A DNA stretch of 64,000 nucleotides. It comes from Arthrobacter sp. C2. Lineage in GTDB: Bacteria; Actinomycetota; Actinomycetes; Actinomycetales; Micrococcaceae. Positions within the stretch are counted from its first letter, which is position 1; each line of letters begins with the position of its first letter. Location: NCBI GenBank assembly GCA_024207135.1, contig CP042428.1, forward strand, positions 372,001-436,000, given 5' to 3'. Shown here in pieces: positions 1-64,000 of this stretch. The notes below the pieces were generated by a model. The model ran no database searches, was not told the DNA's origin, and was given only the letters and a program-made list of their open reading frames with translations. Made by a program: the position numbers and the translations under genes.

Positions 1-1
1 C

Positions 2-160
2 AAGGGCCCGGAAGGTCCGGTGCACGCGGTGGCCCTGGAACCGATGACCGCGGCGGCGAACGCCTTCAACAACGGAATGGGACTGCGGTGGCTGGCGCCG
101 GGCGAGATCTGGGAATCCTCGTGGGGGATCAGGCATGTGGCCGCGGGCGGTTCCCGATGA
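2..160 (+). CDS. Aldose 1-epimerase family protein, C-terminal end (partial)
   Basis: This is the last 52 residues of a gene that starts before the window. The tail contains EPMTAAANAFNNG and GEIWESSWGI, which match the C-terminal end of the galactose mutarotase / aldose 1-epimerase family, where a conserved EPMT.A..AFN segment lies in the sugar-binding beta-sandwich. The family interconverts alpha and beta anomers of aldoses in the cytoplasm. The catalytic His and Glu are outside the window, so activity cannot be judged. The stop codon TGA is at 158-160 and the next gene starts 50 bases later. Confidence 0.75.
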   Translation, partial: KGPEGPVHAVALEPMTAAANAFNNGMGLRWLAPGEIWESSWGIRHVAAGGSR

Positions 161-209
161 ACAATGGAAGCTCGGCAACGTACAACGCGTGGAAGGAAGC
201 TGCGTCCCG

Positions 210-638
210 ATGAAAACCCAAGGTGTGGTCCTGAGTTTGGCGGTGAGGGATGCCGCGCGCTCCCTGGCCTTCTACCGCGACGTGGTGGGCGTCGAAAACG
301 CCACGCTCGCCATGGGCATGGTCTGCCTGGAACTGCCGGGAATGACGATCTTCCTGGCCGAGACCGAGGCCTTTACCAAGTATTCGCGCGAGGCCAAGCG
401 CACGCCGCTGCTTCCGGTGCCCGCCACCGACGCCTTCCTCAGCTGCGCCATCGCCACCGAGTACGAGGTCGACGAAATACTCGCCGCGGTGGCCGATTCG
501 GAGGGCAAGGGCTTTACGGCCCACCGCATACCGCACGTCAGCGGACGGATGCAATACGTCGGCACCTTCGCCGATCCGGACGGCCATCTCTGGCAGCTGG
601 TCTGCAACCTCACCGACGCCGAAGGCCACACGCAGTAG
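210..638 (+). CDS. VOC (glyoxalase/bleomycin-resistance fold) family protein
   Basis: A 142-residue protein with the single-module VOC pattern: an N-terminal LAVRDAARSLAFYRDVVG segment and a C-terminal GTFADPDGHLWQL segment, typical of glyoxalase I, dioxygenase and bleomycin-resistance-like proteins. The family often binds a divalent metal through His/Glu residues; the substrate here is unknown. The frame is open further upstream to 135, but ATG 210 is preferred because GGAAGGAAG lies about 10 bases before it and the VOC fold begins just after. It follows the epimerase gene in the same direction; no functional link is evident. Confidence 0.75.
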   Translation: MKTQGVVLSLAVRDAARSLAFYRDVVGVENATLAMGMVCLELPGMTIFLAETEAFTKYSREAKRTPLLPVPATDAFLSCAIATEYEVDEILAAVADSEGKGFTAHRIPHVSGRMQYVGTFADPDGHLWQLVCNLTDAEGHTQ

Positions 639-655
639 GCCGGCCCGGTCCCTCG

Positions 656-1279
656 TTACTCTTCGAAGCGCGAGGGATCGCCCAGCCCCACCCGGGAGAT
701 CACTGCCTCGCCGCTGGAGTAGTCGATGACGGTGGTCGGCTCGGTCCCGCATTCGCCGGAATCGATGACGCCTTCGATCACGTTGTCCAGCGCCTCCTTG
801 ATTTCCCAACCCTGGGTCATCGGATCCTCTTCGCCCGGAAGCAACAGCGTGCTGGAAAGGATGGGCTCCCCGAGCTCGTCAAGCAGCGCACGGACCACTG
901 CATTGTCGGGGATGCGCACACCGATGGTCTTCTTCTTGGCCTGCATCAGCCGACGCGGGACTTCCTTGGTTGCCGGCAGGATGAAGGTGTAGCTGCCCGG
1001 GGTCACCGCCTTGATGTTGCGGAAGACCTTGTTGTTGACCTCCACGTACTGGCCCAACTGGGCGAAGTCCTTGCACACGAGCGTGAAGTGGTGCTTGTCG
1101 TCGACCTGGCGGATGGACCGGATCCGGTCCAGCGCCTCGCGGTTGCCGATCTGCGCGCCCAGGGCGTAGCAGGAATCTGTGGGGTAGGCGATCAGCCCGC
1201 CATTGCGTATCAGTTCCACGGCCTGGGCGATCGCGCGCGGCTGTGGGTTTTCGGGGTGAACATCAAAGAATCTAGCCAT
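656..1279 (-). CDS. YciO/Sua5-family protein (L-threonylcarbamoyladenylate synthase-like)
   Basis: A 207-residue protein of the YrdC/Sua5 fold. TsaC/Sua5 members make threonylcarbamoyl-AMP for the tRNA t6A modification. The N-terminal half carries GGLIAYPTDSCYALG and DKHHFTLVCKD, and the C-terminal half has ILSSTLLLPGEE and PTTVID. The SSTLLLPG segment and the length fit the YciO subgroup rather than TsaC, so a role in t6A synthesis is not certain. On the minus strand a TAAGCT box lies six bases before the ATG, consistent with a leaderless transcript. The gene is convergent with the VOC gene, with 17 bases between stops. Confidence 0.8.
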   Translation of the reverse strand: MARFFDVHPENPQPRAIAQAVELIRNGGLIAYPTDSCYALGAQIGNREALDRIRSIRQVDDKHHFTLVCKDFAQLGQYVEVNNKVFRNIKAVTPGSYTFILPATKEVPRRLMQAKKKTIGVRIPDNAVVRALLDELGEPILSSTLLLPGEEDPMTQGWEIKEALDNVIEGVIDSGECGTEPTTVIDYSSGEAVISRVGLGDPSRFEE

Positions 1280-1396
1280 TGAACGAGCTTACGGCTCCGC
1301 GCCGGTTCGCGCACTCCCTTTACACGATTCCCACAGGTTCTCCCGGGGTCGGTGTGCTCTGGTCACGGGCCGGTTTCGGTGCGTAGACTCCAAGCC

Positions 1397-2764
1397 ATGG
1401 TGACATCGGGGGAAGTCCCGCTTCCACGCAGGGTCATCGGCACCTATGCTCTCGGTTCGATGGGCACCGGCGGGTTTTCCACGCTCCCCGGGCTGGTGCT
1501 GATCTACTACATGACCGACACCCTGGGCATCGCTGCGCTGGGCGCTGGCCTGCTGCTGGGCGTGGCCAAGATCTGGGACGTGCTCATCGACCCGATCATC
1601 GGGATCCGCAGCGACCGCGACCTGGCCGCCACGGGTTCACGGCACCGCTTCATGGTCGCCGGTGGATCCCTGCTGCCGCTGTTCTTCATCCTCACCTTTG
1701 CCGTGCCGGCGGGCCTGGGCCAACTTGCGGCGGGGCTGTGGGTGTTGGTGGCATTCACCGCCACCGCCACGGCCTTCAGCCTCTTCCAGGTCCCGTACAT
1801 GGCCCTGCCGGCCGAACTGACCGCCAGCTACGACCAGCGCACCCGACTGTTGTCCCTGCGCGTGCTCGTCCTGTCCCTGGCGATCCTGCTCTTCGGTGCC
1901 GGGGGACCGGCGCTGCGCACCCTGGGCGGGGAAAACCAATGGCTTGGATATTTCCTGATGTCCGTCGTGGCCGGAATCGTCATCGGAGCCAGTCTCCTGG
2001 CCAGCGCCCGGGTTGCCCCCAGGGGCGGAACCCGGGCCACGGTGCAACGAGCCCCGATCCGCCAAGGCTATCTCCGGGGCCTGGCGGTGCTGCGGCGCAG
2101 CCAGCCGTTCCGCGCGCTGCTGCTGGCCTTCGCACTGCAGGGCCTGGCCACCGGAGGAATGCTTGCCGGGGCCCAATACGTCGCCACCTGGGTGCTGCAC
2201 GACGAGGAAGCGGTGACGTTCCTGTTCATCGCCCTGATCGGCCCGGCACTGCTCTTTGCCCCGATCTGGCGGATGGTCGCCCGGCGGATCGGCAAGGAAC
2301 GCAGCTACCTGCTCTCCAGCGTCCTGTTCGGCCTCGCCGCCCTGGCCCTGGCCGGGATGCTCCTCCGGCCCGGAACCTGGGTGTACCTCCCGGTGGCGCT
2401 CGCCGGGGCCGGATATGCCGGGATGCAGTCGCTGCCGATGTCGATGCTGCCCGATGTCATCACCCACGATGCCCTGGAACACGGACAGGGCAATGCCGGG
2501 ATCTTCGGCGGGGTGTGGACGGCGGGGGAAACCACCGGCATGGCCCTGGGCGCCGTGATCCTCACCGTCGTCCTGGCTGCCAGCGGATACGCCGAGTCCC
2601 TGGCGGGCGAAGCCACCACCCAGCAACCCGCGGCCGTCACCGGAATCATCCTGGCCTTCAGCGTGCTCCCCGCCCTGGTCATTGCCCTGAGCCTGTGGGC
2701 GTTCCGCCGCTACCCGCTGCGCGAATCAAACTTCAACCAACCGCTCGGCACCACTGCGGAGTAA
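1397..2764 (+). CDS. MFS transporter, glycoside-pentoside-hexuronide:cation symporter type
   Basis: A 455-residue integral membrane protein with about twelve hydrophobic segments. The N-terminal region GLVLIYYMTDTLGI and KIWDVLIDPIIGIRSDR is the MFS_2 (GPH symporter) signature, in which the DP..G..SD loop lies between helices 2 and 3. It should carry a sugar or other small organic solute with H+ or Na+. ATG 1397 is chosen over an upstream ATG at 1352 because TAGACT at 1384-1389 sits seven bases before it, the spacing of a leaderless start. The next gene, a PLP enzyme, begins 15 bases after the stop, so transport and metabolism of one substrate may be linked. Confidence 0.8.
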   Translation: MVTSGEVPLPRRVIGTYALGSMGTGGFSTLPGLVLIYYMTDTLGIAALGAGLLLGVAKIWDVLIDPIIGIRSDRDLAATGSRHRFMVAGGSLLPLFFILTFAVPAGLGQLAAGLWVLVAFTATATAFSLFQVPYMALPAELTASYDQRTRLLSLRVLVLSLAILLFGAGGPALRTLGGENQWLGYFLMSVVAGIVIGASLLASARVAPRGGTRATVQRAPIRQGYLRGLAVLRRSQPFRALLLAFALQGLATGGMLAGAQYVATWVLHDEEAVTFLFIALIGPALLFAPIWRMVARRIGKERSYLLSSVLFGLAALALAGMLLRPGTWVYLPVALAGAGYAGMQSLPMSMLPDVITHDALEHGQGNAGIFGGVWTAGETTGMALGAVILTVVLAASGYAESLAGEATTQQPAAVTGIILAFSVLPALVIALSLWAFRRYPLRESNFNQPLGTTAE

Positions 2765-2779
2765 AGGGGAAAACCGGAG

Positions 2780-4243
2780 ATGCCACAAGACGCAGAAGCG
2801 ATCCTGGACCAACTCAGGTCTTGGCGGGCACAGGATGCACCCACCCACGGGGGACACGTCATGTCCTACGTCTACGACTCGGGGCTGGCCGAACTGGACG
2901 CGCTCGCCGAACAGGCCATGGCCCTGGTGCAACCGGTCAACGGGCTTGACCCCACCATGTTCACTTCCGTGGCCCACATGGAACGCGACCTCATCACCTT
3001 CGCCCGCGACCTGCTCGGCGGGGACCGCACCGTGGTGGGAACCGCCACCAGCGGCGGGACCGAAAGCAGCCTGCTGGCAGTGAAGACCGCCCGGGCCAAC
3101 CACCGCGGCAGCGCACAACCCAGGATTCTCGCGCCAGCCAGCGTCCACGCAGCCTTCCACAAGGCCGCCGAATACCTGGGCCTGTCCCTTGACCTGGTCC
3201 CGGTGGGCCGCAACGGCCAGGTCGACCCCGAGGCGGTGATCGCCCGGATGGGCCAGGACACCGCCCTGGTCGTTCTCTCGGCACCGTCCTATCCGCACGG
3301 GGCCCTCGACCCGATCGAACCGGTTGCCGCCGCCGCCCTGGCCCGCGGGATCGACTGCCACGTCGACGCCTGCTTCGGCGGGTGGATCCTGCCGTTCTGG
3401 GACGGGCTGCCGCCCTGGGACCTGTCGGTTCCGGGGGTCACCAGCCTGGCCGCCGACCTCCACAAATACGGATACGCACCCAAGGGCATCTCGGTGTTGC
3501 TGACCAAGGGCGCGCAGCGCCAGCACGGCCAATACTTCGCCACCACCGATTGGCCGGGCTATCCGGTGGTGAATCCCACGTTGCTGGGTTCGAAGTCCGC
3601 CGCACCGCTGGCCGCGGCCTGGGCCGTCACCAGGCACCTGGGCGTCGGCGGATATGCGGCGCTCGCCGAGTCCTGCAAGCGCTCCACCGCGGCATTGGCC
3701 GCCTGCATCAAGGGCATCGAGGGACTGGAAGTGGTGGGTTTCCCGGCCGGCCCGCTGCTGGCCGTGGCCCGGGATCCGGGTGCGGGCGAGCGGTCGGGCA
3801 TCGATCCGCACCTGTGGGCCGACCGGCTGGCTGCCTCCGGATGGCACCTGCAGCTGCAGCCGGGCTACCGGCAGCCCGACGGCAGCTGGCTGGCACGCAC
3901 CACGCACCTGACCATCACCCCGGTCACCGAATCGGTGCTGCCCCAATTGTGCGCGGCGCTGGCCACCTGCGCCGACGAGGTCCGCGGCGTCGCGGGCGTG
4001 GACCCGCAACAGGTTCTCGCCGCATTGGGTCCGTCGGCCGCCGCGGGTGCGGAACCCGACGGGGGGCCGCGTGTGCTCTCCGCCATGGGTGTTTCCCCTG
4101 CGGATGGCTCGCTGCCCAAGGACATGGCTCCGCTGCTGGCCCTAGTCGAGGCCCTGCCGCGCGCGGCCTCCGGGAAGCTGCTCATCGAGCTTCTGGCCGG
4201 CCTGGTGGCACCGCTTGACCGGGATCCGGGCCCGAAACCCTGA
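2780..4243 (+). CDS. PLP-dependent carboxy-lyase (sphingosine-1-phosphate lyase/decarboxylase-like)
   Basis: A 487-residue fold-type I PLP enzyme. GTATSGGTESSLLA near residue 95 is the phosphate-cup motif of group II decarboxylases and S1P lyases; HVDACFGGW near residue 195 carries the PLP-pyridine Asp; ADLHKYGYAPKG holds the Schiff-base lysine at about residue 229. The HKYGYAPKG motif resembles sphingosine-1-phosphate lyases more than glutamate decarboxylases. It could cleave a phosphorylated amino-alcohol or decarboxylate an amino acid; the substrate cannot be read from sequence. It is probably co-transcribed with the MFS symporter. A terminator-like hairpin follows at 4296-4325. Confidence 0.75.
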   Translation: MPQDAEAILDQLRSWRAQDAPTHGGHVMSYVYDSGLAELDALAEQAMALVQPVNGLDPTMFTSVAHMERDLITFARDLLGGDRTVVGTATSGGTESSLLAVKTARANHRGSAQPRILAPASVHAAFHKAAEYLGLSLDLVPVGRNGQVDPEAVIARMGQDTALVVLSAPSYPHGALDPIEPVAAAALARGIDCHVDACFGGWILPFWDGLPPWDLSVPGVTSLAADLHKYGYAPKGISVLLTKGAQRQHGQYFATTDWPGYPVVNPTLLGSKSAAPLAAAWAVTRHLGVGGYAALAESCKRSTAALAACIKGIEGLEVVGFPAGPLLAVARDPGAGERSGIDPHLWADRLAASGWHLQLQPGYRQPDGSWLARTTHLTITPVTESVLPQLCAALATCADEVRGVAGVDPQQVLAALGPSAAAGAEPDGGPRVLSAMGVSPADGSLPKDMAPLLALVEALPRAASGKLLIELLAGLVAPLDRDPGPKP

Positions 4244-4295
4244 GCCGGCGGGGATGCCGGTTCGAGGCGTGAAGTCGCTCACGTCGGTTCCGCGG

Positions 4296-4325
4296 CCCGC
4301 CCGTGCATGCCTATACACGGGCGGG
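4296..4325 (+). terminator. Hairpin terminator after the PLP enzyme gene
   Basis: CCCGCCCGTG at 4296-4305 pairs perfectly with CACGGGCGGG at 4316-4325 around a 10-base loop. There is no long U tract, which is common for high-GC hairpins. It lies 52 bases after the stop codon and before the phosphate transporter promoter. Confidence 0.55.
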
Positions 4326-4354
4326 GAAGGGGTATCGGCGTGCTGCCCGGGGAA

Positions 4355-4382
4355 TTGACTAGCGCGGGGCAGGCCATATGAT
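4355..4382 (+). promoter_or_regulatory. Probable promoter of the pit phosphate transporter gene
   Basis: TTGACT at 4355-4360 and TATGAT at 4377-4382 are separated by 16 bases, giving a good vegetative-type promoter. The transcript would start near 4389 and have a leader of about 105 bases. A single GGTGAAC (4396-4402), the reverse of the GTTCACC half of a PHO box, is present just downstream, but no second repeat at the expected spacing was found, so PhoP control is only a weak possibility. Confidence 0.55.
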
Positions 4383-4494
4383 GAATCTGCGACTTAGGTG
4401 AACAGACCCCCAACATTGGGCAAACAATGCGGGAATTTTCGGAGTCACCCAGCGCGAACCGGCCCTCGCCCGCAATCCCAAGATTGGTTTATAC

Positions 4495-5700
4495 ATGGAT
4501 CTGACGCTCATCGTCGTCCTGGTCATTGCACTTGCCTTGTTCTTTGATTTCACCAATGGCTTCCACGACACCGCCAACGCGATGGCTACGCCCATCGCGA
4601 CCGGTGCCATCAAGCCGAAGGCCGCAGTCGCGCTAGCCGCGGTTCTCAACCTTGTTGGTGCATTCCTTTCAACCGAAGTCGCCAAGACCATTTCCGGAGG
4701 CATCATCAAGGAGGGCGGGGACACCGGCGTGCAAATCATGCCGGCGATGATCTTCGCGGGCCTGATGGGTGCCGTCGTCTGGAACATGCTCACCTGGCTG
4801 CTCGGCCTGCCTTCCAGCTCATCGCATGCCCTCTTCGGCGGACTGATCGGCGCCGCCATCGTGGGTGCCGGGTTCGGCGCCATCGACTACAGCGTGCTGA
4901 TGTCCAAGGTCCTGCTGCCGGCACTGGTGGCACCGGTCATTGCCGGTACCTCCGCCTATCTGTGCACCAAGCTGGCCTACTCGGTCACCAAGCGCCAGTC
5001 CGGCCTCGCCTCCCCGAAGCGCGGCGGATTCCGCTACGGACAGATCTTCTCCTCCTCGCTCGTGGCCCTGGCCCACGGCACCAACGATGCGCAGAAGACC
5101 ATGGGTGTCATCACGCTGACCCTGGTTGCCTCCGGGTTGCAGGATGCCGGAACCGGCCCGCACTTCTGGGTCATTGCCTCCTGTGCCCTGGCCATCGCAC
5201 TGGGCACCTACATGGGTGGCTGGCGCATCATCCGCACCATGGGCTCGGGCCTGACCGACGTCAAGCCCGCCCAGGGCTTCGCCGCAGAAACCTCCACCGC
5301 CGCGGCCATCCTGGTCTCCTCGCACCTGGGCTTTGCACTGTCCACCACGCAAGTCGCCTCCGGGTCCGTGATCGGTTCCGGGCTGGGCCGCAAGGGCGCA
5401 GAAGTCCGCTGGGGGACGGCCGGGCGCATTGCCCTGGGCTGGCTCTTCACGCTCCCGGCCGCCGCGATCATCGGGGCCGCGGCCGCGGCACTCGCCCACC
5501 TGGGCAACGGTGGACTGGTCATCGTCAGCATCCTGGGACTCGGTGCCTTGCTCGTCATCTGGATCCTGTCCCGCCGCGAAATCGTGGGACACAACAACGC
5601 GATCAGCGACGTTGATGTCTCCGGTGCCGCAGTGAACATCCCCACCAAAAAGCAGCGTCGCAAGATGGAGCGCGCCAAGGCCAAGCAGGAGAGCAAGTAA
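4495..5700 (+). CDS. Inorganic phosphate transporter, PiT family
   Basis: A 401-residue membrane protein of the PiT family, which imports metal-phosphate by proton or cation symport. The paired family signature is visible: FDFTNGFHDTANAMATPIATG near residue 16 and ALAHGTNDAQKTMGVITL near residue 196, the two inverted-repeat GFHD/GTND motifs. The C-terminus is a basic tail (KKQRRKMERAKAKQ). It has its own promoter. A small membrane protein gene starts at the last base of its stop codon, so the two are translationally coupled and probably act together. Confidence 0.92.
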   Translation: MDLTLIVVLVIALALFFDFTNGFHDTANAMATPIATGAIKPKAAVALAAVLNLVGAFLSTEVAKTISGGIIKEGGDTGVQIMPAMIFAGLMGAVVWNMLTWLLGLPSSSSHALFGGLIGAAIVGAGFGAIDYSVLMSKVLLPALVAPVIAGTSAYLCTKLAYSVTKRQSGLASPKRGGFRYGQIFSSSLVALAHGTNDAQKTMGVITLTLVASGLQDAGTGPHFWVIASCALAIALGTYMGGWRIIRTMGSGLTDVKPAQGFAAETSTAAAILVSSHLGFALSTTQVASGSVIGSGLGRKGAEVRWGTAGRIALGWLFTLPAAAIIGAAAAALAHLGNGGLVIVSILGLGALLVIWILSRREIVGHNNAISDVDVSGAAVNIPTKKQRRKMERAKAKQESK

Positions 5701-5939
5701 TGACCATTCAGTGGGATGAATTCCTGATCGTCGCCGTCACCACCTGGGTCGCCGCCCTGTTCATCGTCGGGGCATACTCCTTTGGCGTGCGCATGCTCGC
5801 CGTCGGTGAAGATGCCAAGCGTTCGGCCATGCCGGCCAAGCTCGCCGCCTACGGCTGCTTTGCCATGTGCGGCATTGTGGTCCTTTTCGGGATCATCCTG
5901 ATCGTGCCCTCGCTCAGTGAAAAGATTCTCGGCGCCTAA
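5700..5939 (+). CDS. Small membrane protein coupled to the phosphate transporter
   Basis: A 79-residue protein with two hydrophobic segments (about residues 8-28 and 48-72) separated by a basic loop with KRSAMPAKLA. Its ATG shares the final A of the pit stop codon (TAATG), which implies coupled translation. No enzyme motif is present. The second helix carries CFAMCG. It may be an accessory or stabilising subunit of the transporter; this is inferred from position only. Confidence 0.7.
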   Translation: MTIQWDEFLIVAVTTWVAALFIVGAYSFGVRMLAVGEDAKRSAMPAKLAAYGCFAMCGIVVLFGIILIVPSLSEKILGA

Positions 5940-5966
5940 GCCGCACGCCGGCCGAACCACCCTGCG

Positions 5967-6007
5967 CTTTCGCCCGCCCGGATCCAATGGATCCGGGCGG
6001 GCGAAAG
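5967..6007. terminator. Strong hairpin terminator after the pit operon
   Basis: A perfect 19-bp inverted repeat (5967-5985 with 5989-6007) around the three-base loop AAT. The core contains GGATCC in both arms. It lies 27 bases after the stop of the small membrane protein and upstream of the promoter of the next gene. No clear T tract follows on either strand. Confidence 0.75.
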
Positions 6008-6097
6008 CCGGTTAAGCACGGATTGCGGCCCTCGGGCCGCGAAACCCCCGTGCCGGATACCGGCGGCGGGGCCGTGCCCATGGATAGGATGGGCCCC

Positions 6098-6661
6098 ATG
6101 ACGCAATTCAGGTATTTCGTGGCGGCCTCGGCCGACGGCTACATTGCCGATGACAACGATCGACTCGACTGGCTCATGGAGTTTGACGGGTTCGAGGGGC
6201 AGGCGGAAAGCTACGCCGAATTCATGGGGCAGATCGGGGCCGTCGCCATGGGCGCCGACACCTACTCCTGGCTGCTTAACCAGGCGCTCGAGGAATGGCC
6301 CTACGCGGGGCTGCCGGTGTGGGTCTTCACGCACCGGGAACTTGCCGCGTTCCCCGGAGCCGATTTGACCTTCGTCCGCGGCGACGTGACCGAATGGGCC
6401 GGGGACGTGGCACGCAGCGCGAACGGCAAAGACGTCTGGGTCCTGGGGGGCGGCTCGCTGGCCGGCCAGTTCGTGGACGAGGGGCTGCTCGACGAGCTGC
6501 TGCTCTACACCATGCCGGTCTTGCTCGGCGGCGGCCGTCCGCTGTTTGCCATGCGCGGGCACACCAAGCTGACCCCGACCTTCAGCCGGGAATATCCCGG
6601 GGGAGTGCGCGAGACCCGGTTCGACATCGTCAAGGCACCGGGCCAGACCCGCGACTACTGA
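6098..6661 (+). CDS. Dihydrofolate reductase-fold (RibD C-terminal domain) family protein
   Basis: A 187-residue single-domain protein of the RibD_C/DHFR family. It begins with FRYFVAASADGYIAD, the typical first strand and loop, and has VWVLGGGSLAGQFVDEGLLDEL, the NADP-binding glycine segment, followed by MPVLLGGGRPLF. Members reduce pteridine- or pyrimidine-type substrates with NADPH, but stand-alone copies like this are mostly uncharacterised. The start at 6098 is favoured over longer forms because TAGGAT at 6085-6090 sits seven bases before the ATG, consistent with a leaderless mRNA. Confidence 0.78.
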   Translation: MTQFRYFVAASADGYIADDNDRLDWLMEFDGFEGQAESYAEFMGQIGAVAMGADTYSWLLNQALEEWPYAGLPVWVFTHRELAAFPGADLTFVRGDVTEWAGDVARSANGKDVWVLGGGSLAGQFVDEGLLDELLLYTMPVLLGGGRPLFAMRGHTKLTPTFSREYPGGVRETRFDIVKAPGQTRDY

Positions 6662-6691
6662 CCGACGCCCGGGCCCGGCAGCCGGCCCGCC

Positions 6692-7219
6692 TCAGCTTTC
6701 GGGGTTGTCCAGCAGCATGTTGGTGATCCGGGAGGTGCACAGGCGCCGGCCGGCCTCGTCGCTGATGACGATCTCATGGGTGGTGAGAGTCCGGCCCAGG
6801 TGGATCGGGGTGCAGACCCCGGTCACCAAGCCGGTGACCCCGGCCCGGTGGTGGGTTGCGGAAATGTCCACGCCCACGGGCTTCTTCGCGCCCTTGCCGT
6901 GCACCGCCGCGGCAAAGGACCCCAGCGTCTCGGCCAGCGCCACCGACGCCCCGCCGTGCAGGATCCCGGCCACCTGCTGGTTGCCCTCCACCGGCATCGT
7001 GGCCACCACGCGGTCGGCCGTGATCTCCGAGAAAACGATGCCCAGCTTCTCCACCAGCGAACCCACCCCGTGGCTGGCCAGCATCGGCCACATCGCCTCG
7101 GGGACGCCGTGAGCGGCCAGCTGCCGGGCGTGCGGATTGCCCGCCGATGCGCCGTTGGAGGCAAAGGTGCCAGATGTCTCGACGGCCGGTGCGTTGTCTT
7201 CAGTGAAATTATTGCCCAT
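6692..7219 (-). CDS. PaaI-type hotdog-fold thioesterase
   Basis: A 175-residue protein whose C-terminal 120 residues form a hotdog thioesterase: GNQQVAGILHGGASVALAETLGS is the HGG motif of the PaaI/4HBT family, followed by GVDISATHHRAG. These enzymes hydrolyse acyl-CoA or hydroxybenzoyl-CoA esters. The first 50 residues are a low-complexity tail. The frame is open to 7306, but ATG 7219 avoids running into polA. The gene is divergent from polA with only 19 bases between the two starts. Confidence 0.78.
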   Translation of the reverse strand: MGNNFTEDNAPAVETSGTFASNGASAGNPHARQLAAHGVPEAMWPMLASHGVGSLVEKLGIVFSEITADRVVATMPVEGNQQVAGILHGGASVALAETLGSFAAAVHGKGAKKPVGVDISATHHRAGVTGLVTGVCTPIHLGRTLTTHEIVISDEAGRRLCTSRITNMLLDNPES

Positions 7220-7238
7220 GCCAACTAGGCTGGCACCT

Positions 7239-9935
7239 GTGAGCGAATCAACCAAACTTGTGGCAACCGATCCCCAGCGCCTGCTCGTCATCGACGGGCA
7301 CTCCATGGCCTTCCGCGCCTTCTACGCATTGCCGGCGGAAAACTTTGCAACCGACACCGGGCAGCACACCAACGCGGTCCACGGCTTCGTGTCGATGCTG
7401 CTGACGATGATCCGGCAGCAGAAGCCCACCCACGTGGCGGTGGCCTTCGACCTGGACACCCCCACGTTCCGCTCACTGGAATACACCGAGTACAAGGCCG
7501 GGCGCAACAAGACCCCGGAAGAGTTCTACGGGCAGATCGACCTGATCCAAAAGGTCATGGAAGCCATGAACATCCCCACCATCACCATGGACGGTTTCGA
7601 GGCCGACGACATCATCGCAACCCTCGCCGCGAAGGGCGAGGCAGCGGGCCTGGACGTGCTGGTGGTCTCCGGTGACCGCGATGCCTTCCAGCTGATCACC
7701 CAGAAGACCCTGGTGCTCTACCCGAAGAAGGGGATCTCCGACATCCCGCCGATGGACGGGGACGCCGTCGAGGCCAAGTACTTCGTGCGCCCCGAGCAGT
7801 ACTCGGACCTGGCCGCCCTGGTCGGCGAGACCGCCGACAACCTCCCGGGCGTGCCCGGGGTGGGACCCAAGACCGCCGCGAAGTGGATCAACCTCTACGG
7901 CGGGCTGCCCGGCATCCTGGAGAACATCGATGCCATCAAGGGCAAGGTCGGGGACTCGCTGCGCGAGAACGTGGACAACGTGACCCGCAACCGCCGCCTG
8001 AACCACCTCTTGCGCGACCTCGAGCTGCCGGTGGGCATCGATGCCATGGAACTGGAGCGCCCGAACCGCGAGGCCATCGAGGAACTCTTCGACGCCTTGC
8101 AGTTCAACACCCTGCGCAAGCGCCTCTTCGACCTCTTCGGAGACGAGCCGCAGGACGCCGTCGAGGCAGCGGTGATCCCGGTGCACGAGGTGCTCGGCGA
8201 CGCCGCGGCGCTGCAGGGCTGGTTCGGCGCCCACGGTGCGCAGCTGCTGGGCCTGCATGCCGCCACCGCGCCAGCTTCCGGCGGTGCCGGCGTTCTCGGC
8301 GTGGCCTTCGCCTCCAATGACGCCACCGCCTTCGTCTCCCTTCAGGACATCGACGCCGAGACCCGGCAGGCGCTGGCCAAGGTGCTTTCCTCGACGAGCT
8401 ATGCCAAGGCCGTCCACGACTTCAAGGGCACCTACAAGCTGCTGCTGGAGCACGGGCTGGAACTGGCCGGGGTCGTCGATGACACCATGATCACCGCGTA
8501 CCTGATCCAGCCGGACCGCCGCAGCCACGAGTTGCCCGACATCGCAGCCCAGCACCTGCGCATCCCGCTGGAGGAACCCAAGGCCCCGGCCGACGGGCAG
8601 CTGGCCTTCGACCTCGAAGGCCCGGACCATGCCACCCCGGCGGTGCGCGCAGCCCACGTGGTGCGCCAGCTGTCCCAGCACCTGGCCGGGATGCTCGTGG
8701 AGCGCGGGGGAGAGACCCTGCTCAAGGAGCTGGAAATGCCGCTCTCGCTGGTGCTGGCGCACATGGAGATGGCCGGCATCGCCATCGACACCGCCAAGCT
8801 CGACGAGCTCTACGACGGTTTCACCGCCGGCATCAACCAGGCCACCGACCAGGCCTACGAGGCCATCGGCCACGAGGTCAACCTCTCCAGCCCCAAGCAG
8901 CTGCAGGTGGTCCTCTTCGAGGAACTGGACCTGCCGCGGACCAAGAAGATCAAGACCGGCTTCACCACCGACGCCGAGTCGCTGCAGGACCTGCTGGAGA
9001 ACACCGGGCACCCGTTCCTGAAGGCGCTGATGGCGCACCGGGACGCGAACAAGCTGCGCCAGACCGTCGAGGGCCTGCGCAAGGCCGTGGCCCCCGAGGG
9101 CCGCATCCACACCACTTACGCGCAGACCGTCGCGGCGACCGGACGCTTGTCTTCGCTGAACCCGAACCTGCAGAACATCCCGGTGCGCTCCGAGGCCGGC
9201 CGGCGCATCCGCGAGGTCTTCGTCGTCGGCGAGGGCTACGAGACGCTGCTGACCGCGGACTACTCGCAGATCGAGATGCGCGTCATGGCGCACCTCTCCG
9301 AGGACGAGGGATTGATCCAGGCCTACAAGGACGGCGAGGACCTGCACCGCTTTGTCGGCTCGCACGTGTTCAACGTCGAGCCCGAGGAGGTCACCAACGA
9401 GATGCGCTCCAAGGTCAAGGCCATGAGCTACGGCCTGGCCTACGGGCTGAGCTCCTTCGGCCTGTCCAAGCAGCTGCGGATCTCCGTCGACGAGGCCCGC
9501 ACGCTGATGAAGGACTACTTCTCCCGCTTCGGCGCGGTCCGCGACTACCTGCGCGACGTCGTCACCAAGGCCCGCGTGGACGGCTACACCGAGACCATCT
9601 TCGGGCGGCGCCGCTACCTTCCGGAGCTGGCCAGCGACAACCGCCAGCTGCGCGACATCGCCGAGCGGGCCGCGCTGAACGCCCCGATCCAGGGTTCGGC
9701 TGCCGACATCATCAAGCGCGCGATGCTCGGGGTCGAGGAAGGCCTGACGGAGGCCGGCCTGAAGTCGCGGATGCTGCTGCAGGTCCATGACGAATTGGTC
9801 CTCGAGGTCGCCGCGGGCGAGCTCGAGGCCGTCGAGGCACTGGTGCGCGAGAAGATGGGCGCGGCCGCGGATTTGTTGGTCCCGCTCGATGTGCACGTGG
9901 GCATCGGCACCTCCTGGCAGGACGCCGGACACTGA
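7239..9935 (+). CDS. polA: DNA polymerase I
   Basis: An 898-residue family A polymerase. Residues 1 to about 300 are the 5'-3' exonuclease domain (LLVIDGHSMAFRAFYA, DDIIATLA, VSGDRDAFQL, GVPGVGPKTAAKW). The middle domain lacks the acidic DxE residues of a working 3'-5' exonuclease, as is usual in actinobacteria. The polymerase domain shows TADYSQIEMRVMAHLS, SYGLAYGLSSFGL and LLQVHDELVLEV. GTG 7239 is chosen because TAGGCT at 7226-7231 lies seven bases upstream; ATG 7218 is a less likely start that would overlap the divergent gene. It fills gaps after UvrABC repair and processes Okazaki fragments. Confidence 0.96.
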   Translation: MSESTKLVATDPQRLLVIDGHSMAFRAFYALPAENFATDTGQHTNAVHGFVSMLLTMIRQQKPTHVAVAFDLDTPTFRSLEYTEYKAGRNKTPEEFYGQIDLIQKVMEAMNIPTITMDGFEADDIIATLAAKGEAAGLDVLVVSGDRDAFQLITQKTLVLYPKKGISDIPPMDGDAVEAKYFVRPEQYSDLAALVGETADNLPGVPGVGPKTAAKWINLYGGLPGILENIDAIKGKVGDSLRENVDNVTRNRRLNHLLRDLELPVGIDAMELERPNREAIEELFDALQFNTLRKRLFDLFGDEPQDAVEAAVIPVHEVLGDAAALQGWFGAHGAQLLGLHAATAPASGGAGVLGVAFASNDATAFVSLQDIDAETRQALAKVLSSTSYAKAVHDFKGTYKLLLEHGLELAGVVDDTMITAYLIQPDRRSHELPDIAAQHLRIPLEEPKAPADGQLAFDLEGPDHATPAVRAAHVVRQLSQHLAGMLVERGGETLLKELEMPLSLVLAHMEMAGIAIDTAKLDELYDGFTAGINQATDQAYEAIGHEVNLSSPKQLQVVLFEELDLPRTKKIKTGFTTDAESLQDLLENTGHPFLKALMAHRDANKLRQTVEGLRKAVAPEGRIHTTYAQTVAATGRLSSLNPNLQNIPVRSEAGRRIREVFVVGEGYETLLTADYSQIEMRVMAHLSEDEGLIQAYKDGEDLHRFVGSHVFNVEPEEVTNEMRSKVKAMSYGLAYGLSSFGLSKQLRISVDEARTLMKDYFSRFGAVRDYLRDVVTKARVDGYTETIFGRRRYLPELASDNRQLRDIAERAALNAPIQGSAADIIKRAMLGVEEGLTEAGLKSRMLLQVHDELVLEVAAGELEAVEALVREKMGAAADLLVPLDVHVGIGTSWQDAGH

Positions 9936-11233
9936 TGCTTGGCGGGCACCTGCGCCTCGGAAACGTCGCGGTGGAACGCGGCGCCGACACCGGCGTCGCG
10001 TCCCCGGGCTATGCCGCCTGGGTGAACGCGGTGTGGGAGGGGTTCTATCACTACAAGCCCACCACCGCCGAGCAGCTCGAACAGATGCTGCAATCCCACC
10101 AGGTCGACGAGCGGGTGCTCACCGCGGTCTGGGACGATTCGCGCCCCCGGGACCTGGTTGACCCGCTGGTGCCGGTGGCCACCTACGGCACGTTCGCCAA
10201 GACGCTGAACCTCGGGGCCGCCGTGGTCCCGGCGCACCTGGTCACCGCGGTCACGGTGCGGCCCACCCACCGGCGCCGCGGCATCCTGCGCGAACTGATG
10301 TCCGCGGACCTGGCCCGCGCCAAGGACGCCGGGTACCCGGTGGCCGCGCTGACCGCCTCCGAGGCGACCATCTACGGGCGCTTCGGCTTCGGCCGGGTGA
10401 CCGAGACCCAGGTGCTGCACCTGGATGTGCGCGGGGACGTGCGCTTCCACGCGCCGGCGACCGGGTCCATGGTGCAGCTTGCACCGGAGAAGCTGGCACC
10501 GATCGCCCCGGCGGTCTTCGAGCGTTTCCACGCCGCCCGCCGCGGTTCGGTGGGACGCCAGGAGGCCTACCTCCGCCACGCCACCGGCGCCTGGGGCGAG
10601 GAGGGCCCGGAACCGGAACCCCAGCTGCGCGCCGCGGTGTACCTGGACGGGACCGGGGACATCCAGGGGTACGTGACTTACGTCTTCGGCGGCTGGGACC
10701 CCAAGCCGATCACGCTCAAGGTCCGCGACCTGGTCGCGGCCACCGAGGTGGCCCGGCGCGAGATCTTCCGCTTCCTGGCCAGCTTCGACCTCATCGAATC
10801 GGTTTCCTGCCCCTTTGCCGCGGCGAACGACCCGCTGCCCTGGGCCTTGGAAGACCCGGCCCGCGTGCGCTTCAGCGAACGCGGGCACGGGCTGTGGGTG
10901 CGGGTGCTGGATGTGCCCGCGGCCTTCGAGGCCAGGGAATACCGCGGCACCGGTTCCTTCACGCTTGCGGTCACCGACCCGATGGGCCTGGCCGCCGGGC
11001 GCTACGGCTTTGACATCCGCGAGGGACGGGCCAGCGTCTCGACGCTGGCCGAGGCGTCCCCGGCGGATGCCACATGTGGCGTCGTTGCCCTGGCACCGCT
11101 GCTGCTGGGCTCCGTCGGCACCGCCGAGCTCGTCGCCGCCGGATTGCTGGAACCGGCCTCGCCCGCCCGGACGGGCGAGCTGGCCGCGTTGCTGGACATC
11201 CCCGGCGTGCCGCACGCCATCAACGGGTTCTAG
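9935..11233 (+). CDS. Eis-like GNAT N-acetyltransferase, first paralogue
   Basis: A 432-residue protein of the Eis type: an N-terminal GNAT domain with VTVRPTHRRRGILRELM (acetyl-CoA P-loop) and ASEATIYGRFGFG, a second GNAT-like domain, and a C-terminal SCP2-like domain ending in ...GF-COOH. In Eis the C-terminal carboxylate takes part in catalysis, and this protein ends similarly. Family members acetylate amines, including aminoglycosides and lysine side chains. The ATG overlaps the polA stop codon (TGATG), so translation is coupled to polA. A second copy follows 59 bases downstream. Confidence 0.85.
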   Translation: MLGGHLRLGNVAVERGADTGVASPGYAAWVNAVWEGFYHYKPTTAEQLEQMLQSHQVDERVLTAVWDDSRPRDLVDPLVPVATYGTFAKTLNLGAAVVPAHLVTAVTVRPTHRRRGILRELMSADLARAKDAGYPVAALTASEATIYGRFGFGRVTETQVLHLDVRGDVRFHAPATGSMVQLAPEKLAPIAPAVFERFHAARRGSVGRQEAYLRHATGAWGEEGPEPEPQLRAAVYLDGTGDIQGYVTYVFGGWDPKPITLKVRDLVAATEVARREIFRFLASFDLIESVSCPFAAANDPLPWALEDPARVRFSERGHGLWVRVLDVPAAFEAREYRGTGSFTLAVTDPMGLAAGRYGFDIREGRASVSTLAEASPADATCGVVALAPLLLGSVGTAELVAAGLLEPASPARTGELAALLDIPGVPHAINGF

Positions 11234-11292
11234 GCCCATACCGGCAGCGGCCCCCACCCACCCGATCCCCATCCAGAGAGCACCCCACGACC

Positions 11293-12588
11293 ATGAGTGA
11301 AGACACCACGATTCGCATTGAACGGTTCGAACCCGAGCTCATCGACGGTGTCCCTTCCGCGGCCACCGTGGAATTCCTCACGGCCATCAGCCGCGGCTTC
11401 CACGAGGCCGCGCTGGAGCCCGAGGAACTGAAGATCCTCGCCGGGCTCGAGGCCAACGACAACACCACCTTCACCGCCGTCTACGACGAGGCAGCGGTGC
11501 AGCCCTCGCTGCACGCCGAGGCCCCGGTGGCCACCTATGCCTCGTTCCCCGGGACGCTGAACATCGGGGGAGGGAACCTGATGCCGGTGCACCAGATCAC
11601 CTCGGTCACCGTGAGCCCCACCCACCGCCGCCGCGGCCTGCTGCGCCGGCTGATCACCGAGGACCTGGCCGGCGCCCGCGAGGCCGGGATGGTGTTCGCC
11701 GCATTGACCGCCTCGGAGGCGACCATCTACGGGCGCTTCGGGTTCGGCCGGGCCACCCAGCGGGCACGCTTCGCGCTCAAGACCCACCGCGGGGCGGACC
11801 TGCGCGTGGAGCACGAGGGCACCGTGGTGGCCATTGCCCCCGGGGAACTGAAGAACTACGCCCCGGGCATCTTTGCCGCCGCCCACGCCCACACGCTCGG
11901 CTCGATCAGTGCCACGCAATTCGACGTGGGCCAGGCAGCCGGGCTGTGGGAGGACTACGACTCGCTCAAGCCGGTGAAGAACCTGCGCGCCGCCCTGCAC
12001 CTGGATGCCCAGGGCAGGCCCGACGGGTTCATGAGCTACCTGTTCTCCGGGTGGAAGACCGCCCCGCCCACCATGGAAATCGGCCAGATGTGCACCGCCA
12101 CCGGTGCCGCCCGCCGCGAACTGGTCGCGTACCTCGGCGCCCACGACCTGGTGGAAAAGATCACCGGGCGCGGACCGGTCGACGACGTGTTGCCCACCGC
12201 CCTGGAAAACGCGCGCGCCTACAAGGCCACCTCCCTGGGGGACCACCTCTGGCTGCGCATCCTTGACCTGGAGACCGCGCTGTCCGCGCGCAGCTACGGG
12301 CGCGACGGGAACATCCGGCTGCGCGTGCACGACGCCCTGGGATTCGCCGACGGCATCTGGGACCTGGTGGTCCAGGACTCCGCAGCCGGGGTCAGCCGGG
12401 CACCGGAAGGGGCCGTGCCCGAGGCCAGCGTGGATGTCCGCGACCTGGCCTCGCTCTACCTGGGCGGCTTCAGCGCCACGCACCTGGCCGCCTCCGGGGT
12501 GCTCGAGGTCCACACGCCCGAAGCGCTGGGCACGCTCAACGCCCTGTTCGCCACCGACACCATTCCCTACTGCCAGGCGGATTTCTAG
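11293..12588 (+). CDS. Eis-like GNAT N-acetyltransferase, second paralogue
   Basis: A 431-residue protein of the same Eis architecture as its upstream neighbour, sharing VTVSPTHRRRGLLRRLI, ASEATIYGRFGFGR and a C-terminal aromatic residue (QADF-COOH). The two copies differ in most other places, so the duplication is not recent. ATG 11293 begins MSEDTTIRIERFEPE; the open frame extends upstream inside the first paralogue but without family similarity. The lipoprotein deacetylase gene starts four bases after the stop. Substrate specificity cannot be told from the sequence. Confidence 0.85.
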   Translation: MSEDTTIRIERFEPELIDGVPSAATVEFLTAISRGFHEAALEPEELKILAGLEANDNTTFTAVYDEAAVQPSLHAEAPVATYASFPGTLNIGGGNLMPVHQITSVTVSPTHRRRGLLRRLITEDLAGAREAGMVFAALTASEATIYGRFGFGRATQRARFALKTHRGADLRVEHEGTVVAIAPGELKNYAPGIFAAAHAHTLGSISATQFDVGQAAGLWEDYDSLKPVKNLRAALHLDAQGRPDGFMSYLFSGWKTAPPTMEIGQMCTATGAARRELVAYLGAHDLVEKITGRGPVDDVLPTALENARAYKATSLGDHLWLRILDLETALSARSYGRDGNIRLRVHDALGFADGIWDLVVQDSAAGVSRAPEGAVPEASVDVRDLASLYLGGFSATHLAASGVLEVHTPEALGTLNALFATDTIPYCQADF

Positions 12589-12592
12589 CTCA

Positions 12593-13537
12593 ATGCCCAC
12601 ACCGTTTCCCGGCTCCCCGACGGGGCGCCGCACGCTGCTCGCTGCCCTGCTCGGGACCGGTGCCACCCTGCTGGCCTCCTGCGCCGCGGATCCGCTGTCC
12701 CCGAAGGGTCCCGCGCCAACCGCCGCCACGGCGCCGTTGCCCCCGGCACCCGCACCGTCGCCGCCTGCCGCGGCAGCCGCCCCGGCCCGCGCGGTGCCCA
12801 GCCGCAGCGCGGTTCTCTCCGCCTACGCGTCGAAGCCCTCCGGCGCGTTCGGGCTGGAGGTCAATGGCATCGAGCTGGGCCTGCCGGCCTCGGCGCGCGG
12901 AGCCGCGCTGACCTTCGACGCCTGCGGGGGACCGAACGGCGAAGGCTACGACGCCGCGCTGGTCAAGGTGCTGCGCAAGCACCGGGCGCCGGCCACGCTG
13001 TTCATCAACCAGCGGTGGGCGGCGGCCAACGAGGGGTTGGTCCGGGAGCTGGCCGCCGACCCGCTCTTCGAGATCGCCAACCACGGCACCACCCACGCGC
13101 CGCTGGCCAGCCGGGGGCAGGCGGCCTACGGCATCCCGGGCACCGCCAGCATTGCGGCCGCCTACGACGAGATCATGGACAACCAGCGCTACCTGGCCGA
13201 CACCTTCGGGATCCAGGCGAAGTTCTTCCGTTCCGGGACCGCGTACCAGGACGAGCTCGGTGCCGCGCTGTGCCGCGAGCTGGGCCTGGTCCCGATGAAT
13301 TTCACCGTCAACCTCGACGCCGGGGCGACGTTCCGGGCCGCGAGCGTGGCGGCGCAAACCAGGGCGCTGCGTGCGGGGGACGTGGGGATCGGGCACTTCA
13401 ATCGCCCGGCCTCGGAAACCGCCCGCGGCGTGGCCGAGGCGTTGCCCGGGCTGCTCGAATCGCTGGCAGTCCGGAAACTGGCCCTGCTCACGCTGTCCGA
13501 GGCCTTCGGGGCCCGAACCGGTGCCCCGTCGGCTTGA
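12593..13537 (+). CDS. Lipoprotein polysaccharide deacetylase-like protein (variant NodB motif)
   Basis: A 314-residue secreted protein. Residues 11-30 (GRRTLLAALLGTGATLLASC) form a signal peptide with an RR pair and a lipobox ending at Cys30, so it is probably lipid-anchored and possibly Tat-exported. A Pro/Ala-rich spacer (residues about 37-70) leads to the carbohydrate esterase 4 fold: ALTFDACGG near residue 109 and NHGTTH with His164 and His168. Motif 1 is TFDAC instead of TFDDG, so the usual metal-binding second Asp is absent while the catalytic Asp109 and the two His remain. It probably acts on cell-wall glycan, or is a divergent member with altered chemistry. It starts four bases after the second Eis gene. 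Confidence 0.75.
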   Translation: MPTPFPGSPTGRRTLLAALLGTGATLLASCAADPLSPKGPAPTAATAPLPPAPAPSPPAAAAAPARAVPSRSAVLSAYASKPSGAFGLEVNGIELGLPASARGAALTFDACGGPNGEGYDAALVKVLRKHRAPATLFINQRWAAANEGLVRELAADPLFEIANHGTTHAPLASRGQAAYGIPGTASIAAAYDEIMDNQRYLADTFGIQAKFFRSGTAYQDELGAALCRELGLVPMNFTVNLDAGATFRAASVAAQTRALRAGDVGIGHFNRPASETARGVAEALPGLLESLAVRKLALLTLSEAFGARTGAPSA

Positions 13538-13557
13538 CAACTTGCAGGTTTGCCGTT

Positions 13558-13587
13558 TTGACCCGGCAGGGTGCAGGGGAATAGACT
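13558..13587 (+). promoter_or_regulatory. rpsA promoter
   Basis: TTGACC at 13558-13563 and TAGACT at 13582-13587 are separated by 18 bases. The transcript would begin near 13595, giving rpsA a leader of about 105 bases, unlike the many leaderless genes around it. Confidence 0.65.
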
Positions 13588-13699
13588 AGGCGAGCGTGTT
13601 GCGGCTATTGCCGTGCCCGCACCCAAGCTAAATTCGGAATATGCCGGGGCTTCCGGCTGCCCGACTCATACAGACTATCCACATCGGAGTCCCTACTAC

Positions 13700-15166
13700 A
13701 TGACCATCACCTCCAACGAGAAGACCAGTGCCCCGGTCGTTGCAATCAACGACATTGGCTCTGCTGAAGACTTCCTCGCTGCCGTCGACGCCACCATCAA
13801 GTACTTCAACGATGGCGACCTCGTCGAAGGCATCGTCGTCAAGGTTGACCGCGACGAAGTTCTGCTCGACATCGGTTACAAGACCGAAGGTGTCATCCCT
13901 TCCCGCGAACTTTCCATCAAGCACGATGTTGACCCGGGCGACGTTGTCGCCGTCGGCGACAACGTCGAGGCCCTCGTCCTCACCAAGGAGGACAAGGAAG
14001 GTCGTTTGATCCTGTCCAAGAAGCGTGCTCAGTACGAGCGTGCCTGGGGCGACATCGAAAAGATCAAGGAAGAAGACGGCGTCGTTACCGGCACCGTCAT
14101 CGAGGTGGTCAAGGGCGGCCTTATCCTCGACATCGGCCTGCGCGGCTTCCTGCCGGCATCGCTTGTCGAAATGCGCCGTGTGCGCGATCTGGCTCCGTAC
14201 ATCGGCCAGGAAATCGAAGCCAAGATCATCGAGCTGGACAAGAACCGCAACAACGTTGTGCTGTCCCGCCGTGCATGGCTCGAGCAGACCCAGTCCGAGG
14301 TTCGCTCCACGTTCCTCAACAAGCTGGAAAAGGGCCAGGTTCGTCCGGGCGTCGTTTCCTCCATCGTCAACTTCGGTGCATTCGTGGACCTTGGCGGCGT
14401 AGACGGCCTCGTCCACGTTTCCGAGCTGTCCTGGAAGCACATCGACCACCCGTCCGAGGTTGTCGAGGTTGGCCAGGAAGTCACCGTCGAGGTTCTCGAA
14501 GTGGATCTGGACCGCGAGCGTGTTTCGCTCTCGCTCAAGGCCACCCAGGAAGATCCGTGGCAGACCTTCGCCCGCACCCACGCCCTTGGGCAGGTTGTTC
14601 CGGGTAAGGTCACCAAGCTTGTTCCGTTCGGTGCATTCGTGCGCGTCGAAGACGGAATCGAAGGCCTCGTGCACATCTCCGAGCTGGCCGTGCGCCACGT
14701 GGAGCTGGCAGAGCAGGTTGTCTCCGTCGGGGACGAGCTGTTCGTCAAGGTCATCGACATCGACCTCGAGCGTCGCCGCATCTCGCTGTCCCTCAAGCAG
14801 GCCAACGAGGGCGTCGATCCGGAAGGCACCGAATTCGATCCGGCACTCTACGGCATGGCCGCAGAGTACGACGAAGAGGGCAACTACAAGTACCCGGAGG
14901 GCTTCGACCCGGAGTCCAACGAGTGGCTCGAAGGCTTCGAGACCCAGCGCGCAGCTTGGGAGCAGCAGTACGCTGACGCCCAGACCCGCTGGGAAGCCCA
15001 CAAGAAGCAGGTTGCCCAGCACCTGCTCGACGACGCAGCCGCAGAATCGGCTCCGGCCGAGTCCGCTTCTTCGTCCTACTCCTCGGAAGCCCCGGCTCCC
15101 GAGGCAGGCACCCTGGCATCCGACGAGGCCCTCGCAGCACTGCGCGAGAAGCTCACCGGCGCCTAA
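13700..15166 (+). CDS. rpsA: 30S ribosomal protein S1
   Basis: A 488-residue S1 protein with four S1/OB-fold repeats (about residues 35-105, 120-190, 207-277 and 293-363), for example GTVIEVVKGGLILDIGLRGFLPASL and GLVHVSELSWKHIDHPSEV. Four repeats rather than six is usual for actinobacteria. A long acidic and Ala/Ser/Pro-rich tail follows. It binds mRNA on the 30S subunit. ATG 13700 begins MTITSNEKTS; the longer frame to 13571 is upstream of the likely transcription start. Codon use is biased to C/G-ending translationally preferred codons. A strong terminator follows. Confidence 0.96.
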   Translation: MTITSNEKTSAPVVAINDIGSAEDFLAAVDATIKYFNDGDLVEGIVVKVDRDEVLLDIGYKTEGVIPSRELSIKHDVDPGDVVAVGDNVEALVLTKEDKEGRLILSKKRAQYERAWGDIEKIKEEDGVVTGTVIEVVKGGLILDIGLRGFLPASLVEMRRVRDLAPYIGQEIEAKIIELDKNRNNVVLSRRAWLEQTQSEVRSTFLNKLEKGQVRPGVVSSIVNFGAFVDLGGVDGLVHVSELSWKHIDHPSEVVEVGQEVTVEVLEVDLDRERVSLSLKATQEDPWQTFARTHALGQVVPGKVTKLVPFGAFVRVEDGIEGLVHISELAVRHVELAEQVVSVGDELFVKVIDIDLERRRISLSLKQANEGVDPEGTEFDPALYGMAAEYDEEGNYKYPEGFDPESNEWLEGFETQRAAWEQQYADAQTRWEAHKKQVAQHLLDDAAAESAPAESASSSYSSEAPAPEAGTLASDEALAALREKLTGA

Positions 15167-15211
15167 GCTTTCCTGCGCCAACGGATCATTGATCCACGCG
15201 AGGTAGCTTGA

Positions 15212-15250
15212 CCGAAGGCCCCTTCCACCACGGGTGGAAGGGGCCTTCGG
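15212..15250 (+). terminator. rpsA terminator
   Basis: A perfect 18-bp inverted repeat, 15212-15229 with 15233-15250, around the loop ACG. It lies 45 bases after the rpsA stop. No U tract follows, as in other hairpins in this window. Confidence 0.8.
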
Positions 15251-15270
15251 CGTTCCCGGGTAGGGTGGAA

Positions 15271-16644
15271 ATGATCATTAAGCCCTCTTTGACAAGGAAT
15301 ACCTTGGTTTCGTTGCCTTCCGTGCCCGGCCAGCTTCCACTGGTCGCGCTCTCCACTCCCGCGGGAGGGACCCTGCCGAGGCGGCCGGGCACCAACCTCT
15401 TGTTCTGGGCCGCGTGGCTGGTATTGGCCGCGTCGTTGCTGCTCCACCTGGCCAACGGGCCGGAGGCGAAACCGGCGAGCTTTGCCGAGTACATGCGCGC
15501 CGTCGAGTCCCCGGTCCCCGAATGGGTCCACTGGGCACGCGACGGGTTGCTGGCCTGCCTCAAGGCGCTGGTCTTTGCCGGATTCGTCCTTCTCCGCAGG
15601 CTTCCGGGCATCGGCCTGCTGGTGGTCTCCGGCATCGCGGCGGGCAGCCACGTGCTCGGGCAGCCGGCCTGGACCTGGACGGTCGCCGCCGTGCTGCTGA
15701 TTGGGATTGCGGGCACGGACGCGTGGGCCCGGGTGCGGCAGGTGCGCTTCCTGTGCCCGCGCGATGCACCCAAGGCGTGGGTGTCGCAGGCCGAGCTGCC
15801 CGAGGGCTGGCCGCGACTGCCTCCCGGCAAGGGCCGGTTCACGGCCCTGGGGCTCGGAGTTCTTGGATTCCTGGCCGGGGCGCTCCTGCTGGCCGGACCC
15901 CATGCCCGGCTCCTGGAGGCGCCGATCCTCAAGGAGAACGACGACCCGTTGGAAAGCTGGCCGCTGGCACTTGCGGTCCTGGGTGCGGTGGTGGCCCTGC
16001 AGGCCCTGCTCGTGTTGCTGGGGCAATTCCTCGTGACCCCGCGCCACGGCTGGCTGGTCATCGACGTGGGGGATGCCGACCCGCACGAGGTGTTCGAAGC
16101 GCTCGAAACCCAGCTTCCCCCGATGCCGCTGGGCGAAGCCCGGCGCACGCGGGGCTGCACGTGCGCCGAGGGCCTGGAGCCCGAAACGGAGGCCGGGCCG
16201 CGTGCCTCGATCTGGGTCGATGAGGAGTGCCCGGCCCACGGTGCCGGGCACCTGAACTCCCTGGCCGCCGGGGACTTCCTGCTGCTGGCCGACAAGCAGT
16301 GGACCTACGACGAGGTGTCGGAGGCGTTGGATCCCCACACCGAGCACCGGGCAACAGGCAGGCTGCTGTTCCATGTGGGATCCATGCGTGGTGCATCGCT
16401 GTACCAGGACACCGGGGCACGGCATTCCGGGTTGCTGGTGGCCGAACGGTTGCGGCGCCGCGCGGCGAAGGACCGCGAGCCGGCGGGCCCGAGACTGGCA
16501 GAGGCCATGGATTGGCTGGGCGAGGACGAGCTCATCGACGTCATCGACCTGCGCGCCATCGGCCTGTCCGGGTGCGCGCTGCGCAGCCACGGGAACATGC
16601 CGGGTTATTTCCCGGAAGCCGCCCCGCAGCTACTGAAGCCCTGA
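15271..16644 (+). CDS. Membrane protein of unknown function with a C-terminal soluble Cys/His domain
   Basis: A 457-residue protein I do not recognise. The N-terminal half has about five hydrophobic segments (near residues 35-55, 87-107, 110-125, 130-150 and 190-205, with another near 228-252). The soluble C-terminal half holds RGCTCAEGL and, 20 residues on, DEECPAHG, a CxC...Cx2H arrangement that may bind zinc. ATG 15271 is chosen because it lies just after the rpsA terminator and a TAGGGT box at 15261-15266; that box is only four bases before the ATG, so the start is uncertain. The 3' end overlaps the convergent small gene by 15 bases. Confidence 0.6.
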   Translation: MIIKPSLTRNTLVSLPSVPGQLPLVALSTPAGGTLPRRPGTNLLFWAAWLVLAASLLLHLANGPEAKPASFAEYMRAVESPVPEWVHWARDGLLACLKALVFAGFVLLRRLPGIGLLVVSGIAAGSHVLGQPAWTWTVAAVLLIGIAGTDAWARVRQVRFLCPRDAPKAWVSQAELPEGWPRLPPGKGRFTALGLGVLGFLAGALLLAGPHARLLEAPILKENDDPLESWPLALAVLGAVVALQALLVLLGQFLVTPRHGWLVIDVGDADPHEVFEALETQLPPMPLGEARRTRGCTCAEGLEPETEAGPRASIWVDEECPAHGAGHLNSLAAGDFLLLADKQWTYDEVSEALDPHTEHRATGRLLFHVGSMRGASLYQDTGARHSGLLVAERLRRRAAKDREPAGPRLAEAMDWLGEDELIDVIDLRAIGLSGCALRSHGNMPGYFPEAAPQLLKP

Positions 16645-16896
16645 TTCCGGGGGAGCGATCCCGAAACGACGTTCGGGCTCGATCGACGCCACCCCGCGCA
16701 CCCCGGCCAGCCGGGCCCGCCCCGAATCCTCGGCGTGCCCCACCACCTGGCCGAGGCTGCCCAGCACCCGGTCGATGGCCAGGCCCGCTTCCTCCAGGTC
16801 GTGGGCAACCTCCTGGACCCGTTCCAGGTAGGCGTCCTGGACGGTCACGATGAAGGTGGTGCTTGGCGGCAGCGGTGTCCGGCCGGAGTCATCCAT
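16630..16896 (-). CDS. Small protein coupled to the S8 protease, possible I9-like inhibitor
   Basis: An 88-residue protein beginning MDDSGRTPLPPSTTF. The pattern is a beta strand (TFIVTVQDAYLERV), a helix (VQEVAHDLEEAGLAIDRVL), a second strand (GQVVGHAE), then VRGVASIEPERRFGIAPPES. This is reminiscent of the inhibitor I9 / propeptide fold that folds and inhibits subtilisins, where a V..IE.D/E...... tail enters the active site. The match is by pattern only. Its ATG overlaps the end of the protease gene by eight bases, so translation is coupled and a role as a chaperone or inhibitor of that protease is likely. Confidence 0.6.
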   Translation of the reverse strand: MDDSGRTPLPPSTTFIVTVQDAYLERVQEVAHDLEEAGLAIDRVLGSLGQVVGHAEDSGRARLAGVRGVASIEPERRFGIAPPESGLQ

Positions 16897-18160
16897 GGCC
16901 GTAGTAGCTTTCCGGTGATTCGTCCTCCGGTGCAGGTTCCTGCGCTGCCGGGGCCGGCGATTCGGGAGCGGCCGGGGGAGGGGACTGCACCAGGCCCGCT
17001 GCGACATCGACGGAGGGCCGCTCCAGCCGTTGGGCTTCCTGGGCCAGCTCCGCCCACAGTTCGCGGCCGCGGAAACCGGTGGCCTCGCACAGCAGCGCGG
17101 CGACGCCCGCGGCATGCGGGGTCGCCATCGAGGTGCCGCTGATGGTGTTGTAGCGCTGGGGCATCGGCCACGAGGAGTAGATCCCCACCCCGGGGCCGGC
17201 AATGTCGACCTGGCCGCCGCGTCCCGGCAGCGTGCGCGCGGAGAAATCGGCGACGGCCAGTTGGGAATCCAGGGCACCGACGGCCATGATGTACGGGCTG
17301 TTGGCCGGAGCCCCGACGAATCCCGGCTCCCCGGCCGAGCGCCGCGCGTTGTTCCCGGCCGCCGCGATGATCAGCGTGCCGCGTTCCAGCGCGCGCCGGC
17401 CCGCGGCCACATAGGGCGGGTGCACCTGGCGCACGTCGGCGCCCAGGGACATGGAGACGATGTGGCAGTCGTGTTGCAGCGCCCAGTCGATCCCGGCCAG
17501 GATGCCGGAGTCCGTTCCGGACCCGTCGTTGCCCAGGACCTTGCCCGCATAGATGGAGGCGCCGGGCGCCACCCCGTAGCCGCGGGCCCCGTCCAGGGCG
17601 CGCGGACCGCAGGAGGTGCCAATGCAGTGGGTCCCGTGCCCGTGCCCGTCGTGGGAATCCTCGCCGTCGATGAAGGACTCGGTGGTGACGTCGCGTCCGG
17701 CGAAGTCCGGGTGCCCGGCGTCGAAGCCGGTGTCCAGCACCGCCACCCTGACCCCGGCCCCGGTGTACCCGGACTCGGCGGCGAGCACCGCCGCCAGCCC
17801 CCAGGTCGACGAGGGGGTGTCGGCGAAGGCCGGGGCCGCGGAAGCCTCGGGGCCGGTGGCCGCCGGCAGGATCCGGTACCGCATTTCCGGGACGATGTGC
17901 ATGGGCAGGCCCTCGGAGCTGCAGCGGGCCCGCAACTCGCCCAGCTGCCCGGATTCCGCGTCCACCACCGCCACGCCGAGCCGCGGGAAGTAGCCCTCGA
18001 GGTCGAAGCCCTGGGCCTCGAGCATGCCGGGCACCTCGTCCTGCAGGGCCCTGGCGCCGAAGCGGGCGGAGGCCCCCGGCCCGGGGCGGTCAAAGACCAC
18101 CACGAAGCGTCCGGGAACCGGAACGGCGGCGGTTGAAAGCGGCTTGTCGGGGTCGAACAT
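16889..18160 (-). CDS. S8 family subtilisin-like serine peptidase
   Basis: A 423-residue peptidase. Residues 15-100 resemble an N-terminal prodomain (FVVVFDRPG...VAVVDAESGQL). The catalytic triad is visible: Asp143 in VAVLDTGFD, His175 in DGHGHGTHC and Ser344 in SGTSMATPHAAG, with oxyanion Asn270 in AAAGNN. The C-terminal 40 residues are Pro/Glu-rich. No signal peptide is present, so it may act inside the cell or leave by another route. The gene for an 88-residue possible inhibitor overlaps its 3' end. Confidence 0.88.
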   Translation of the reverse strand: MFDPDKPLSTAAVPVPGRFVVVFDRPGPGASARFGARALQDEVPGMLEAQGFDLEGYFPRLGVAVVDAESGQLGELRARCSSEGLPMHIVPEMRYRILPAATGPEASAAPAFADTPSSTWGLAAVLAAESGYTGAGVRVAVLDTGFDAGHPDFAGRDVTTESFIDGEDSHDGHGHGTHCIGTSCGPRALDGARGYGVAPGASIYAGKVLGNDGSGTDSGILAGIDWALQHDCHIVSMSLGADVRQVHPPYVAAGRRALERGTLIIAAAGNNARRSAGEPGFVGAPANSPYIMAVGALDSQLAVADFSARTLPGRGGQVDIAGPGVGIYSSWPMPQRYNTISGTSMATPHAAGVAALLCEATGFRGRELWAELAQEAQRLERPSVDVAAGLVQSPPPAAPESPAPAAQEPAPEDESPESYYGHG

Positions 18161-18313
18161 CGTGGCTCCTTCGTCAGGTGGGCGCGCCGCGATCCGGAAG
18201 CCATGGCCCCGGGAGCAGCATCTGCTGGCAGTCGAGTACCCAGAACCCTACCGTCGTTCCCGGGTCCCCGGTAGTGCCGGGGACCCCGGAACCCGCCGGC
18301 AGGAGCCCGGCCA

Positions 18314-18883
18314 TCAGTCGTGCGTGGCCACGGGACGGAAAGCGACCTCGTCGGTGCGCAGCAGCGAGAAGTCCTGGTTGGGGTAGTCGAGTCCGGCGAA
18401 GTACGCGTTGGTGTGCGCGATGATCTGGTCGCCGGTCAGGGACTGGCCCTCGAAGGTCTCCGCTCCGGTGGTGTGGGCATCGCGCACCACCGTGACGTCG
18501 TAGCCCATGGCTGCCGCCCGGCCGGCCGCGGTGCGCAGGCAGTAGTCGGATTGGGCACCGCAGATCACGAGGCGTCCCACGTCTTGGGCGATCAGCGAGG
18601 CGTGCAGCCCGGTGCCGGTGAAGGCGTCCCGGTAGGACTTGAAGATGCGGTGCTCGTCGTCCTGCGGTTCCAGTCCGGCGGCCAGGCGCCACGGCGTTGA
18701 ATGGCGCTCGAATTCGCGTTCGTCCTGCACCCAGTAGATCGGCGTGCCGGTGTCCCTGGCCCGGGAGACCAGGTCCTGGATGCGGGAGACGACCTTCTTG
18801 GGATGCACGCAGTAATCCATCACGCCTTGCTGCATGTTGATGATGACAAGTGCGGTCTTTGAGCCTTCGCGATGTTCGTCCAT
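18314..18883 (-). CDS. Isochorismatase-family cysteine hydrolase with Asp-to-Asn substitution
   Basis: A 189-residue protein of the isochorismatase-like fold. The nucleophile region is LVICGAQSDYCLRTAAGRAAAMGYDVTVV with the catalytic Cys in SDYC, and the lysine is in IFKSYRDAF. The first motif reads ALVIINMQQG where the family has V(I/V)D(V/M)Q, so the catalytic Asp of the Cys-Asp-Lys triad is Asn. Family members hydrolyse nicotinamide, isochorismate or N-carbamoyl substrates. With Asn in place the protein may be weak or bind without turnover. It lies between the protease and patatin genes, all on the minus strand. Confidence 0.75.
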   Translation of the reverse strand: MDEHREGSKTALVIINMQQGVMDYCVHPKKVVSRIQDLVSRARDTGTPIYWVQDEREFERHSTPWRLAAGLEPQDDEHRIFKSYRDAFTGTGLHASLIAQDVGRLVICGAQSDYCLRTAAGRAAAMGYDVTVVRDAHTTGAETFEGQSLTGDQIIAHTNAYFAGLDYPNQDFSLLRTDEVAFRPVATHD

Positions 18884-18965
18884 GCCAGCAGTATTGCACC
18901 GCTTCGGGGCCCGGGCCGGGATATGGCGCGCGGAGCCGGGACCGGCGAGCCGCCGGGGGCGGGCG

Positions 18966-19922
18966 TCAGTGCCAGAATCCGGCGAGCCGCCCGGCCAGCG
19001 CCCTGCCCTGCTCGCAACCGGCCCGGGCGGCGGCCGGACGCGTCGAGGGGTCCATCATGTTGTTGCCGAAGGCCTCGAGCGAACCATCATCCGGCAGGAT
19101 GGTTTCGACCCCGCTGCCGCCGGCGCGCAGCTCGTCGACCTGCACGGCCAGTCCCATGCCCCATTGCGCCGGGTGCCGGGTCCGCCCGCCGAGCGGGGAG
19201 AGGACCAGCACCCGCCCGCAACCGGCCGCCAGGTCGGCATTCTCGCTCGATCGCCGGTAGCCGCCGTCGATGAACCAGTCTTCGCCGATGCCGTAGGCGG
19301 TGGCGGCGGCACAGCTGGCGGCCACGGCGTCCACCAGGTCGACCCCGCTGTGCCTGTCGAACACGACCGGTTCCCCGGTGCGGGCATCGACCGCCGTGAG
19401 AAGCATCGTTCGCTCCGGCCAGTGCCGGACGGGCAGCCGGGCCGCGACCGTGTCGCGCCACCGCGCCTGCCCGGAAGCCTCCGACGCCGCCTCCAGCTCC
19501 AGCGCGGCCGCGCCCATCCTGCGGCGCATGTCGGCCGGGTCGGCGGCGGCGGAGATGAGTTCGCCCGTCCTGCGCAGGTGCCCGGCCGCCGATTCCGCGG
19601 CAGCGCGTCCACTGCCGGTTCCTCCGCCTGCGGTTCGTTGCGGGGGTTCGGCGGCCAGGATGTCGGCCAGCAGCCGGGCGGGGCTTGCGCCGGAGATCTG
19701 GGCCGCGGCCGTGGCACCGGCCGAGGTGCCGATGAGAACATCGGCATCGGTCACATCCAACCCGGCCGCGAGGAGGCCTGCGATGACGCCGATCAGCCAG
19801 GCGTTGCCGGCCGATCCGCCGCCGCCCAGGACCAGCGCCCGTTCGTTCGCGGTTCGTGCGGTCCGGGCGGTGTCGAGCGCGGGCAAGGTGAAATGCCTGG
19901 TGTTAAAGGGATGTGAATTCAT
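18966..19922 (-). CDS. Patatin-like phospholipase
   Basis: A 318-residue protein of the patatin family. The oxyanion motif VLGGGGSAGNAW is near residue 32, the nucleophile Ser67 is in IGTSAGAT (GxSxG), and the dyad Asp219 is in WFIDGGY (DGG). Members release fatty acids from phospholipids or acylglycerols. ATG 19922 begins MNSHPFNTRHFT; the longer frame to 20006 would overlap a 19-codon leader ORF in a different frame. The upstream 138 bases hold a promoter, that leader ORF and two competing hairpins, one of which would hide the ribosome-binding region. Confidence 0.85.
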   Translation of the reverse strand: MNSHPFNTRHFTLPALDTARTARTANERALVLGGGGSAGNAWLIGVIAGLLAAGLDVTDADVLIGTSAGATAAAQISGASPARLLADILAAEPPQRTAGGGTGSGRAAAESAAGHLRRTGELISAAADPADMRRRMGAAALELEAASEASGQARWRDTVAARLPVRHWPERTMLLTAVDARTGEPVVFDRHSGVDLVDAVAASCAAATAYGIGEDWFIDGGYRRSSENADLAAGCGRVLVLSPLGGRTRHPAQWGMGLAVQVDELRAGGSGVETILPDDGSLEAFGNNMMDPSTRPAAARAGCEQGRALAGRLAGFWH

Positions 19923-19925
19923 GGG

Positions 19926-20007
19926 AGTCGCCTTTCGCGATGTGCCTGCGGGGCGCTCCCGGTGGCGACTAGTGAGGTCGCGCGATCGTGGACTGCAGGG
20001 GAGCACC
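19926..20007 (-). promoter_or_regulatory. Two mutually exclusive hairpins, candidate translational attenuator
   Basis: In the minus-strand RNA, GGUGCUCCC (20007-19999, inside the leader ORF) can pair with GGGAGCGCC (19960-19952) over nine bases with one U-G pair. AGUCGCC (19970-19964, next to the leader stop) can pair with GGCGACU (19932-19926), which lies just before the patatin ATG. The arms interleave, so both cannot form as simple hairpins together. This is the layout of ribosome-controlled attenuators. Confidence 0.5.
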
Positions 20008-20028
20008 CACTGTGGATACTGCGTTCAT
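19969..20028 (-). CDS. Putative leader peptide upstream of the patatin gene
   Basis: A 19-codon ORF, MNAVSTVGAPLQSTIARPH, ending in TAG. It is preceded by AGGAGGTGAG five to six bases before the ATG, the strongest Shine-Dalgarno sequence seen in this window. Codons 8-10 lie in the 5' arm of one hairpin and the stop codon touches the 5' arm of another that covers the patatin translation start. The gene context suggests a cis-acting leader peptide controlling the downstream gene. The peptide is not one I recognise. Confidence 0.55.
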   Translation of the reverse strand: MNAVSTVGAPLQSTIARPH

Positions 20029-20067
20029 GGGGGACTCACCTCCTGCCGATGGTTCACGATCACCGCA

Positions 20068-20097
20068 AAAATACCACGCCGAAAAGCCGGTGCACAA
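20068..20097 (-). promoter_or_regulatory. Putative promoter of the patatin leader transcript
   Basis: On the minus strand TTGTGC (20097-20092) and TATTTT (20073-20068) are separated by 18 bases. The start would be near 20061, about 30 bases before the leader ORF. The rest of 20098-20203, between the divergent genes, shows no other feature that I can support. Confidence 0.4.
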
Positions 20098-20216
20098 CGG
20101 TGGAAGCCCGTCGGCCCCGGGGTCGGGAAGACCCCGCGCCAGGCCGGGGATTTTCCTTGTCCTTGGGGCCGGTGCATGCATAGGCGGAAGCCGTGGCCAA
20201 GACTAAGATATGCGCC

Positions 20217-21008
20217 ATGAACGAGGCGCATTCCATCGCGGTCATCGTCGCCCACCCGGACGACGATGCCTACGGTTGCGCCGGTTCCATCGCCCTGCAC
20301 GAGCACGACCCCGGGTTCAGGTTTGTCCTGGTGCTGGCCACGGACGGCGCCGCCGGGCAGATCTCCCGCGGCGTGCCGGCGACCCCGGAGACCCTGGGCG
20401 CCTGGCGCCGGGTGGAAAGCTCCAACGCCTGGAAGGCCCACGGCACCGTCCCGGTGCGGCACGAATGGCTGGGGTACGCCGACGGGCACGTCGCGGAGGC
20501 CGACTTCGAGGAGCTGGTGGCCCGGCTGCAGTCGATCCTGGAAGCCGAGCGGCCGCAGGTCGTGGCGACCTTCGGTCCGGACGGGATCACCGGGCACCGC
20601 GACCACATCGCCATCGGGCGTGCCGCCGACGAGGCGTTCCACCGCGCCAGGTGCGTGCCGGGACCCGGGTTGCGCCGCCTGGTCCACGGGGCGATCCGCG
20701 CCTCGGTCTTCGAACGCTGGAACACCGCCCGGCGGCGCGCCGGCGCCGAGGCCTGGGACCCCGGGCGCGAATACCACCTGCGACCGGTCCCGGACGAGGC
20801 CATCTACATCGAGGTCGACACCTCCGCGGTGTGCTCGCGGATCGTCGCCGGGCTGCTGGAGCACCGCAGCCAGCGCGAGGTGCTGATCGAACCGGGCGCC
20901 AGCGTGCGCCGCTGGGAACGGATGGTGTCCCGCGAGCCCGCTGTCATGGCGTGGCCGCCGCGTGCCGCCGGGCAGCCCGTGCTCGCCGACCTGTTCGAGG
21001 GGCTTTGA
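20217..21008 (+). CDS. PIG-L family deacetylase
   Basis: A 263-residue LmbE/PIG-L protein. The zinc-binding motif AHPDDDAYG (His, Asp, Asp) is at about residues 12-20 and the third ligand is in TGHRDHIAIG. Members remove acetyl groups from GlcNAc-containing compounds such as GlcNAc-inositol in mycothiol synthesis; related enzymes cut mycothiol conjugates or antibiotic precursors. No mycothiol gene neighbours are seen, so the substrate is open. TAAGAT at 20204-20209 is seven bases before ATG 20217, consistent with leaderless transcription. Confidence 0.82.
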   Translation: MNEAHSIAVIVAHPDDDAYGCAGSIALHEHDPGFRFVLVLATDGAAGQISRGVPATPETLGAWRRVESSNAWKAHGTVPVRHEWLGYADGHVAEADFEELVARLQSILEAERPQVVATFGPDGITGHRDHIAIGRAADEAFHRARCVPGPGLRRLVHGAIRASVFERWNTARRRAGAEAWDPGREYHLRPVPDEAIYIEVDTSAVCSRIVAGLLEHRSQREVLIEPGASVRRWERMVSREPAVMAWPPRAAGQPVLADLFEGL

Positions 21009-21021
21009 GGCGAACCGGGGC

Positions 21022-22176
21022 CTACGCCTTCGTCGACACCGTCACGGTGAACTTCGGGTTCCGCGCCACCTGGCGGGTGGGGCCCACGAGCTTTTCGAGC
21101 TGGCCGCGGTAGCCCAGGTGCGAATTCCAGACGCACCACAGTTCCCCGCCCGGTGCCAGCACCCGGCCGGCATCGGCCATCAGCTTCAGCGCGATCCCCG
21201 CATGCACGGTGTTGCCCATGTGGAAGGGCGGGTTGAGCACCACCAGCTGCTCGGTGGCATCGGGCAGGGTCCCGAGCGCGTCGTCCTGCACCGCGGTGAC
21301 GCGGTCCGCGACCCCGTTGGCCGCGGCGGTGGCTTCCGTGGAAGCGACGGCGGAGGCCGACTGGTCGCAGGCGTGGACCGAAAGCCGCCGGTGCTGCACC
21401 GCGAGGTACGTTGCGATGGTGCCGTTGCCGCAGCCCAGGTCCACCGCGCGCCCGGTTCCCGGCGGAATCTCGAGGTGCTCGAGCAGGAAGCGGGTGCCTG
21501 GATCCAGCTTGGCGCCTCCGAAGGTCTGCGCGTAGGCGCGCAGTTCCAGCGGTGCCTCAAGTCCCACGGCGAATGATTGCCGCAACGGGAAGCGTGCCTC
21601 GGGGCGCTGCGCGGCGGGAAGCAGGCCGGTGGCGGTGAGCACCCGGGACTTCTGCCGTCCCAGCGAGGCGGAGACGGTGGCGAAGTACCGGCCGAGCAGC
21701 TCGTTCATCGAGAGGTTCATGTGCTTGATGCGCCCGGCCGCCATGACGGTGACCTCGGGGCGGGCGTGTTCGGCAAGCGCGGCGAGCATCTCCTCCAGCG
21801 CGTCCAGCGACCGCGGCAGCGCGACCAGCACCAGCGAGGCGCCCTCCAGCAGCGCGGCGCCCAGGGGCAGCTGCCGGTAGTCGCCGGCAAGCCCCGGCAG
21901 CAGGGCCGCGGCGTTTGCATCGATGGCACGGGCCCCGGAGAGCGCGTCCTGGTGCACGCGGATGCCGCGCACCCCGGCATCCAGGGCCCCGAGGACCAGG
22001 GCGCCGTAGTGGTCGCCCAGGACCACCACCCGGCCCGGCTCCGCGGGCCATCCGGCCTCGGAGGCCAGATCCAGCAGCAGCCGGTCGGCGGCATCGACCG
22101 CGTGCAGGTTCGCGGCCTCCACGTCGGGCCAGCGGCGCAACAGCCCAAAATCCAGGTTCAACGGACATCCACCCAT
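21022..22176 (-). CDS. Class I SAM-dependent methyltransferase, RlmG/RsmC-like
   Basis: A 384-residue protein with two methyltransferase-like halves. The C-terminal half is active-looking: AVDLGCGNGTIATYLA (SAM motif I) and LVVLNPPFHMGNTVHAGIA, the NPPFH motif of guanine-N2 rRNA methyltransferases RsmC and RlmG. The degenerate N-terminal half, GRVVVLGDHYGALVLGAL, fits the duplicated domain of those enzymes. It probably methylates a guanine in rRNA. Its start overlaps the upstream yigZ-like gene by 19 bases, so the pair form an operon on the minus strand. Confidence 0.8.
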   Translation of the reverse strand: MGGCPLNLDFGLLRRWPDVEAANLHAVDAADRLLLDLASEAGWPAEPGRVVVLGDHYGALVLGALDAGVRGIRVHQDALSGARAIDANAAALLPGLAGDYRQLPLGAALLEGASLVLVALPRSLDALEEMLAALAEHARPEVTVMAAGRIKHMNLSMNELLGRYFATVSASLGRQKSRVLTATGLLPAAQRPEARFPLRQSFAVGLEAPLELRAYAQTFGGAKLDPGTRFLLEHLEIPPGTGRAVDLGCGNGTIATYLAVQHRRLSVHACDQSASAVASTEATAAANGVADRVTAVQDDALGTLPDATEQLVVLNPPFHMGNTVHAGIALKLMADAGRVLAPGGELWCVWNSHLGYRGQLEKLVGPTRQVARNPKFTVTVSTKA

Positions 22177-22832
22177 TCGGTTCCAAGGTCTTGTGCGCGC
22201 GAGGCGCCGGCGGTCAGCGTGGCCAGCCGGTCGTCGAACGCGGCCAGCAGCGTCGCTTCGTCGTTCAGCGCGACCCGCAGCGTGGCGGCGCTCGGCCCGT
22301 AGTCGGTGCCCAGCACCTGCACCCCGGCGGAACGCAGGTCGTTTTCCAGCCGGCCGGCGGCGGCGTAGTCGGCCTCGAGGCCCAGGATCCGCAGGCGTTC
22401 GCGGCGCAGCAGCGGGGCCGCATCCAGGGCGCTGGACACCGATTCGGAGTACGCGCGCACCAGCCCGCCGGCGCCCAGCAGGATGCCGCCGAAGTAGCGC
22501 ACCACCACCGCGGAAATGTCCGACAAATCGGTCTTCCCGGCGTCGGTTTCCCGCTTGGCCAGCGCGTCGAGCATCGGGATGCCGGCGGTGCCCGAGGGCT
22601 CCCCGTCGTCGTTGCTGCGCATCGCGGTGCGGTCGGGTCCCAGGATGAACGCGCTGCAGTGGTGCCGGGCGTCGAAGTGCTTCTTGCGCAGCTCGGCCAC
22701 CAGGGCGCGGGCGGCGGCCTCGGATTCGACCCGGCGCAGGTAGGTGATGAAGCGCGAGCGCTTGATCTCCAGCTCGTGGACGAAGTCCCCGTCCACCGTC
22801 GTATAGGCCGTCGCCACAGAATCGTTGTCCAT
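22158..22832 (-). CDS. YigZ/IMPACT family protein
   Basis: A 224-residue protein with the UPF0029/IMPACT N-terminal domain: EIKRSRFITYLRRV, HHCSAFILG, SNDDGEPSGTAGIPML and VVVRYFGGILLGAGGLVRAY are the conserved blocks. A C-terminal ferredoxin-like domain follows. The eukaryotic homologue regulates translation through Gcn2; the bacterial role is unclear but often associated with translation. TAGACT on the minus strand (22847-22842) is nine bases before the ATG, so the leader would be two or three bases at most. It is divergent from the large regulator gene. Confidence 0.88.
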   Translation of the reverse strand: MDNDSVATAYTTVDGDFVHELEIKRSRFITYLRRVESEAAARALVAELRKKHFDARHHCSAFILGPDRTAMRSNDDGEPSGTAGIPMLDALAKRETDAGKTDLSDISAVVVRYFGGILLGAGGLVRAYSESVSSALDAAPLLRRERLRILGLEADYAAAGRLENDLRSAGVQVLGTDYGPSAATLRVALNDEATLLAAFDDRLATLTAGASRAQDLGTEWVDVR

Positions 22833-22946
22833 TACCGATCCAGTCTAGTGTTTAGCGCCCGTGGATGCCCGCCGGGGCATTGTCGCTGCCGGGGCCCGGT
22901 GGGAGAATCTTGTACGTGGGCCAATGGCCGAAACGGGGCGCAAGCG

Positions 22947-25900
22947 GTGCTGCAACTGAACTTGCTTGGGGAACAACGACTGACCAGCCGGGACACGGAC
23001 CTGGCGGCCGGGGGTTCGCGCGCCGTCGAGCTGCTGGCCTACCTCGTGGTGCATCCGGGGATCCGGGTGCCGCGGTCCGTGCTGGCCGGCACCTTCTGGC
23101 CCGAGACCCCGCAACCGCAGGCGATGACCAACCTGCGCCGCGAACTGCACAACCTGCGCCGGCTGCTGGACGGCGTCGATGCGCTGGGGATGTCCGACGG
23201 TGCCATCGGCGCGCTGGAGTGTGCGGGGTTGCGCGTGGATGTGCAGGTCTTCTCCGCCGAGCGGGCCGCGGCGCTGCAGGCGGCGGGCAGGGACCCTGCC
23301 CGGTTTGTGGCCCACGCCCAGGCGGCGCTGCGGGAGTACCGGGGGGACCTGATGCCGGGGAACTATTCCGACTGGGTGCCCGAGGCGCGGGAGAAGCTGC
23401 TGCGTGAATGCACCGCCCTGTGCGACGAGGCCGCCGCGGCCCTCACCGCGCTGGGCCGGGGGCAGCGGGCCCTTCAGGTGGCCGGACGGCGCGTCACCAT
23501 CGCACCGCTGGAGGAGCTCGGCTACCGGGGCCTGATCCGCGCCCACCTGGCCCTCGGGGACCGGCCCGCCGCGCTGCACGCCTACCACCGCTGTGCCGAC
23601 GTGCTCGAGAACGAACTCGGCGTGGCACCGGCGGCCGAGACCCGCCGGTTGCTGGGGCTGCCCGCCCCGCACCCCGGGGCACCGGGACCCGCCGCCCGGC
23701 CGGCGGCGGCCGGCAACCTGACGGTGGGACGGGACCGCGAGCAGGAGGTGCTGGAAAGCTGCTGGGAGCAGGCCCGGGCCGGACGGCCGGCCCTGCTGGT
23801 GCTCTCCGGCCCGCCGGGGGTCGGCAAGACGCACCTGGCCAAGGCACTGGGCCAACTGGCGCGCACCGGCGGGGCTGCAGTTGCCTTCGCGCGCTGCGTC
23901 GACGCCTCCGGGCGCATCCCGCTGGCCCCGGTCGCCGGATGGCTGCGCGGCCGCGACATCGCCCCGCTGCTTGCCGCGCTTCCGGAATCGATCCGTCACG
24001 AGGCGGCCCGGCTGCTGCCCGAGCTGCCCGATCCCACCCCGTCCGCGGGGACCGACGTGCCACCGGGCCCGGGCCGCGCCATGGTCGATGCCTGGCAGCG
24101 TTACCGGTTCTTCGAATCCCTGGCCGGCGCCGTCGCGGCCCCCGGCCGGCCCACCCTGCTGGTGCTCGATGACCTGCAGTGGTGCGACCCCGACACCGCG
24201 GCCTGGATCGCCTTCCTGCTCGATTACCCCGCGGCCCGGCAGCTGCTGCTGGTGGCCACCCTGCGGGAGGGCGCCGACACCCAGCCACCGGCCGTCGGCG
24301 CCCTGCTGGAAGGCGCCCGCAGCGCGGGGCTGCTGCACCGGCTGCGTGTCGCACCCCTGGACCAGGCGGCGGGCGCCGAGCTGGCAGGCCGGATCCGCGG
24401 CCGCCCGCTGGGCACCGACGAGGCCCGGCTGCTGGCCGCCGCCACCTCCGGCTTCCCGCTGTACATCCTCGAGGCGGCACGCGCGGCGCCGGGCGACGGA
24501 TTCGGCACGCTGCTGGGTCGGCGGCTCTCCCGCCTGGGCCCGGCGGCCCGGTCGGTGGCCGAGCTTGCCGCCGCCTTCGGGCGGGGCATCAGCCTGGAGC
24601 TGCTGGCCGAGGCCGGGAACCTGGACACCGTCCGCCTGGCCGCTGCCCTGGACGAGCTCTGGCGCGAAGGCATCCTGCTGCCCACCGGCGCCGGCTACGA
24701 CTTCGGCCACCACCTGCTGCGCACCGCAGTGCGGGAGAACACCACCCCGGCCGGCCGCTGGCTGCTGCACCGCAGGCTGGCGAAGTCCCTGGAACTGCTG
24801 AACGCGGGAAGGCTCGATGCCGTCGCCGCCACGCTCGCCGAGCACTACGAACTGGGATCCAACCCGGAGCGGGCCCTGCCTTTCCACCTGCGGGCCGGCG
24901 CCGACGCCGTGCGGGTGTTCGCGAACTCCGCCGCGCTGAAAAGCTACGACCAGGCACTGGGGATCATCGGCCGGCTGCCCGCCGGAACGGAGCGCGACGA
25001 GGCCGAGCTGTCGGTGCGCCGGGCCATGTCCCCGCCGCAGACCGCGCTGCTGGGCTACTCCTCGGCGGCGTTGCTGGGGAACCTCGAGCGCGTCGGTGCG
25101 CTGGCCGAACGGCTGGGCCGGCCTTCGGTGCACTCGGCCAGCCTCGTCGGGCTCTTTGCCGGACGCTACGTCCAGGGACGCATCGAGGATTCCTACGCCA
25201 TCGCCCGCCGGGCCCTGGACCTGGCCGGGGACGACCCGGCCCTGCTGGGGCAGGCGCACTTCGCCGTGGCCGGAGCGGCGCAGGGCTCGGGGCGGATCGC
25301 CGAGGCCATCGAGCACTTTGCGCACTGCACCGACGACTCTCCGCCGGGCTACTCCTACATCCTGGGCACGCGGCTGCACATCCATGCCCGCGCCTGGGGG
25401 GCACACGCGCACTGGCTGGCCGGGGACGACGACGCCGCCGGGCGGCTGTGCGCGCAGGCGCTCGCCGGGGCGCAGTCCGGCGGGCACATCTACACCCGTG
25501 CCGTGGCCCTGGCCTATGCGGCGGTGCTCGGGCAATGGCGCGGGGACCGGGCCGCGGTGGCCGAGAATGTGGCGGAGCTGATCGCGCTGTGCCACCGCTA
25601 CGACATCGCCTACTACGGGCCGTGGGGCGAAATCCTGGCCGGCTGGCTGGCCGGCGGGGAGCCGGGCGCCGCAAGGATCCGCGCCGGGATCGGGGCGTTG
25701 CACGCCCAAGATGCGCTGGCGCGGATGCCCTACTGGCTGTGGCTGCTGGCCGTGACCCTCGCCGAGGGCGGGCGGCGGTCCGATGCGTGCGCGGTGCTCG
25801 ATGCGGCCCGGGCCACCGCCGCCCTGCACCGGGACCGCTGGTGGCTGCCCGAGGTGCTGCGCATGCGTGCGCTGCTCGATGCGGGGGACTCCGCCGCCGC

Positions 25901-25982
25901 CCTGCTCGATGAAGCGCGCGAGGTGGCCCGCGCGCAGGGCAGCAACGCCTTGCTGGCCCGGCTGGGGCCCGGAGCCGCGTAG
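22947..25982 (+). CDS. Large SARP/BTAD-type transcriptional regulator with AAA ATPase domain
   Basis: A 1011-residue regulator. Residues 1-85 form an OmpR-type winged helix (LQLNLLGEQ...SRAVELLAYLVVHPG...TNLRRELHNLRRLL), residues 90-240 a bacterial transcriptional activation domain (LEELGYRGLIRAHLALGDRPAALHAYHRC). A P-loop (LSGPPGVGKTHLAK) near residue 287 and Walker B (LLVLDDLQWCD) near residue 404 belong to a STAND/AAA ATPase, followed by a TPR-like helical tail. GTG 22947 is preferred because the winged helix begins there; GTG 22899 in the same frame is an alternative. It probably activates the flavoprotein oxidase gene directly downstream. Confidence 0.8.
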   Translation: MLQLNLLGEQRLTSRDTDLAAGGSRAVELLAYLVVHPGIRVPRSVLAGTFWPETPQPQAMTNLRRELHNLRRLLDGVDALGMSDGAIGALECAGLRVDVQVFSAERAAALQAAGRDPARFVAHAQAALREYRGDLMPGNYSDWVPEAREKLLRECTALCDEAAAALTALGRGQRALQVAGRRVTIAPLEELGYRGLIRAHLALGDRPAALHAYHRCADVLENELGVAPAAETRRLLGLPAPHPGAPGPAARPAAAGNLTVGRDREQEVLESCWEQARAGRPALLVLSGPPGVGKTHLAKALGQLARTGGAAVAFARCVDASGRIPLAPVAGWLRGRDIAPLLAALPESIRHEAARLLPELPDPTPSAGTDVPPGPGRAMVDAWQRYRFFESLAGAVAAPGRPTLLVLDDLQWCDPDTAAWIAFLLDYPAARQLLLVATLREGADTQPPAVGALLEGARSAGLLHRLRVAPLDQAAGAELAGRIRGRPLGTDEARLLAAATSGFPLYILEAARAAPGDGFGTLLGRRLSRLGPAARSVAELAAAFGRGISLELLAEAGNLDTVRLAAALDELWREGILLPTGAGYDFGHHLLRTAVRENTTPAGRWLLHRRLAKSLELLNAGRLDAVAATLAEHYELGSNPERALPFHLRAGADAVRVFANSAALKSYDQALGIIGRLPAGTERDEAELSVRRAMSPPQTALLGYSSAALLGNLERVGALAERLGRPSVHSASLVGLFAGRYVQGRIEDSYAIARRALDLAGDDPALLGQAHFAVAGAAQGSGRIAEAIEHFAHCTDDSPPGYSYILGTRLHIHARAWGAHAHWLAGDDDAAGRLCAQALAGAQSGGHIYTRAVALAYAAVLGQWRGDRAAVAENVAELIALCHRYDIAYYGPWGEILAGWLAGGEPGAARIRAGIGALHAQDALARMPYWLWLLAVTLAEGGRRSDACAVLDAARATAALHRDRWWLPEVLRMRALLDAGDSAAALLDEAREVARAQGSNALLARLGPGAA

Positions 25983-25999
25983 GCGAACGCCCGGCGAAC
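25982..25999 (+). promoter_or_regulatory. GGCGAAC direct repeat at 11-bp pitch, candidate SARP operator
   Basis: The heptamer GGCGAAC occurs at 25982-25988 and again at 25993-25999, exactly 11 bases apart. A TAGCGT -10-like box lies at 26011-26016, 11 bases after the second repeat. SARP-family activators are known to bind direct heptamer repeats with 11- or 22-bp pitch just upstream of a -10 element. The gene upstream encodes a SARP-type regulator and the gene downstream an oxidase, so the site fits activation of the oxidase. Confidence 0.5.
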
Positions 26000-26056
26000 A
26001 GGGCCGCGCCTAGCGTGTATCGCGCCACCCACCCCCTACCCCAACAGGAGCCAACC

Positions 26057-27469
26057 ATGGAAGCCCCGAGCCAAACCACCGAAACCGCCGCGGAGCTCTT
26101 TGCCCCGCTGCGCACCTCCCTGCGCGGAACCCTGACCCTGCCCCAGGACGCCGCCTACGACGAGGCACGCGCCGTCTACAACGGCATGGTCGACCGCCGC
26201 CCGGCCGCCATCGCCCGGGTCGCCGACACCGCGGACATCGTCGCGGCCGTGGACTTCGCCCGTGAAAACTCCCTCGGGCTCGCGGTGCGCGGCGGCGGGC
26301 ACCAGGCCTCCGGGCTGGCCGTGGCCGACGACGCGCTGGTCATCGACCTGGGCGCGATGCGCTCCACGACGGTGGACCCGGCGGCGCACACCGTGCGGGT
26401 CGACGGCGGGGCGCTGTGGGCGGATGTCGACCACGCCACCGTGGCCTTCGGCCAGGCCGTCCCCAGCGGCTTCATCGCCTCCACGGGCGTGGGCGGGTTG
26501 GCCCTGGGCGGCGGCATCGGCTACCTGACCCGGCGCTTCGGCCTGACAGTGGACAACCTGCTGGCCGCCGACGTGGTGCTGGCCGACGGCACCCTGGTCA
26601 CGGCCGACGAGCACCGGCACCCGGATTTGTTCTGGGCGCTGCGCGGCGGCGGGGGCAACTTCGGCGTCGTCACTTCCTTCACCTTCCGCATGCACGAGAT
26701 CGGCGAGCACGGCACCGTCATCGGTGGCCCGGTGTTCTACGACCTGGCCGACGCCCCGGCGGTGATGCGCTGGTACCGCGAACTGCTGCCCGCCCTGCCC
26801 GAGGAACTCTCCGGCTGGATCGGCCTACTGACCATCCCTCCGGCCCCTCCCTTCCCCGAGGAACTCTGGGGACGGAAGGCCTGCGCCATCATCTGGTGCT
26901 ACACCGGGGCGCACGAGGTGGCCGACGCGGTGCTGGCACCGGTGCGCGGGTTCGGCTCCCCGTTGCTGGTGGGCCTGCAGGCCATGCCCTTTTCCGCGCT
27001 GCAGTCGGCCTTCGACCCGCTGTTCCCGGCCGGGATGCAATGGTACTGGCGCGCGGACTTCGTCACGGAGATCTCCGACGCCGCGATCCAGGTCCACGCC
27101 AAGTACGGGGCGGCGCTGCCCACGGGGTACTCCACCATGCACCTGTACCCGATCGACGGGGCCGCCGCGCGCGTCCCGGCCGATGCCACGGCCTTCGCCT
27201 ACCGGTCCGGCGGCTGGGCCGGGGTCATCGTGGGAGTCGACCCGGACCCGGCCAACGCGGAACTCATCACCGAGTGGACCAAGGCCTACTACGACGAGCT
27301 GCATCCGACCACGGCCGGCGGGGCGTACGTGAACTTCATGATGGAGGAGGGAACCGACCGGATCCGCGCCTCCTACCTGGGCAACTACGAGCGGCTGGCC
27401 CGCATCAAGGCGCACTACGATCCGGGCAACCTCTTCCACCACAACCAAAACATCGTGCCCGCCGGCTGA
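26057..27469 (+). CDS. BBE-type FAD-linked oxidoreductase
   Basis: A 470-residue flavoprotein of the VAO/berberine-bridge-enzyme family. The FAD_binding_4 domain carries GLAVRGGGHQASGLA with His82, the residue that carries covalent FAD, and STGVGGLALGGGIGYLTRRFG. No Cys is present where bicovalent members have the second attachment. The C-terminal BBE motif is AHYDPGNLFHHNQNI. It oxidises an alcohol, sugar or amine with oxygen or another acceptor. AGGAG at 26046-26050 precedes ATG 26057. The upstream regulator and its candidate operator suggest inducible expression. No signal peptide is seen. Confidence 0.87.
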   Translation: MEAPSQTTETAAELFAPLRTSLRGTLTLPQDAAYDEARAVYNGMVDRRPAAIARVADTADIVAAVDFARENSLGLAVRGGGHQASGLAVADDALVIDLGAMRSTTVDPAAHTVRVDGGALWADVDHATVAFGQAVPSGFIASTGVGGLALGGGIGYLTRRFGLTVDNLLAADVVLADGTLVTADEHRHPDLFWALRGGGGNFGVVTSFTFRMHEIGEHGTVIGGPVFYDLADAPAVMRWYRELLPALPEELSGWIGLLTIPPAPPFPEELWGRKACAIIWCYTGAHEVADAVLAPVRGFGSPLLVGLQAMPFSALQSAFDPLFPAGMQWYWRADFVTEISDAAIQVHAKYGAALPTGYSTMHLYPIDGAAARVPADATAFAYRSGGWAGVIVGVDPDPANAELITEWTKAYYDELHPTTAGGAYVNFMMEEGTDRIRASYLGNYERLARIKAHYDPGNLFHHNQNIVPAG

Positions 27470-27901
27470 GCAGGCCGGCCTCTGGCCCGGTTTCCCGTGG
27501 GCCGACGCTGACGCGGAAGCCCGGGAAATCCAACGAGGGACTGCGCGCGCAGCCGGGCGTGAAGGCGCCGACCAGGGAGCAATTGGCCCCGGTCGGCGCC
27601 TTCGCCTGTCCTGCCGGCTCCGCTCGGCTGCCCGCCGACGCCCACCCGGTGTTGTCGCCCACGCAGGATGCGCCGCAGGGATTCTGTTCGGGGTCCCCGG
27701 GATGTAGCACCGTTCGCGCAGCAGGCGTCCCGGGACGCGCAGTGCCGCGGTGAGTTGCCGGGGCCGAGTCCCGCACCGGAAGGCCAAGGATTCCTTTGTT
27801 CCAGCGACATCGCAAGCAAGCCGTGGTAAGCCCAGAACGAAGGTAGTTGGTCACAAACTCTTAGCCTGCTTTCGACCAGCTTCGAACATCGACACCTGAC
27901 A
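27470..27901. other. Gene-poor stretch between the oxidase and the NERD gene
   Basis: No gene was found in these 432 bases. A hairpin with 13-bp arms is at 27561-27573 and 27591-27603. The rest has no recognised RNA gene, repeat or open frame with family similarity. Confidence 0.6.
27561..27603. terminator. Hairpin, possible bidirectional terminator
   Basis: GAAGGCGCCGACC (27561-27573) pairs with GGTCGGCGCCTTC (27591-27603) over 13 bp around a 17-base loop that can itself pair GGG with CCC. It is between convergent genes but about 90 bases after the oxidase stop and 300 bases from the NERD stop. Confidence 0.4.
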
Positions 27902-28723
27902 TCACGCGGACTTGAACCGCGAGGCTATCGCCTCACGCATCCGCGCCACATCGACGTCCCCTGTTGACTGTTCCATAAGTACTTTGGCCAACCGCTTCGG
28001 CCAGAGCACGTGAACGCCACGAGTTGAGAACGCGCCGCCAACCAGGGGCCAGTCGGCTTCGACGAAGCACAGTGCCCCCGTGACCGGAACATCCCCGGCG
28101 AAGTCGCGCACGACGTCGATCTGCTTGAGCACCCCATCGACCAGTTTCGTGCAATCGCGCCGGGCCACGAAAAGCTTCTCGACGCGTGGGCGAAGGATGC
28201 CGCCCTCGATCTTCAGCTCAGGTCGTCCCTTGTATCGCTTGGCGTCGATCACCCAGATTCCTGCGCGAGTGATGACGATGTGGTCGATGTTGGCCTTCGA
28301 ACCCGGGATGCGCCGGTCGTGGAGGACCGCGAGGCCATCGGCGGCCAGGCCATCCAGCCGGGCGCCGAGTCGTTCCTCGCCGATCGCGCCTCGATCCCAA
28401 GACTTGGTGTGCTGCCGCTCTTCGGACAGGGCGACGGCGAGGCCGCCGAAGCGCCCCCACTTTTCGCGGAGCCTGTCCTCGTCCTTCGCCTTGCGGCGCT
28501 CATATTCACGCCGGGCGGATGACCCGGCTACCCCGGACTCGGTGGACAACGAAGCATCCCGAGGCGGTGCCATGCCTGGGGACATGGTTTTCGTGGCTCT
28601 GGTGGCACACTCCACGCAGCGGACGGTCTTTGTCTCGCTCTCATAGATCGCTTCTGTCCCGACCGGAAGAGGGGCGCCGCACACACGACACACTCCGGCG
28701 TACCGAAGCCTCATCTGCTTCAT
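27902..28723 (-). CDS. NERD-domain protein with N-terminal zinc ribbon
   Basis: A 273-residue protein. Residues 12-39 hold CRVC and CVEC, a four-Cys zinc ribbon. After a charged linker (ARREYERRKAKDEDRLREKWG) comes a nuclease-related domain: GAIGEERLGARLDGL, NIDHIVITRAGIWVIDAKRYKG, with the Asp...DAK arrangement of PD-(D/E)xK-like nucleases. The substrate is unknown; NERD proteins are thought to process DNA. ATG 28723 (MKQMRLRYAG) is preferred over an upstream start at 28810 because the zinc ribbon starts near it. The gene lies between two gene-poor stretches, unlike its neighbours, and may be an accessory insertion. Confidence 0.72.
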   Translation of the reverse strand: MKQMRLRYAGVCRVCGAPLPVGTEAIYESETKTVRCVECATRATKTMSPGMAPPRDASLSTESGVAGSSARREYERRKAKDEDRLREKWGRFGGLAVALSEERQHTKSWDRGAIGEERLGARLDGLAADGLAVLHDRRIPGSKANIDHIVITRAGIWVIDAKRYKGRPELKIEGGILRPRVEKLFVARRDCTKLVDGVLKQIDVVRDFAGDVPVTGALCFVEADWPLVGGAFSTRGVHVLWPKRLAKVLMEQSTGDVDVARMREAIASRFKSA

Positions 28724-29106
28724 GGGGATACGGGGCGGAACGCTCGATCGAACCCGGCCTGCCGGTAAACCACGACGGTAAGGCCGCCGATGCGCTTTGT
28801 CATGGCTCAATCCTCACCCATGACGGGAAGTTTTTCAGGGGTGCCGCGCGTACGGCTGTCAAAGACCTTGCAACCCTCCCGGCGGAAGGAACCGCCAGCT
28901 GAACGTACCACCCAGGGCGGTACTGGCACCTACGGGACCTTGTGGCCGAGGACCCCGCCTTGCAGCATGTCAAGCTGCCCCGGAAACCCATTCGTGCCCC
29001 CGCCATGACGCGGATGGTGATGGTTTGCCCCGAACAGCCGCTTTGCATGAGCGTGCGGGGCGGCGGTGCGATGACACGCGTCCCCGGCTTTGGCCCGCAC
29101 CTGTCG
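28724..29106. other. Gene-poor stretch upstream of coaE
   Basis: No gene with recognisable product is seen in these 383 bases. Long open minus-strand frames here run on into the antisense of coaE and have no family features. Small inverted repeats (for example GGCGG/CCGCC near 28900) are not distinctive. I see nothing that marks an IS end or tRNA. Confidence 0.5.
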
Positions 29107-29118
29107 TAGGCTAGGTGC

Positions 29119-29727
29119 ATGCTCAATGTTGGCCTGACAGGCGGAATCGCCGCCGGGAAGTCCGCCGTCGCCAGGATGCTGGTGGACCGCGGCGCGGTGC
29201 TCATCGATGCCGACGCGATTGCCCGGGCCGTCGTGGCACCCGGGACCCCGGGGCTCGAAGCGGTCGTTGCCGCCTTCGGCCCCGGTATCCTGGCCGCCGA
29301 CGGCACCTTGGACCGCCCCGCGCTCGGCGCGCTGGTCTTCGCCGACGCGGCGGCCCGCGAAAAACTGAACTCCATCGTCCACCCGCTGGTGCGCGCCGAG
29401 GCCGCCCGCCTGCGCGCTGCCGCACCCGCGGGGGCCGTCATCGTCCAGGACATCCCGCTGCTGGTGGAAACCGGCCAGGTAAAGGACTTCGACAAGGTCC
29501 TGGTGGTGGCCGCACCGCTGGCCGAACGCCTGCGCCGCATGGTCGAGGACCGGGGGATGGCCGAGGCCGACGCCCTGGCGCGGATCGCCGCGCAGGCCAC
29601 CGACGAGCAGCGTGCCGCGGTCGCCGATGCCGTGATCAACAATTCGGGCACGCTGGAACAGCTGCACCAACGCGTCAACGAGATCTGGGAGACCCACATT
29701 GCCCCATTCACCAACCATGCCCACTGA
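29119..29727 (+). CDS. coaE: Dephospho-CoA kinase
   Basis: A 202-residue P-loop kinase catalysing the last step of CoA synthesis, phosphorylation of the ribose 3'-OH of dephospho-CoA. NVGLTGGIAAGKSAVARML is the Walker A region, VLIDADAIAR the DADxxxR motif, and VQDIPLLVETG the lid/substrate segment. Length matches the family. TAGGCT at 29107-29112 lies six bases before ATG 29119, consistent with leaderless transcription. Two small genes follow with overlapping ends. Confidence 0.95.
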   Translation: MLNVGLTGGIAAGKSAVARMLVDRGAVLIDADAIARAVVAPGTPGLEAVVAAFGPGILAADGTLDRPALGALVFADAAAREKLNSIVHPLVRAEAARLRAAAPAGAVIVQDIPLLVETGQVKDFDKVLVVAAPLAERLRRMVEDRGMAEADALARIAAQATDEQRAAVADAVINNSGTLEQLHQRVNEIWETHIAPFTNHAH

Positions 29728-30043
29728 GGACGAGGGGGCGAAGGCCGAGTTCGCCGCACGCTTGGAGACCGAGGAGGCCAAGGCCCGCACCGAGATGCGC
29801 ATCATCCGCATCCTGTGGGTGCTGGCCGCCGCGACCCTCGCCGTCGCCGTGGTCCTCTGGCTCGGCTTCGGCGGGCGCGACCAGTACATCGCCCGTTCCT
29901 CCGGCTACGACGCGCAGGTGCTGGTCCCGGCCTGGCTCGCGCTCGCCGGCCTGCTGTCCGCCGCCGCGGCCACGGTGCTCGGCGTGATCCGGCTGATGCG
30001 CGGCGCGCTGGGCAACATCCTGCAGAGGCAGGCCCGCAAGTGA
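29717..30043 (+). CDS. Small two-helix membrane protein, coaE operon
   Basis: A 108-residue protein with an acidic, Ala/Glu-rich N-terminal helix (residues 3-30) and two hydrophobic segments (about 32-52 and 70-92), ending in a basic tail (LQRQARK). It overlaps the coaE end by 11 bases. A TTG at 29699 is an alternative start. I do not recognise a family; the TM pair and charged tail suggest a small membrane-anchored accessory protein. Confidence 0.6.
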   Translation: MPTEDEGAKAEFAARLETEEAKARTEMRIIRILWVLAAATLAVAVVLWLGFGGRDQYIARSSGYDAQVLVPAWLALAGLLSAAAATVLGVIRLMRGALGNILQRQARK

Positions 30044-30513
30044 ACACCGCGCTGGTTGCCGAATCCTTCCTCCGGCACGAACCTGCCGACGGCACCAAGG
30101 CCCACCTGGTGAGCATCCAGCGGGATCCCGGGCTCGCCGCAACGCTGGAGGGCACCCTGGGAGCGGTCCAGCTGCGCTACCACTCGCTGCAGCTCATTCC
30201 GGTGGACCTGGTCGACGACCTGCCCGGAATCTGGAATGCGCTGCTGGATGCCGTGGAAGGTTTCCTCGCCGACGGCAGGGCCGAGGTGGCCTACCCGTCC
30301 ATCGAGGCGCAGATCCTGCTGGAGCGCAGCGGAAACCTCACCAAATTCACCGCCGGGAAGGTCCGCCACATCGTTGACGCTTCCGAGCTGGTCGACGGCA
30401 TCCTGGACGGCGCCGAGGCGTACTTCGGCTTCGCGCCCCACGCGGCGCAGACTGCCCTCGATCGCATCGGGAAGCTGCGCACCGTCGCCGCAGCGGCCGC
30501 GCCCGGCACCTAA
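30040..30513 (+). CDS. Conserved hypothetical protein, coaE operon
   Basis: A 157-residue soluble protein beginning with GTG that overlaps the previous stop (GTGA), so translation is coupled. The sequence includes HSLQLIPVDLVDDLPGIWNALLDAVE and a C-terminal helix-rich segment (FAPHAAQTALDRIGKLR). No catalytic or nucleic-acid-binding motif is visible and no TM segment. Function unknown; the operon position next to coaE is the only clue. Confidence 0.6.
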   Translation: MNTALVAESFLRHEPADGTKAHLVSIQRDPGLAATLEGTLGAVQLRYHSLQLIPVDLVDDLPGIWNALLDAVEGFLADGRAEVAYPSIEAQILLERSGNLTKFTAGKVRHIVDASELVDGILDGAEAYFGFAPHAAQTALDRIGKLRTVAAAAAPGT

Positions 30514-30643
30514 AGGAGAAGGCCCCGGACCGGATCCACGGTGTCCGGGTTGCCGCACGGTGGACTATCTTGGAAAGCACGGAAGAACGGGCGGACACCT
30601 GGCCCCGCGTGCTTCCGGGAGAACACGCGAAACCGAAGGACCG

Positions 30644-31669
30644 ATGACTTTCATGCCGCCAGACACCCCGCAACCTTCGAGCCGCACGACGGGCCGGGAC
30701 CGCTCCATCCGGGGCGGTGCTCCCGCGAGGACCCCGTTTGGATGGCTCGCCGCACGGGTCTGCCTGGGTCGGCCGGCGCTGCGCTCGGCCTCCCTGGCCT
30801 CCGTGGTTGCAGCCATCCTGATCATCGTCGGCGGCGGTGTTGTTCGGGTGACCGGCTCCGGGCTCGGCTGCCCCGACTGGCCGACCTGCATCGACGGCTC
30901 GCTTGGCCCCACCGCGGAAATGGGCTGGCACGGGATCGTGGAATTCGGCAACCGGCTGCTCACCGGGGCGCTGTGCGCCGTTGTCGGGTGGGTCATCATC
31001 GCGGCGCGCCTGCAACGGGACCCGGCACCGGCAGTGACCCGTTGGGCGTGGATGCAGTTCTGGTTGGTCGTCCTCAACGCCGTCATCGGCGGCATCACGG
31101 TGTGGGTCAAGCTGAACCCCTTTGTGGTCGCGGGGCACTTCTTGGCCGCGACCCTGCTCCTGACGGCGGCCGCAGTCACCTGGCACAAGGCCCGGGAGCT
31201 AGACCTTCCCCCTGTCCCCGCCGCGTCGCGCAGGTCGATCAACCTCGGCAACGCCCTGCTGGCCGCGACGGCCGTCCTCATCGTCGTCGGCACCGTGGTG
31301 ACCGGGACCGGGCCCCACGCCGGTGATTCCGCCGACGTGCCACGCATGCCTTTTTCCTGGCTGGCGGTCACGGTGATCCACGGTGTCGCGGCGCTGGTTG
31401 CGATCGGCCTGGCCGTGGCGCTGCGGCGGACCGCGCAACGCCCGGGCGAAACGGCCGTGGCGGCCAAGGCCGGGATGTTCATCGCGGTGTTCCTGGCCCA
31501 GGGCCTGATCGGCGTGGTCCAGGCCTTCACCCATCTTCCCGAGGCGATGGTGGTGCTGCATCTGGTGGGTTCGGCACTCGTCTGGGTCGGTGCGGTGCGG
31601 GTGTATCTTGCCGCACACGGCGGCGAGCGGGCGGCACACGGCCTGAGCGCCGGATCCAACACCGCATAG
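30644..31669 (+). CDS. ctaA: Heme A synthase (COX15/CtaA)
   Basis: A 341-residue membrane protein with about eight helices that oxidises the heme O methyl group to make heme A for cytochrome aa3 oxidase. GGGVVRVTGSGLGCPDWPTC carries the periplasmic Cys pair of type CtaA; GIVEFGNRLLTG, VAGHFLAATLL, VTVIHGVAALV and VVLHLVGSALVW contain the heme-ligand positions. The N-terminal 45 residues are a Pro/Arg-rich cytosolic extension. GAAGGA at 30635-30640 precedes ATG 30644. It is alone, without ctaB next to it in this window. Confidence 0.9.
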   Translation: MTFMPPDTPQPSSRTTGRDRSIRGGAPARTPFGWLAARVCLGRPALRSASLASVVAAILIIVGGGVVRVTGSGLGCPDWPTCIDGSLGPTAEMGWHGIVEFGNRLLTGALCAVVGWVIIAARLQRDPAPAVTRWAWMQFWLVVLNAVIGGITVWVKLNPFVVAGHFLAATLLLTAAAVTWHKARELDLPPVPAASRRSINLGNALLAATAVLIVVGTVVTGTGPHAGDSADVPRMPFSWLAVTVIHGVAALVAIGLAVALRRTAQRPGETAVAAKAGMFIAVFLAQGLIGVVQAFTHLPEAMVVLHLVGSALVWVGAVRVYLAAHGGERAAHGLSAGSNTA

Positions 31670-31754
31670 GAGGTTTCCCGGAGCCACCGGGACGGCTTTC
31701 AGCCTCGGGCGAGCGGGCATCCAAACCATCGGTGCCAGGGCGTAGCCTAGGAAC

Positions 31755-33857
31755 ATGAGTCTTGCGCAGCAAATCAACCGCGTCGTTGCCCCCTTCGAGG
31801 TCATCAGCGAGTTCACGCCCGCCGGCGACCAGCCCACGGCCATCAAGGAGCTCACCGAACGGATCAACGCCGGCGAAAAGGACGTGGTGCTGCTCGGCGC
31901 CACCGGAACCGGCAAGTCCGCCACCACGGCCTGGCTCATCGAACAGGTGCAGCGCCCCACCCTGGTGATGGTGCAGAACAAGACGCTGGCCGCGCAGCTG
32001 GCCAACGAGTTCCGCGAGCTTTTGCCCAACAACGCGGTCGAGTACTTCGTGTCGTACTACGACTACTACCAGCCCGAGGCATACGTCCCGCAGACCGACA
32101 CCTTCATCGAGAAGGACTCCTCCATCAACGAGGAGGTCGAACGGCTGCGCCACTCGGCCACCAACGCGCTGTTGACCCGCCGCGATGTCATCGTGGTCGC
32201 CACGGTCTCCTGCATCTACGGCCTGGGCACCCCCGAGGAATACGTCGCGGGCATGGTCACCCTGAAAAAGGGCATGGAACTGAACCGCGACGACCTGTTG
32301 CGCAAGTTCGTCTCCATGCAATACGCGCGCAACGACATGGACTTCCACCGCGGCACCTTCCGGGTGCGCGGGGACACCGTGGAGATCATCCCGATGTACG
32401 AGGAGCAGGCGCTGCGCATCGAGTTCTTCGGCGACGAGGTCGAGTCGATCCACACGCTGCACCCGGTCACCGGCGAGGTGATCCGCGAGGAAAACGAGAT
32501 GTATGTCTTCCCCGCCAGCCACTACGTCGCCGGTGCCGACCGGATGAGCCGGGCCGTGAAGGACATTGAGGACGAGCTGCAGCAGCGCCTGTCCACCCTG
32601 GAATCGCAGAACAAGCTGGTGGAGGCCCAGCGGCTGCGCATGCGCACCACCTACGACCTGGAGATGATGGAGCAGATGGGGTTCTGCAACGGCATCGAGA
32701 ACTATTCCAGGCACATCGACGACCGTGCCGCCGGCACCGCCCCGCACTGCCTCATCGACTACTTCCCGGACGACTTCCTGCTGGTCATCGACGAATCCCA
32801 TGTCACCGTCCCGCAGATCGGCGCGATGTACGAGGGCGACATGTCGCGCAAGCGCACCCTGGTGGAGCACGGCTTCCGCCTGCCTTCGGCGATGGATAAC
32901 CGACCGCTGAAGTGGGACGAGTTCCTCGAGCGCATCGGGCAGACCGTCTACCTCTCGGCGACCCCGGGCAAGTACGAGCTCGGCAAGGCCGACGGCGTGG
33001 TCCAGCAGATCATCCGCCCCACCGGGCTGATCGACCCGGAGATCATCGTCAAGCCGACCAAGGGGCAGATCGACGACCTGCTCGACGAGATCCGTGCCCG
33101 CGTCGAACGCAACGAGCGCATCCTGGTCACCACGCTGACCAAGCGAATGGCCGAGGACCTCACCGACTACTTCACCGAGCACGGGGTGCGGGTCCAGTAC
33201 CTGCACTCCGACGTGGACACGCTGCGCCGCGTCGAGCTGCTGCGCGAGCTGCGCATGGGCCTGTTCGACGTGCTGGTGGGCATCAACCTGCTCCGCGAGG
33301 GCCTGGACCTGCCCGAGGTCTCGCTCGTGGCGATCCTGGATGCCGACAAGCAGGGCTTCCTGCGCTCGGCGACCTCGCTGATCCAGACCATCGGCCGCGC
33401 CGCCCGAAACGTCGACGGCCAGGTGCACATGTACGCGGACAAGATCACCGACGCCATGGCCCAGGCCATCGAGGAGACCAACCGCCGCCGCGAGGTGCAG
33501 CAGAAGTACAACAAGGACCACGGGGTGGACCCGCAGCCGCTGCGCAAGAAGATCGCCGACATCACCGATTCGCTGGCCCGCGAGGACGCCGACACCCAGG
33601 AGCTGCTGAACAACCAGCGCCTGGCCAAGAACGCCAAGCGTTCGAGCGCCGGCACCAGGAAGGCCCACGAGACGGTGCGGGCCGACGGTTTGGCCGCCGC
33701 CCCGGCGGAGAACCTGGTGGAGATGATCGAGCAGATGACCGAGCAGATGCACGCCGCGGCCGCCGAGCTGCACTTCGAGGTTGCCGCCCGGCTGCGCGAC
33801 GAGGTCTCGGAGCTGAAGAAGGAACTTCGGCAGATGAAGAACGCCGGCCACGCGTAA
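31755..33857 (+). CDS. uvrB: Excinuclease ABC subunit B
   Basis: A 700-residue UvrB. The DEAD-like helicase motifs are clear: [14 protein letters not shown] (Walker A), the beta-hairpin [28 protein letters not shown] (Walker B) and IGRAARN. The C-terminal UVR motif [21 protein letters not shown] binds UvrC. It verifies damage handed over by UvrA. TAGCCT at 31743-31748 lies six bases before ATG 31755, so the mRNA is probably leaderless. No LexA-type box was seen upstream, unlike uvrA. Confidence 0.97.
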
Positions 33858-33906
33858 CCGGGTTTGCGTGCCTGCCCCCTTGCCCCGCCAGCGGCTGGAC
33901 CGTATT

Positions 33907-33934
33907 GTTTATCGATAGTACCGTTTATCGATAG
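33907..33934 (+). repeat. Tandem GTTTATCGATAG repeat, candidate operator for the DUF2975/XRE pair
   Basis: Two identical 12-base repeats, 33907-33918 and 33923-33934, spaced 16 bases apart. Each contains the perfect palindrome TATCGATA (33910-33917 and 33926-33933). The second ends eight bases before the ATG of the DUF2975 gene. Their position suits binding by the XRE protein encoded two genes on, so the pair may autoregulate. Confidence 0.65.
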
Positions 33935-33942
33935 GGGTCGTC

Positions 33943-34638
33943 ATGAAGCACCGCGGGGCAAGACCGGGCGCGCTGGCGCTGGAAATCCTCCTGTACATCG
34001 GGGTCGCGTGCACCGCCGTTCTTGGGTTGCTGCGCACGCTCCTGGGTTCCGCAGGTTTCGGGGGCATGCTTCCGGGCTGGGCGTGGGGCGTGAGCGAGCG
34101 CCTCTTCGGGCCCTACTTCCTGGGCGAGGTGCCAAGCGTCCGCGCGCCGCTGGTGAACGGCGTCGAAGTGCACACGACACCCGAGCTGTATGCGTACGGA
34201 GCCGAACCCGTGCCCACCGGGCGCGGCGAATTCTCCGGCCCCTTCGAGGCCCGGGTCAGCGTGTTCGCCCCGGACTTCACGCAGCGTGTCGGCCTGCTGG
34301 GCGGCCAGCTGCTGGCGGTGCTCCTGGCCCTTGGAATCCTGCTTCTTCTGGTGCGGATGGTGCGCACCCTTCGCCGCGACGAGGGCCCCTTCACCTCGGC
34401 CAACGCAAATCGGCTGCGGTCGATCGCCTGGCTCGTCGGCGCCGGCGGAACCGCCAGCTCCCTGCTGGTCGCCTGGGGCCAATGGCTCGTCTTGAACGAC
34501 GCAGCCATTGCCCCGTTCGTGGACAACCGCTTCGAAATCAACGTTCTCCCGCTGCTGGCGGGCGCCGGCATCTACGTCTTCGCCGAGCTGTTCCGCCGCG
34601 GCGCGGCGATGCACGCGGACCTGGAACGGGTCATATGA
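33943..34638 (+). CDS. DUF2975 family membrane protein
   Basis: A 231-residue protein with four hydrophobic segments (about residues 12-32, 112-135, 160-180 and 200-220), typical of DUF2975 proteins. A loop between helices one and two is exposed. These proteins are nearly always encoded with a short XRE regulator; the function is unknown. The XRE gene starts inside the stop codon. Tandem TATCGATA operators lie right before the start. Confidence 0.8.
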   Translation: MKHRGARPGALALEILLYIGVACTAVLGLLRTLLGSAGFGGMLPGWAWGVSERLFGPYFLGEVPSVRAPLVNGVEVHTTPELYAYGAEPVPTGRGEFSGPFEARVSVFAPDFTQRVGLLGGQLLAVLLALGILLLLVRMVRTLRRDEGPFTSANANRLRSIAWLVGAGGTASSLLVAWGQWLVLNDAAIAPFVDNRFEINVLPLLAGAGIYVFAELFRRGAAMHADLERVI

Positions 34639-34874
34639 GTGCCCCCGCTCGGGACGACGAACCGCACGGCATCCGGATCCGGCTGGATGAGGTGCTCGAG
34701 GCCCGCGGCATGAGCCTGGCCGAGCTGGCCCGGCGCGTCGATGTCACCGTGGCGAACCTTTCGGTGCTCAAGAACGGCCGGGCGAGGGCCGTGCGCTTCA
34801 GCACGCTTTCGGTGATCTGCCGGGAACTTGGCTGCCAACCGGGGGACCTGCTGGCCTTCGACGGGGACCGGTGA
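34635..34874 (+). CDS. Short XRE (YozG-type) transcriptional regulator
   Basis: A 79-residue Cro/C1-type HTH protein: RIRLDEVLEARGMSLAELARRVDVTVANLSVLKNGRARAVRFSTL is the five-helix domain. ATG 34635 overlaps the TGA of DUF2975 (ATGA). It most likely represses its own operon through the upstream TATCGATA repeats and may signal through the membrane partner. No other domain is present. Confidence 0.85.
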   Translation: MSAPARDDEPHGIRIRLDEVLEARGMSLAELARRVDVTVANLSVLKNGRARAVRFSTLSVICRELGCQPGDLLAFDGDR

Positions 34875-34912
34875 AACCGCAGGTCATTCACGAGCCTGAA
34901 ACATCGATGCGC

Positions 34913-34918
34913 TAGACT
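34913..34918 (+). promoter_or_regulatory. -10 box of the riboswitch transcript
   Basis: TAGACT at 34913-34918 lies just before the first riboswitch stem. No strong -35 is seen; TTCACG at 34887-34892 is 20 bases upstream and weak. Confidence 0.5.
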
Positions 34919-34921
34919 GTT

Positions 34922-35056
34922 CCAAGCGTAGGGGAGTATCCCACTTGTGCTGTGGTCGTCAACACGCGAGGCATCGATGCCTCGCCGGGCACAGCGGTCG
35001 TCCCGATCTGAGCGGACGGCGGAGAGACTTGCGGTAATTCCACGTACCCCGTTTTG
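34922..35056 (+). ncRNA. yybP-ykoY (manganese) riboswitch
   Basis: The two conserved blocks are present: GGGGAGTA at 34931-34938 and GGAGAGACTT at 35021-35030, with internal GC-rich hairpins (for example CGAGGCATCGATGCCTCG) between them. This family binds Mn2+ and controls Mn exporters and TerC-type proteins, which fits the downstream gene. Its 3' end overlaps the region of the TTG start and GAAAGG ribosome-binding sequence of TerC, suggesting control of translation. Confidence 0.85.
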
Positions 35057-35068
35057 AAAGGCCCCACA

Positions 35069-36097
35069 TTGGGAAACCACGGCTTGTCGCTGCAGTTTGA
35101 GATTATCTCGCTCTCGGCATTGTGCATCATTCTTCTTCTTGACCTGCTTTACGTGGTCAAGAAACCACACGAACCCTCGATGAAGGAATCCGGCCTCTGG
35201 GTCGGTTTCTACGTCACCCTCGCCCTGATCTTCGGTGCCGTCGTCTGGTGGCAGGCGGGCCCGGACATCGGCCAGCAATTCATTGCCGGTTGGGTCACCG
35301 AATACTCGCTGAGCATCGACAACCTGTTCGTGTTCATCATCATCATGGCCCGCTTCTCGGTGCCGCGGAAATACCAGCAGGAAGTGTTGATGTTCGGCAT
35401 CATCATTGCCCTGATCCTGCGCGGCATCTTCATCATCCTCGGTGCCGCAGTCATCGAAAACTACTCGTGGGTCTTCTACATCTTCGGTGCCTTCCTGCTG
35501 TGGACCGCCTGGAAGCAGGCCACCGACAACGGCGAGGACGAGTCCGACGGCGCCAACAGCGGCATCGTCTACAAGCTGACCAAGAACCTGCCGATCTCCA
35601 AGGACTTTGACGGCAACAAGCTGCGCACCACCATCGACGGCAAGAAGATGTTCACCCCGATGGTCATGGTCTTCATCACCATCGGCATGACCGACCTGCT
35701 CTTCGCCGTCGACTCGATCCCGGCGATCTTCGGTTTGACCCAGTCCCCGTTCATCGTCTTCACCGCGAACCTGTTCGCGCTGATGGGCCTGCGCCAGCTG
35801 TACTTCCTGCTCGGCGGCCTGATGGACCGCCTGGTCTACCTCAAGCACGCACTGTCGATCATCCTGGCCTTCATCGGCGTCAAGCTGGTCTTCCACGCGA
35901 TGCACGTGAACGAACTGCCGTTCATCAATGGCGGCCAGCCGATCCTCTGGGTCCCGGACTTCTCCATCACCGTCTCGCTGGTGGTCATCCTGGGCACCAT
36001 CGTCATCGCGACCGTCGCCTCGCTGCTCTCCCCGGCCGGACGCCGCGCCGCCGCCGAGCACAAGGCCGAACAGTCGGCCAACAAGGACAGCGAGTAA
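35069..36097 (+). CDS. TerC family integral membrane protein, probably manganese export
   Basis: A 342-residue membrane protein of the TerC/Alx/MeeF family with about nine helices. The acid metal-binding motifs WVTEYSLSIDNLFVFIIIM and GMTDLLFAVDSIPAIFGLT are present. The riboswitch makes Mn2+ efflux the likely role. TTG 35069 is chosen as start because GAAAGG (35056-35061) lies seven bases before it and family similarity starts at GNHGLSLQFEI; TTG 35054 in the same frame is possible. The C-terminus is a charged tail (AEHKAEQSANKDSE). Confidence 0.85.
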   Translation: MGNHGLSLQFEIISLSALCIILLLDLLYVVKKPHEPSMKESGLWVGFYVTLALIFGAVVWWQAGPDIGQQFIAGWVTEYSLSIDNLFVFIIIMARFSVPRKYQQEVLMFGIIIALILRGIFIILGAAVIENYSWVFYIFGAFLLWTAWKQATDNGEDESDGANSGIVYKLTKNLPISKDFDGNKLRTTIDGKKMFTPMVMVFITIGMTDLLFAVDSIPAIFGLTQSPFIVFTANLFALMGLRQLYFLLGGLMDRLVYLKHALSIILAFIGVKLVFHAMHVNELPFINGGQPILWVPDFSITVSLVVILGTIVIATVASLLSPAGRRAAAEHKAEQSANKDSE

Positions 36098-36201
36098 CCT
36101 CGCAGCTCCCACGCCGCACCCGCTCGGGGTCCGTCTTCCGCTGTTTCGGAAGAACGGGCCCCGAGCCCCGTTAAAGGCAGCGGCGTTGCTAGGCTGGGCG
36201 G

Positions 36202-37512
36202 GTGAACACAACCCCGGCCCCGACCTCCATCCATCCCGCGCCCGAGCGGGTGCGCGCCCAACGCCGCACCGTGGCCACGCTCTCGGTGTCCCAGCTGCTC
36301 AGTGGCGTGGGCAACGGCGCCGGGCTGGCCATCGGATCGCTCATGGCCGTGGAATTGACCGGGTCCAACGCCTTCGCCGGGGCGGCAACCACCGCGATCT
36401 CCGTGGCCGGCGCCCTCAGCGCGCTGCCGCTGGCAGCGCTGGCCGTGAAGCGCGGGCGCCGCAGGGCGCTGTCCCTGGGCTACTTCCTGGCCGCGCTTGG
36501 CGCCGTCGGGATGATGTTGGCCCCGGTGCTTGGTTCCTTCCCCGTGCTGCTGCTCGGGGCCGCGCTGCTGGGCGTGGGATCGGCGGCGAACCTGCAGGCC
36601 CGCTTCGCCGCCACCGACCTGGCCGCCGACGCCACCCGCGGGCGCGACCTGGGACTGGTGGTCTGGGCCATCACCATCGGCGCGGTCGCCGGCCCGAACC
36701 TCATCGGACCGGGGTCGGCGCTGGGCGGGCAATTCGGCCTGCCGCCGATGAGCGGGCCGTTCCTCTTCTCCCTGGCCGGCATGCTGCTGGCCATCCTGGT
36801 GCTGAACATCGGGTTGCGCCCGGACCCCATCGATCTCGCCCGGGCCTGGGAAAGGGAAGACGGCGTGCCCCCGCACCCCGTCGCGACGGGCCGGCGCCGC
36901 GGGTCCCTGGCCACCGGGCTGTCGGCGGTGCGCGCCTCTCCGGGCGCGACCCTGGGCATTGCCACCATCGTGGTCGCCCACCTGGTGATGGTCGGGGTCA
37001 TGTCGATGACCCCGGTGCACCTCAAGGACCTGGCCGCCACCCCCGGGCACGAAATGCACGGGGGCAGCGCCGACATCCTGATCGTCATCGGCTTCGTCAT
37101 CTCCCTGCACATCGCCGGGATGTATGCGCTCTCCCCGTTCATCGGGGCGTGGGCGGACAGGATCGGCCAGCCGCGGATGATGCTGGCAGGCATGACGGTG
37201 CTGGTGGCCGCCGTGCTGGTCGCCGGACTCGGCGCCGATTCCCGGGCCGCGGTCACGGTTGCGCTGGTGCTGCTGGGCCTGGGCTGGTCGATGTCGACGG
37301 TCTCCGGCTCCGCGTTCCTGGCCGAGCGGGTGGACCGTCCCCGCCGCGTGCTGGTCCAGGGCGTCTCCGACACCCTCATGGGTGCGGCGGGGGCGCTGGG
37401 CGCCGCCGGGTCCGGGGTGCTGCTGGCCACGCTGGGCTTCGCCGGCCTGGGCTACCTGTGCCTGGGCTTCATCCTGGTCGTCGCGTTCTTCTGCGTGCGC
37501 GAACTCAAGTGA
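36202..37512 (+). CDS. MFS transporter, drug exporter-like
   Basis: A 436-residue major facilitator protein with 12 hydrophobic segments. AVKRGRRRALSLGYFLAALGA is the loop 2-3 motif and AWADRIGQPRMMLAG a second copy after helix 8, typical of drug:H+ antiporters. GTG 36202 follows TAGGCT (36190-36195) with six bases between, so leaderless transcription is likely. Two SMR subunit genes follow with overlapping stops and starts; the operon appears dedicated to efflux. Confidence 0.82.
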   Translation: MNTTPAPTSIHPAPERVRAQRRTVATLSVSQLLSGVGNGAGLAIGSLMAVELTGSNAFAGAATTAISVAGALSALPLAALAVKRGRRRALSLGYFLAALGAVGMMLAPVLGSFPVLLLGAALLGVGSAANLQARFAATDLAADATRGRDLGLVVWAITIGAVAGPNLIGPGSALGGQFGLPPMSGPFLFSLAGMLLAILVLNIGLRPDPIDLARAWEREDGVPPHPVATGRRRGSLATGLSAVRASPGATLGIATIVVAHLVMVGVMSMTPVHLKDLAATPGHEMHGGSADILIVIGFVISLHIAGMYALSPFIGAWADRIGQPRMMLAGMTVLVAAVLVAGLGADSRAAVTVALVLLGLGWSMSTVSGSAFLAERVDRPRRVLVQGVSDTLMGAAGALGAAGSGVLLATLGFAGLGYLCLGFILVVAFFCVRELK

Positions 37513-37871
37513 ACAAGTGGTTCCTGCTCTCGCTGGCCATCGCCACCGAGGTCGCCGCCACCCTCGCCCTGAAGGCCGCGCTGGGGGAGCCGTGGTGGTA
37601 CGCGGTCGTGGTGCTGGGCTACGCCGGTGCCTTCACCTGCCTGGCGCTGGCCATGCGCGCGGGCCTGGGACTCGGGGTCGCCTACGGCATCTGGGGCGCC
37701 CTCGGGGTGGCGTTGACCGCCGTCCTTGCGATGCTGCTTTTCGCCGAGGCGCTCACCCCGCTGATGGTCCTTGGCCTGGGAATCATCATTGCCGGCGTCG
37801 TCCTGGTGGAATTCGGGTCCCAGCACGCCCTGCGCCAACGGGCCCTGAAGACGCGGGAACGTACATCATGA
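37509..37871 (+). CDS. SMR family transporter subunit 1
   Basis: A 120-residue four-helix small multidrug resistance protein. The essential Glu14 is in LAIATEVAATLALKAA and the signature GLGVAYGIWGALGVALTAVLAML is in helix 3. A basic C-terminal tail (RQRALKTRERTS) is longer than in EmrE. GTG 37509 overlaps the MFS stop (GTGA). With the next gene it probably forms a heterodimer, as in EbrAB-type pairs. Confidence 0.88.
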   Translation: MNKWFLLSLAIATEVAATLALKAALGEPWWYAVVVLGYAGAFTCLALAMRAGLGLGVAYGIWGALGVALTAVLAMLLFAEALTPLMVLGLGIIIAGVVLVEFGSQHALRQRALKTRERTS

Positions 37872-38188
37872 TGTGGCTTTTCCTGGGAACCGCGATCATC
37901 GCCGAGGTCGGCGCGACGATGTCGCTGCGGGCAACGCTCACCGGCTCCAGGGCCTGGTACGTCCCGGTGGCCGCCGGCTACCTGCTGGCCTTCACCATGC
38001 TCTCCCTCGCACTGCGCTCCGGGATGGGCATCGGGGTGGCGTACGGGATCTGGGCTGCAGCGGGGGTGGCGATCACCGCGGTGCTGAGCAAATGGATCTT
38101 CAAGGAACCGCTGACGCTGCTGATGACGGCCGGGATCGTACTGATCGTCGGCGGGGTGCTGCTGGTGGAGCTCGGCTCCCCGGCCTAG
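37868..38188 (+). CDS. SMR family transporter subunit 2
   Basis: A 106-residue SMR protein with the conserved Glu (AIIAEVGATMSLRA, about residue 13), and GMGIGVAYGIWAAAGVAITAVLS in helix 3. It overlaps the first subunit by four bases (ATGA). Two SMR subunits in tandem normally work as an antiparallel heterodimer. A terminator for the convergent gene is downstream. Confidence 0.88.
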   Translation: MMWLFLGTAIIAEVGATMSLRATLTGSRAWYVPVAAGYLLAFTMLSLALRSGMGIGVAYGIWAAAGVAITAVLSKWIFKEPLTLLMTAGIVLIVGGVLLVELGSPA

Positions 38189-38267
38189 ACCAGCCCCGGC
38201 TCCAGCAGGCTGTTGGGGGTGTACAGCAGCGAGTCGGCCACCGGCCGCGGCAGACACGCCCACGGAC

Positions 38268-38301
38268 AAAAAGCCGCCGCGCCCCGGTGCGTGCGGCGGC
38301 T
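38268..38301 (-). terminator. Terminator of the MetE-like gene
   Basis: On the minus strand AGCCGCCGC (38301-38293) pairs with GCGGCGGCT (38280-38272) and is followed by a T run (five Ts, 38272-38268). This is a classic intrinsic terminator in the minus direction between convergent genes. Confidence 0.75.
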
Positions 38302-38319
38302 CCCATCGGTTGGCGGGGA

Positions 38320-39549
38320 TCAGGCGATGATCTCGGCGCCCTTCCACAGGCGCTTGGTGGCCAGCGCCGCGCCGGCGCCCAGGGCTTCGAGCTTGGCCAT
38401 GGCGATCTGCGGGTGCACGCGCCCGCCCAGCCCGCAGTCGGTGGACGCGATCACGTTCTCGCGTCCGACCAGGTTCGCAAAGCGCTCGATGCGGTCGGCG
38501 ACCAGCTCCGGGTGCTCGACCACGTTGGTGGCATGCGAGACGACGCCGGGGACCAGGATCTTTCCCTCGGGCAGTGCACGGTCCTCCCAGATGCGCCATT
38601 CGTGCTCGTGGCGCACGTTCCCGGCCTCGAAGGAGATCATGTTGGCATTGATTCGCAGCACCGGGTCCAGGATGTCGGCGAACGGGATGTCGGTGGTGTG
38701 CGGGCCGTGCCAGGAACCCCAGCACACGTGCAGCCGGATCCGCTCGGCCGGCAGCCCGCGCAGCGCGTGGTTGGTGGCCTCCACGCGCAGCTCCAGGAAC
38801 TTCAGGTAGTCCTCCAGGCTCGGCTCCGGGTTGACCTGGTCCCAGGATTCGGCCAGCGACGGGTCGTCGATCTGCAAGATGAGCCCGGCATCGAGGATCG
38901 CCTTGTACTCCTCGCGCATGGCATCCGCGGCAGCGAAGAGGTATTCCTCGTCGCTGGTGTAGAAGTCGTTGGCCAGCCGCGCGCAGGAGGCGGGGGAGAG
39001 CGCCGCGAGGAAGCCCTCCTCGGTGCCCGTGGCCGCCATGGCGGTCTTCAGGTTCTTGATGTCCGATGCCACCAGGTCGTGCCCGGTGTAGGTCAATGGC
39101 GCGACGACCTTCGGCTGCGTGGTGGCCTTGCGGTGCGCCAGGATGCCGGAGGCCGGATCGGCGTACGCCTCGGCGAAGGCCCGGCGGTCGCGGCGGTCCG
39201 GGAAGGAGGTGAGCACCACGTTGCCGGGGGACGAACGGTTGACCGTGGTCTCGGCCCAGCGGTCGACGGTGGTTTCCTGCAGCCCGCCGAGGCGGGCGAA
39301 GGAGTAGTTCCACCAGGCGCCGAAGTCGACGGCAGAGGACATGGTGTGCCCGAATTCGCCGTCGTTGGGGATGTCGATGCCCAGCTCGCGCTGCCTGGCC
39401 ACGATGCCCGTGACGGAGGTTTCGAGCAGTTCGAGGAACTCGGGGGTGATTCCGTCGCGTTCCCTGGCCTCGTTGGCGGCCAGCAGCGCGTCGGTGCGCG
39501 GCAACGAGCCGGCGTGGGTGGTGCGGATGTGGCTGGTCTTAAAGGACAT
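38320..39549 (-). CDS. Cobalamin-independent methionine synthase II family (MetE C-terminal-like) protein
   Basis: A 409-residue protein similar to the C-terminal catalytic domain of MetE. TTHAGSLPR is the conserved N-terminal motif, LHVCWGSWHGPHTTDIPF carries the zinc-binding HxC region, and VIASTDCGLGG the second zinc Cys. The separate N-terminal domain of MetE is absent, so the protein belongs to short homologues whose methyl donor is debated. The upstream SAM riboswitch supports a role in methionine metabolism. ATG 39549 begins MSFKTSHIRTTHAG. Confidence 0.85.
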   Translation of the reverse strand: MSFKTSHIRTTHAGSLPRTDALLAANEARERDGITPEFLELLETSVTGIVARQRELGIDIPNDGEFGHTMSSAVDFGAWWNYSFARLGGLQETTVDRWAETTVNRSSPGNVVLTSFPDRRDRRAFAEAYADPASGILAHRKATTQPKVVAPLTYTGHDLVASDIKNLKTAMAATGTEEGFLAALSPASCARLANDFYTSDEEYLFAAADAMREEYKAILDAGLILQIDDPSLAESWDQVNPEPSLEDYLKFLELRVEATNHALRGLPAERIRLHVCWGSWHGPHTTDIPFADILDPVLRINANMISFEAGNVRHEHEWRIWEDRALPEGKILVPGVVSHATNVVEHPELVADRIERFANLVGRENVIASTDCGLGGRVHPQIAMAKLEALGAGAALATKRLWKGAEIIA

Positions 39550-39565
39550 GGGCAAGTGCCTACTT

Positions 39566-39660
39566 TCCATCGGTCCTGGCAGTAGCACCGTTGCCGGCCC
39601 GACGGGGTCCCGTCGGCGGGGCGGGTTGCTGCGGCGTCATCGATCCAGGTCTCTCGGCCG
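39566..39660 (-). ncRNA. SAM riboswitch (SAM-I/SAM-IV clan)
   Basis: The minus strand carries GAGAGACCTGG, GATGACGCCGCAGCAACC, then a GC-rich hairpin (CCGACGGGACCCCGTCGG) and CGGTGCTACTGCCAGG. The GAxGxC...GCAACC...GGTGC pattern is the core of the S-box clan, including actinobacterial variants of SAM-I-IV type. It ends about 17 bases before the MetE-like ATG, so it probably shuts off synthesis when S-adenosylmethionine is plentiful. Confidence 0.8.
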
Positions 39661-39735
39661 CTCCGGATGGTTGCACTTCAACACCTATCACGGAAGCGTT
39701 TCCCGTCGTGATTGCGACCGGCAGTGTGACGCGGC

Positions 39736-41013
39736 CTAGTCCTTGCCCAGCTCCAGCAGCTTCGCGAAGATCATCGCGCCCTCGTCGCCGATCCCGTCGT
39801 GGTGGAACTCCTCGGTTTCCCACACCCGCACGTTGCCGACCGCCGCGGCGGTTTGAAGCGACAGGTCCCGATCCACGTACACGTCGTGGGCGTAGACGGC
39901 CGCGGCGACCGGCACGGTGTTGGCGGCCAGCACCGCGGGGTCGTAGAGCGGTTCCCAGTCCTCGTGCTCGGCCAGGATCCGGGCGGTTTCCTCCAGCGGG
40001 CGCAGCACCGCGTCGTCTTCGAAGTACCAGCTGAACACCATTTCCCCGGTCAGCAGCGGGAATTCGGCATCGGGGGAGAACGCCGGGAACTCGGCCAGCA
40101 CGCGCTGCGCGGACCAGTTGGTGGCCGCTCCCTGCGCGTAGATCGACTCGTGCATCAGCGCGTAAAGCGGGTTGGTGGTGCGGTCGGCCTGCTCGGCGAC
40201 CGCAGCCAGGAAGGTGTCCGAGAGCCGCCTGCCGCCAGGGGTGTCGATGAAGGCGGCCTCGAAGACGTGGTGCAGCGAGTGCACCCGGGCGTTGCCGCCC
40301 AGGAACTGGCCGAGCATCTGCACCAGCGGCACGGTGAGCGCCCGGCCGTTGGGCAGGTGCTCCTCGGTGTGGGCCAGGTGCGCGACGATCCCGCGCAGGA
40401 CCTTGCGATCCTGCGGGTACCAGTCGAAGTATTCCGCGTTGCGCTCGGCCATCCGCCGGTACGTCGCCCGGTACACGGTGTCCGCGTCAGCGGTGAGCGA
40501 GGCCAGCCCGCCGGTGACGATGCAGCGTTCCAGGGCCGCCGGGGCCAGGGACAGATAGGTCAGCGTGCAGAAGCCGCCGTAGCTTTGTCCGAAGGTGCTC
40601 CACTTCTCGATCCCGAGATCCTTGCGGATGGCTTCGGCGTCGCGCACGATCGAATCGGCGCGGAAGTGCGTGAGGTACGCGGCCTGTGCCGCCGCGTCCC
40701 CGCGCATCGGCAGGGACTGGCGGTTGGCCGGGGTGCTCAGGCCGGTGCCACGCTGGTCAAGCAGCAGGATGCGGAAGGTCTTGGCCGCCTCGGCCATCCA
40801 GCCGGTGAGCGAGGCCGGACGCGGGGACTTCCCGCCCGGTCCGCCCTGCAGGTAGAGCAACCAGGGCAGCGAGGCGGGATCGGCGTGCCCGGTGGAGGAA
40901 ATCTCGCGGGCAAAGACCGTGATCTTTTCGCCCGCCGGGCGGGCGTGGTCCAGCGGGACCTGGAAGTAGTGCTCGGTGGTGTTCATCCCGCGGAAGGTGT
41001 GGGTGGTGCTCAT
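39736..41013 (-). CDS. Prolyl aminopeptidase-like alpha/beta hydrolase (S33)
   Basis: A 425-residue hydrolase of peptidase family S33. LLYLQGGPGGKSP is the oxyanion HGGPG-type motif, LLLDQRGTGLS follows, and Ser144 in TFGQSYGG is the nucleophile. Asp in YAHDVYVDRD and His in EEFHHDGIGDEG complete the triad. Enzymes of this type remove N-terminal proline from short peptides. ATG 41013 overlaps the TGA of the GNAT gene (ATGA), which supports the start and coupling. No signal peptide is present. Confidence 0.82.
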   Translation of the reverse strand: MSTTHTFRGMNTTEHYFQVPLDHARPAGEKITVFAREISSTGHADPASLPWLLYLQGGPGGKSPRPASLTGWMAEAAKTFRILLLDQRGTGLSTPANRQSLPMRGDAAAQAAYLTHFRADSIVRDAEAIRKDLGIEKWSTFGQSYGGFCTLTYLSLAPAALERCIVTGGLASLTADADTVYRATYRRMAERNAEYFDWYPQDRKVLRGIVAHLAHTEEHLPNGRALTVPLVQMLGQFLGGNARVHSLHHVFEAAFIDTPGGRRLSDTFLAAVAEQADRTTNPLYALMHESIYAQGAATNWSAQRVLAEFPAFSPDAEFPLLTGEMVFSWYFEDDAVLRPLEETARILAEHEDWEPLYDPAVLAANTVPVAAAVYAHDVYVDRDLSLQTAAAVGNVRVWETEEFHHDGIGDEGAMIFAKLLELGKD

Positions 41014-41489
41014 GCCCCTGCCCCCAGTTCCGCCAGGGCTGCGCCTTCGAGGCGCCGCACGGTCCAGCCGTCCATGGAACCGGCGCCGAGCGAGTCGTAG
41101 AAGCCGATGGCCGGGGTATTCCAGTCCAGCACGCTCCATTCCACGCGCCGGTAGCCGCGGGCCACGGCAATGCGTGCCAATTCGGCCAGGAGTGCCTTGC
41201 CGTGTCCGGCGCCCCGCGCCGACTCGCGCACGTAGAGGTCCTCGAGGTGGATCCCGTGGGTTCCCTCCCAGGTGGAATACGTCAGGAACCACAGGGCGAA
41301 GCCCAGCACCGTGCCGTCCTGGTCCACCACGTGCGCGTACACCTGCGGGTCCGGCCCGAAGAGATGGGCGGCGAGGTCCGCTTCGGTGTTTCTCACGGCG
41401 TCGGGCTCGCGCTCGAAGAGCGCCAATTCGTGGATGAGTTCAAGGATGGCGGGGGCGTCGGCGGGCGCCGCGGGGCGAATCAGGGGCAT
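41010..41489 (-). CDS. GNAT N-acetyltransferase (polyamine/diamine acetyltransferase-like)
   Basis: A 159-residue GNAT enzyme. MPLIRPAAPADAPAILELIHELALFE, IHLEDLYVRESARGAGHGKALLAELA (acetyl-CoA binding V/LYV...G.G.G/A) and RVEWSVLDWNTPAIGFYDSLGA are close to diamine acetyltransferases such as SAT1. It probably acetylates a small amine. TAGGCT on the minus strand (41502-41497) is seven bases before the ATG. It is translationally coupled to the peptidase gene. Confidence 0.85.
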   Translation of the reverse strand: MPLIRPAAPADAPAILELIHELALFEREPDAVRNTEADLAAHLFGPDPQVYAHVVDQDGTVLGFALWFLTYSTWEGTHGIHLEDLYVRESARGAGHGKALLAELARIAVARGYRRVEWSVLDWNTPAIGFYDSLGAGSMDGWTVRRLEGAALAELGAGA

Positions 41490-41604
41490 GTGACCAAGCC
41501 TACCGGCGGGCCATGCGTGCCGTGAATCCAACGCGTGGGTGGCAGCACTTAAGGTTGGGGGCGATCGAGAAGCAAGAACCAAAGCAAGGACGGCACCAAG
41601 CAAT

Positions 41605-42459
41605 ATGATGGGCGGCCACCACGCGGCCACCGGCGCAGCAGCCTGGATCGCGTTGACCACGAATTTCAAGCTCCCCACCGGGAGTCTCTCCGAGAAGCTG
41701 ACCTGGCTGCCCGATGCGATCCCGCTGGGATTCGGCCTGCTGGAGCAATCCCCGATCGCCGGGGTGGCGGGCGCCATGGTCTGCGCGGGGGCGGCGCTGC
41801 TGCCCGATGCGGACCACCGCCGGGCCACCATCGCGCACTCGCTGCCGCCGGTGTCCAACGCGATCTGCGCCGGCATCGGAGAGGTTTCCGGAGGGCACCG
41901 CAACGGCACGCACTCGCTGCTGGGCATCGCGGCGTTCACCGTCCTGGCCTGGGTGCTGGGGCTGTGGACCATGGAGAATTCCCGCTTCGGGATCATCTAC
42001 CCGGGTGCCGGGCTGTTGGCGGTGCTGCTGGTGTCCTTTGCGCTGAAGGCGCTGAAATTCATTCCCGACACCATGGCGAAGCTGCCGTGGTTGGTCTCGG
42101 TTCCGGCCGGCATCTTCGTGGCGGTGTTCTCGCCCGACGAGCAGAACTGGCTGGTCCTGGCGGTGGCCGTGGGCTGCGCGGTGCACATTGCCGGGGACAT
42201 GCTCACGGTCGGCGGCTGCAACCTGATCTGGCCGATCAAGATCAAGTCCCCGCGCTTCATCCGCCGCATGCCGCTGCTCAGGGACGTGTGGAAGCCCGGA
42301 GGCCGGATCGCCATCCCCGTGCTGGGCCGGGCAGGCTCGGTGCGCGAATGGCTGCTGTGCATCCCGGTGTCCATCTACGCGCTGGCCGGGCTCGTGGTGC
42401 CGATCGTGCTGCTGGCCCACAACCAGGTCCAGCCACTGACCAAGCTCTTGGGGTTCTAG
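41605..42459 (+). CDS. YdjM-like metal-dependent membrane hydrolase
   Basis: A 284-residue protein with the PF04307-type pattern: MMGGHHAATGAAAW, ALLPDADHRRATIAHSLPPVS (metal-binding Asp/His) and GHRNGTHSLLG, then four or five hydrophobic helices, and HIAGDMLTVGG. YdjM is an inner-membrane, LexA-regulated protein in E. coli with unknown substrate. No SOS box is seen here. ATG 41605 (or 41608) is preceded by a weak AAGGA. Transcription runs towards a shared terminator. Confidence 0.78.
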   Translation: MMGGHHAATGAAAWIALTTNFKLPTGSLSEKLTWLPDAIPLGFGLLEQSPIAGVAGAMVCAGAALLPDADHRRATIAHSLPPVSNAICAGIGEVSGGHRNGTHSLLGIAAFTVLAWVLGLWTMENSRFGIIYPGAGLLAVLLVSFALKALKFIPDTMAKLPWLVSVPAGIFVAVFSPDEQNWLVLAVAVGCAVHIAGDMLTVGGCNLIWPIKIKSPRFIRRMPLLRDVWKPGGRIAIPVLGRAGSVREWLLCIPVSIYALAGLVVPIVLLAHNQVQPLTKLLGF

Positions 42460-42483
42460 GCAACTCCGGGAGGTCCGGACACA

Positions 42484-42527
42484 ACACAGGCGCCCGCCGG
42501 GAAATCCTTCCCGGCGGGCGCCTGTGT
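42484..42527. terminator. Bidirectional terminator between YdjM-like and helicase genes
   Basis: A perfect 20-bp inverted repeat (42484-42503 with 42508-42527) around a four-base loop. It lies between the convergent stops at 42459 and 42538 and is followed on the plus strand by TTG. Confidence 0.85.
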
Positions 42528-42537
42528 TTGGTGCGTG

Positions 42538-45069
42538 CTAGTCCTTGCGGCCCACATTGGTCACCGTGATGACCGGGTACCCGGCCTCGTCGGAGTCCGC
42601 CAGGTTGACGGTGGCGTCGATGCCCCAGTCGTGGTGGTTGGCCGGGTCGGCGAAGACCTGGCGCACCGTCCAGCTGTCCTTCGAGGTGGTGATCAGCAAC
42701 AGGTTGGGCCCACGGCCGCCGGGGCCGTCGTCGATGTCCTCGTGTTCCTCGAAGTACGCGTCCATGGCATCGGCCCACGCATCGGCGCCGAAGCCGGAAT
42801 GCCCGTCCAGCTCGCCCAGGGCGGAGTCCTGCTCGTCGGCGAAGAGCTTCACACGGCGGAACATCTCGTTGCGCACCATCACGCGGAAGGCCCGCTCGTT
42901 GGAGGTCAGGCGCTCGGGGGCCGGCGGGATGATCTCGGCGTCGGGCTCGTGCAGCACCCCGTTGGCCAGTTCCTCCCATTCGTCCAGCAGCGAGGAGTCG
43001 ATCTGGCGGATCAGTTCCCCGAGCCACTCGATGAGGTCCTCGAGGTCCTCGCGCAGCGCGTCCTGCGGCACGGTCTGGCGCAGCGCCTTGAAGGCGTCGG
43101 TGAGGTACCGCAGCAGCACGCCCTCGGAGCGGGACAGCGAGTAGAACTGCACGTATTCGCTGAAGCTCATGGCTCGCTCGTACATGTCCCTGACCACAGA
43201 CTTGGGGGCCACCTCGAAGTCGCCGAGCCACGGGGCGCCGGCGCGGTACTGCTCGAAGGCATTGGTGAGGATCTCGGCCAGCGGCTGCGGGTAGGTGACC
43301 TCCTCGAGCGCGGCCATGCGGTCGTTGTACTCCATGCCCTCGGCCTTCATCGCGGCAATCGCCTCGCCGCGGGCCTTCTTCTCCTGGGCCGAAAGCACCT
43401 GGCGCGGCTTTTCCAGCGTGGCCTCGATGACCGAGACCACATCCAGCGCGTAGCCGGGGGACTCGGCGTCGAAGAGTTCCAGGGCCGCCAGCGCGAACGG
43501 GGACAGCGGCTGGTTCAGCGCGAAGTTCTCCTGCAGGTGCACCGTGAGGGCCAGCATGTTCCCGTGTCTGTCGGGGTGCTCGAGGCGTTCGACGACCCCG
43601 GTGGCCAGCAGCTCGCGAAGGATGCCCAGCGCCTTGCGCTGCAGGGCACGCTGCCGCACCGGCGGCTCGTGGTTCTCGGTGAGCAGCCGGCGTGCCGCGG
43701 CGAAGGAATCGCCCTCGCGCGCCAGCAGGTTCAGCAGGATCGAGTGGGTCACCGCGAACGAGGAGTTCAGCGTCTCGGGGGTGGAGGCGATGATCCGCTC
43801 ATAGGTCTTTTCTCCCCAGGTCACGAAGCCCTGCGGCGGCTTCTTCTTGACGACCTGGCGGATCTTCTTGGAATCGTCGCCGAACTTCGCGACCGCCTTC
43901 TCCATGGCCTTCTTGTTCTCGATGGAGTGCTCGGGCGCCTGGACCACGACGGTTCCGGCGGTGTCGAAGCCCGCGCGGCCCGCGCGGCCGGCGATCTGGT
44001 GGAATTCGCGGGAATTCAGGATTCGGGTGCGCACCCCGTCGTACTTGGACAGCGCGGTGATCAGCACGGTGCGGATGGGGACGTTGATGCCCACGCCCAG
44101 GGTGTCGGTGCCGCAGATGACCTTGAGCAGTCCGGCCTGGGCCAGCTGCTCGACCAGCCGGCGGTACTTGGGCAGCATGCCTGCATGGTGGACGCCGATG
44201 CCGTGGCGGACCAGCCGGTTCAGCGTCTTGCCGAAGCCCGGGGCGAACCTGAATCCGGCGATGAGCTCGGAGATCCTGTCCTTTTCCTCGCGGGTGCACA
44301 CATTGATGCTCATCAGCCCGCTGGCCCGGTCGATGGCCTCCAGCTGGCTGAAGTGCACCACGTAGATCGGCACCTGCTTGGTGGAGAGCAGTTCCTCGAT
44401 GGCTTCCTGCACCGGGTCCTGCGAGTAGTAGTAGTGCAGCGGGATGGGCCGTTCGGCGTGCGCCACGGTGGTGGTGTCGCGTCCGGTGCGCAGCGTCAGT
44501 TCGTCCTCGAAGCGGCTGACATCGCCCAGGGTGGCGCTCATGATCAGGAATTGCGCCTGCGGGAGCTCGAGCAGCGGAACCTGCCAGGCCCAGCCGCGCT
44601 GCGGGTCGGAGTAGAAGTGGAACTCGTCCATGACCACCGGGCCGAGGTCCGCGTTCTTTCCTTCGCGCAGGGCGATGTTGGCAAGGATCTCGGCGGTGCA
44701 GCAGATGATGGGGGCGTCCTGGTTGACCGAGGAATCGCCGGTGACCATTCCGACGTTCTCCGCGCCAAAGATCTTGCACAGGTCAAAGAACTTTTCCGAG
44801 ACGAGTGCCTTGATCGGGGCGGTGTAGTAGCTGCGCTCCCCGCGGGCCAGCGCGTGGAAGTGCGCGGCGACGGCCACCAGTGACTTGCCGGATCCCGTGG
44901 GGGTGGCGAGGATGACGTTGTTGCCGGCCACGAATTCCATGACGGCCTCGTCCTGCGCCGGGTAAAGCCCGATGCCGCGGTCCTCCACCCACTTCACGAA
45001 GGCTTCGTAGGTGGATTCGGCGGTGGCACCGCGTGGGGGAGTGTTGGGCAGCAACTCGGTAAGTTTCAT
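42538..45069 (-). CDS. DEAD/DEAH-box helicase with DUF3516 C-terminus (Ski2/Mtr4-like)
   Basis: An 843-residue superfamily 2 helicase. ATPTGSGKSLVAVAAHF is Walker A, VVMDEFHFYSDP is motif II (DEFH), IMSATLGD motif III, and GTDTLGVGINVPIRTVLI with QIAGRAGRAGFD are motifs V and VI. The C-terminal 350 residues match the DUF3516 region of actinobacterial Ski2/Mtr4-like helicases and end with a segment including NLLLITTSKDSW. It probably unwinds RNA. TAGTCT (45085-45080, minus) lies 10 bases before ATG 45069. It is divergent from the methyltransferase gene. Confidence 0.85.
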   Translation of the reverse strand: MKLTELLPNTPPRGATAESTYEAFVKWVEDRGIGLYPAQDEAVMEFVAGNNVILATPTGSGKSLVAVAAHFHALARGERSYYTAPIKALVSEKFFDLCKIFGAENVGMVTGDSSVNQDAPIICCTAEILANIALREGKNADLGPVVMDEFHFYSDPQRGWAWQVPLLELPQAQFLIMSATLGDVSRFEDELTLRTGRDTTTVAHAERPIPLHYYYSQDPVQEAIEELLSTKQVPIYVVHFSQLEAIDRASGLMSINVCTREEKDRISELIAGFRFAPGFGKTLNRLVRHGIGVHHAGMLPKYRRLVEQLAQAGLLKVICGTDTLGVGINVPIRTVLITALSKYDGVRTRILNSREFHQIAGRAGRAGFDTAGTVVVQAPEHSIENKKAMEKAVAKFGDDSKKIRQVVKKKPPQGFVTWGEKTYERIIASTPETLNSSFAVTHSILLNLLAREGDSFAAARRLLTENHEPPVRQRALQRKALGILRELLATGVVERLEHPDRHGNMLALTVHLQENFALNQPLSPFALAALELFDAESPGYALDVVSVIEATLEKPRQVLSAQEKKARGEAIAAMKAEGMEYNDRMAALEEVTYPQPLAEILTNAFEQYRAGAPWLGDFEVAPKSVVRDMYERAMSFSEYVQFYSLSRSEGVLLRYLTDAFKALRQTVPQDALREDLEDLIEWLGELIRQIDSSLLDEWEELANGVLHEPDAEIIPPAPERLTSNERAFRVMVRNEMFRRVKLFADEQDSALGELDGHSGFGADAWADAMDAYFEEHEDIDDGPGGRGPNLLLITTSKDSWTVRQVFADPANHHDWGIDATVNLADSDEAGYPVITVTNVGRKD

Positions 45070-45121
45070 GATGTGTCCAAGACTATCGGTTTACGAGGGG
45101 CTTTCCGCTTACGCTGTGGTT

Positions 45122-45910
45122 ATGAAATGGGACCCGAACAAGTACGTGCAGTTTGCAGACCATCGCGACCGTCCGTTTTACGATCTGACGGCCCGTATCA
45201 CCGCCGCGACGCCGCAGCTCGTGGTGGATATGGGGTGCGGTCCGGGACCCCTGACCCATTCGCTGGCCGAGCGCTGGCCCGATGCCCGGGTGACCGGGTT
45301 GGACTCCTCGGAGGAAATGATCGAGCAGGCCCGGGCCAAGCAACACGCGGCCAACCTGTCCTTCGCCATGACGGATGCGAGCACCTGGATGCCGGCCCCC
45401 GACACCGACGTGCTGGTCTCCAACGCGATGCTGCAATGGATCCCCGAACATCGGCAGCTCATCGCCAAGTGGCTGGGGGCATTGGCCCCCGGGGCCTGGT
45501 TTGCGGCCCAGGTGCCGGGCAACTTCGGCTCCCCTTCCCATACTTTGATGCGGGAGCTGGCCAACTCGGAGCGTTGGGCCCCGCAGCTGGCCGGGGTCCT
45601 GCGGCAGGACGACGCGGTGGGGGAGCCCGCCGACTACCTGAAGATCCTGCTGGCGGCCGGATTCGAATCCGATGTCTGGGAAACGACGTACGGGCAGATC
45701 CTCAGCGGGCCGGACCCGGTCCTGGAATGGGTGCGCGGGACGGCGCTGCGTCCGGTGCTTGCCAGGCTTTCGGAAACAGATGCGGCCGCGTTCGAGGCCG
45801 AGTATGCCCGTTTGGTATCCCAGGCGTACCCCTCCTTCGCGGACGCCCGCGGGGGCTCCCTGACCTTGTTCCCGTTCCGGCGTATCTTCATGGTGGGTCG
45901 CAAGCGCTAA
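45122..45910 (+). CDS. Trans-aconitate 2-methyltransferase-like protein
   Basis: A 262-residue SAM methyltransferase. MKWDPNKYVQFADHRDRPFYDL is the Tam N-terminus, VVDMGCGPGPLTHSLAERWP motif I, and VSNAMLQWIPEH the post-II segment. Tam methylates trans-aconitate, a toxic isomer of the TCA intermediate. ATG 45122 is preceded by TACGCT (45110-45115) with six bases between, a leaderless pattern. The longer frame from 45011 would overlap the divergent helicase. Confidence 0.85.
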   Translation: MKWDPNKYVQFADHRDRPFYDLTARITAATPQLVVDMGCGPGPLTHSLAERWPDARVTGLDSSEEMIEQARAKQHAANLSFAMTDASTWMPAPDTDVLVSNAMLQWIPEHRQLIAKWLGALAPGAWFAAQVPGNFGSPSHTLMRELANSERWAPQLAGVLRQDDAVGEPADYLKILLAAGFESDVWETTYGQILSGPDPVLEWVRGTALRPVLARLSETDAAAFEAEYARLVSQAYPSFADARGGSLTLFPFRRIFMVGRKR

Positions 45911-45967
45911 CCTTCCCCAAGGCAACCAGATTCCCAGGTGGGATGCCGCTCTCCTAGGCTAGGGAAC

Positions 45968-46276
45968 ATGAAGAAGCTTTTGCCGGTTCTTGCCGCTGCC
46001 ACCTTGATGCTCGCCGCCTGCTCCGGGCCGTCAGCCGAAGACTTTCGCCTGAACGACCAGCAGGGGAACACCGCCTGCATCCACTTCGGCAGCGGATACG
46101 CGGATACGGGAAACCTCGGCGCAACCAACATGAAGAAGGCGGCCGAGCACGGTTCCAAGGCTTCCACCGAACAAATCCGCACCGCGGTCGACACCGATGC
46201 CGCCGGGGCCCCCGAAATCACAGACAAGGACGCGTTCAAGAAGGCCTGCGAATCCCAGGGCATCAAGTTCCATTAG
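45968..46276 (+). CDS. Small hypothetical lipoprotein
   Basis: A 102-residue protein with a signal peptide and lipobox: KKLLPVLAAATLMLAAC, Cys18. The mature part has two further Cys (TACIHFGSGY and KKACESQG) that could form a disulfide. No family is recognised. TAGGCT at 45955-45960 is seven bases before ATG 45968, so it should be leaderless. Confidence 0.72.
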   Translation: MKKLLPVLAAATLMLAACSGPSAEDFRLNDQQGNTACIHFGSGYADTGNLGATNMKKAAEHGSKASTEQIRTAVDTDAAGAPEITDKDAFKKACESQGIKFH

Positions 46277-46395
46277 CCACTACGAGCACGATTTTTCGAA
46301 AGTATTTTCTTACCGCACTTTGACTAGGCTTTTTATGATGGATTGCGCTCGCCGGAACCTTCACAAACCTGCGATCCGGGCGTAGAATGGTAAGT
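46277..46395. promoter_or_regulatory. Intergenic region with the DUF222-HNH promoter
   Basis: This AT-richer stretch carries TAGAAT at 46383-46388, a near-consensus -10 seven bases before ATG 46396. No other feature was seen. Lower GC than the neighbours is notable. Confidence 0.55.
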
Positions 46396-47832
46396 ATGTT
46401 CGAAGATTCCCAGGAATACGATTCGAACCCGAGATCCCTCACCGTGGAGGAAGCTGGGGAAATCCTCCTTGGCCATCGCCACATCCCCTCGGATCTGCGC
46501 AGGCCTCCCAAGCAGCGCTCTGCAGCGGAAGGGCCCGGCGACGGCTACGTCGATTTCATCAACGGCATGGCCGAGGCCGTGACCCACTTGCCGCAGACCG
46601 TGGGTGAGCAGGTGCGGGGCGCTCGGATCTCAGCGATGGAGCGCGCGAAATCCGCCCTCTGTGCGGCCCAGGCCAAGGAAGCATACGCCCTGGAGCAGGA
46701 CATCATTGCCAGGCACCGTGAAGAAGGCCTATACCAGCAGAACCCGGCGCGTGGCACCGGCGCTGAAGTCGCCCTGGCGCGCAAGGAGGCCCAACACCTG
46801 GGGCCCCGCTTCGTGAACTACTCGCGGGCCATGATCGAGCAAATGCCCTACACCTTCAACGCGCTGGAGCGCGGTGAGCTCACCGAAGAGCGCGCCATGC
46901 TTATGGTGAGCAAGACCAGTGACATACATGTCGACGTTCGCCGACAAATCGACCGGAATATGGCAGGGGAGCGAGGCGCCCTCGAAGGCGTGGGCACCAA
47001 GCAACTGGCATCGCGCATCGACAAGGAAGCCCTCGCCTACGACGGCCGGGTCGAAGCCAACAAACAGGCAGATGCCATGGTCAAGCGCCGCGTGACGCTG
47101 ACCCCGACACCCGATGGGATGATGCGACTGAACGCACTTCTCACCGCGGCGCAGGGCGTTGCGGTGAAGCAGGCGCTGCGGGCCGAGGCTTCCAAGCTCC
47201 GCTCCAGCGAGGATCGCCGCACCGACGACCAGACCATGGCCGACGCGCTGGTCTCGGGAATCACCGGGCACGCAAACGGGCTGCGGCCCTCGCTGCTGGT
47301 GCACCTGAACATGACCGACCGCACGCTGCTGGCGGGAGACAGTGAACCTGCGCACCTGTATGGCTACGGAACCATCTCTGCAGCCCATGCCCGGTGGCTC
47401 ATTGCCGGTGACCGAACTTCTTCGGAAGAAGAAAGCGAGGTCGACGTCTGGATGCGCCGCGTGTATACGGCGCCCACGACGGGCGAACTCTTGGCTATGG
47501 ACTCCGAATCCCGCAGTGTGCCGCCCAAACTCAGGGATCTCATCGAGATACGCGACCAATTCTGCCGAACACCATATTGCGATGCCCCGATTCGCCACAT
47601 CGACCACGTCTATCAGGTGCGCAGGGGCGGGACAACCACCGAAATTAACCTGGACGGACGCTGCGTCTGCTGCAACCAGGTGAAAGAGACCGAAGGCTGG
47701 GAAGAACACCTCATCCGGGGACAGCGGCATAGCATCCTGATCACCACCCCCGGCGGACAGATGTATCGAGCCATGGCGCCGCCCCTGCCGGGGACCCCGG
47801 AATCACCTCCGGGGTCCCCAAAGGAACCCTGA
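46396..47832 (+). CDS. DUF222 / 13E12-type HNH endonuclease
   Basis: A 478-residue protein with DUF222 helices in the first 300 residues (for example FNALERGELTEERAMLMV) and a C-terminal HNH nuclease with RDQFCRTPYCDAPIRHIDHV and LDGRCVCCNQVKETEGW: zinc Cys, His-Asp-His and final N/K. Such proteins occur in multiple copies in actinobacteria and resemble the mycobacterial REP13E12 family. They are considered mobile-element-like; the role is not known. ATG 46396 is chosen over 46387 by the leaderless spacing to TAGAAT. Confidence 0.82.
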   Translation: MFEDSQEYDSNPRSLTVEEAGEILLGHRHIPSDLRRPPKQRSAAEGPGDGYVDFINGMAEAVTHLPQTVGEQVRGARISAMERAKSALCAAQAKEAYALEQDIIARHREEGLYQQNPARGTGAEVALARKEAQHLGPRFVNYSRAMIEQMPYTFNALERGELTEERAMLMVSKTSDIHVDVRRQIDRNMAGERGALEGVGTKQLASRIDKEALAYDGRVEANKQADAMVKRRVTLTPTPDGMMRLNALLTAAQGVAVKQALRAEASKLRSSEDRRTDDQTMADALVSGITGHANGLRPSLLVHLNMTDRTLLAGDSEPAHLYGYGTISAAHARWLIAGDRTSSEEESEVDVWMRRVYTAPTTGELLAMDSESRSVPPKLRDLIEIRDQFCRTPYCDAPIRHIDHVYQVRRGGTTTEINLDGRCVCCNQVKETEGWEEHLIRGQRHSILITTPGGQMYRAMAPPLPGTPESPPGSPKEP

Positions 47833-48495
47833 CTACCAGCCCCTGTTGCGCCATTCGTCCAGGCTCGGACGCTCCGCGCCCAATGTCGTTGATGACCCGT
47901 GACCCGTGAGAACCAAAGCCTCGTCCGGGTACGCTCCAAAGAGCCGCGTCTCCACGTCGTCAAGCAACGAGGTAAAACGCTGCGGATCGTTCCCCGTGTT
48001 TCCCACTCCACCGGGGAACAAGGAATCCCCGCTGAAGATCACCGTGGTTCCACCGCTGTCCCGCAACACATAGGCAATCGAGCCCGGGGTGTGCCCACGA
48101 AGGTGCACGCACTCCAGGACCACTTGGCCAACGGATACCGTGTCGCCATGCTTCAGCGGAACATCAATGACGACGTTGGCGCCGGCAGCAATGCCGTCCA
48201 CGTCCTCGGCACCCGCGTAGGTCTTCACCCCGGTCTTGCCGGCGTACTCTGCCAGCGCCCGGATGTGGTCCCAATGCTGGTGGGTCGTGGCAATGCCCGC
48301 AAGCTGCGTAGGGACGTTGGCGTCCGAAGCAGCGGAGTCAACCAATCCCTCGATGGCCGCCACATCGTCGGCCGCATCGATCAGCAACTGGGAGCCATCG
48401 CCCTTGGACGTCACGAGGTAGATGTTGTTGGACATTTCGGAAACGCTCACGGATCGGATGGTCACGTCAGTGAGGTCAAGGAAGGTTTCACTCAT
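47833..48495 (-). CDS. MBL-fold metallo-hydrolase (glyoxalase II-like)
   Basis: A 220-residue metallo-beta-lactamase fold protein. THQHWDH (His72, His74, Asp76, His77), CVHLRGHTPGS and VIFSGDSLFPGG carry the metal ligands, and VLTGHG is the last. Trp75 replaces the usual variable residue of HxHxDH. It could be a glyoxalase II-type hydrolase acting on a thioester. TAGGAT on the minus strand lies six bases before the ATG. It is convergent with, and directly follows, the DUF222 gene. Confidence 0.85.
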   Translation of the reverse strand: MSETFLDLTDVTIRSVSVSEMSNNIYLVTSKGDGSQLLIDAADDVAAIEGLVDSAASDANVPTQLAGIATTHQHWDHIRALAEYAGKTGVKTYAGAEDVDGIAAGANVVIDVPLKHGDTVSVGQVVLECVHLRGHTPGSIAYVLRDSGGTTVIFSGDSLFPGGVGNTGNDPQRFTSLLDDVETRLFGAYPDEALVLTGHGSSTTLGAERPSLDEWRNRGW

Positions 48496-48581
48496 TGCAA
48501 CATCCTATGTGGAACGCCGAATCCGGCGCGATAGGCTGAAGCGCAAGCACCGCCCCCCGGCACCAACAAAGGACGGCACAC

Positions 48582-48965
48582 GTGGACAGCAATCCGCTGG
48601 CATTCATCGCTCTCGACAGCACGGACAAAACCGCTCCCTACCAGCAAGTCAGGCAGCAGATACTCGTCGCCATCTCGAAGGGACGACTCAAGGCCGGGAC
48701 AAAACTGCCCTCGGTCCGGGCGCTCGCCGAACAACTCGGTCTCGCGGTCAACACGGCGGCGAAGGTTTACAAGGAATTGGAGGCGACCGGTGTCGTCGTG
48801 ACCCGGGGCCGCCACGGCACGATCGTCCAAGCGGCGGAAGATGAAGGCGCGGTCGCCGTTGCCGACGCCGCCTCCGAGCTTGCGGCCGTTGCGACACGCT
48901 GGGGGATCTCGGAGAAAGCAGCCATCGGCTACGTCCGGGCGGCGTTCACTTCGCAAGTTGGATAG
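48582..48965 (+). CDS. GntR family regulator, short YtrA type
   Basis: A 127-residue GntR protein: APYQQVRQQILVAISKGRLKAGTKLPSVRALAEQLGLAVNTAAKVYKELEATGVV is the winged helix, and the C-terminal part is too short for a ligand domain, as in the YtrA subfamily that controls ABC transporters. No ABC gene is near. AAAGGA at 48568-48573 precedes GTG 48582. TAGGCT at 48532-48537 is the probable -10, giving a leader of about 40 bases. Confidence 0.85.
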   Translation: MDSNPLAFIALDSTDKTAPYQQVRQQILVAISKGRLKAGTKLPSVRALAEQLGLAVNTAAKVYKELEATGVVVTRGRHGTIVQAAEDEGAVAVADAASELAAVATRWGISEKAAIGYVRAAFTSQVG

Positions 48966-48998
48966 ACCTGCGTCTTGTTGCTCACAAGTTCGCTCCAT

Positions 48999-49014
48999 TC
49001 GAACCAGTTTTCGA
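48999..49014 (+). promoter_or_regulatory. LexA-type SOS box upstream of uvrA
   Basis: TCGAACCAGTTTTCGA matches the actinobacterial LexA consensus TCGAACNNNNGTTCGA in all but one fixed base (T for G at position 11). It ends one base before TAGCAT, the -10 of uvrA (49016-49021), so a bound repressor would block transcription. Confidence 0.7.
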
Positions 49015-49027
49015 TTAGCATGATCTG

Positions 49028-51910
49028 GTGGCTACTTCCCGCTCCCCTGAAACCCTCCGTCCGCACGACCTGACCCGCCTGGTGGTGAAGGGCGCGCGCG
49101 AACACAACCTACGCAACGTCGACCTGGATTTGCCCCGTGACGCAATGATCGTGTTCACCGGCCTTTCCGGCTCCGGAAAGTCGTCCCTGGCTTTCGACAC
49201 CATCTTCGCCGAAGGGCAGCGACGCTACGTCGAATCCCTCTCGGCCTATGCCCGCCAGTTCCTGGGGCAAGTGGACAAGCCGGACGTCGACTTCATCGAG
49301 GGGCTCTCGCCCGCGGTGTCGATCGACCAGAAGTCGACCTCGAAGAACCCCCGGTCCACCGTGGGAACCATCACCGAGATCTACGACTACATGCGACTGC
49401 TCTGGGCACGCGTGGGCCGCCCATACTGCCCGGTGTGCGGCGAAGCCGTCACCAAGCAAACCCCGCAGCAGATCGTGGACCAGCTGCTCGAGCTCGAACC
49501 CAAGACCCGCTTCCAGGTCCTTGCACCCGTCGTGCGCGGCCGCAAGGGCGAATTCGTGGACCTCTTCAAGGAGCTCGGCTCCAAGGGCTATTCCCGCGCC
49601 CGGGTCGACGGGGAAACGATCCAGCTTTCCGACCCGCCGAAGCTCGGCAAGCAGTTCAAGCACACCATCGAGGTCGTGGTCGACCGCCTGGCCATCAACG
49701 ACACCGTGAGCCAGCGCCTGACCGACTCCATCGAAACCGCGCTGAACCTCGCCGAGGGCCGGGTCCTGATCGACTTCGTCGACCTCGACCCGGAAGACGA
49801 GGGCCGGGTGCGCGCCTTCTCCGAGAACCTTGCCTGCCCCAACGAGCACCCGCTGGCCATCGATGAAATCGAACCGCGCTCGTTCTCCTTCAACAACCCC
49901 TTCGGCGCCTGCCCCGCCTGCAGCGGCATCGGCACACGCCTGGAGGTCGACGAGGACCTGATCATTCCCGACGTGGAAATGCCCCTGGGCCAGGGTGCCA
50001 TCGCGCCGTGGTCGCTGGGCACGGCCACCACCGAATACTGGAACCGCCTGCTCGGGGGACTGGGCGCGGAGCTGGACTTCACGCTGGAAACCCCCTGGAA
50101 CAAGCTGCCCGCCGTCGCCCGCCAGGCCATCCTGCACGGCAAGGACCACAAGGTCGTGGTGCAGTACAAGAACCGCTTCGGCCGGGAGCGCAAGTACTCC
50201 ACCGGCTTCGAGGGCGTCGTCCAGTACATCCACCGCAAGCACCTGGAAACCGAATCGGACAACGCCCGAGACCGGTACGAGGAATACATGCGGCAGATCC
50301 CGTGCCCGGAATGCAACGGCGCACGCCTGAACTCCGCCTCGCTGTCCGTGCTGATCAACGACAAATCCATTGCCGAGGTCTCGGCCATGCCGATGCGCGA
50401 ATGCTCGGAGTTCCTCGAAAACCTCGTCCTCACCGGACGCGAGGCCCAGATCGCGAACCAGGTCCTGAAGGAAATCCAGGCCCGCCTGCGCTTCCTGCTG
50501 GACGTCGGACTGGAGTACCTGAACCTGGAACGTGCCGCCGGCACGCTTTCGGGCGGCGAGGCCCAGCGCATCCGTCTGGCCACGCAGATCGGCTCCGGAC
50601 TGGTCGGGGTGCTCTACGTGCTCGACGAGCCCTCCATCGGGCTGCACCAGCGCGACAACCGCCGGCTCATCGAAACCCTGACCCGGCTGCGGTCCCTGGG
50701 TAACACGCTCATCGTCGTCGAACACGACGAGGACACCATCGCCGAGGCCGACTGGATCGTCGACATCGGACCCGGCGCCGGGGAACACGGCGGCGAGGTC
50801 GTGCACTCCGGGTCCCTGGAGGGCCTGAAGGCCAACACCCGCTCCATCACCGGCGACTACCTCTCCGGGCGCAGGAAGATCGAGATTCCGGCCAAGCGCC
50901 GCAAGATCGACAAGAAGCGCGAAGTCAAGGTCATCGGTGCCCGCGAAAACAACCTCGTGGACGTCACCGCCCGCTTCCCGCTCGGCGTGCTCACGGCCAT
51001 CACCGGCGTCTCGGGCTCCGGAAAGTCCACGCTGGTCAACGACGTGCTCTACAAGGTGCTCGCCAACCGGCTCAACGGAGCCAAGCAGGTCCCCGGACGC
51101 CACACCCGCGTCGAGGGCCTCGAACACCTGGACAAGGTCATCCACGTCGACCAGTCGCCCATCGGCCGCACCCCGCGCTCCAACCCGGCCACCTACACGG
51201 GGGTCTTCGACCACATCCGCAAGCTCTTCGCCGAGACCAACGAGGCCAAGGTCCGCGGCTACCTGCCGGGACGCTTCTCGTTCAACGTCAAGGGCGGACG
51301 CTGCGAATCCTGCTCGGGGGACGGCACGCTGAAGATCGAGATGAACTTCCTTCCGGACGTCTACGTCCCGTGTGAGGTTTGCCATGGTGCGCGCTACAAC
51401 CGCGAGACCCTGGAGGTCCACTACAAGGGCAAATCCATCGCCGACGTGCTGAACATGCCCATCGAGGAGGGTGCGGAGTTCTTTGCCGCGTTCACCCCGA
51501 TCGCCCGCCACCTGCGCACCCTGGTGGAGGTCGGGTTGGGCTACGTCCGACTCGGGCAGGCCTCCACCACGCTCTCGGGCGGCGAGGCACAGCGCGTGAA
51601 GCTCGCCGCGGAACTGCAGAAACGCTCCAACGGACGCTCCATCTATGTGCTCGACGAGCCCACGACCGGCCTGCATTTCGAGGACATCCGCAAGCTCCTG
51701 CTGGTCCTGCAGGGGCTGGTGGACAAGGGCAACACCGTGATCACCATCGAGCACAACCTCGACGTGATCAAGTCCGCGGACTGGGTCATCGACCTGGGCC
51801 CCGAGGGCGGTTCCGGCGGCGGCGAGATCATTGCCGTCGGCACGCCCGAACAGGTCGCCAAGGTCGAGGCCAGCTACACCGGAAGGTTCCTCGCGCCGCT
51901 GCTGGGCTAG
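49028..51910 (+). CDS. uvrA: Excinuclease ABC subunit A
   Basis: A 960-residue ABC-type damage sensor. The first NBD has [24 protein letters not shown], the second [24 protein letters not shown] and LSGGEAQRV are the signature motifs. Zinc modules are visible: [15 protein letters not shown] and [16 protein letters not shown]. It works with UvrB and UvrC in excision repair. GTG 49028 follows TAGCAT with six bases between, so it is leaderless; a LexA box sits in the promoter. A 16-bp hairpin follows the stop. Confidence 0.97.
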
Positions 51911-51918
51911 CTGCGAAC

Positions 51919-51956
51919 GCCGTGCGTGTATGCCGTTTCGGGCATGCGCGTACGGC
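51919..51956 (+). terminator. Hairpin after uvrA
   Basis: GCCGTGCGTGTATGCC (51919-51934) pairs with GGCATGCGCGTACGGC (51941-51956) in RNA, 16 bp with three G-U pairs, around a six-base loop. It lies nine bases after the uvrA stop, and no U tract follows. Confidence 0.55.
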
Positions 51957-51987
51957 ACAAGCGCCCAGTTCATGCGAGAATACGACA

Positions 51988-52710
51988 GTGATGATTGCTC
52001 CCTCCGCCGTGCTGCTTGACCTCGATGGAACCCTTGTGGATCCGGCCGGGGCTATCACCTCGGGCATCCGCTTTGCGTTGACGCAGGCGCAGATCCCCGA
52101 TCCGGGTGAAGAAAAACTCCTGTCCCTCATCGGGCCCCCGCTGACCATCGGTCTGGCCACCATCGACGGTGTCGACCCCTCGACCATCGGTTCGCTGATC
52201 GCCACCTACCGTGCGCAATATGCCGAATCCGGCATGGCGGCATCACGTCCGTACCCCGGCGTCCCCGAACTCCTGGCCGCGCTGCGTGCCTCCGGCACCA
52301 CGGTGCTGGTCGCCACCGCCAAGCCCACCCACATTGCCCGGGCCCTGCTCGAGGTCCAGGGCATCACGCCCCTGCTGGACGGGGTTTTCGGCAACGACGA
52401 CGAGGGCGACGGCACCTCCTCCTCCAAGACCCACATCCTGGCCGCGGCGATCGCCGAGCACGACCTGGACCCCGCCCAGTGCGTGATGGTGGGGGACCGG
52501 CGCTACGACATCGAGGCCGCCCACGAGAACGACATGGCCTCCATCGGCGCCGGCTGGGGCTTCGCCGAAGCCGGCGAGCTCGAGGCCGCCGGTGCCGGGG
52601 CGCACGCCGCGGACCTGGCCGAGCTTGCCGGGCTGCTGCTGGGCAACGCCGCCGAGGAAACGCTGCGCGAATCCCTGGTGGCCGCCAACCCGACGGGAGC
52701 CGGCGCCTAG
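51988..52710 (+). CDS. HAD family hydrolase (Gph/PpaX-like)
   Basis: A 240-residue haloacid-dehalogenase phosphatase. VLLDLDGTLVDPAGAI holds the Asp nucleophile, VATAKPTHIARALLE the second motif, and CVMVGDRRYDIEAAHEND the Mg-binding Asp; GITPLLDGVFGNDDEGD is the cap-proximal segment. Members include phosphoglycolate and pyrophosphate phosphatases; the substrate is not determined. GTG 51988 follows GAGAAT (51976-51981) with six bases between; ATG 51991 is the alternative. The stop abuts the acyltransferase start. Confidence 0.87.
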   Translation: MMIAPSAVLLDLDGTLVDPAGAITSGIRFALTQAQIPDPGEEKLLSLIGPPLTIGLATIDGVDPSTIGSLIATYRAQYAESGMAASRPYPGVPELLAALRASGTTVLVATAKPTHIARALLEVQGITPLLDGVFGNDDEGDGTSSSKTHILAAAIAEHDLDPAQCVMVGDRRYDIEAAHENDMASIGAGWGFAEAGELEAAGAGAHAADLAELAGLLLGNAAEETLRESLVAANPTGAGA

Positions 52711-53382
52711 ATGAGCCTGTACACCATGACCCGCTCCTCGATCCGCGGGCTGCTTTCCGGGCTGTGCCGCCCCACCGTCACCGGACTGGAAAACGTGCCC
52801 CGCACCGGCCCGGTCATCATCGCTTCCAACCACCTCTCCTTCCTGGACTCCATCATCATCCAGGCGCTGACCCCGCGGGATGTCGCGTTCTTCGCCAAGG
52901 CCGAGTACTTCACCACCCCGGGCCTCAGGGGCAAGGCCATGAAGACCTTCTTCGAATCCGTGGGCTCGATCCCGGTCCAGCGCGGGGAACAGGCTGCCTC
53001 CGTCGCGGCCCTGGAATCCCTGGTCGACATCCTGGAGACCGGCGGCGGCATCGGCATCTACCCCGAGGGCACCCGATCGCGCGACGGCAAGCTCTACCGC
53101 GGGCGCACCGGCGTGGGCTGGCTCGCGCTGTCCACCGGCGCCCCGGTGGTCCCGGTCGGGCTGGTCGGCACCGAGAACCTGCAGCCGGCCGGGAAGAACA
53201 CCATCAAGCCGCACCACTTCACCCTCGCCTTCGGCAAGCCGCTGCAATTCGAGCACCTGGGCCGCAAGCACCCGCTGCCGCAGCGCCGCGCCGCCACCGA
53301 CGCGATCGTCGATGCCATCGCGGAGCTCACCGGCCAGGAGCGCGTGGACGCCTACAACCAGACCCCCATCAGCGACCAGTAA
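52711..53382 (+). CDS. 1-acyl-sn-glycerol-3-phosphate acyltransferase-like
   Basis: A 223-residue PlsC-family acyltransferase. NHLSFLDSIIIQ is the HX4D active-site motif, GIGIYPEGTRSRDG the PEGT block, and VPVGLVGTENL the third. It transfers an acyl chain to lysophosphatidate in phospholipid synthesis, on the inner membrane face. The ATG directly follows the HAD stop with no gap. uvrC starts 14 bases after its stop. Confidence 0.88.
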   Translation: MSLYTMTRSSIRGLLSGLCRPTVTGLENVPRTGPVIIASNHLSFLDSIIIQALTPRDVAFFAKAEYFTTPGLRGKAMKTFFESVGSIPVQRGEQAASVAALESLVDILETGGGIGIYPEGTRSRDGKLYRGRTGVGWLALSTGAPVVPVGLVGTENLQPAGKNTIKPHHFTLAFGKPLQFEHLGRKHPLPQRRAATDAIVDAIAELTGQERVDAYNQTPISDQ

Positions 53383-53396
53383 CCGGAGCAGCAGAA

Positions 53397-55358
53397 GTGG
53401 CAGACCCCCAGAGCTACCGCCCCGCCACCGGGGACATTCCGACGCGTCCCGGGGTCTACCGATTCCGCGACGAGGTCGGCCGGGTCATCTACGTCGGCAA
53501 GGCCAAGGTGCTGCGCCAACGGCTGAACTCCTACTTCGCCAACCCCTCGGGGCTGACCCCCAAGACGCACGCCATGGTGCACACCGCCGTCTCGGTCGAG
53601 TGGACGGTCGTGGGCTCGGAGCTCGAGGCGCTGCAGCTGGAATACACCTGGATCAAGGAATACAACCCGCGCTTCAACATCGTCTTCCGCGACGACAAGA
53701 CCTACCCGTACCTGGCCGTGACCATGGGGGAGAAGTACCCGCGCGCGCTGGTGATGCGCGGGGACAAGCGCAAGGACACCAAGTACTTCGGCCCGTTCTA
53801 CCCGGCCAAGGCCATCCGCGAAACCCTCGACACGCTGCTGCGCGTCTTCCCGGTGCGCAGCTGCTCCGCCGGGGTGTTCAACCGGGCCCAGTCCTCCGGG
53901 CGGCCCTGCCTGCTGGGCTACATCGACAAGTGCGCCGCCCCCTGCGTGGGCCGCATCAGCCCCGAGGACCACAAGCAGCTCGCCGCGGACCTCTGCCAGT
54001 TCATGGGCGGGGAGGGCACCCGCTTCATCAAGGAGCTCGAGGCCAAGATGGCCGGCGCCGTCGCCACGCTCGAATACGAGCAGGCCGCCAGGTACCGCGA
54101 CGACATCGCCGCACTGCGCCGGGTCTTCGAACGCAACGCCGTGGTGCTGGCCGAAAACACCGAGGCCGACATCTTCGCGGTGCACGAGGACGAGCTCGAG
54201 GCCGCCGTGCAGGTCTTCCACGTGCGCAACGGGCGCATCCGCGGCCAGCGCGGCTGGGTCGTGGAAAAGGTCGAGGACTCCACCCCGGAACAATTCATCG
54301 AGCACATGCTCACCCAGGTCTACGGCGAATCCGCCGGGGACGACAGGATCCCGCGCGAGGTGCTGGTCCCGGTGCTGCCGGAGAACGCCGACGACGTCGC
54401 CGCCTGGCTGCAGACGCGCCGCGGCTCGGCCGTCTCGCTGCGCGTGGCGATGCGCGGGGACAAGGCGACGCTGGCCGAAACCGTGCGGGAAAACGCGGAG
54501 CAGTCGCTGCGCCTGCACAAATCCCGCCGCGCCGGTGACCTGACCACCCGCTCGGCCTCGCTGCAGGAACTCCAGGACGCCCTGGGGCTGCCGGCCCCGC
54601 TGCTGCGCATCGAATGCTACGACGCCTCGCACACCCAGGGCACCAACGTGGTCGCCTCCATGGTCGTCTTCGAGGACGGGCTGCCCAAGAAGGCCGACTA
54701 CCGCAAGTTCTCGATCACCGGGGAGGCCGCGCGCGACGACACCGCCTCGATGTACGACGTGATCTCCCGCCGCTTCAAGAACTACCTGGCGGACATGGAG
54801 GACACCGTGCCGATGATCAGCGGGGAAATCGACATCGCCGACGCCTCCGAGCGCATGCCCGCCCGCCGCTTCGCCTACCCGCCCTCGCTGGTCATCGTCG
54901 ACGGCGGACCCCCGCAGGTCGCCGCCGCCTCCCGGGCCCTGGCCGATTTGGGCATCGACGACGTGTACGTGGTCGGGTTGGCCAAGCGGCTGGAAGAGCT
55001 GTGGCTGCCGGACGACGAGTTCCCGGTGATCCTGCCGCGGGCCTCCCACGCCCTCTACCTGGTCCAGCGGGTCCGGGACGAGGCGCACCGCTTCGCCATC
55101 ACCTTCCACCGCAAGAAGCGCTCGGCCTCGATGACCACCTCGCTGCTGGACACCATCCCCGGGCTGGGCCCGGCCAAGCGCGAGGCGCTGCGCAAGCACT
55201 TCGGCTCGATGAAGAAGATGCGCGCCGCCACGGTGGAGCAGCTGCTAGAGGTCCCGGGCATCGGCCCGGCACTGGCCGCCACGGTGTTCGACGCGCTGGC
55301 CGCATCCGGCGCGGATGCGCCGGCAGTGAACATGACCACAGGTGAAGTGCTGGACTGA
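53397..55358 (+). CDS. uvrC: Excinuclease ABC subunit C
   Basis: A 653-residue UvrC. The GIY-YIG nuclease is at the N-terminus (RPGVYRFRDEVGRVIYVGKAKVLRQRL), the UVR motif is in VATLEYEQAARYRDDIAALRRV, and the RNase H-like half has IECYDASHTQGTNVVAS and IVDGGPPQV. HhH motifs end the protein (SLLDTIPGLGPAKREALRKHFGS, EVPGIGPALA). It makes both cuts around a lesion. GTG 53397 begins VADPQSYRPATGDIPTRPG; GGAG lies about 10 bases upstream. Confidence 0.96.
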   Translation: MADPQSYRPATGDIPTRPGVYRFRDEVGRVIYVGKAKVLRQRLNSYFANPSGLTPKTHAMVHTAVSVEWTVVGSELEALQLEYTWIKEYNPRFNIVFRDDKTYPYLAVTMGEKYPRALVMRGDKRKDTKYFGPFYPAKAIRETLDTLLRVFPVRSCSAGVFNRAQSSGRPCLLGYIDKCAAPCVGRISPEDHKQLAADLCQFMGGEGTRFIKELEAKMAGAVATLEYEQAARYRDDIAALRRVFERNAVVLAENTEADIFAVHEDELEAAVQVFHVRNGRIRGQRGWVVEKVEDSTPEQFIEHMLTQVYGESAGDDRIPREVLVPVLPENADDVAAWLQTRRGSAVSLRVAMRGDKATLAETVRENAEQSLRLHKSRRAGDLTTRSASLQELQDALGLPAPLLRIECYDASHTQGTNVVASMVVFEDGLPKKADYRKFSITGEAARDDTASMYDVISRRFKNYLADMEDTVPMISGEIDIADASERMPARRFAYPPSLVIVDGGPPQVAAASRALADLGIDDVYVVGLAKRLEELWLPDDEFPVILPRASHALYLVQRVRDEAHRFAITFHRKKRSASMTTSLLDTIPGLGPAKREALRKHFGSMKKMRAATVEQLLEVPGIGPALAATVFDALAASGADAPAVNMTTGEVLD

Positions 55359-55393
55359 CCGAATCGGGACCCGCGGGCGACTAGGCTAGGAAC

Positions 55394-56287
55394 ATGACCA
55401 CCGAGCTTGCCCCAGTGAAACCACCCGAGTCCGAACTTCTAGTGATTACCGGCATGTCGGGCGCCGGGCGCACCACCGCTGCCCACGCGCTGGAAGACCA
55501 CGGCTGGTATGTGGTGGAGAACCTGCCCCCGACGCTGCTGGGCATGCTCACCGAGATCGTGGCGCACGCCGGAGGATCCATCCCGAAGCTCGCCGTGGTC
55601 ATGGACGTGCGCTCCAAGTCGCTGTTCCCGCAGTTGCGCGAGAACCTCAACGCACTGACCAGCGCCGGCGTCGCCTACCGCGTGCTCTTCCTGGACGCCG
55701 CCGACGACCTGCTGGTCCGCCGCTTCGAACAGGGCCGGCGCCCGCATCCGCTGCAGGAGGACGACCGCATCGTCGACGGCATCAACCTCGAGCGCGAGGT
55801 GCTCCGGGAGCTGAAGGAAGCAGCGGAGATCGTCGTGGACACCACCGAGATGTCGGTGCACGACTTGGCCCGCTCGATCACCGAGCTGTTCTCCGAGTCC
55901 GGCCCGATCGTGCTGCGGCTGAACGTTATGAGCTTCGGCTTCAAGTACGGGGTCCCCACCGACGCCAACTACGTCGCCGACGTCCGCTTCATCCCCAACC
56001 CGCACTGGGTCCCCGAGTTACGCCCGCACACCGGCAAGGACAAGGCGGTCTCCGACTACGTGCTGTCGGCCACGGGCGCCGCCGAATTCATCGAACGCTA
56101 CATCGGTGCCCTGGAGCCGGTCTTCGAGGGCTACCGCCGCGAAAACAAGCACTACGCCACCCTGGCGGTGGGCTGCACCGGCGGCAAGCACCGCTCGGTG
56201 GCCACGGCCGAGGAAATCGGGCGCCGGCTGGCCCAGCTGCCCAATGTGCGCGTCAACGTCACGCACCGGGACCTGGGACGCGAGTAG
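55394..56287 (+). CDS. rapZ: RNase adapter protein RapZ
   Basis: A 297-residue RapZ/YvcJ P-loop protein. [18 protein letters not shown] is the Walker A region in which the Lys of GKT/S is Arg26, a feature common in actinobacterial homologues. [33 protein letters not shown] and [22 protein letters not shown] are conserved blocks. In enterobacteria it targets sRNA for RNase E; in actinobacteria its role is less clear. TAGGCT at 55382-55387 is six bases before ATG 55394. The yvcK gene follows after six bases. Confidence 0.93.
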
Positions 56288-56293
56288 CCCGCC

Positions 56294-57334
56294 ATGGCGT
56301 TTTTCACCGGCCCCATCCCCATCCAGCCACCGTCCCGCTCCTCCGGGGAGAACAAGGTCGTGCGCGTGGTCGCCCTCGGCGGCGGCCACGGGCTCTCGGC
56401 CTCGCTGTCCGCGCTGCGCCGGCTGACCACCGACCTGACCGCGATCGTCACGGTGGCCGACGACGGGGGCTCCTCCGGGCGCCTGCGCGAGGAGCTCGAC
56501 GTGCTGCCCCCCGGGGACCTGCGCATGGCGCTGGCCGCCCTGTGCGACGACACCGACTGGGGCCGGACCTGGCGCGATGTCATGCAGCACCGCTTCACCT
56601 CGAAGCCCGGATCGAGCGCCGCGCTGGACCAGCACGCCGTGGGCAACCTGCTGATCGTCGCCCTGTGGGAACTGCTCAAGGACCCCGTGGCGGGGCTGCG
56701 CTGGGCCGGGGCCCTGCTTGGGGCCCGCGGCCAGGTGCTGCCCATGAGCACCACCCCGCTGACCATCACCGGGGACGTGCTGCAGGAAGACGCCGGCAGC
56801 GGGCTGGTCCAGCGCCGGCTCTCCGGCCAGGCGAAGCTCGCCGAGGCCGGCGAGAGCGCCCTGGTCTCCAACGTGCGCCTGGAACCGGCCGACGCCGCGG
56901 CCTGCACCGAGGCGCTGGACGCCATCGAGCTGGCCGACTGGGTCGTGCTCGGCCCGGGCTCCTGGTACACCTCGGTGCTGCCGCATCTGCTGCTGCCGGA
57001 AATGCGCGAAGGCCTGCAGCAGACCGCGGCGCGCCGGCTGCTGACCATGAACCTTTCCACCGACACCGCCGAGACCGGCGGGATGGACGCCGCCGCGCAC
57101 CTGGAAGTCATCGCCAAGTACGCCCCCGACCTGCGCCTGGACGCCGTATTGGCCGACCCGGCGACGATTTCGGACCACGAGGCGTTCACCCACGCAGCCG
57201 CCCGGCTAGGCGCCCGCACCTTTTTCGGTAAAGTAGGGGTTGGTGCCGGACGCGCAGTCCACGACCCCTTGAGACTTGCCGCCGCATACCACGACGTGTT
57301 CACCACGTTCAGCACAGACGAGCCCAGCAGTTAG
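56294..57334 (+). CDS. yvcK: Gluconeogenesis factor YvcK/CuvA family
   Basis: A 346-residue protein of the CofD-like YvcK family: [50 protein letters not shown] and [16 protein letters not shown] are the UDP-sugar-binding motifs. In Bacillus and mycobacteria YvcK/CuvA is needed on gluconeogenic carbon and for cell-wall shape. It lies between rapZ and whiA as in most Gram-positive genomes, and ends 10 bases before whiA. Confidence 0.93.
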
Positions 57335-57344
57335 GAAACAATCC

Positions 57345-58325
57345 ATGGCACTGACGGCTTCCGTCAAGGACGAGCTGTCCCGGCTTGAGATTCGGAGATC
57401 CTCCGAGCGCAAGGCAGAAGTATCCACCATGCTGCGATTCTGCGGCGGCCTGCACATCATCTCCGGACGCATCGTCATCGAGGCCGAGGTCGACCTCGCC
57501 TCCACCGCCCGGCGGCTTCGTGCCGCCATCGCCGAGGTCTACGGCCACACCTCCGAAATCATCGTGGTTTCCGGGGGAGGGCTGCGCCGCGGCAACCGCT
57601 ACGTGGTCCGCGTGGTCCGCGACGGCGAGGCGCTGGCCCGCCAGACCGGCCTGCTCGACGGGCGCGGCCGTCCGGTGCGCGGGCTGCCCTCGGTCATCGT
57701 CAACGGCTCCACCGCCGACGCCGAGGCCGTGTGGCGCGGCGCCTTCCTCTCGCACGGTTCGCTGACCGAGCCCGGGCGTTCCTCGGCACTGGAAATCACC
57801 TGCCCCGGCCCCGAGTCCGCACTGGCACTGGTCGGCGCCGCCAGGCGCCTGGGACTGGTCGCCAAGGCCCGCGAGGTCCGCGGCGTGGACCGCGTGGTCA
57901 TCCGCGACGGCGAGGCCATCGCCCAGCTGCTCACCCGCATGGGCGCCCACGACGCCTTGATGGTCTGGGAAGAGCGACGCATGCGCAAGGAAGTGCGTGC
58001 CACCGCCAACCGGCTGGCCAACTTCGACGACGCGAACCTGCGCCGTTCGGCACAGGCGGCCGTCGCGGCAGGCGCCAGGGTGGAACGCGCCCTGGAGATC
58101 CTGGGCGACGAGGTCCCCGAGCACCTCAAGTACGCCGGCGCGCTGCGCGTGGCGCACAAGCAGGCGTCGCTGGACGAGCTCGGACGCATGGCCGAACCGC
58201 CCATGACCAAGGACGCGATCGCCGGGCGGATCCGCCGCCTGCTGGCCATGGCCGACAAAAGGGCCTCCGAACTGGGAATACCCGGCACCGAGGCCAGCGT
58301 TCCACTGGATATGCTCGAACACTGA
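57345..58325 (+). CDS. whiA: DNA-binding protein WhiA
   Basis: A 326-residue WhiA with the LAGLIDADG-derived N-terminal domain ([33 protein letters not shown]) and a C-terminal helix-turn-helix ([33 protein letters not shown]). In streptomycetes it is needed for sporulation septation; in non-sporulating actinobacteria it regulates division genes. AGGAAA at 57333-57338 is before ATG 57345. Confidence 0.95.
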
Positions 58326-58417
58326 GCCCAAGGATTTTCCGCGGTTGCGCGGAGATGCAGTAACGAAGAAGAACGCATCCACTTCTCGATGGGTGCCGAT
58401 GAGAATGAGGAGTCATT

Positions 58418-59047
58418 TTGGCTATTTATACCTTGCCCGAGCTGCAGTACGACTACGCGGCCCTGGAGCCGAACATCTCGGCGCGGATCATGGAGCTGCA
58501 CCACTCGAAGCACCACGCGGCCTATGTGGCCGGGGCGAACACGGCCCTGGAGCAGTTGGCCGAGGCGCGGGAGAAGGGCGAGTTCGGGAATGTCCCGAAG
58601 TTGTCCAAGGACCTGGCGTTCCACCTGGGCGGGCACACCAACCACTCGATCTTCTGGAACAACCTGTCCCCGGAGGGCGGGGACAAGCCCGAGGGGGAGC
58701 TGGCCGCGGCGATCGACGACGCCTTTGGCTCGTTTGACGCGTTCCGTGCGCATTTCACGGCGGCGGCGATGAGCCTGCAGGGCTCGGGTTGGGCGTTGCT
58801 GGGCTTTGAGGGCCTCGGTGGCCAGTTGGTCATCGAGCAGCTGTACGACCAGCAGGGCAACGTGCCGGTGGCGACGACCCCGTTGTTGATGCTGGACATG
58901 TGGGAGCACGCGTTCTACCTGGATTACGTGAATGTGAAGGCCGACTACGTGAAGGCGTTCTGGAACATCGTGAACTGGGCCGATGTCTCGGCGCGTTTCG
59001 AGGCGGCCCGCAAGGGTGCCGCGGCGCTGATCGTCCCGGGCAAGTAA
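58418..59047 (+). CDS. sodA: Superoxide dismutase, Mn/Fe type
   Basis: A 209-residue SOD. The metal ligands are His in [10 protein letters not shown], His in [12 protein letters not shown], and Asp/His in [18 protein letters not shown] at the second ligand, with Gly where FeSOD has Gln, points to a Mn or cambialistic enzyme. GAGGAG at 58406-58411 precedes a TTG start at 58418, an unusual start. Its codon use (many GCG, CCG, TTG, GGG) differs from gap and whiA next to it. Confidence 0.92.
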
Positions 59048-59098
59048 CAAAACCCCGGTGGAGGCGTAAGCCTCCTCACATCGAACGCCCATGTGGCG

Positions 59099-59104
59099 TA
59101 AGAT
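59099..59104 (+). promoter_or_regulatory. gap -10 box
   Basis: TAAGAT at 59099-59104 is the best -10 before gap; TCACAT at 59076-59081 is a weak -35 at 17 bases. The transcript would start near 59111 and have a leader of about 175 bases. Confidence 0.5.
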
Positions 59105-59106
59105 AG

Positions 59107-60300
<1,194 letters not shown>

Positions 60301-60327
60301 TCCCCGAGACTCGGATAACCTAGTCAC

Positions 60328-61560
60328 ATGACTTCCCACACTCTCGACGAACTGATCGCCGATGGTGTCCTTGGGCGGCGCGTTCTGGTCCGCAGCGACC
60401 TGAACGTGCCGCTCGATGGCTTCACCGTCACCGACGACGGGCGCGTGCGCGCCTCCATTCCCGTGGTGCAGAAACTGGCCGAGGCCGGCGCCCGCGTCAT
60501 TGTCATGGCACACCTGGGCCGCCCCAAGGGCGAGCCCGACCCCACATACTCCATCGCCCCGGCGTCCACGCGCCTGGCCGAGCTCTCCGGGCTTGACGTG
60601 CGCACCGCAACCGACGTCACGGGCCCTTCCGCGCAGAAGCTTGCCGGCGAACTGGTCGACGGTGCCGTGCTTGTGCTGGAAAACGTGCGCTTCGATGCGC
60701 GCGAGACCTCCAAGGACCAGGGCGAGCGCGCGCAGTTCGCCGCCGAACTGGCCGCACTGGCCGGCGAGGGCGGTGCCTACGTGAACGACGCCTTCGGCGC
60801 GGTGCACCGCAAGCACGCCTCGGTCTACGACATCGCCGCGCTGCTTCCGGCCTACCAGGGCGACCTGGTGGCCACCGAGGTGCGGGTCCTGAAGACCCTC
60901 ACCGAGGCCCCCAAGCGCCCCTACGTGGTAGTTCTGGGCGGATCCAAGGTCTCGGACAAGCTTGCGGTGATCGAGAACCTGCTCGGGAAGGCCGACCACC
61001 TGCTGATCGGCGGCGGCATGGCCTTCACCTTCCTCAAGGCCCTGGGCCACGAGGTCGGCGGCTCGCTGCTTGAGGAAGACCAGCTGGAAACCTGCCGCGG
61101 CTACCTCTCGCGCGCCAAGGAACTGGGCTGCGACATCGTGCTTCCCACCGACGTGGTCGTTGCCTCGAAGTTCGGGGCCGACGCCGAGCATGAGGTGCGC
61201 CCGGCCGAGGACATCACCGGCGGGCGCTTCGGCGACACCGGCCTGGGCCTGGACATCGGCCCGGTCTCCGGGGAAAACTTCGCCAGCTACATCACCAGCG
61301 CCAACACGGTCTTCTGGAACGGGCCCATGGGCGTCTTCGAGATCCCGGCATTCGCGAACGGCACCCGTGCGGTGGCCGGCGCGCTGGCCGAATCCGAGGC
61401 GTTCAGCGTCGTCGGCGGCGGGGATTCCGCAGCCGCGGTGCGCACGCTGGGTTTCCACGACGACGATTTCGGACATATTTCCACCGGCGGCGGTGCCTCC
61501 CTCGAGTACCTCGAGGGCAAGGAACTGCCAGGCCTGACTGCCTTGGAGGCGCGTAAGTGA
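60328..61560 (+). CDS. pgk: Phosphoglycerate kinase
   Basis: A 410-residue [18 protein letters not shown] is the N-terminal signature, GPMGVFE and [16 protein letters not shown] the nucleotide-binding C-terminal blocks. It makes ATP from 1,3-bisphosphoglycerate. TAACCT at 60316-60321 lies six bases before ATG 60328, so a second leaderless mRNA may start here within the operon. The stop overlaps tpiA. Confidence 0.96.
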
Positions 61561-62372
61561 CCACTTCGACCAACGGTAAATTCGACCGGAAGCCGCTGAT
61601 TGCCGGCAACTGGAAGATGAACATGGACCACGTCCAGGGCATCACGCTGCTGCAGAAGCTGGCCTGGACGCTGGCCGACGCCGAGCACGACTTCGAGCGG
61701 GTCGAGGTGGCGGTCTTCCCGCCGTTCACCGACCTGCGCGGCGTGCAGACGCTGACCATGGGCGACAACCTCCCGGTGCGCTACGGCGCCCAGGACCTCT
61801 CCGCCCACGACTCCGGCGCCTACACCGGGGAAATCTCCGGACAGTTCCTCTCACGCCTGGGTTGCGGCTACGTGCTGGTGGGACACAGCGAACGCCGTGC
61901 CCTGCACCACGAGTCCAACGAGCTGCTGGCCGCCAAGGTCGCCGCCGCGTACCGCCATGCGGTCACCCCGGTGCTGTGCGTGGGCGAGGGCCTGGAGATC
62001 CGCCAGGCCGGAACGCACGTCGAGTACACGCTCGAGCAGCTGCGCGGCTCGCTGGCCGGGATCACCGCCGAGCAGGCGGCAACCCTCGTGGTTGCCTACG
62101 AGCCGGTCTGGGCCATCGGCACCGGCGAGGTCGCGGGACCGGAGGACGCGCAGGAACTGTGCGCCGCCATCCGCGCCGAGCTTGCGGTGCTCTTCGGCGC
62201 CGACGTCGAGGCCTCGGTCCGGGTGCTGTACGGCGGCTCCGTCAAGGCGTCGAATGCCGCGGCAATCCTCGCCCAGCGCGACGTCGACGGCGTGTTGGTC
62301 GGCGGGGCCTCGTTGGACGCCGCGGAATTTGCTAACATTGTTAGGTTCGAGCACCACCTGGTGACCGACTAA
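61557..62372 (+). CDS. tpiA: Triosephosphate isomerase
   Basis: A 271-residue TIM barrel enzyme. AGNWKMNMD holds the catalytic Lys, GHSERRALH the His, and [15 protein letters not shown] the Glu of loop 6, with [13 protein letters not shown] for phosphate binding. GTG 61557 overlaps the pgk TGA (GTGA), so expression is coupled. The N-terminus is somewhat longer than in E. coli. Confidence 0.96.
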
Positions 62373-62400
62373 TCGCCATCGAGCGGATTGAAGGGCAATA

Positions 62401-62652
62401 GTGGACGTCATCAAGTTGGTACTGCAGATTTTGCTGGGCATCACGAGCCTGCTGCTCACCCTGCTCATCCTGCTGCACAAGGGCCGCGGCGGCGGCATGT
62501 CCGACATGTTCGGCGGTGGCATGACCACCTCGCTGGGATCCTCCGGCGTCGCCGAGCGCAACCTCAACCGCGTGACCATCGTCCTGGGAGTGACCTGGGC
62601 AGCCGTCATCATCGGCCTGGGCCTGGTCATGCGCTTCAGCGTCGAGTCCTAG
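62401..62652 (+). CDS. secG: Preprotein translocase subunit SecG
   Basis: An 83-residue two-helix protein. The motif LLHKGRGGGMSDMFGGGM between helices is the SecG signature. It assists SecYE in protein export. GAAGGG precedes GTG 62401. Its place after tpiA is common in actinobacteria. Confidence 0.93.
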   Translation: MDVIKLVLQILLGITSLLLTLLILLHKGRGGGMSDMFGGGMTTSLGSSGVAERNLNRVTIVLGVTWAAVIIGLGLVMRFSVES

Positions 62653-62681
62653 GCTTCGGCCGCACCGCACCAAGCAGGCAA

Positions 62682-62728
62682 AAAGCGCGGCCCGCCTCTC
62701 CTTCAACGGATGAGGCGGGCCGCGCTTT
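62682..62728. terminator. Bidirectional terminator between secG and pgl
   Basis: AAAGCGCGGCCCGCCTC (62682-62698) pairs perfectly with GAGGCGGGCCGCGCTTT (62712-62728), 17 bp around a 13-base loop. A-rich on the left and T-rich on the right, so it can end transcription both ways. Confidence 0.9.
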
Positions 62729-62747
62729 GGCGTGCGTGGAGAACCGG

Positions 62748-63518
62748 TCAGACCAGGGCCGCGGCGGCGGCGTCCATGAGCCACCAGGTCCCCTGGGTGC
62801 CCGACACCCCGGAGGCCGGAACGCGTTCACGCGCCACCGGCTCCTGGCCCAGGGCCACGCCGGCCGCCGGGGCCTTGTCGGCCCCCGCGACCACGAGCCA
62901 CACCGCGCGGGCGGTGTTGATGGCCTGGAAGGTCAGGGACACGCGCAGCGGCGGCGGCTTGGGCGAGTCCCGCACCCCGATGACGTTTGCACCGGTTGCC
63001 GCGGCTCCCGCGTGGTCGGGGAACAGCGAGGCCACGTGCGAGTCCGGGCCCATGCCCAGCATCAGCACGTCGAAGACCGGCAGGGAACCGGCGGTTCCCT
63101 CGTCTGAGGCCTCCCGCTCCAGCAGGTGCGCGTAGGCGGCGGCCGCCTCCTCCGGGGTCCCGAACTCGTCGGCCGCGCCCATGGCGTGCACCCGGCCCCG
63201 GTCCAGGCCGTGGGCATCGAGCACGCCCAGCAGCACCTCGGCCTGCACCGCGTTGCGGTCCGGGGAGCCGGCCTCGACAAAGCGCTCGTCCCCCCAGTAG
63301 AAGTTCACCCGCGACCAGTCCACCGCGCCCAGCGCGGGGGAGTCGGCGACGGCCTGCAGCGAGGCGATGCCCAGGGTTCCGCCGGTGAGCACGAGGGATG
63401 CCTCCCCGCGCGCGGCCTGCGCGTCGAGGATCGCGGTGACCAGCCGGGCGGCGACCGCGGCGGCGGTGGCCGGCAGGTCGGGGTGGATGACGACGTGACG
63501 CTTAGCGCTCACTGGCAC
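62748..63518 (-). CDS. pgl: 6-phosphogluconolactonase
   Basis: A 256-residue lactonase of the DevB/Pgl type. LVLTGGTLGIASLQAV, VNFYWGDERFVEAGSPDRN and DVLMLGMGPDSHVASLFPDH are the conserved motifs, with the catalytic His in DSH. It hydrolyses 6-phosphogluconolactone in the oxidative pentose phosphate path. GTG 63518 (or 63512) overlaps the opcA stop, so the two are coupled. Confidence 0.93.
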   Translation of the reverse strand: MPVSAKRHVVIHPDLPATAAAVAARLVTAILDAQAARGEASLVLTGGTLGIASLQAVADSPALGAVDWSRVNFYWGDERFVEAGSPDRNAVQAEVLLGVLDAHGLDRGRVHAMGAADEFGTPEEAAAAYAHLLEREASDEGTAGSLPVFDVLMLGMGPDSHVASLFPDHAGAAATGANVIGVRDSPKPPPLRVSLTFQAINTARAVWLVVAGADKAPAAGVALGQEPVARERVPASGVSGTQGTWWLMDAAAAALV

Positions 63519-64000
63519 GGATGCTCCTCAGGTTGGTGCGTTTCAGGCCCTCGCGCACGACCTCGCCGAACAGCTCGTCCGGGTCGAGGCGGCGCATCTC
63601 CTCGGACAGGCAGTCCGAGACCGAGCGCTGCGGCAGGGAAATCAGCTGGGCCTTCTGGCCCGGCTGGTACAACTCGGCCACGTCCCCGGGGGGACGGGTA
63701 AGCTCGACGTCGCCGGTGGGAAGCGCGAAGCGCACCGAGCGGACGCCGGTGCCCTCGGGTGAGGACGCCAGCGTCACCGGGATCCGCAAGCACAGCCGCA
63801 GCCAGGCGGCAAGCAGCACCGTGGAGGGGGAATCGACCGCACCGGTGACGGTCACCGCGGTGACCTCGGCCGGGTCCAGCTGGTCCATCACCGCGGCCAG
63901 CTGGGCGCGCCACAGCGTCAGCCGGGTCCAGGCCAGGTCGGTGTCCCCGGCCCGGTAGGACTCGGCCAGCGCGAAGAGCGCCTTGCGCGGGTTGGCCTCC
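63502..64000 (-). CDS. opcA: Glucose-6-phosphate dehydrogenase assembly protein OpcA (partial)
   Basis: The C-terminal 165 residues of OpcA; the gene runs on beyond the window end. DLAWTRLTLWRAQLAA, LDPAEVTAVTVTG and LAAWLRLCLRIPV match the family. OpcA is needed for G6P dehydrogenase activity in cyanobacteria and actinobacteria; zwf is expected just outside the window. The TAA stop overlaps the pgl start. Confidence 0.9.
   Translation of the reverse strand, partial: EANPRKALFALAESYRAGDTDLAWTRLTLWRAQLAAVMDQLDPAEVTAVTVTGAVDSPSTVLLAAWLRLCLRIPVTLASSPEGTGVRSVRFALPTGDVELTRPPGDVAELYQPGQKAQLISLPQRSVSDCLSEEMRRLDPDELFGEVVREGLKRTNLRSIRASER

Follow-up and report, generated by a model that had tools for sequence, protein, structure and literature searches.

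What does a short ORF with interleaved hairpins do in front of a gene for a patatin-like phospholipase? The question is raised by a locus of Arthrobacter sp. C2, within the stretch of 64,000 nucleotides analysed here as a whole (contig CP042428.1, positions 372,001 to 436,000; 'the window'). A preliminary description of this DNA proposed a translational attenuator of the erm or mgtL type. Our preferred reading, to which we give a probability of a little under one half (about 0.47), is that the element could be a peptide-independent translational attenuator that senses ribosomes held at the start of the leader ORF.

Elements of the leader in the window

All the elements named in the preliminary description are present in the window sequence at the places given, on the minus strand. 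They are listed here in RNA order together with those added by the present analysis.

20068..20097 (-): promoter-like pair, TTGTGC (20097-20092) and TATTTT (20073-20068), with 18 nt spacing; the -10 box lies 30 nt 5' of the GGAGG within the leader Shine-Dalgarno sequence
20055..20061 (-): 5' arm of helix P1, GAUCGUG, at the probable RNA 5' end
20035..20044 (-): leader Shine-Dalgarno sequence SD1, AGGAGGTGAG; it forms segment 1 together with the sequence leading to the start codon
19969..20028 (-): leader ORF of 19 codons, ATG 20028-20026, TAG 19971-19969, peptide MNAVSTVGAPLQSTIARPH
20001..20010 (-): bases that pair with the leader ribosome-binding site and start in helix P0
19999..20008 (-): segment 2 (A arm), GGGUGCUCCC, within the leader ORF; its partner is segment 1 (P0) or segment 3 (P2)
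19984..19990 (-): 3' arm of P1, CACGAUC, partner of 20061-20055
19977..19981 (-): 5' arm of helix P3, GCGAC, at the end of the leader ORF
19965..19969 (-): 3' arm of P3, GUCGC
19964..19970 (-): 5' arm of helix P4, AGUCGCC
19951..19960 (-): segment 3 (B arm), GGGAGCGCCC; its partner is segment 2 (P2) or segment 4 (helix P6, 19960-19952 with 19932-19923)
19931..19936 (-): patatin Shine-Dalgarno sequence SD2, GAAAGG, kept in the class consensus sequences and in the alignment of 71 leaders described below
19926..19932 (-): 3' arm of P4, GGCGACU
19923..19932 (-): segment 4 (C arm), GGCGACUCCC, between the patatin Shine-Dalgarno sequence and ATG, serving as the 3' arm of both P4 and P6
19920..19922 (-): patatin start codon, ATG
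18966..19922 (-): gene for a patatin-like phospholipase of 318 aa (Pfam PF01734, E 1.4e-9), the predicted regulated gene

The RNA thus runs from the P1 5' arm through SD1, the leader start, segment 2, the P1 3' arm and the P3 5' arm to the leader stop and, beyond it, through the shared P3 3' and P4 5' arms, segment 3 and segment 4 with SD2 to the start of the gene. The nine-pair helix of the preliminary description, GGUGCUCCC/GGGAGCGCC, is present and extends to ten pairs (20008-19999 with 19960-19951; P2). The seven-pair helix AGUCGCC/GGCGACU (P4) is also present, and its 5' arm overlaps the leader stop codon. Helices P1, P0 and P6 had been overlooked.

Judged on the window alone, the hairpins are not above chance. 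The fold of the single sequence gives z = -0.29, which is not significant (z = -1.82 when folding begins at the presumed RNA 5' end). A helix of at least nine pairs is present in 24% of 300 dinucleotide shuffles, and there are three helices of at least seven pairs for a shuffle mean of 2.69. The minimum-energy fold includes P1, P0, P3 and P6. P4 is absent, its 3' arm pairing instead with GGGAGCGCC.

A consensus promoter scan under a strict rule finds no promoter in the window region, though TTGTGC/TATTTT is present. There is no terminator-like site on the minus strand between 18900 and 20300, nor do the consensus sequences of the classes show a U run 3' of P6; terminator-based attenuation (whiB7, ABCF or trp type) was rejected on these grounds. 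Since the strand has no terminator-like site and the downstream ribosome-binding site is predicted to be masked, attenuation would be translational rather than transcriptional. The mgtL/mgtA leader, which responds to Mg2+ and proline supply, controls transcription. The proposed likeness to it extends to a leader ORF with alternating helices and stops at the mode of control, there being no terminator here.

The patatin protein includes GTSAG and DGG motifs, read off the sequence. A role as an anti-phage effector was considered and rejected: the PADLOC match is weak (E 7e-4, over 38 residues only) and phmmer at E 0.001 finds no relative among solved structures. A gene for a PIG-L family deacetylase (20193-21008, plus strand) is divergent from the patatin gene, and the intergenic region is common to it and the patatin leader.

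Relatives of the leader and support for its helices

In the genus, the patatin is found in 8 of 15 genomes and the leader in 7 of 15; one genome (G008) includes the patatin without a leader match. Three same-genus genomes encode patatins 84-87% identical to that of the window. One contig of this set is titled P. psychrophenolicus (L031), and the window comes from a Paeniglutamicibacter-like actinobacterium. The genome of the window has a single leader copy (next match, E 0.57). In another genome (G004; L079, L007:2592-3821) an insertion with an IS110-type transposase gene splits the leader and the first patatin codons from the remainder of the gene.

Among 43 titled patatin loci, found by means of the patatin protein, the leader precedes the gene in 38 and is not visible within 420 nt in five (L042, L063, L066, L068 and L070). 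With a covariance model built from 42 patatin leaders (R1), matches are found in 62 of 245 family genomes at E 0.01, in 57 of 396 genomes of the order and, at E 0.001, in 122 of the 394 class genomes; single genomes have as many as four. Another model, R2, was built from a diverse set of 71 leaders. At E 1e-4 it hits 17 of 396 genomes sampled from the phylum, each of them a member of the window's class, though the share of the sample that lies outside this class is not given. One Micrococcaceae genome (G108, with a 4% contamination estimate) has four leader matches; of the three inspected, two precede a patatin gene (L087 and L161) and one a PrmC-like gene (L172).

These matches indicate a large actinobacterial leader RNA family. 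Scans with Rfam 15 of positions 19700-20300 of the window and of 24 other loci gave no match on the leader, the window giving one chance miRNA model (E 0.98). No account of the element itself, or of any leader in front of a patatin or rifampin monooxygenase gene, turned up in searches of open-licence PMC text.

For comparison we used 228 loci: the 38 titled loci, 28 model-match loci (30 returned, less L088 and L090, which lie near contig ends), 160 regions selected as a subset of the matches listed for genomes of the family, order and class, and two genus loci. These relatives are not independent, and the set includes the duplicates L031/L091 and L039/L083. The next gene encodes a patatin (PAT) in 115 (111 by protein clustering, three poorly called ORFs and the interrupted locus of G004), an alpha/beta hydrolase (ABH) in 56, a PrmC-like methyltransferase (PRMC) in 22 (21 by clustering plus one), a rifampin monooxygenase (ROX) in 18 and an acetyltransferase (GNAT) in 15 (14 plus one). 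The remaining two are another acetyltransferase (L261) and a false positive (L208). Both of these, together with L173, L186, L195 and L207, were left out from the arm-swap test onward. This gave 222 loci, 221 with a leader start (PAT 113, ROX 18, GNAT 15, ABH 55 and, depending on the test, PRMC 20 or 21). The preliminary description, framed around a patatin lipase, was too narrow: at least five kinds of gene follow the element.

Class labels derive from protein clustering, with one to three members per class scanned against family libraries. The one rifampin monooxygenase tested (L105) scores 819.6 with NF033145 (NCBIfam cut-off 800) and the one methyltransferase (L137) scores 426 with TIGR03704 (cut-off 249). 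Pfam matches agree with an FAD-binding monooxygenase for L128, a GNAT protein for L106, IF-1 for L108 and a methyltransferase for L212. Two alpha/beta hydrolases were scanned, and L109 has a weak Hydrolase_4 match and L132 none; the label of this class comes from record annotations and that weak match, and at least one flavin monooxygenase (L193) has been misplaced in it by a string rule.

The preliminary description had suggested a search for covariation of the arms in relatives, and in an alignment of 71 leaders of all classes (A3) it is found: 14 of the 19 pairs of P1 and P2 show double changes, in 62 cells, a result reached by none of 500 shuffles (slid controls, 5-11 pairs). For every one of the nine P1 pairs there is at least one sequence with a double change. 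The share of cells that are paired is 79% for six of the P1 pairs, 55% for the other three, and 94% for P2. In the alignment of the 42 patatin leaders (A1), P1, P2 and P3 are paired in 90-95% of cells (P1 90%, P3 93.7%) and 7 of 23 pairs, including two of the five in P3, show double changes, a count that none of 500 shuffles reaches. The central G columns of SD1 are invariant in the 42 and in the 71 leaders. P1 and P2 covary and are mutually exclusive, and conservation together with covariation in relatives raises P2, the first helix of the preliminary description, far above chance.

P4 aligns poorly by column, its register varying between classes. Column counts for P1, P4 and P6 in A3 are modest: 47 of 500 shuffles reach the observed 18 double-change pairs. 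The number of double-change cells once P4 and P6 are included, 85, is reached by no shuffle, but an alignment slid by -1 still has 17 such pairs and 77 such cells. We also compared the median pairing energy (kcal/mol) of the arms of each locus with that of arms swapped with other classes and of shuffled arms. For P4 the own/swapped/shuffled values are -13.1/-7.6/-6.9 in PAT (113 loci), -15.2/-11.1/-7.4 in ROX, -13.1/-11.1/-8.9 in ABH and -13.3/-11.4/-8.9 in GNAT; PRMC (-8.3/-7.6/-8.4) gives no support. Of the two interleaved hairpins first described, then, one is conserved and covarying, and the other (P4) is backed by arm swapping yet does not form in the minimum-energy fold of the window.

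For P1 the values are -20.4/-15.6/-13.7 in ROX, -21.5/-15.9/-13.8 in GNAT and -17.8/-15.3/-14.0 in ABH. Own and swapped arms are not separated in PAT (-16.7/-15.9/-10.2) and any separation in PRMC is weak (-15.0/-13.7/-12.6). Own arms of P6 are stronger than swapped arms in GNAT (-20.3/-16.1), PAT (-18.2/-16.1) and ROX (-20.3/-18.6), and weaker in ABH (-16.6/-18.5). P2 has similar own and swapped values in PAT, ABH and ROX, and in GNAT its own arms are weaker (-17.8 against -20.5). In every class P0 arms (-14.9 to -18.7) are stronger than shuffled arms (-9.3 to -10.3); in PAT and PRMC they are weaker than swapped arms. For P3 the own medians are weaker than the shuffled ones in four of five classes, the test windows having missed the arms, and it is alignment A1 that argues for this helix.

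Of the 113 patatin leaders, 84 have a TANNNT box 20-46 nt 5' of SD1 (13% after shuffling), as do 104 of 109 leaders of the other classes (ROX 18/18, GNAT 15/15, ABH 52/55, PRMC 19/21; shuffled, 5-18% over all classes), most often 30 nt 5' of SD1, PRMC excepted. This conserved -10 box would place the RNA 5' end at or beside the P1 5' arm, near 20061 in the window, which argues against a transcription start downstream of 19970, the outcome that the preliminary description had thought fatal to its proposal.

Reading frame, peptide and start codon

In 215 of 221 loci the leader frame first meets a stop 7-20 nt ahead of segment 3, against 5-7% in shuffles. The other two frames have a stop in that position in 0-33%, depending on the class. 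The start and stop of the leader ORF are therefore kept in relatives. With alternating helices beside a ribosome-binding site predicted to be masked and no terminator-like site, this kept frame agrees with the translational attenuator first proposed.

The leader is also strongly conserved at the nucleotide level, codon third positions included. Such conservation could reflect a regulatory RNA that binds a ligand or protein and contains the ORF by accident, but this is highly improbable given a frame and stop kept far beyond the 5-7% expected, a gene set without an obvious common metabolite and the lack of an Rfam match on the scanned leaders.

Is the peptide itself important? For the last 11 codons of the leaders in five sets, GNAT being left out, we counted how often each codon position departs from the commonest codon. 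The counts at positions 1/2/3 are 93/135/110 for PAT19 (65 leaders), 77/76/78 for PAT17 (29), 26/59/54 for ABH (41), 8/9/3 for ROX19 (10) and 40/37/39 for PRMC19 (12), with no third-position excess in any set. The peptide tail, moreover, occurs in two frames that end at the same place: patatin leaders encode TIARLx-UAG or SRxRD-UGA over the same RNA. No selection on the leader peptide at the amino-acid level is seen in these five sets. (The leader peptides of S. lividans that PMC8079986 names in its accessible text are of amino-acid types.)

These counts bear directly on a possible erm-type attenuator with a drug-specific arrest peptide. The topology favours it, with 1:2 and 3:4 set against 2:3 (by folding only), and the leaders of alpha/beta hydrolases often encode a TWVL..GVTVGR-like peptide; but the arrest-peptide idea was rejected on the codon-position counts of the five sets, the tail lies in two frames, and we consider this reading very unlikely. 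In erm-type attenuators (ermC and relatives) a short leader ORF accompanies four alternating segments, and a ribosome stalled on segment 1 frees the downstream ribosome-binding site. The leader studied here shares the short ORF and the topology. It differs in having no selected peptide, in its predicted trigger, a ribosome on the start codon or one still within the first two to three codons, in an extra clamp helix (P1) from the presumed RNA 5' end, and in its genes, which are not rRNA methylases. The element would work like an erm-type leader without an arrest peptide and is not a terminator-based attenuator. Of the erm-type likeness in the preliminary description it is thus the topology that survives. 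Peptide conservation in relatives, which it had proposed to look for, is not seen as selection in the five sets, and an erm-like role for the peptide is also at odds with the double frame of the tail and with AUU or AUC as the start codon in 20 of 21 PRMC leaders.

Start codons are class-specific. PAT leaders use AUG in 101 of 113 cases, ABH leaders GUG in 41 of 55, and PRMC leaders AUU in 14 and AUC in 6 of 21, behind a strong Shine-Dalgarno sequence (examples with AUU or AUC are L112, L137, L170, L212, L280-L282, L286, L287, L289 and L291). The AUU/AUC frames end at the proper stop in 18 of 20 cases, from which we argue that they are translated. In infC an AUU start codon serves autoregulation. 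The PRMC leaders may likewise read initiation fidelity, with the unusual codon in a leader ORF and not in the gene of the factor itself.

A sensor of initiation fidelity or ribosome supply would extend this to the whole family: the leader start would compete for 30S subunits and initiation factors, its start codon would set the threshold, and IF-1, whose gene follows in 15 of 15 acetyltransferase loci, would close a feedback loop. Class-specific start codons and the ends of the AUU/AUC frames are in its favour. It overlaps, however, with an attenuator that senses dwell at the start, covers part of the gene set and depends on a putative use of AUU and AUC; we regard it as quite unlikely.

Ribosome position, proposed mechanism and signal

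Folding of the complete leader favours a closed state, with 1:2 and P1 plus 3:4. In ROX the probabilities are 1.00 for P0, 0.95 for P4 and 1.00 for P6; the means over 113 patatin leaders are 0.72 for P0, 0.63 for P6 and 0.16 for P4. We then folded nascent RNAs ending just after segment 3, for 221 loci (PAT 113, ROX 18, GNAT 15, ABH 55, PRMC 20). The probability of 2:3 in the nascent RNA, by class and ribosome position, is as follows.

No ribosome: PAT 0.26, ROX 0.00, GNAT 0.00, ABH 0.03, PRMC 0.52
Ribosome on the leader start: PAT 0.93, ROX 0.91, GNAT 0.91, ABH 0.87, PRMC 0.91
Ribosome at codon 4, 8 or 13: 0.03 or less in every class
Ribosome at the stop: PAT 0.59, ROX 0.47, GNAT 0.57, ABH 0.32, PRMC 0.34 (the helix would need to close around the ribosome)

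The window itself gives 0.00 without a ribosome and 0.86-0.88 with a ribosome at the start. With footprints from +13 to +17, 2:3 with the ribosome on the start codon stays at or above 0.86, except in ABH at +17 (0.57), and the result for codons 2-3 depends on the footprint (25 of 113 PAT, 24 of 55 ABH and all ROX, GNAT and PRMC loci); the footprint model itself imposes the freeing of segment 2 once segment 1 is covered. In this sample segment 2 begins just past the edge of the initiating ribosome. Counted from the leader start, its median position is +20 in PAT (range 16-32) and +19 in the others (13-19).

The architecture, the exclusivity and covariation of P1 and P2, the spacing and the selection on frame and stop are supported by these comparisons. 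From them we propose a mechanism in which four segments alternate as partners. The first comprises the ribosome-binding site and start codon of the leader; the second, GGGUGCUCCC, lies some 20 nt inside the leader ORF; the third, GGGAGCGCC, comes directly behind the leader stop; and the fourth overlaps the patatin ribosome-binding region. By default 1:2, clamped by P1, and 3:4 would form and the patatin start region would be closed, as folding predicts and in keeping with the conservation. A ribosome held on the leader start codon or the first two to three codons (for example, by an inhibitor of initiation or early elongation) would cover segment 1 and leave segment 2, beyond its leading edge, free. 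2:3 would then form as the RNA emerges, segment 4 would be free and patatin would be translated. A moving ribosome would erase 2:3 and end at the stop just before segment 3, bringing back the closed state. The signal would thus be dwell time at the start, whatever the peptide sequence. This makes a testable claim: a leader ORF that would report ribosome dwell at its own start codon without using its peptide.

At equilibrium in the complete RNA, a ribosome at the start gives 2:3 probabilities of 0.34 (PAT), 0.00 (ROX), 0.01 (GNAT), 0.11 (ABH) and 0.60 (PRMC), and cuts the cost of opening the downstream start by 0.7, 0, 0, 0.1 and 2.0 kcal/mol, respectively. Since the equilibrium is so little changed, the ON state would have to be kinetic; trapping of 2:3 and the ON direction are part of the proposal. 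A ribosome at the stop cuts the opening cost by 1.1 (PAT), 2.4 (ROX), 1.7 (GNAT), 2.0 (ABH) and 0.4 (PRMC) kcal/mol, and in ABH a ribosome over segment 2 cuts it by 1.3 kcal/mol. The larger effect at the stop in four of five classes and the segment 2 effect in ABH count against sensing at the start.

The effect at the stop would be expected of a termination-coupled leader, in which a ribosome pausing at the leader stop covers the P4 5' arm and opens the downstream site, and the same or a following ribosome starts patatin. Such a leader would be a translation enhancer or coupling device, off without leader translation, and not a stress-triggered attenuator. The stop position relative to segment 3, kept in 215 of 221 loci, would suit it, as would the loss of P4 when a ribosome is at the stop (0.00-0.08 in PAT, ROX, GNAT and ABH), the persistence of 2:3 at 0.32-0.59 in nascent RNA and the published idea that leader genes can raise expression through reinitiation (PMC4833913, in the accessible part of that paper). 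It gives no evident role, however, to the covarying 2:3 helix or to the pairing of segment 2 with the leader start, and its effect in PRMC is just 0.4 kcal/mol. Because a ribosome at the stop lowers the equilibrium opening cost and one at the start hardly does, we retain termination coupling as a possible, though rather unlikely, alternative to the start-dwell attenuator.

If the start-dwell attenuator is correct, what is the signal? Translation stress is the most likely candidate, given the gene set and the occurrence of a WblC/WhiB7-like element in the promoters of part of the copies. The WblC box is given as GAAAWY, 3 nt upstream of the -35 (PMC7157823, accessible text). Its core, GAAA, is found about 62 nt 5' of SD1 in 17 of 18 ROX, 10 of 15 GNAT and 27 of 55 ABH leaders (shuffled, 17, 15 and 6%), and in 10 of 113 PAT and 1 of 21 PRMC leaders. 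The full GAAAWY occurs in 1/18 ROX, 3/15 GNAT, 19/55 ABH, 4/113 PAT and 0/21 PRMC. Part of the copies may therefore belong to a translation-stress regulon. GAAA is absent from 103 of 113 patatin leaders, that of the window among them, which has no WblC/WhiB7 box, and most patatin copies, lacking the element, would depend on the leader alone.

Two actinobacterial systems are comparable, as far as the accessible parts of the papers describe them. The Streptomyces ARE5 ABCF genes (are5sc, tiaA) show start-codon arrest by peptidyl-transferase inhibitors at short uORFs, one of them three codons long; a terminator/anti-terminator is proposed there, whereas here there is no terminator-like site and it is the ribosome-binding site that would be masked (PMC12421871). 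The uORF attenuator of whiB7/wblC responds to translation inhibitors and controls whiB7 through a terminator (PMC10727445, PMC7157823). The leader studied here resembles it in actinobacterial uORF control and in the WblC-like element upstream of part of the non-patatin copies, and differs in having no terminator and, for most patatin leaders, no such element.

The relatives would use the same switch for the rifampin monooxygenase, the alpha/beta hydrolases, the acetyltransferase with IF-1 and the PrmC-like methyltransferase. This would join them and the patatin in one predicted translation-stress response, would help to account for inducible tolerance in soil actinomycetes and would provide functions to test for little-studied enzymes. 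A broader version remains doubtful: that the leader is a class-wide gauge of ribosome dwell at a start codon, by which an additional IF-1, enzymes of detoxification and a methyltransferase of the release-factor type are switched on, with gene classes tuned by the leader start codon and the AUU/AUC methyltransferase version acting as an initiation-fidelity sensor.

The acetyltransferase and IF-1 genes form a two-gene unit in all 15 loci (L106, L108, L115, L120, L130, L136, L214, L217, L228, L231, L232, L236, L237, L238 and L241). PRMC-class leader copies are also found in Micrococcaceae genomes (L170, L172, L173 and L289), one of which (G023) has a patatin copy as well. Some copies lie on plasmid records: Arthrobacter sp. 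ERGS1:01 has one before patatin, Streptomyces sp. SAT1 and Embleya have one before rox, and several Streptomyces have one before a gene annotated as an alpha/beta hydrolase.

Some rifampin monooxygenases have an N-terminal extension that resembles the N terminus (30-40 residues) of the alpha/beta hydrolase encoded after the same leader (L110 and L111, compared by eye only), as if the leader and first codons had moved onto a new gene. In Arthrobacter sp. ERGS1:01 (L144, NZ_CP012477.1) the leader-patatin unit lies within a flagellar gene cluster on a large plasmid.
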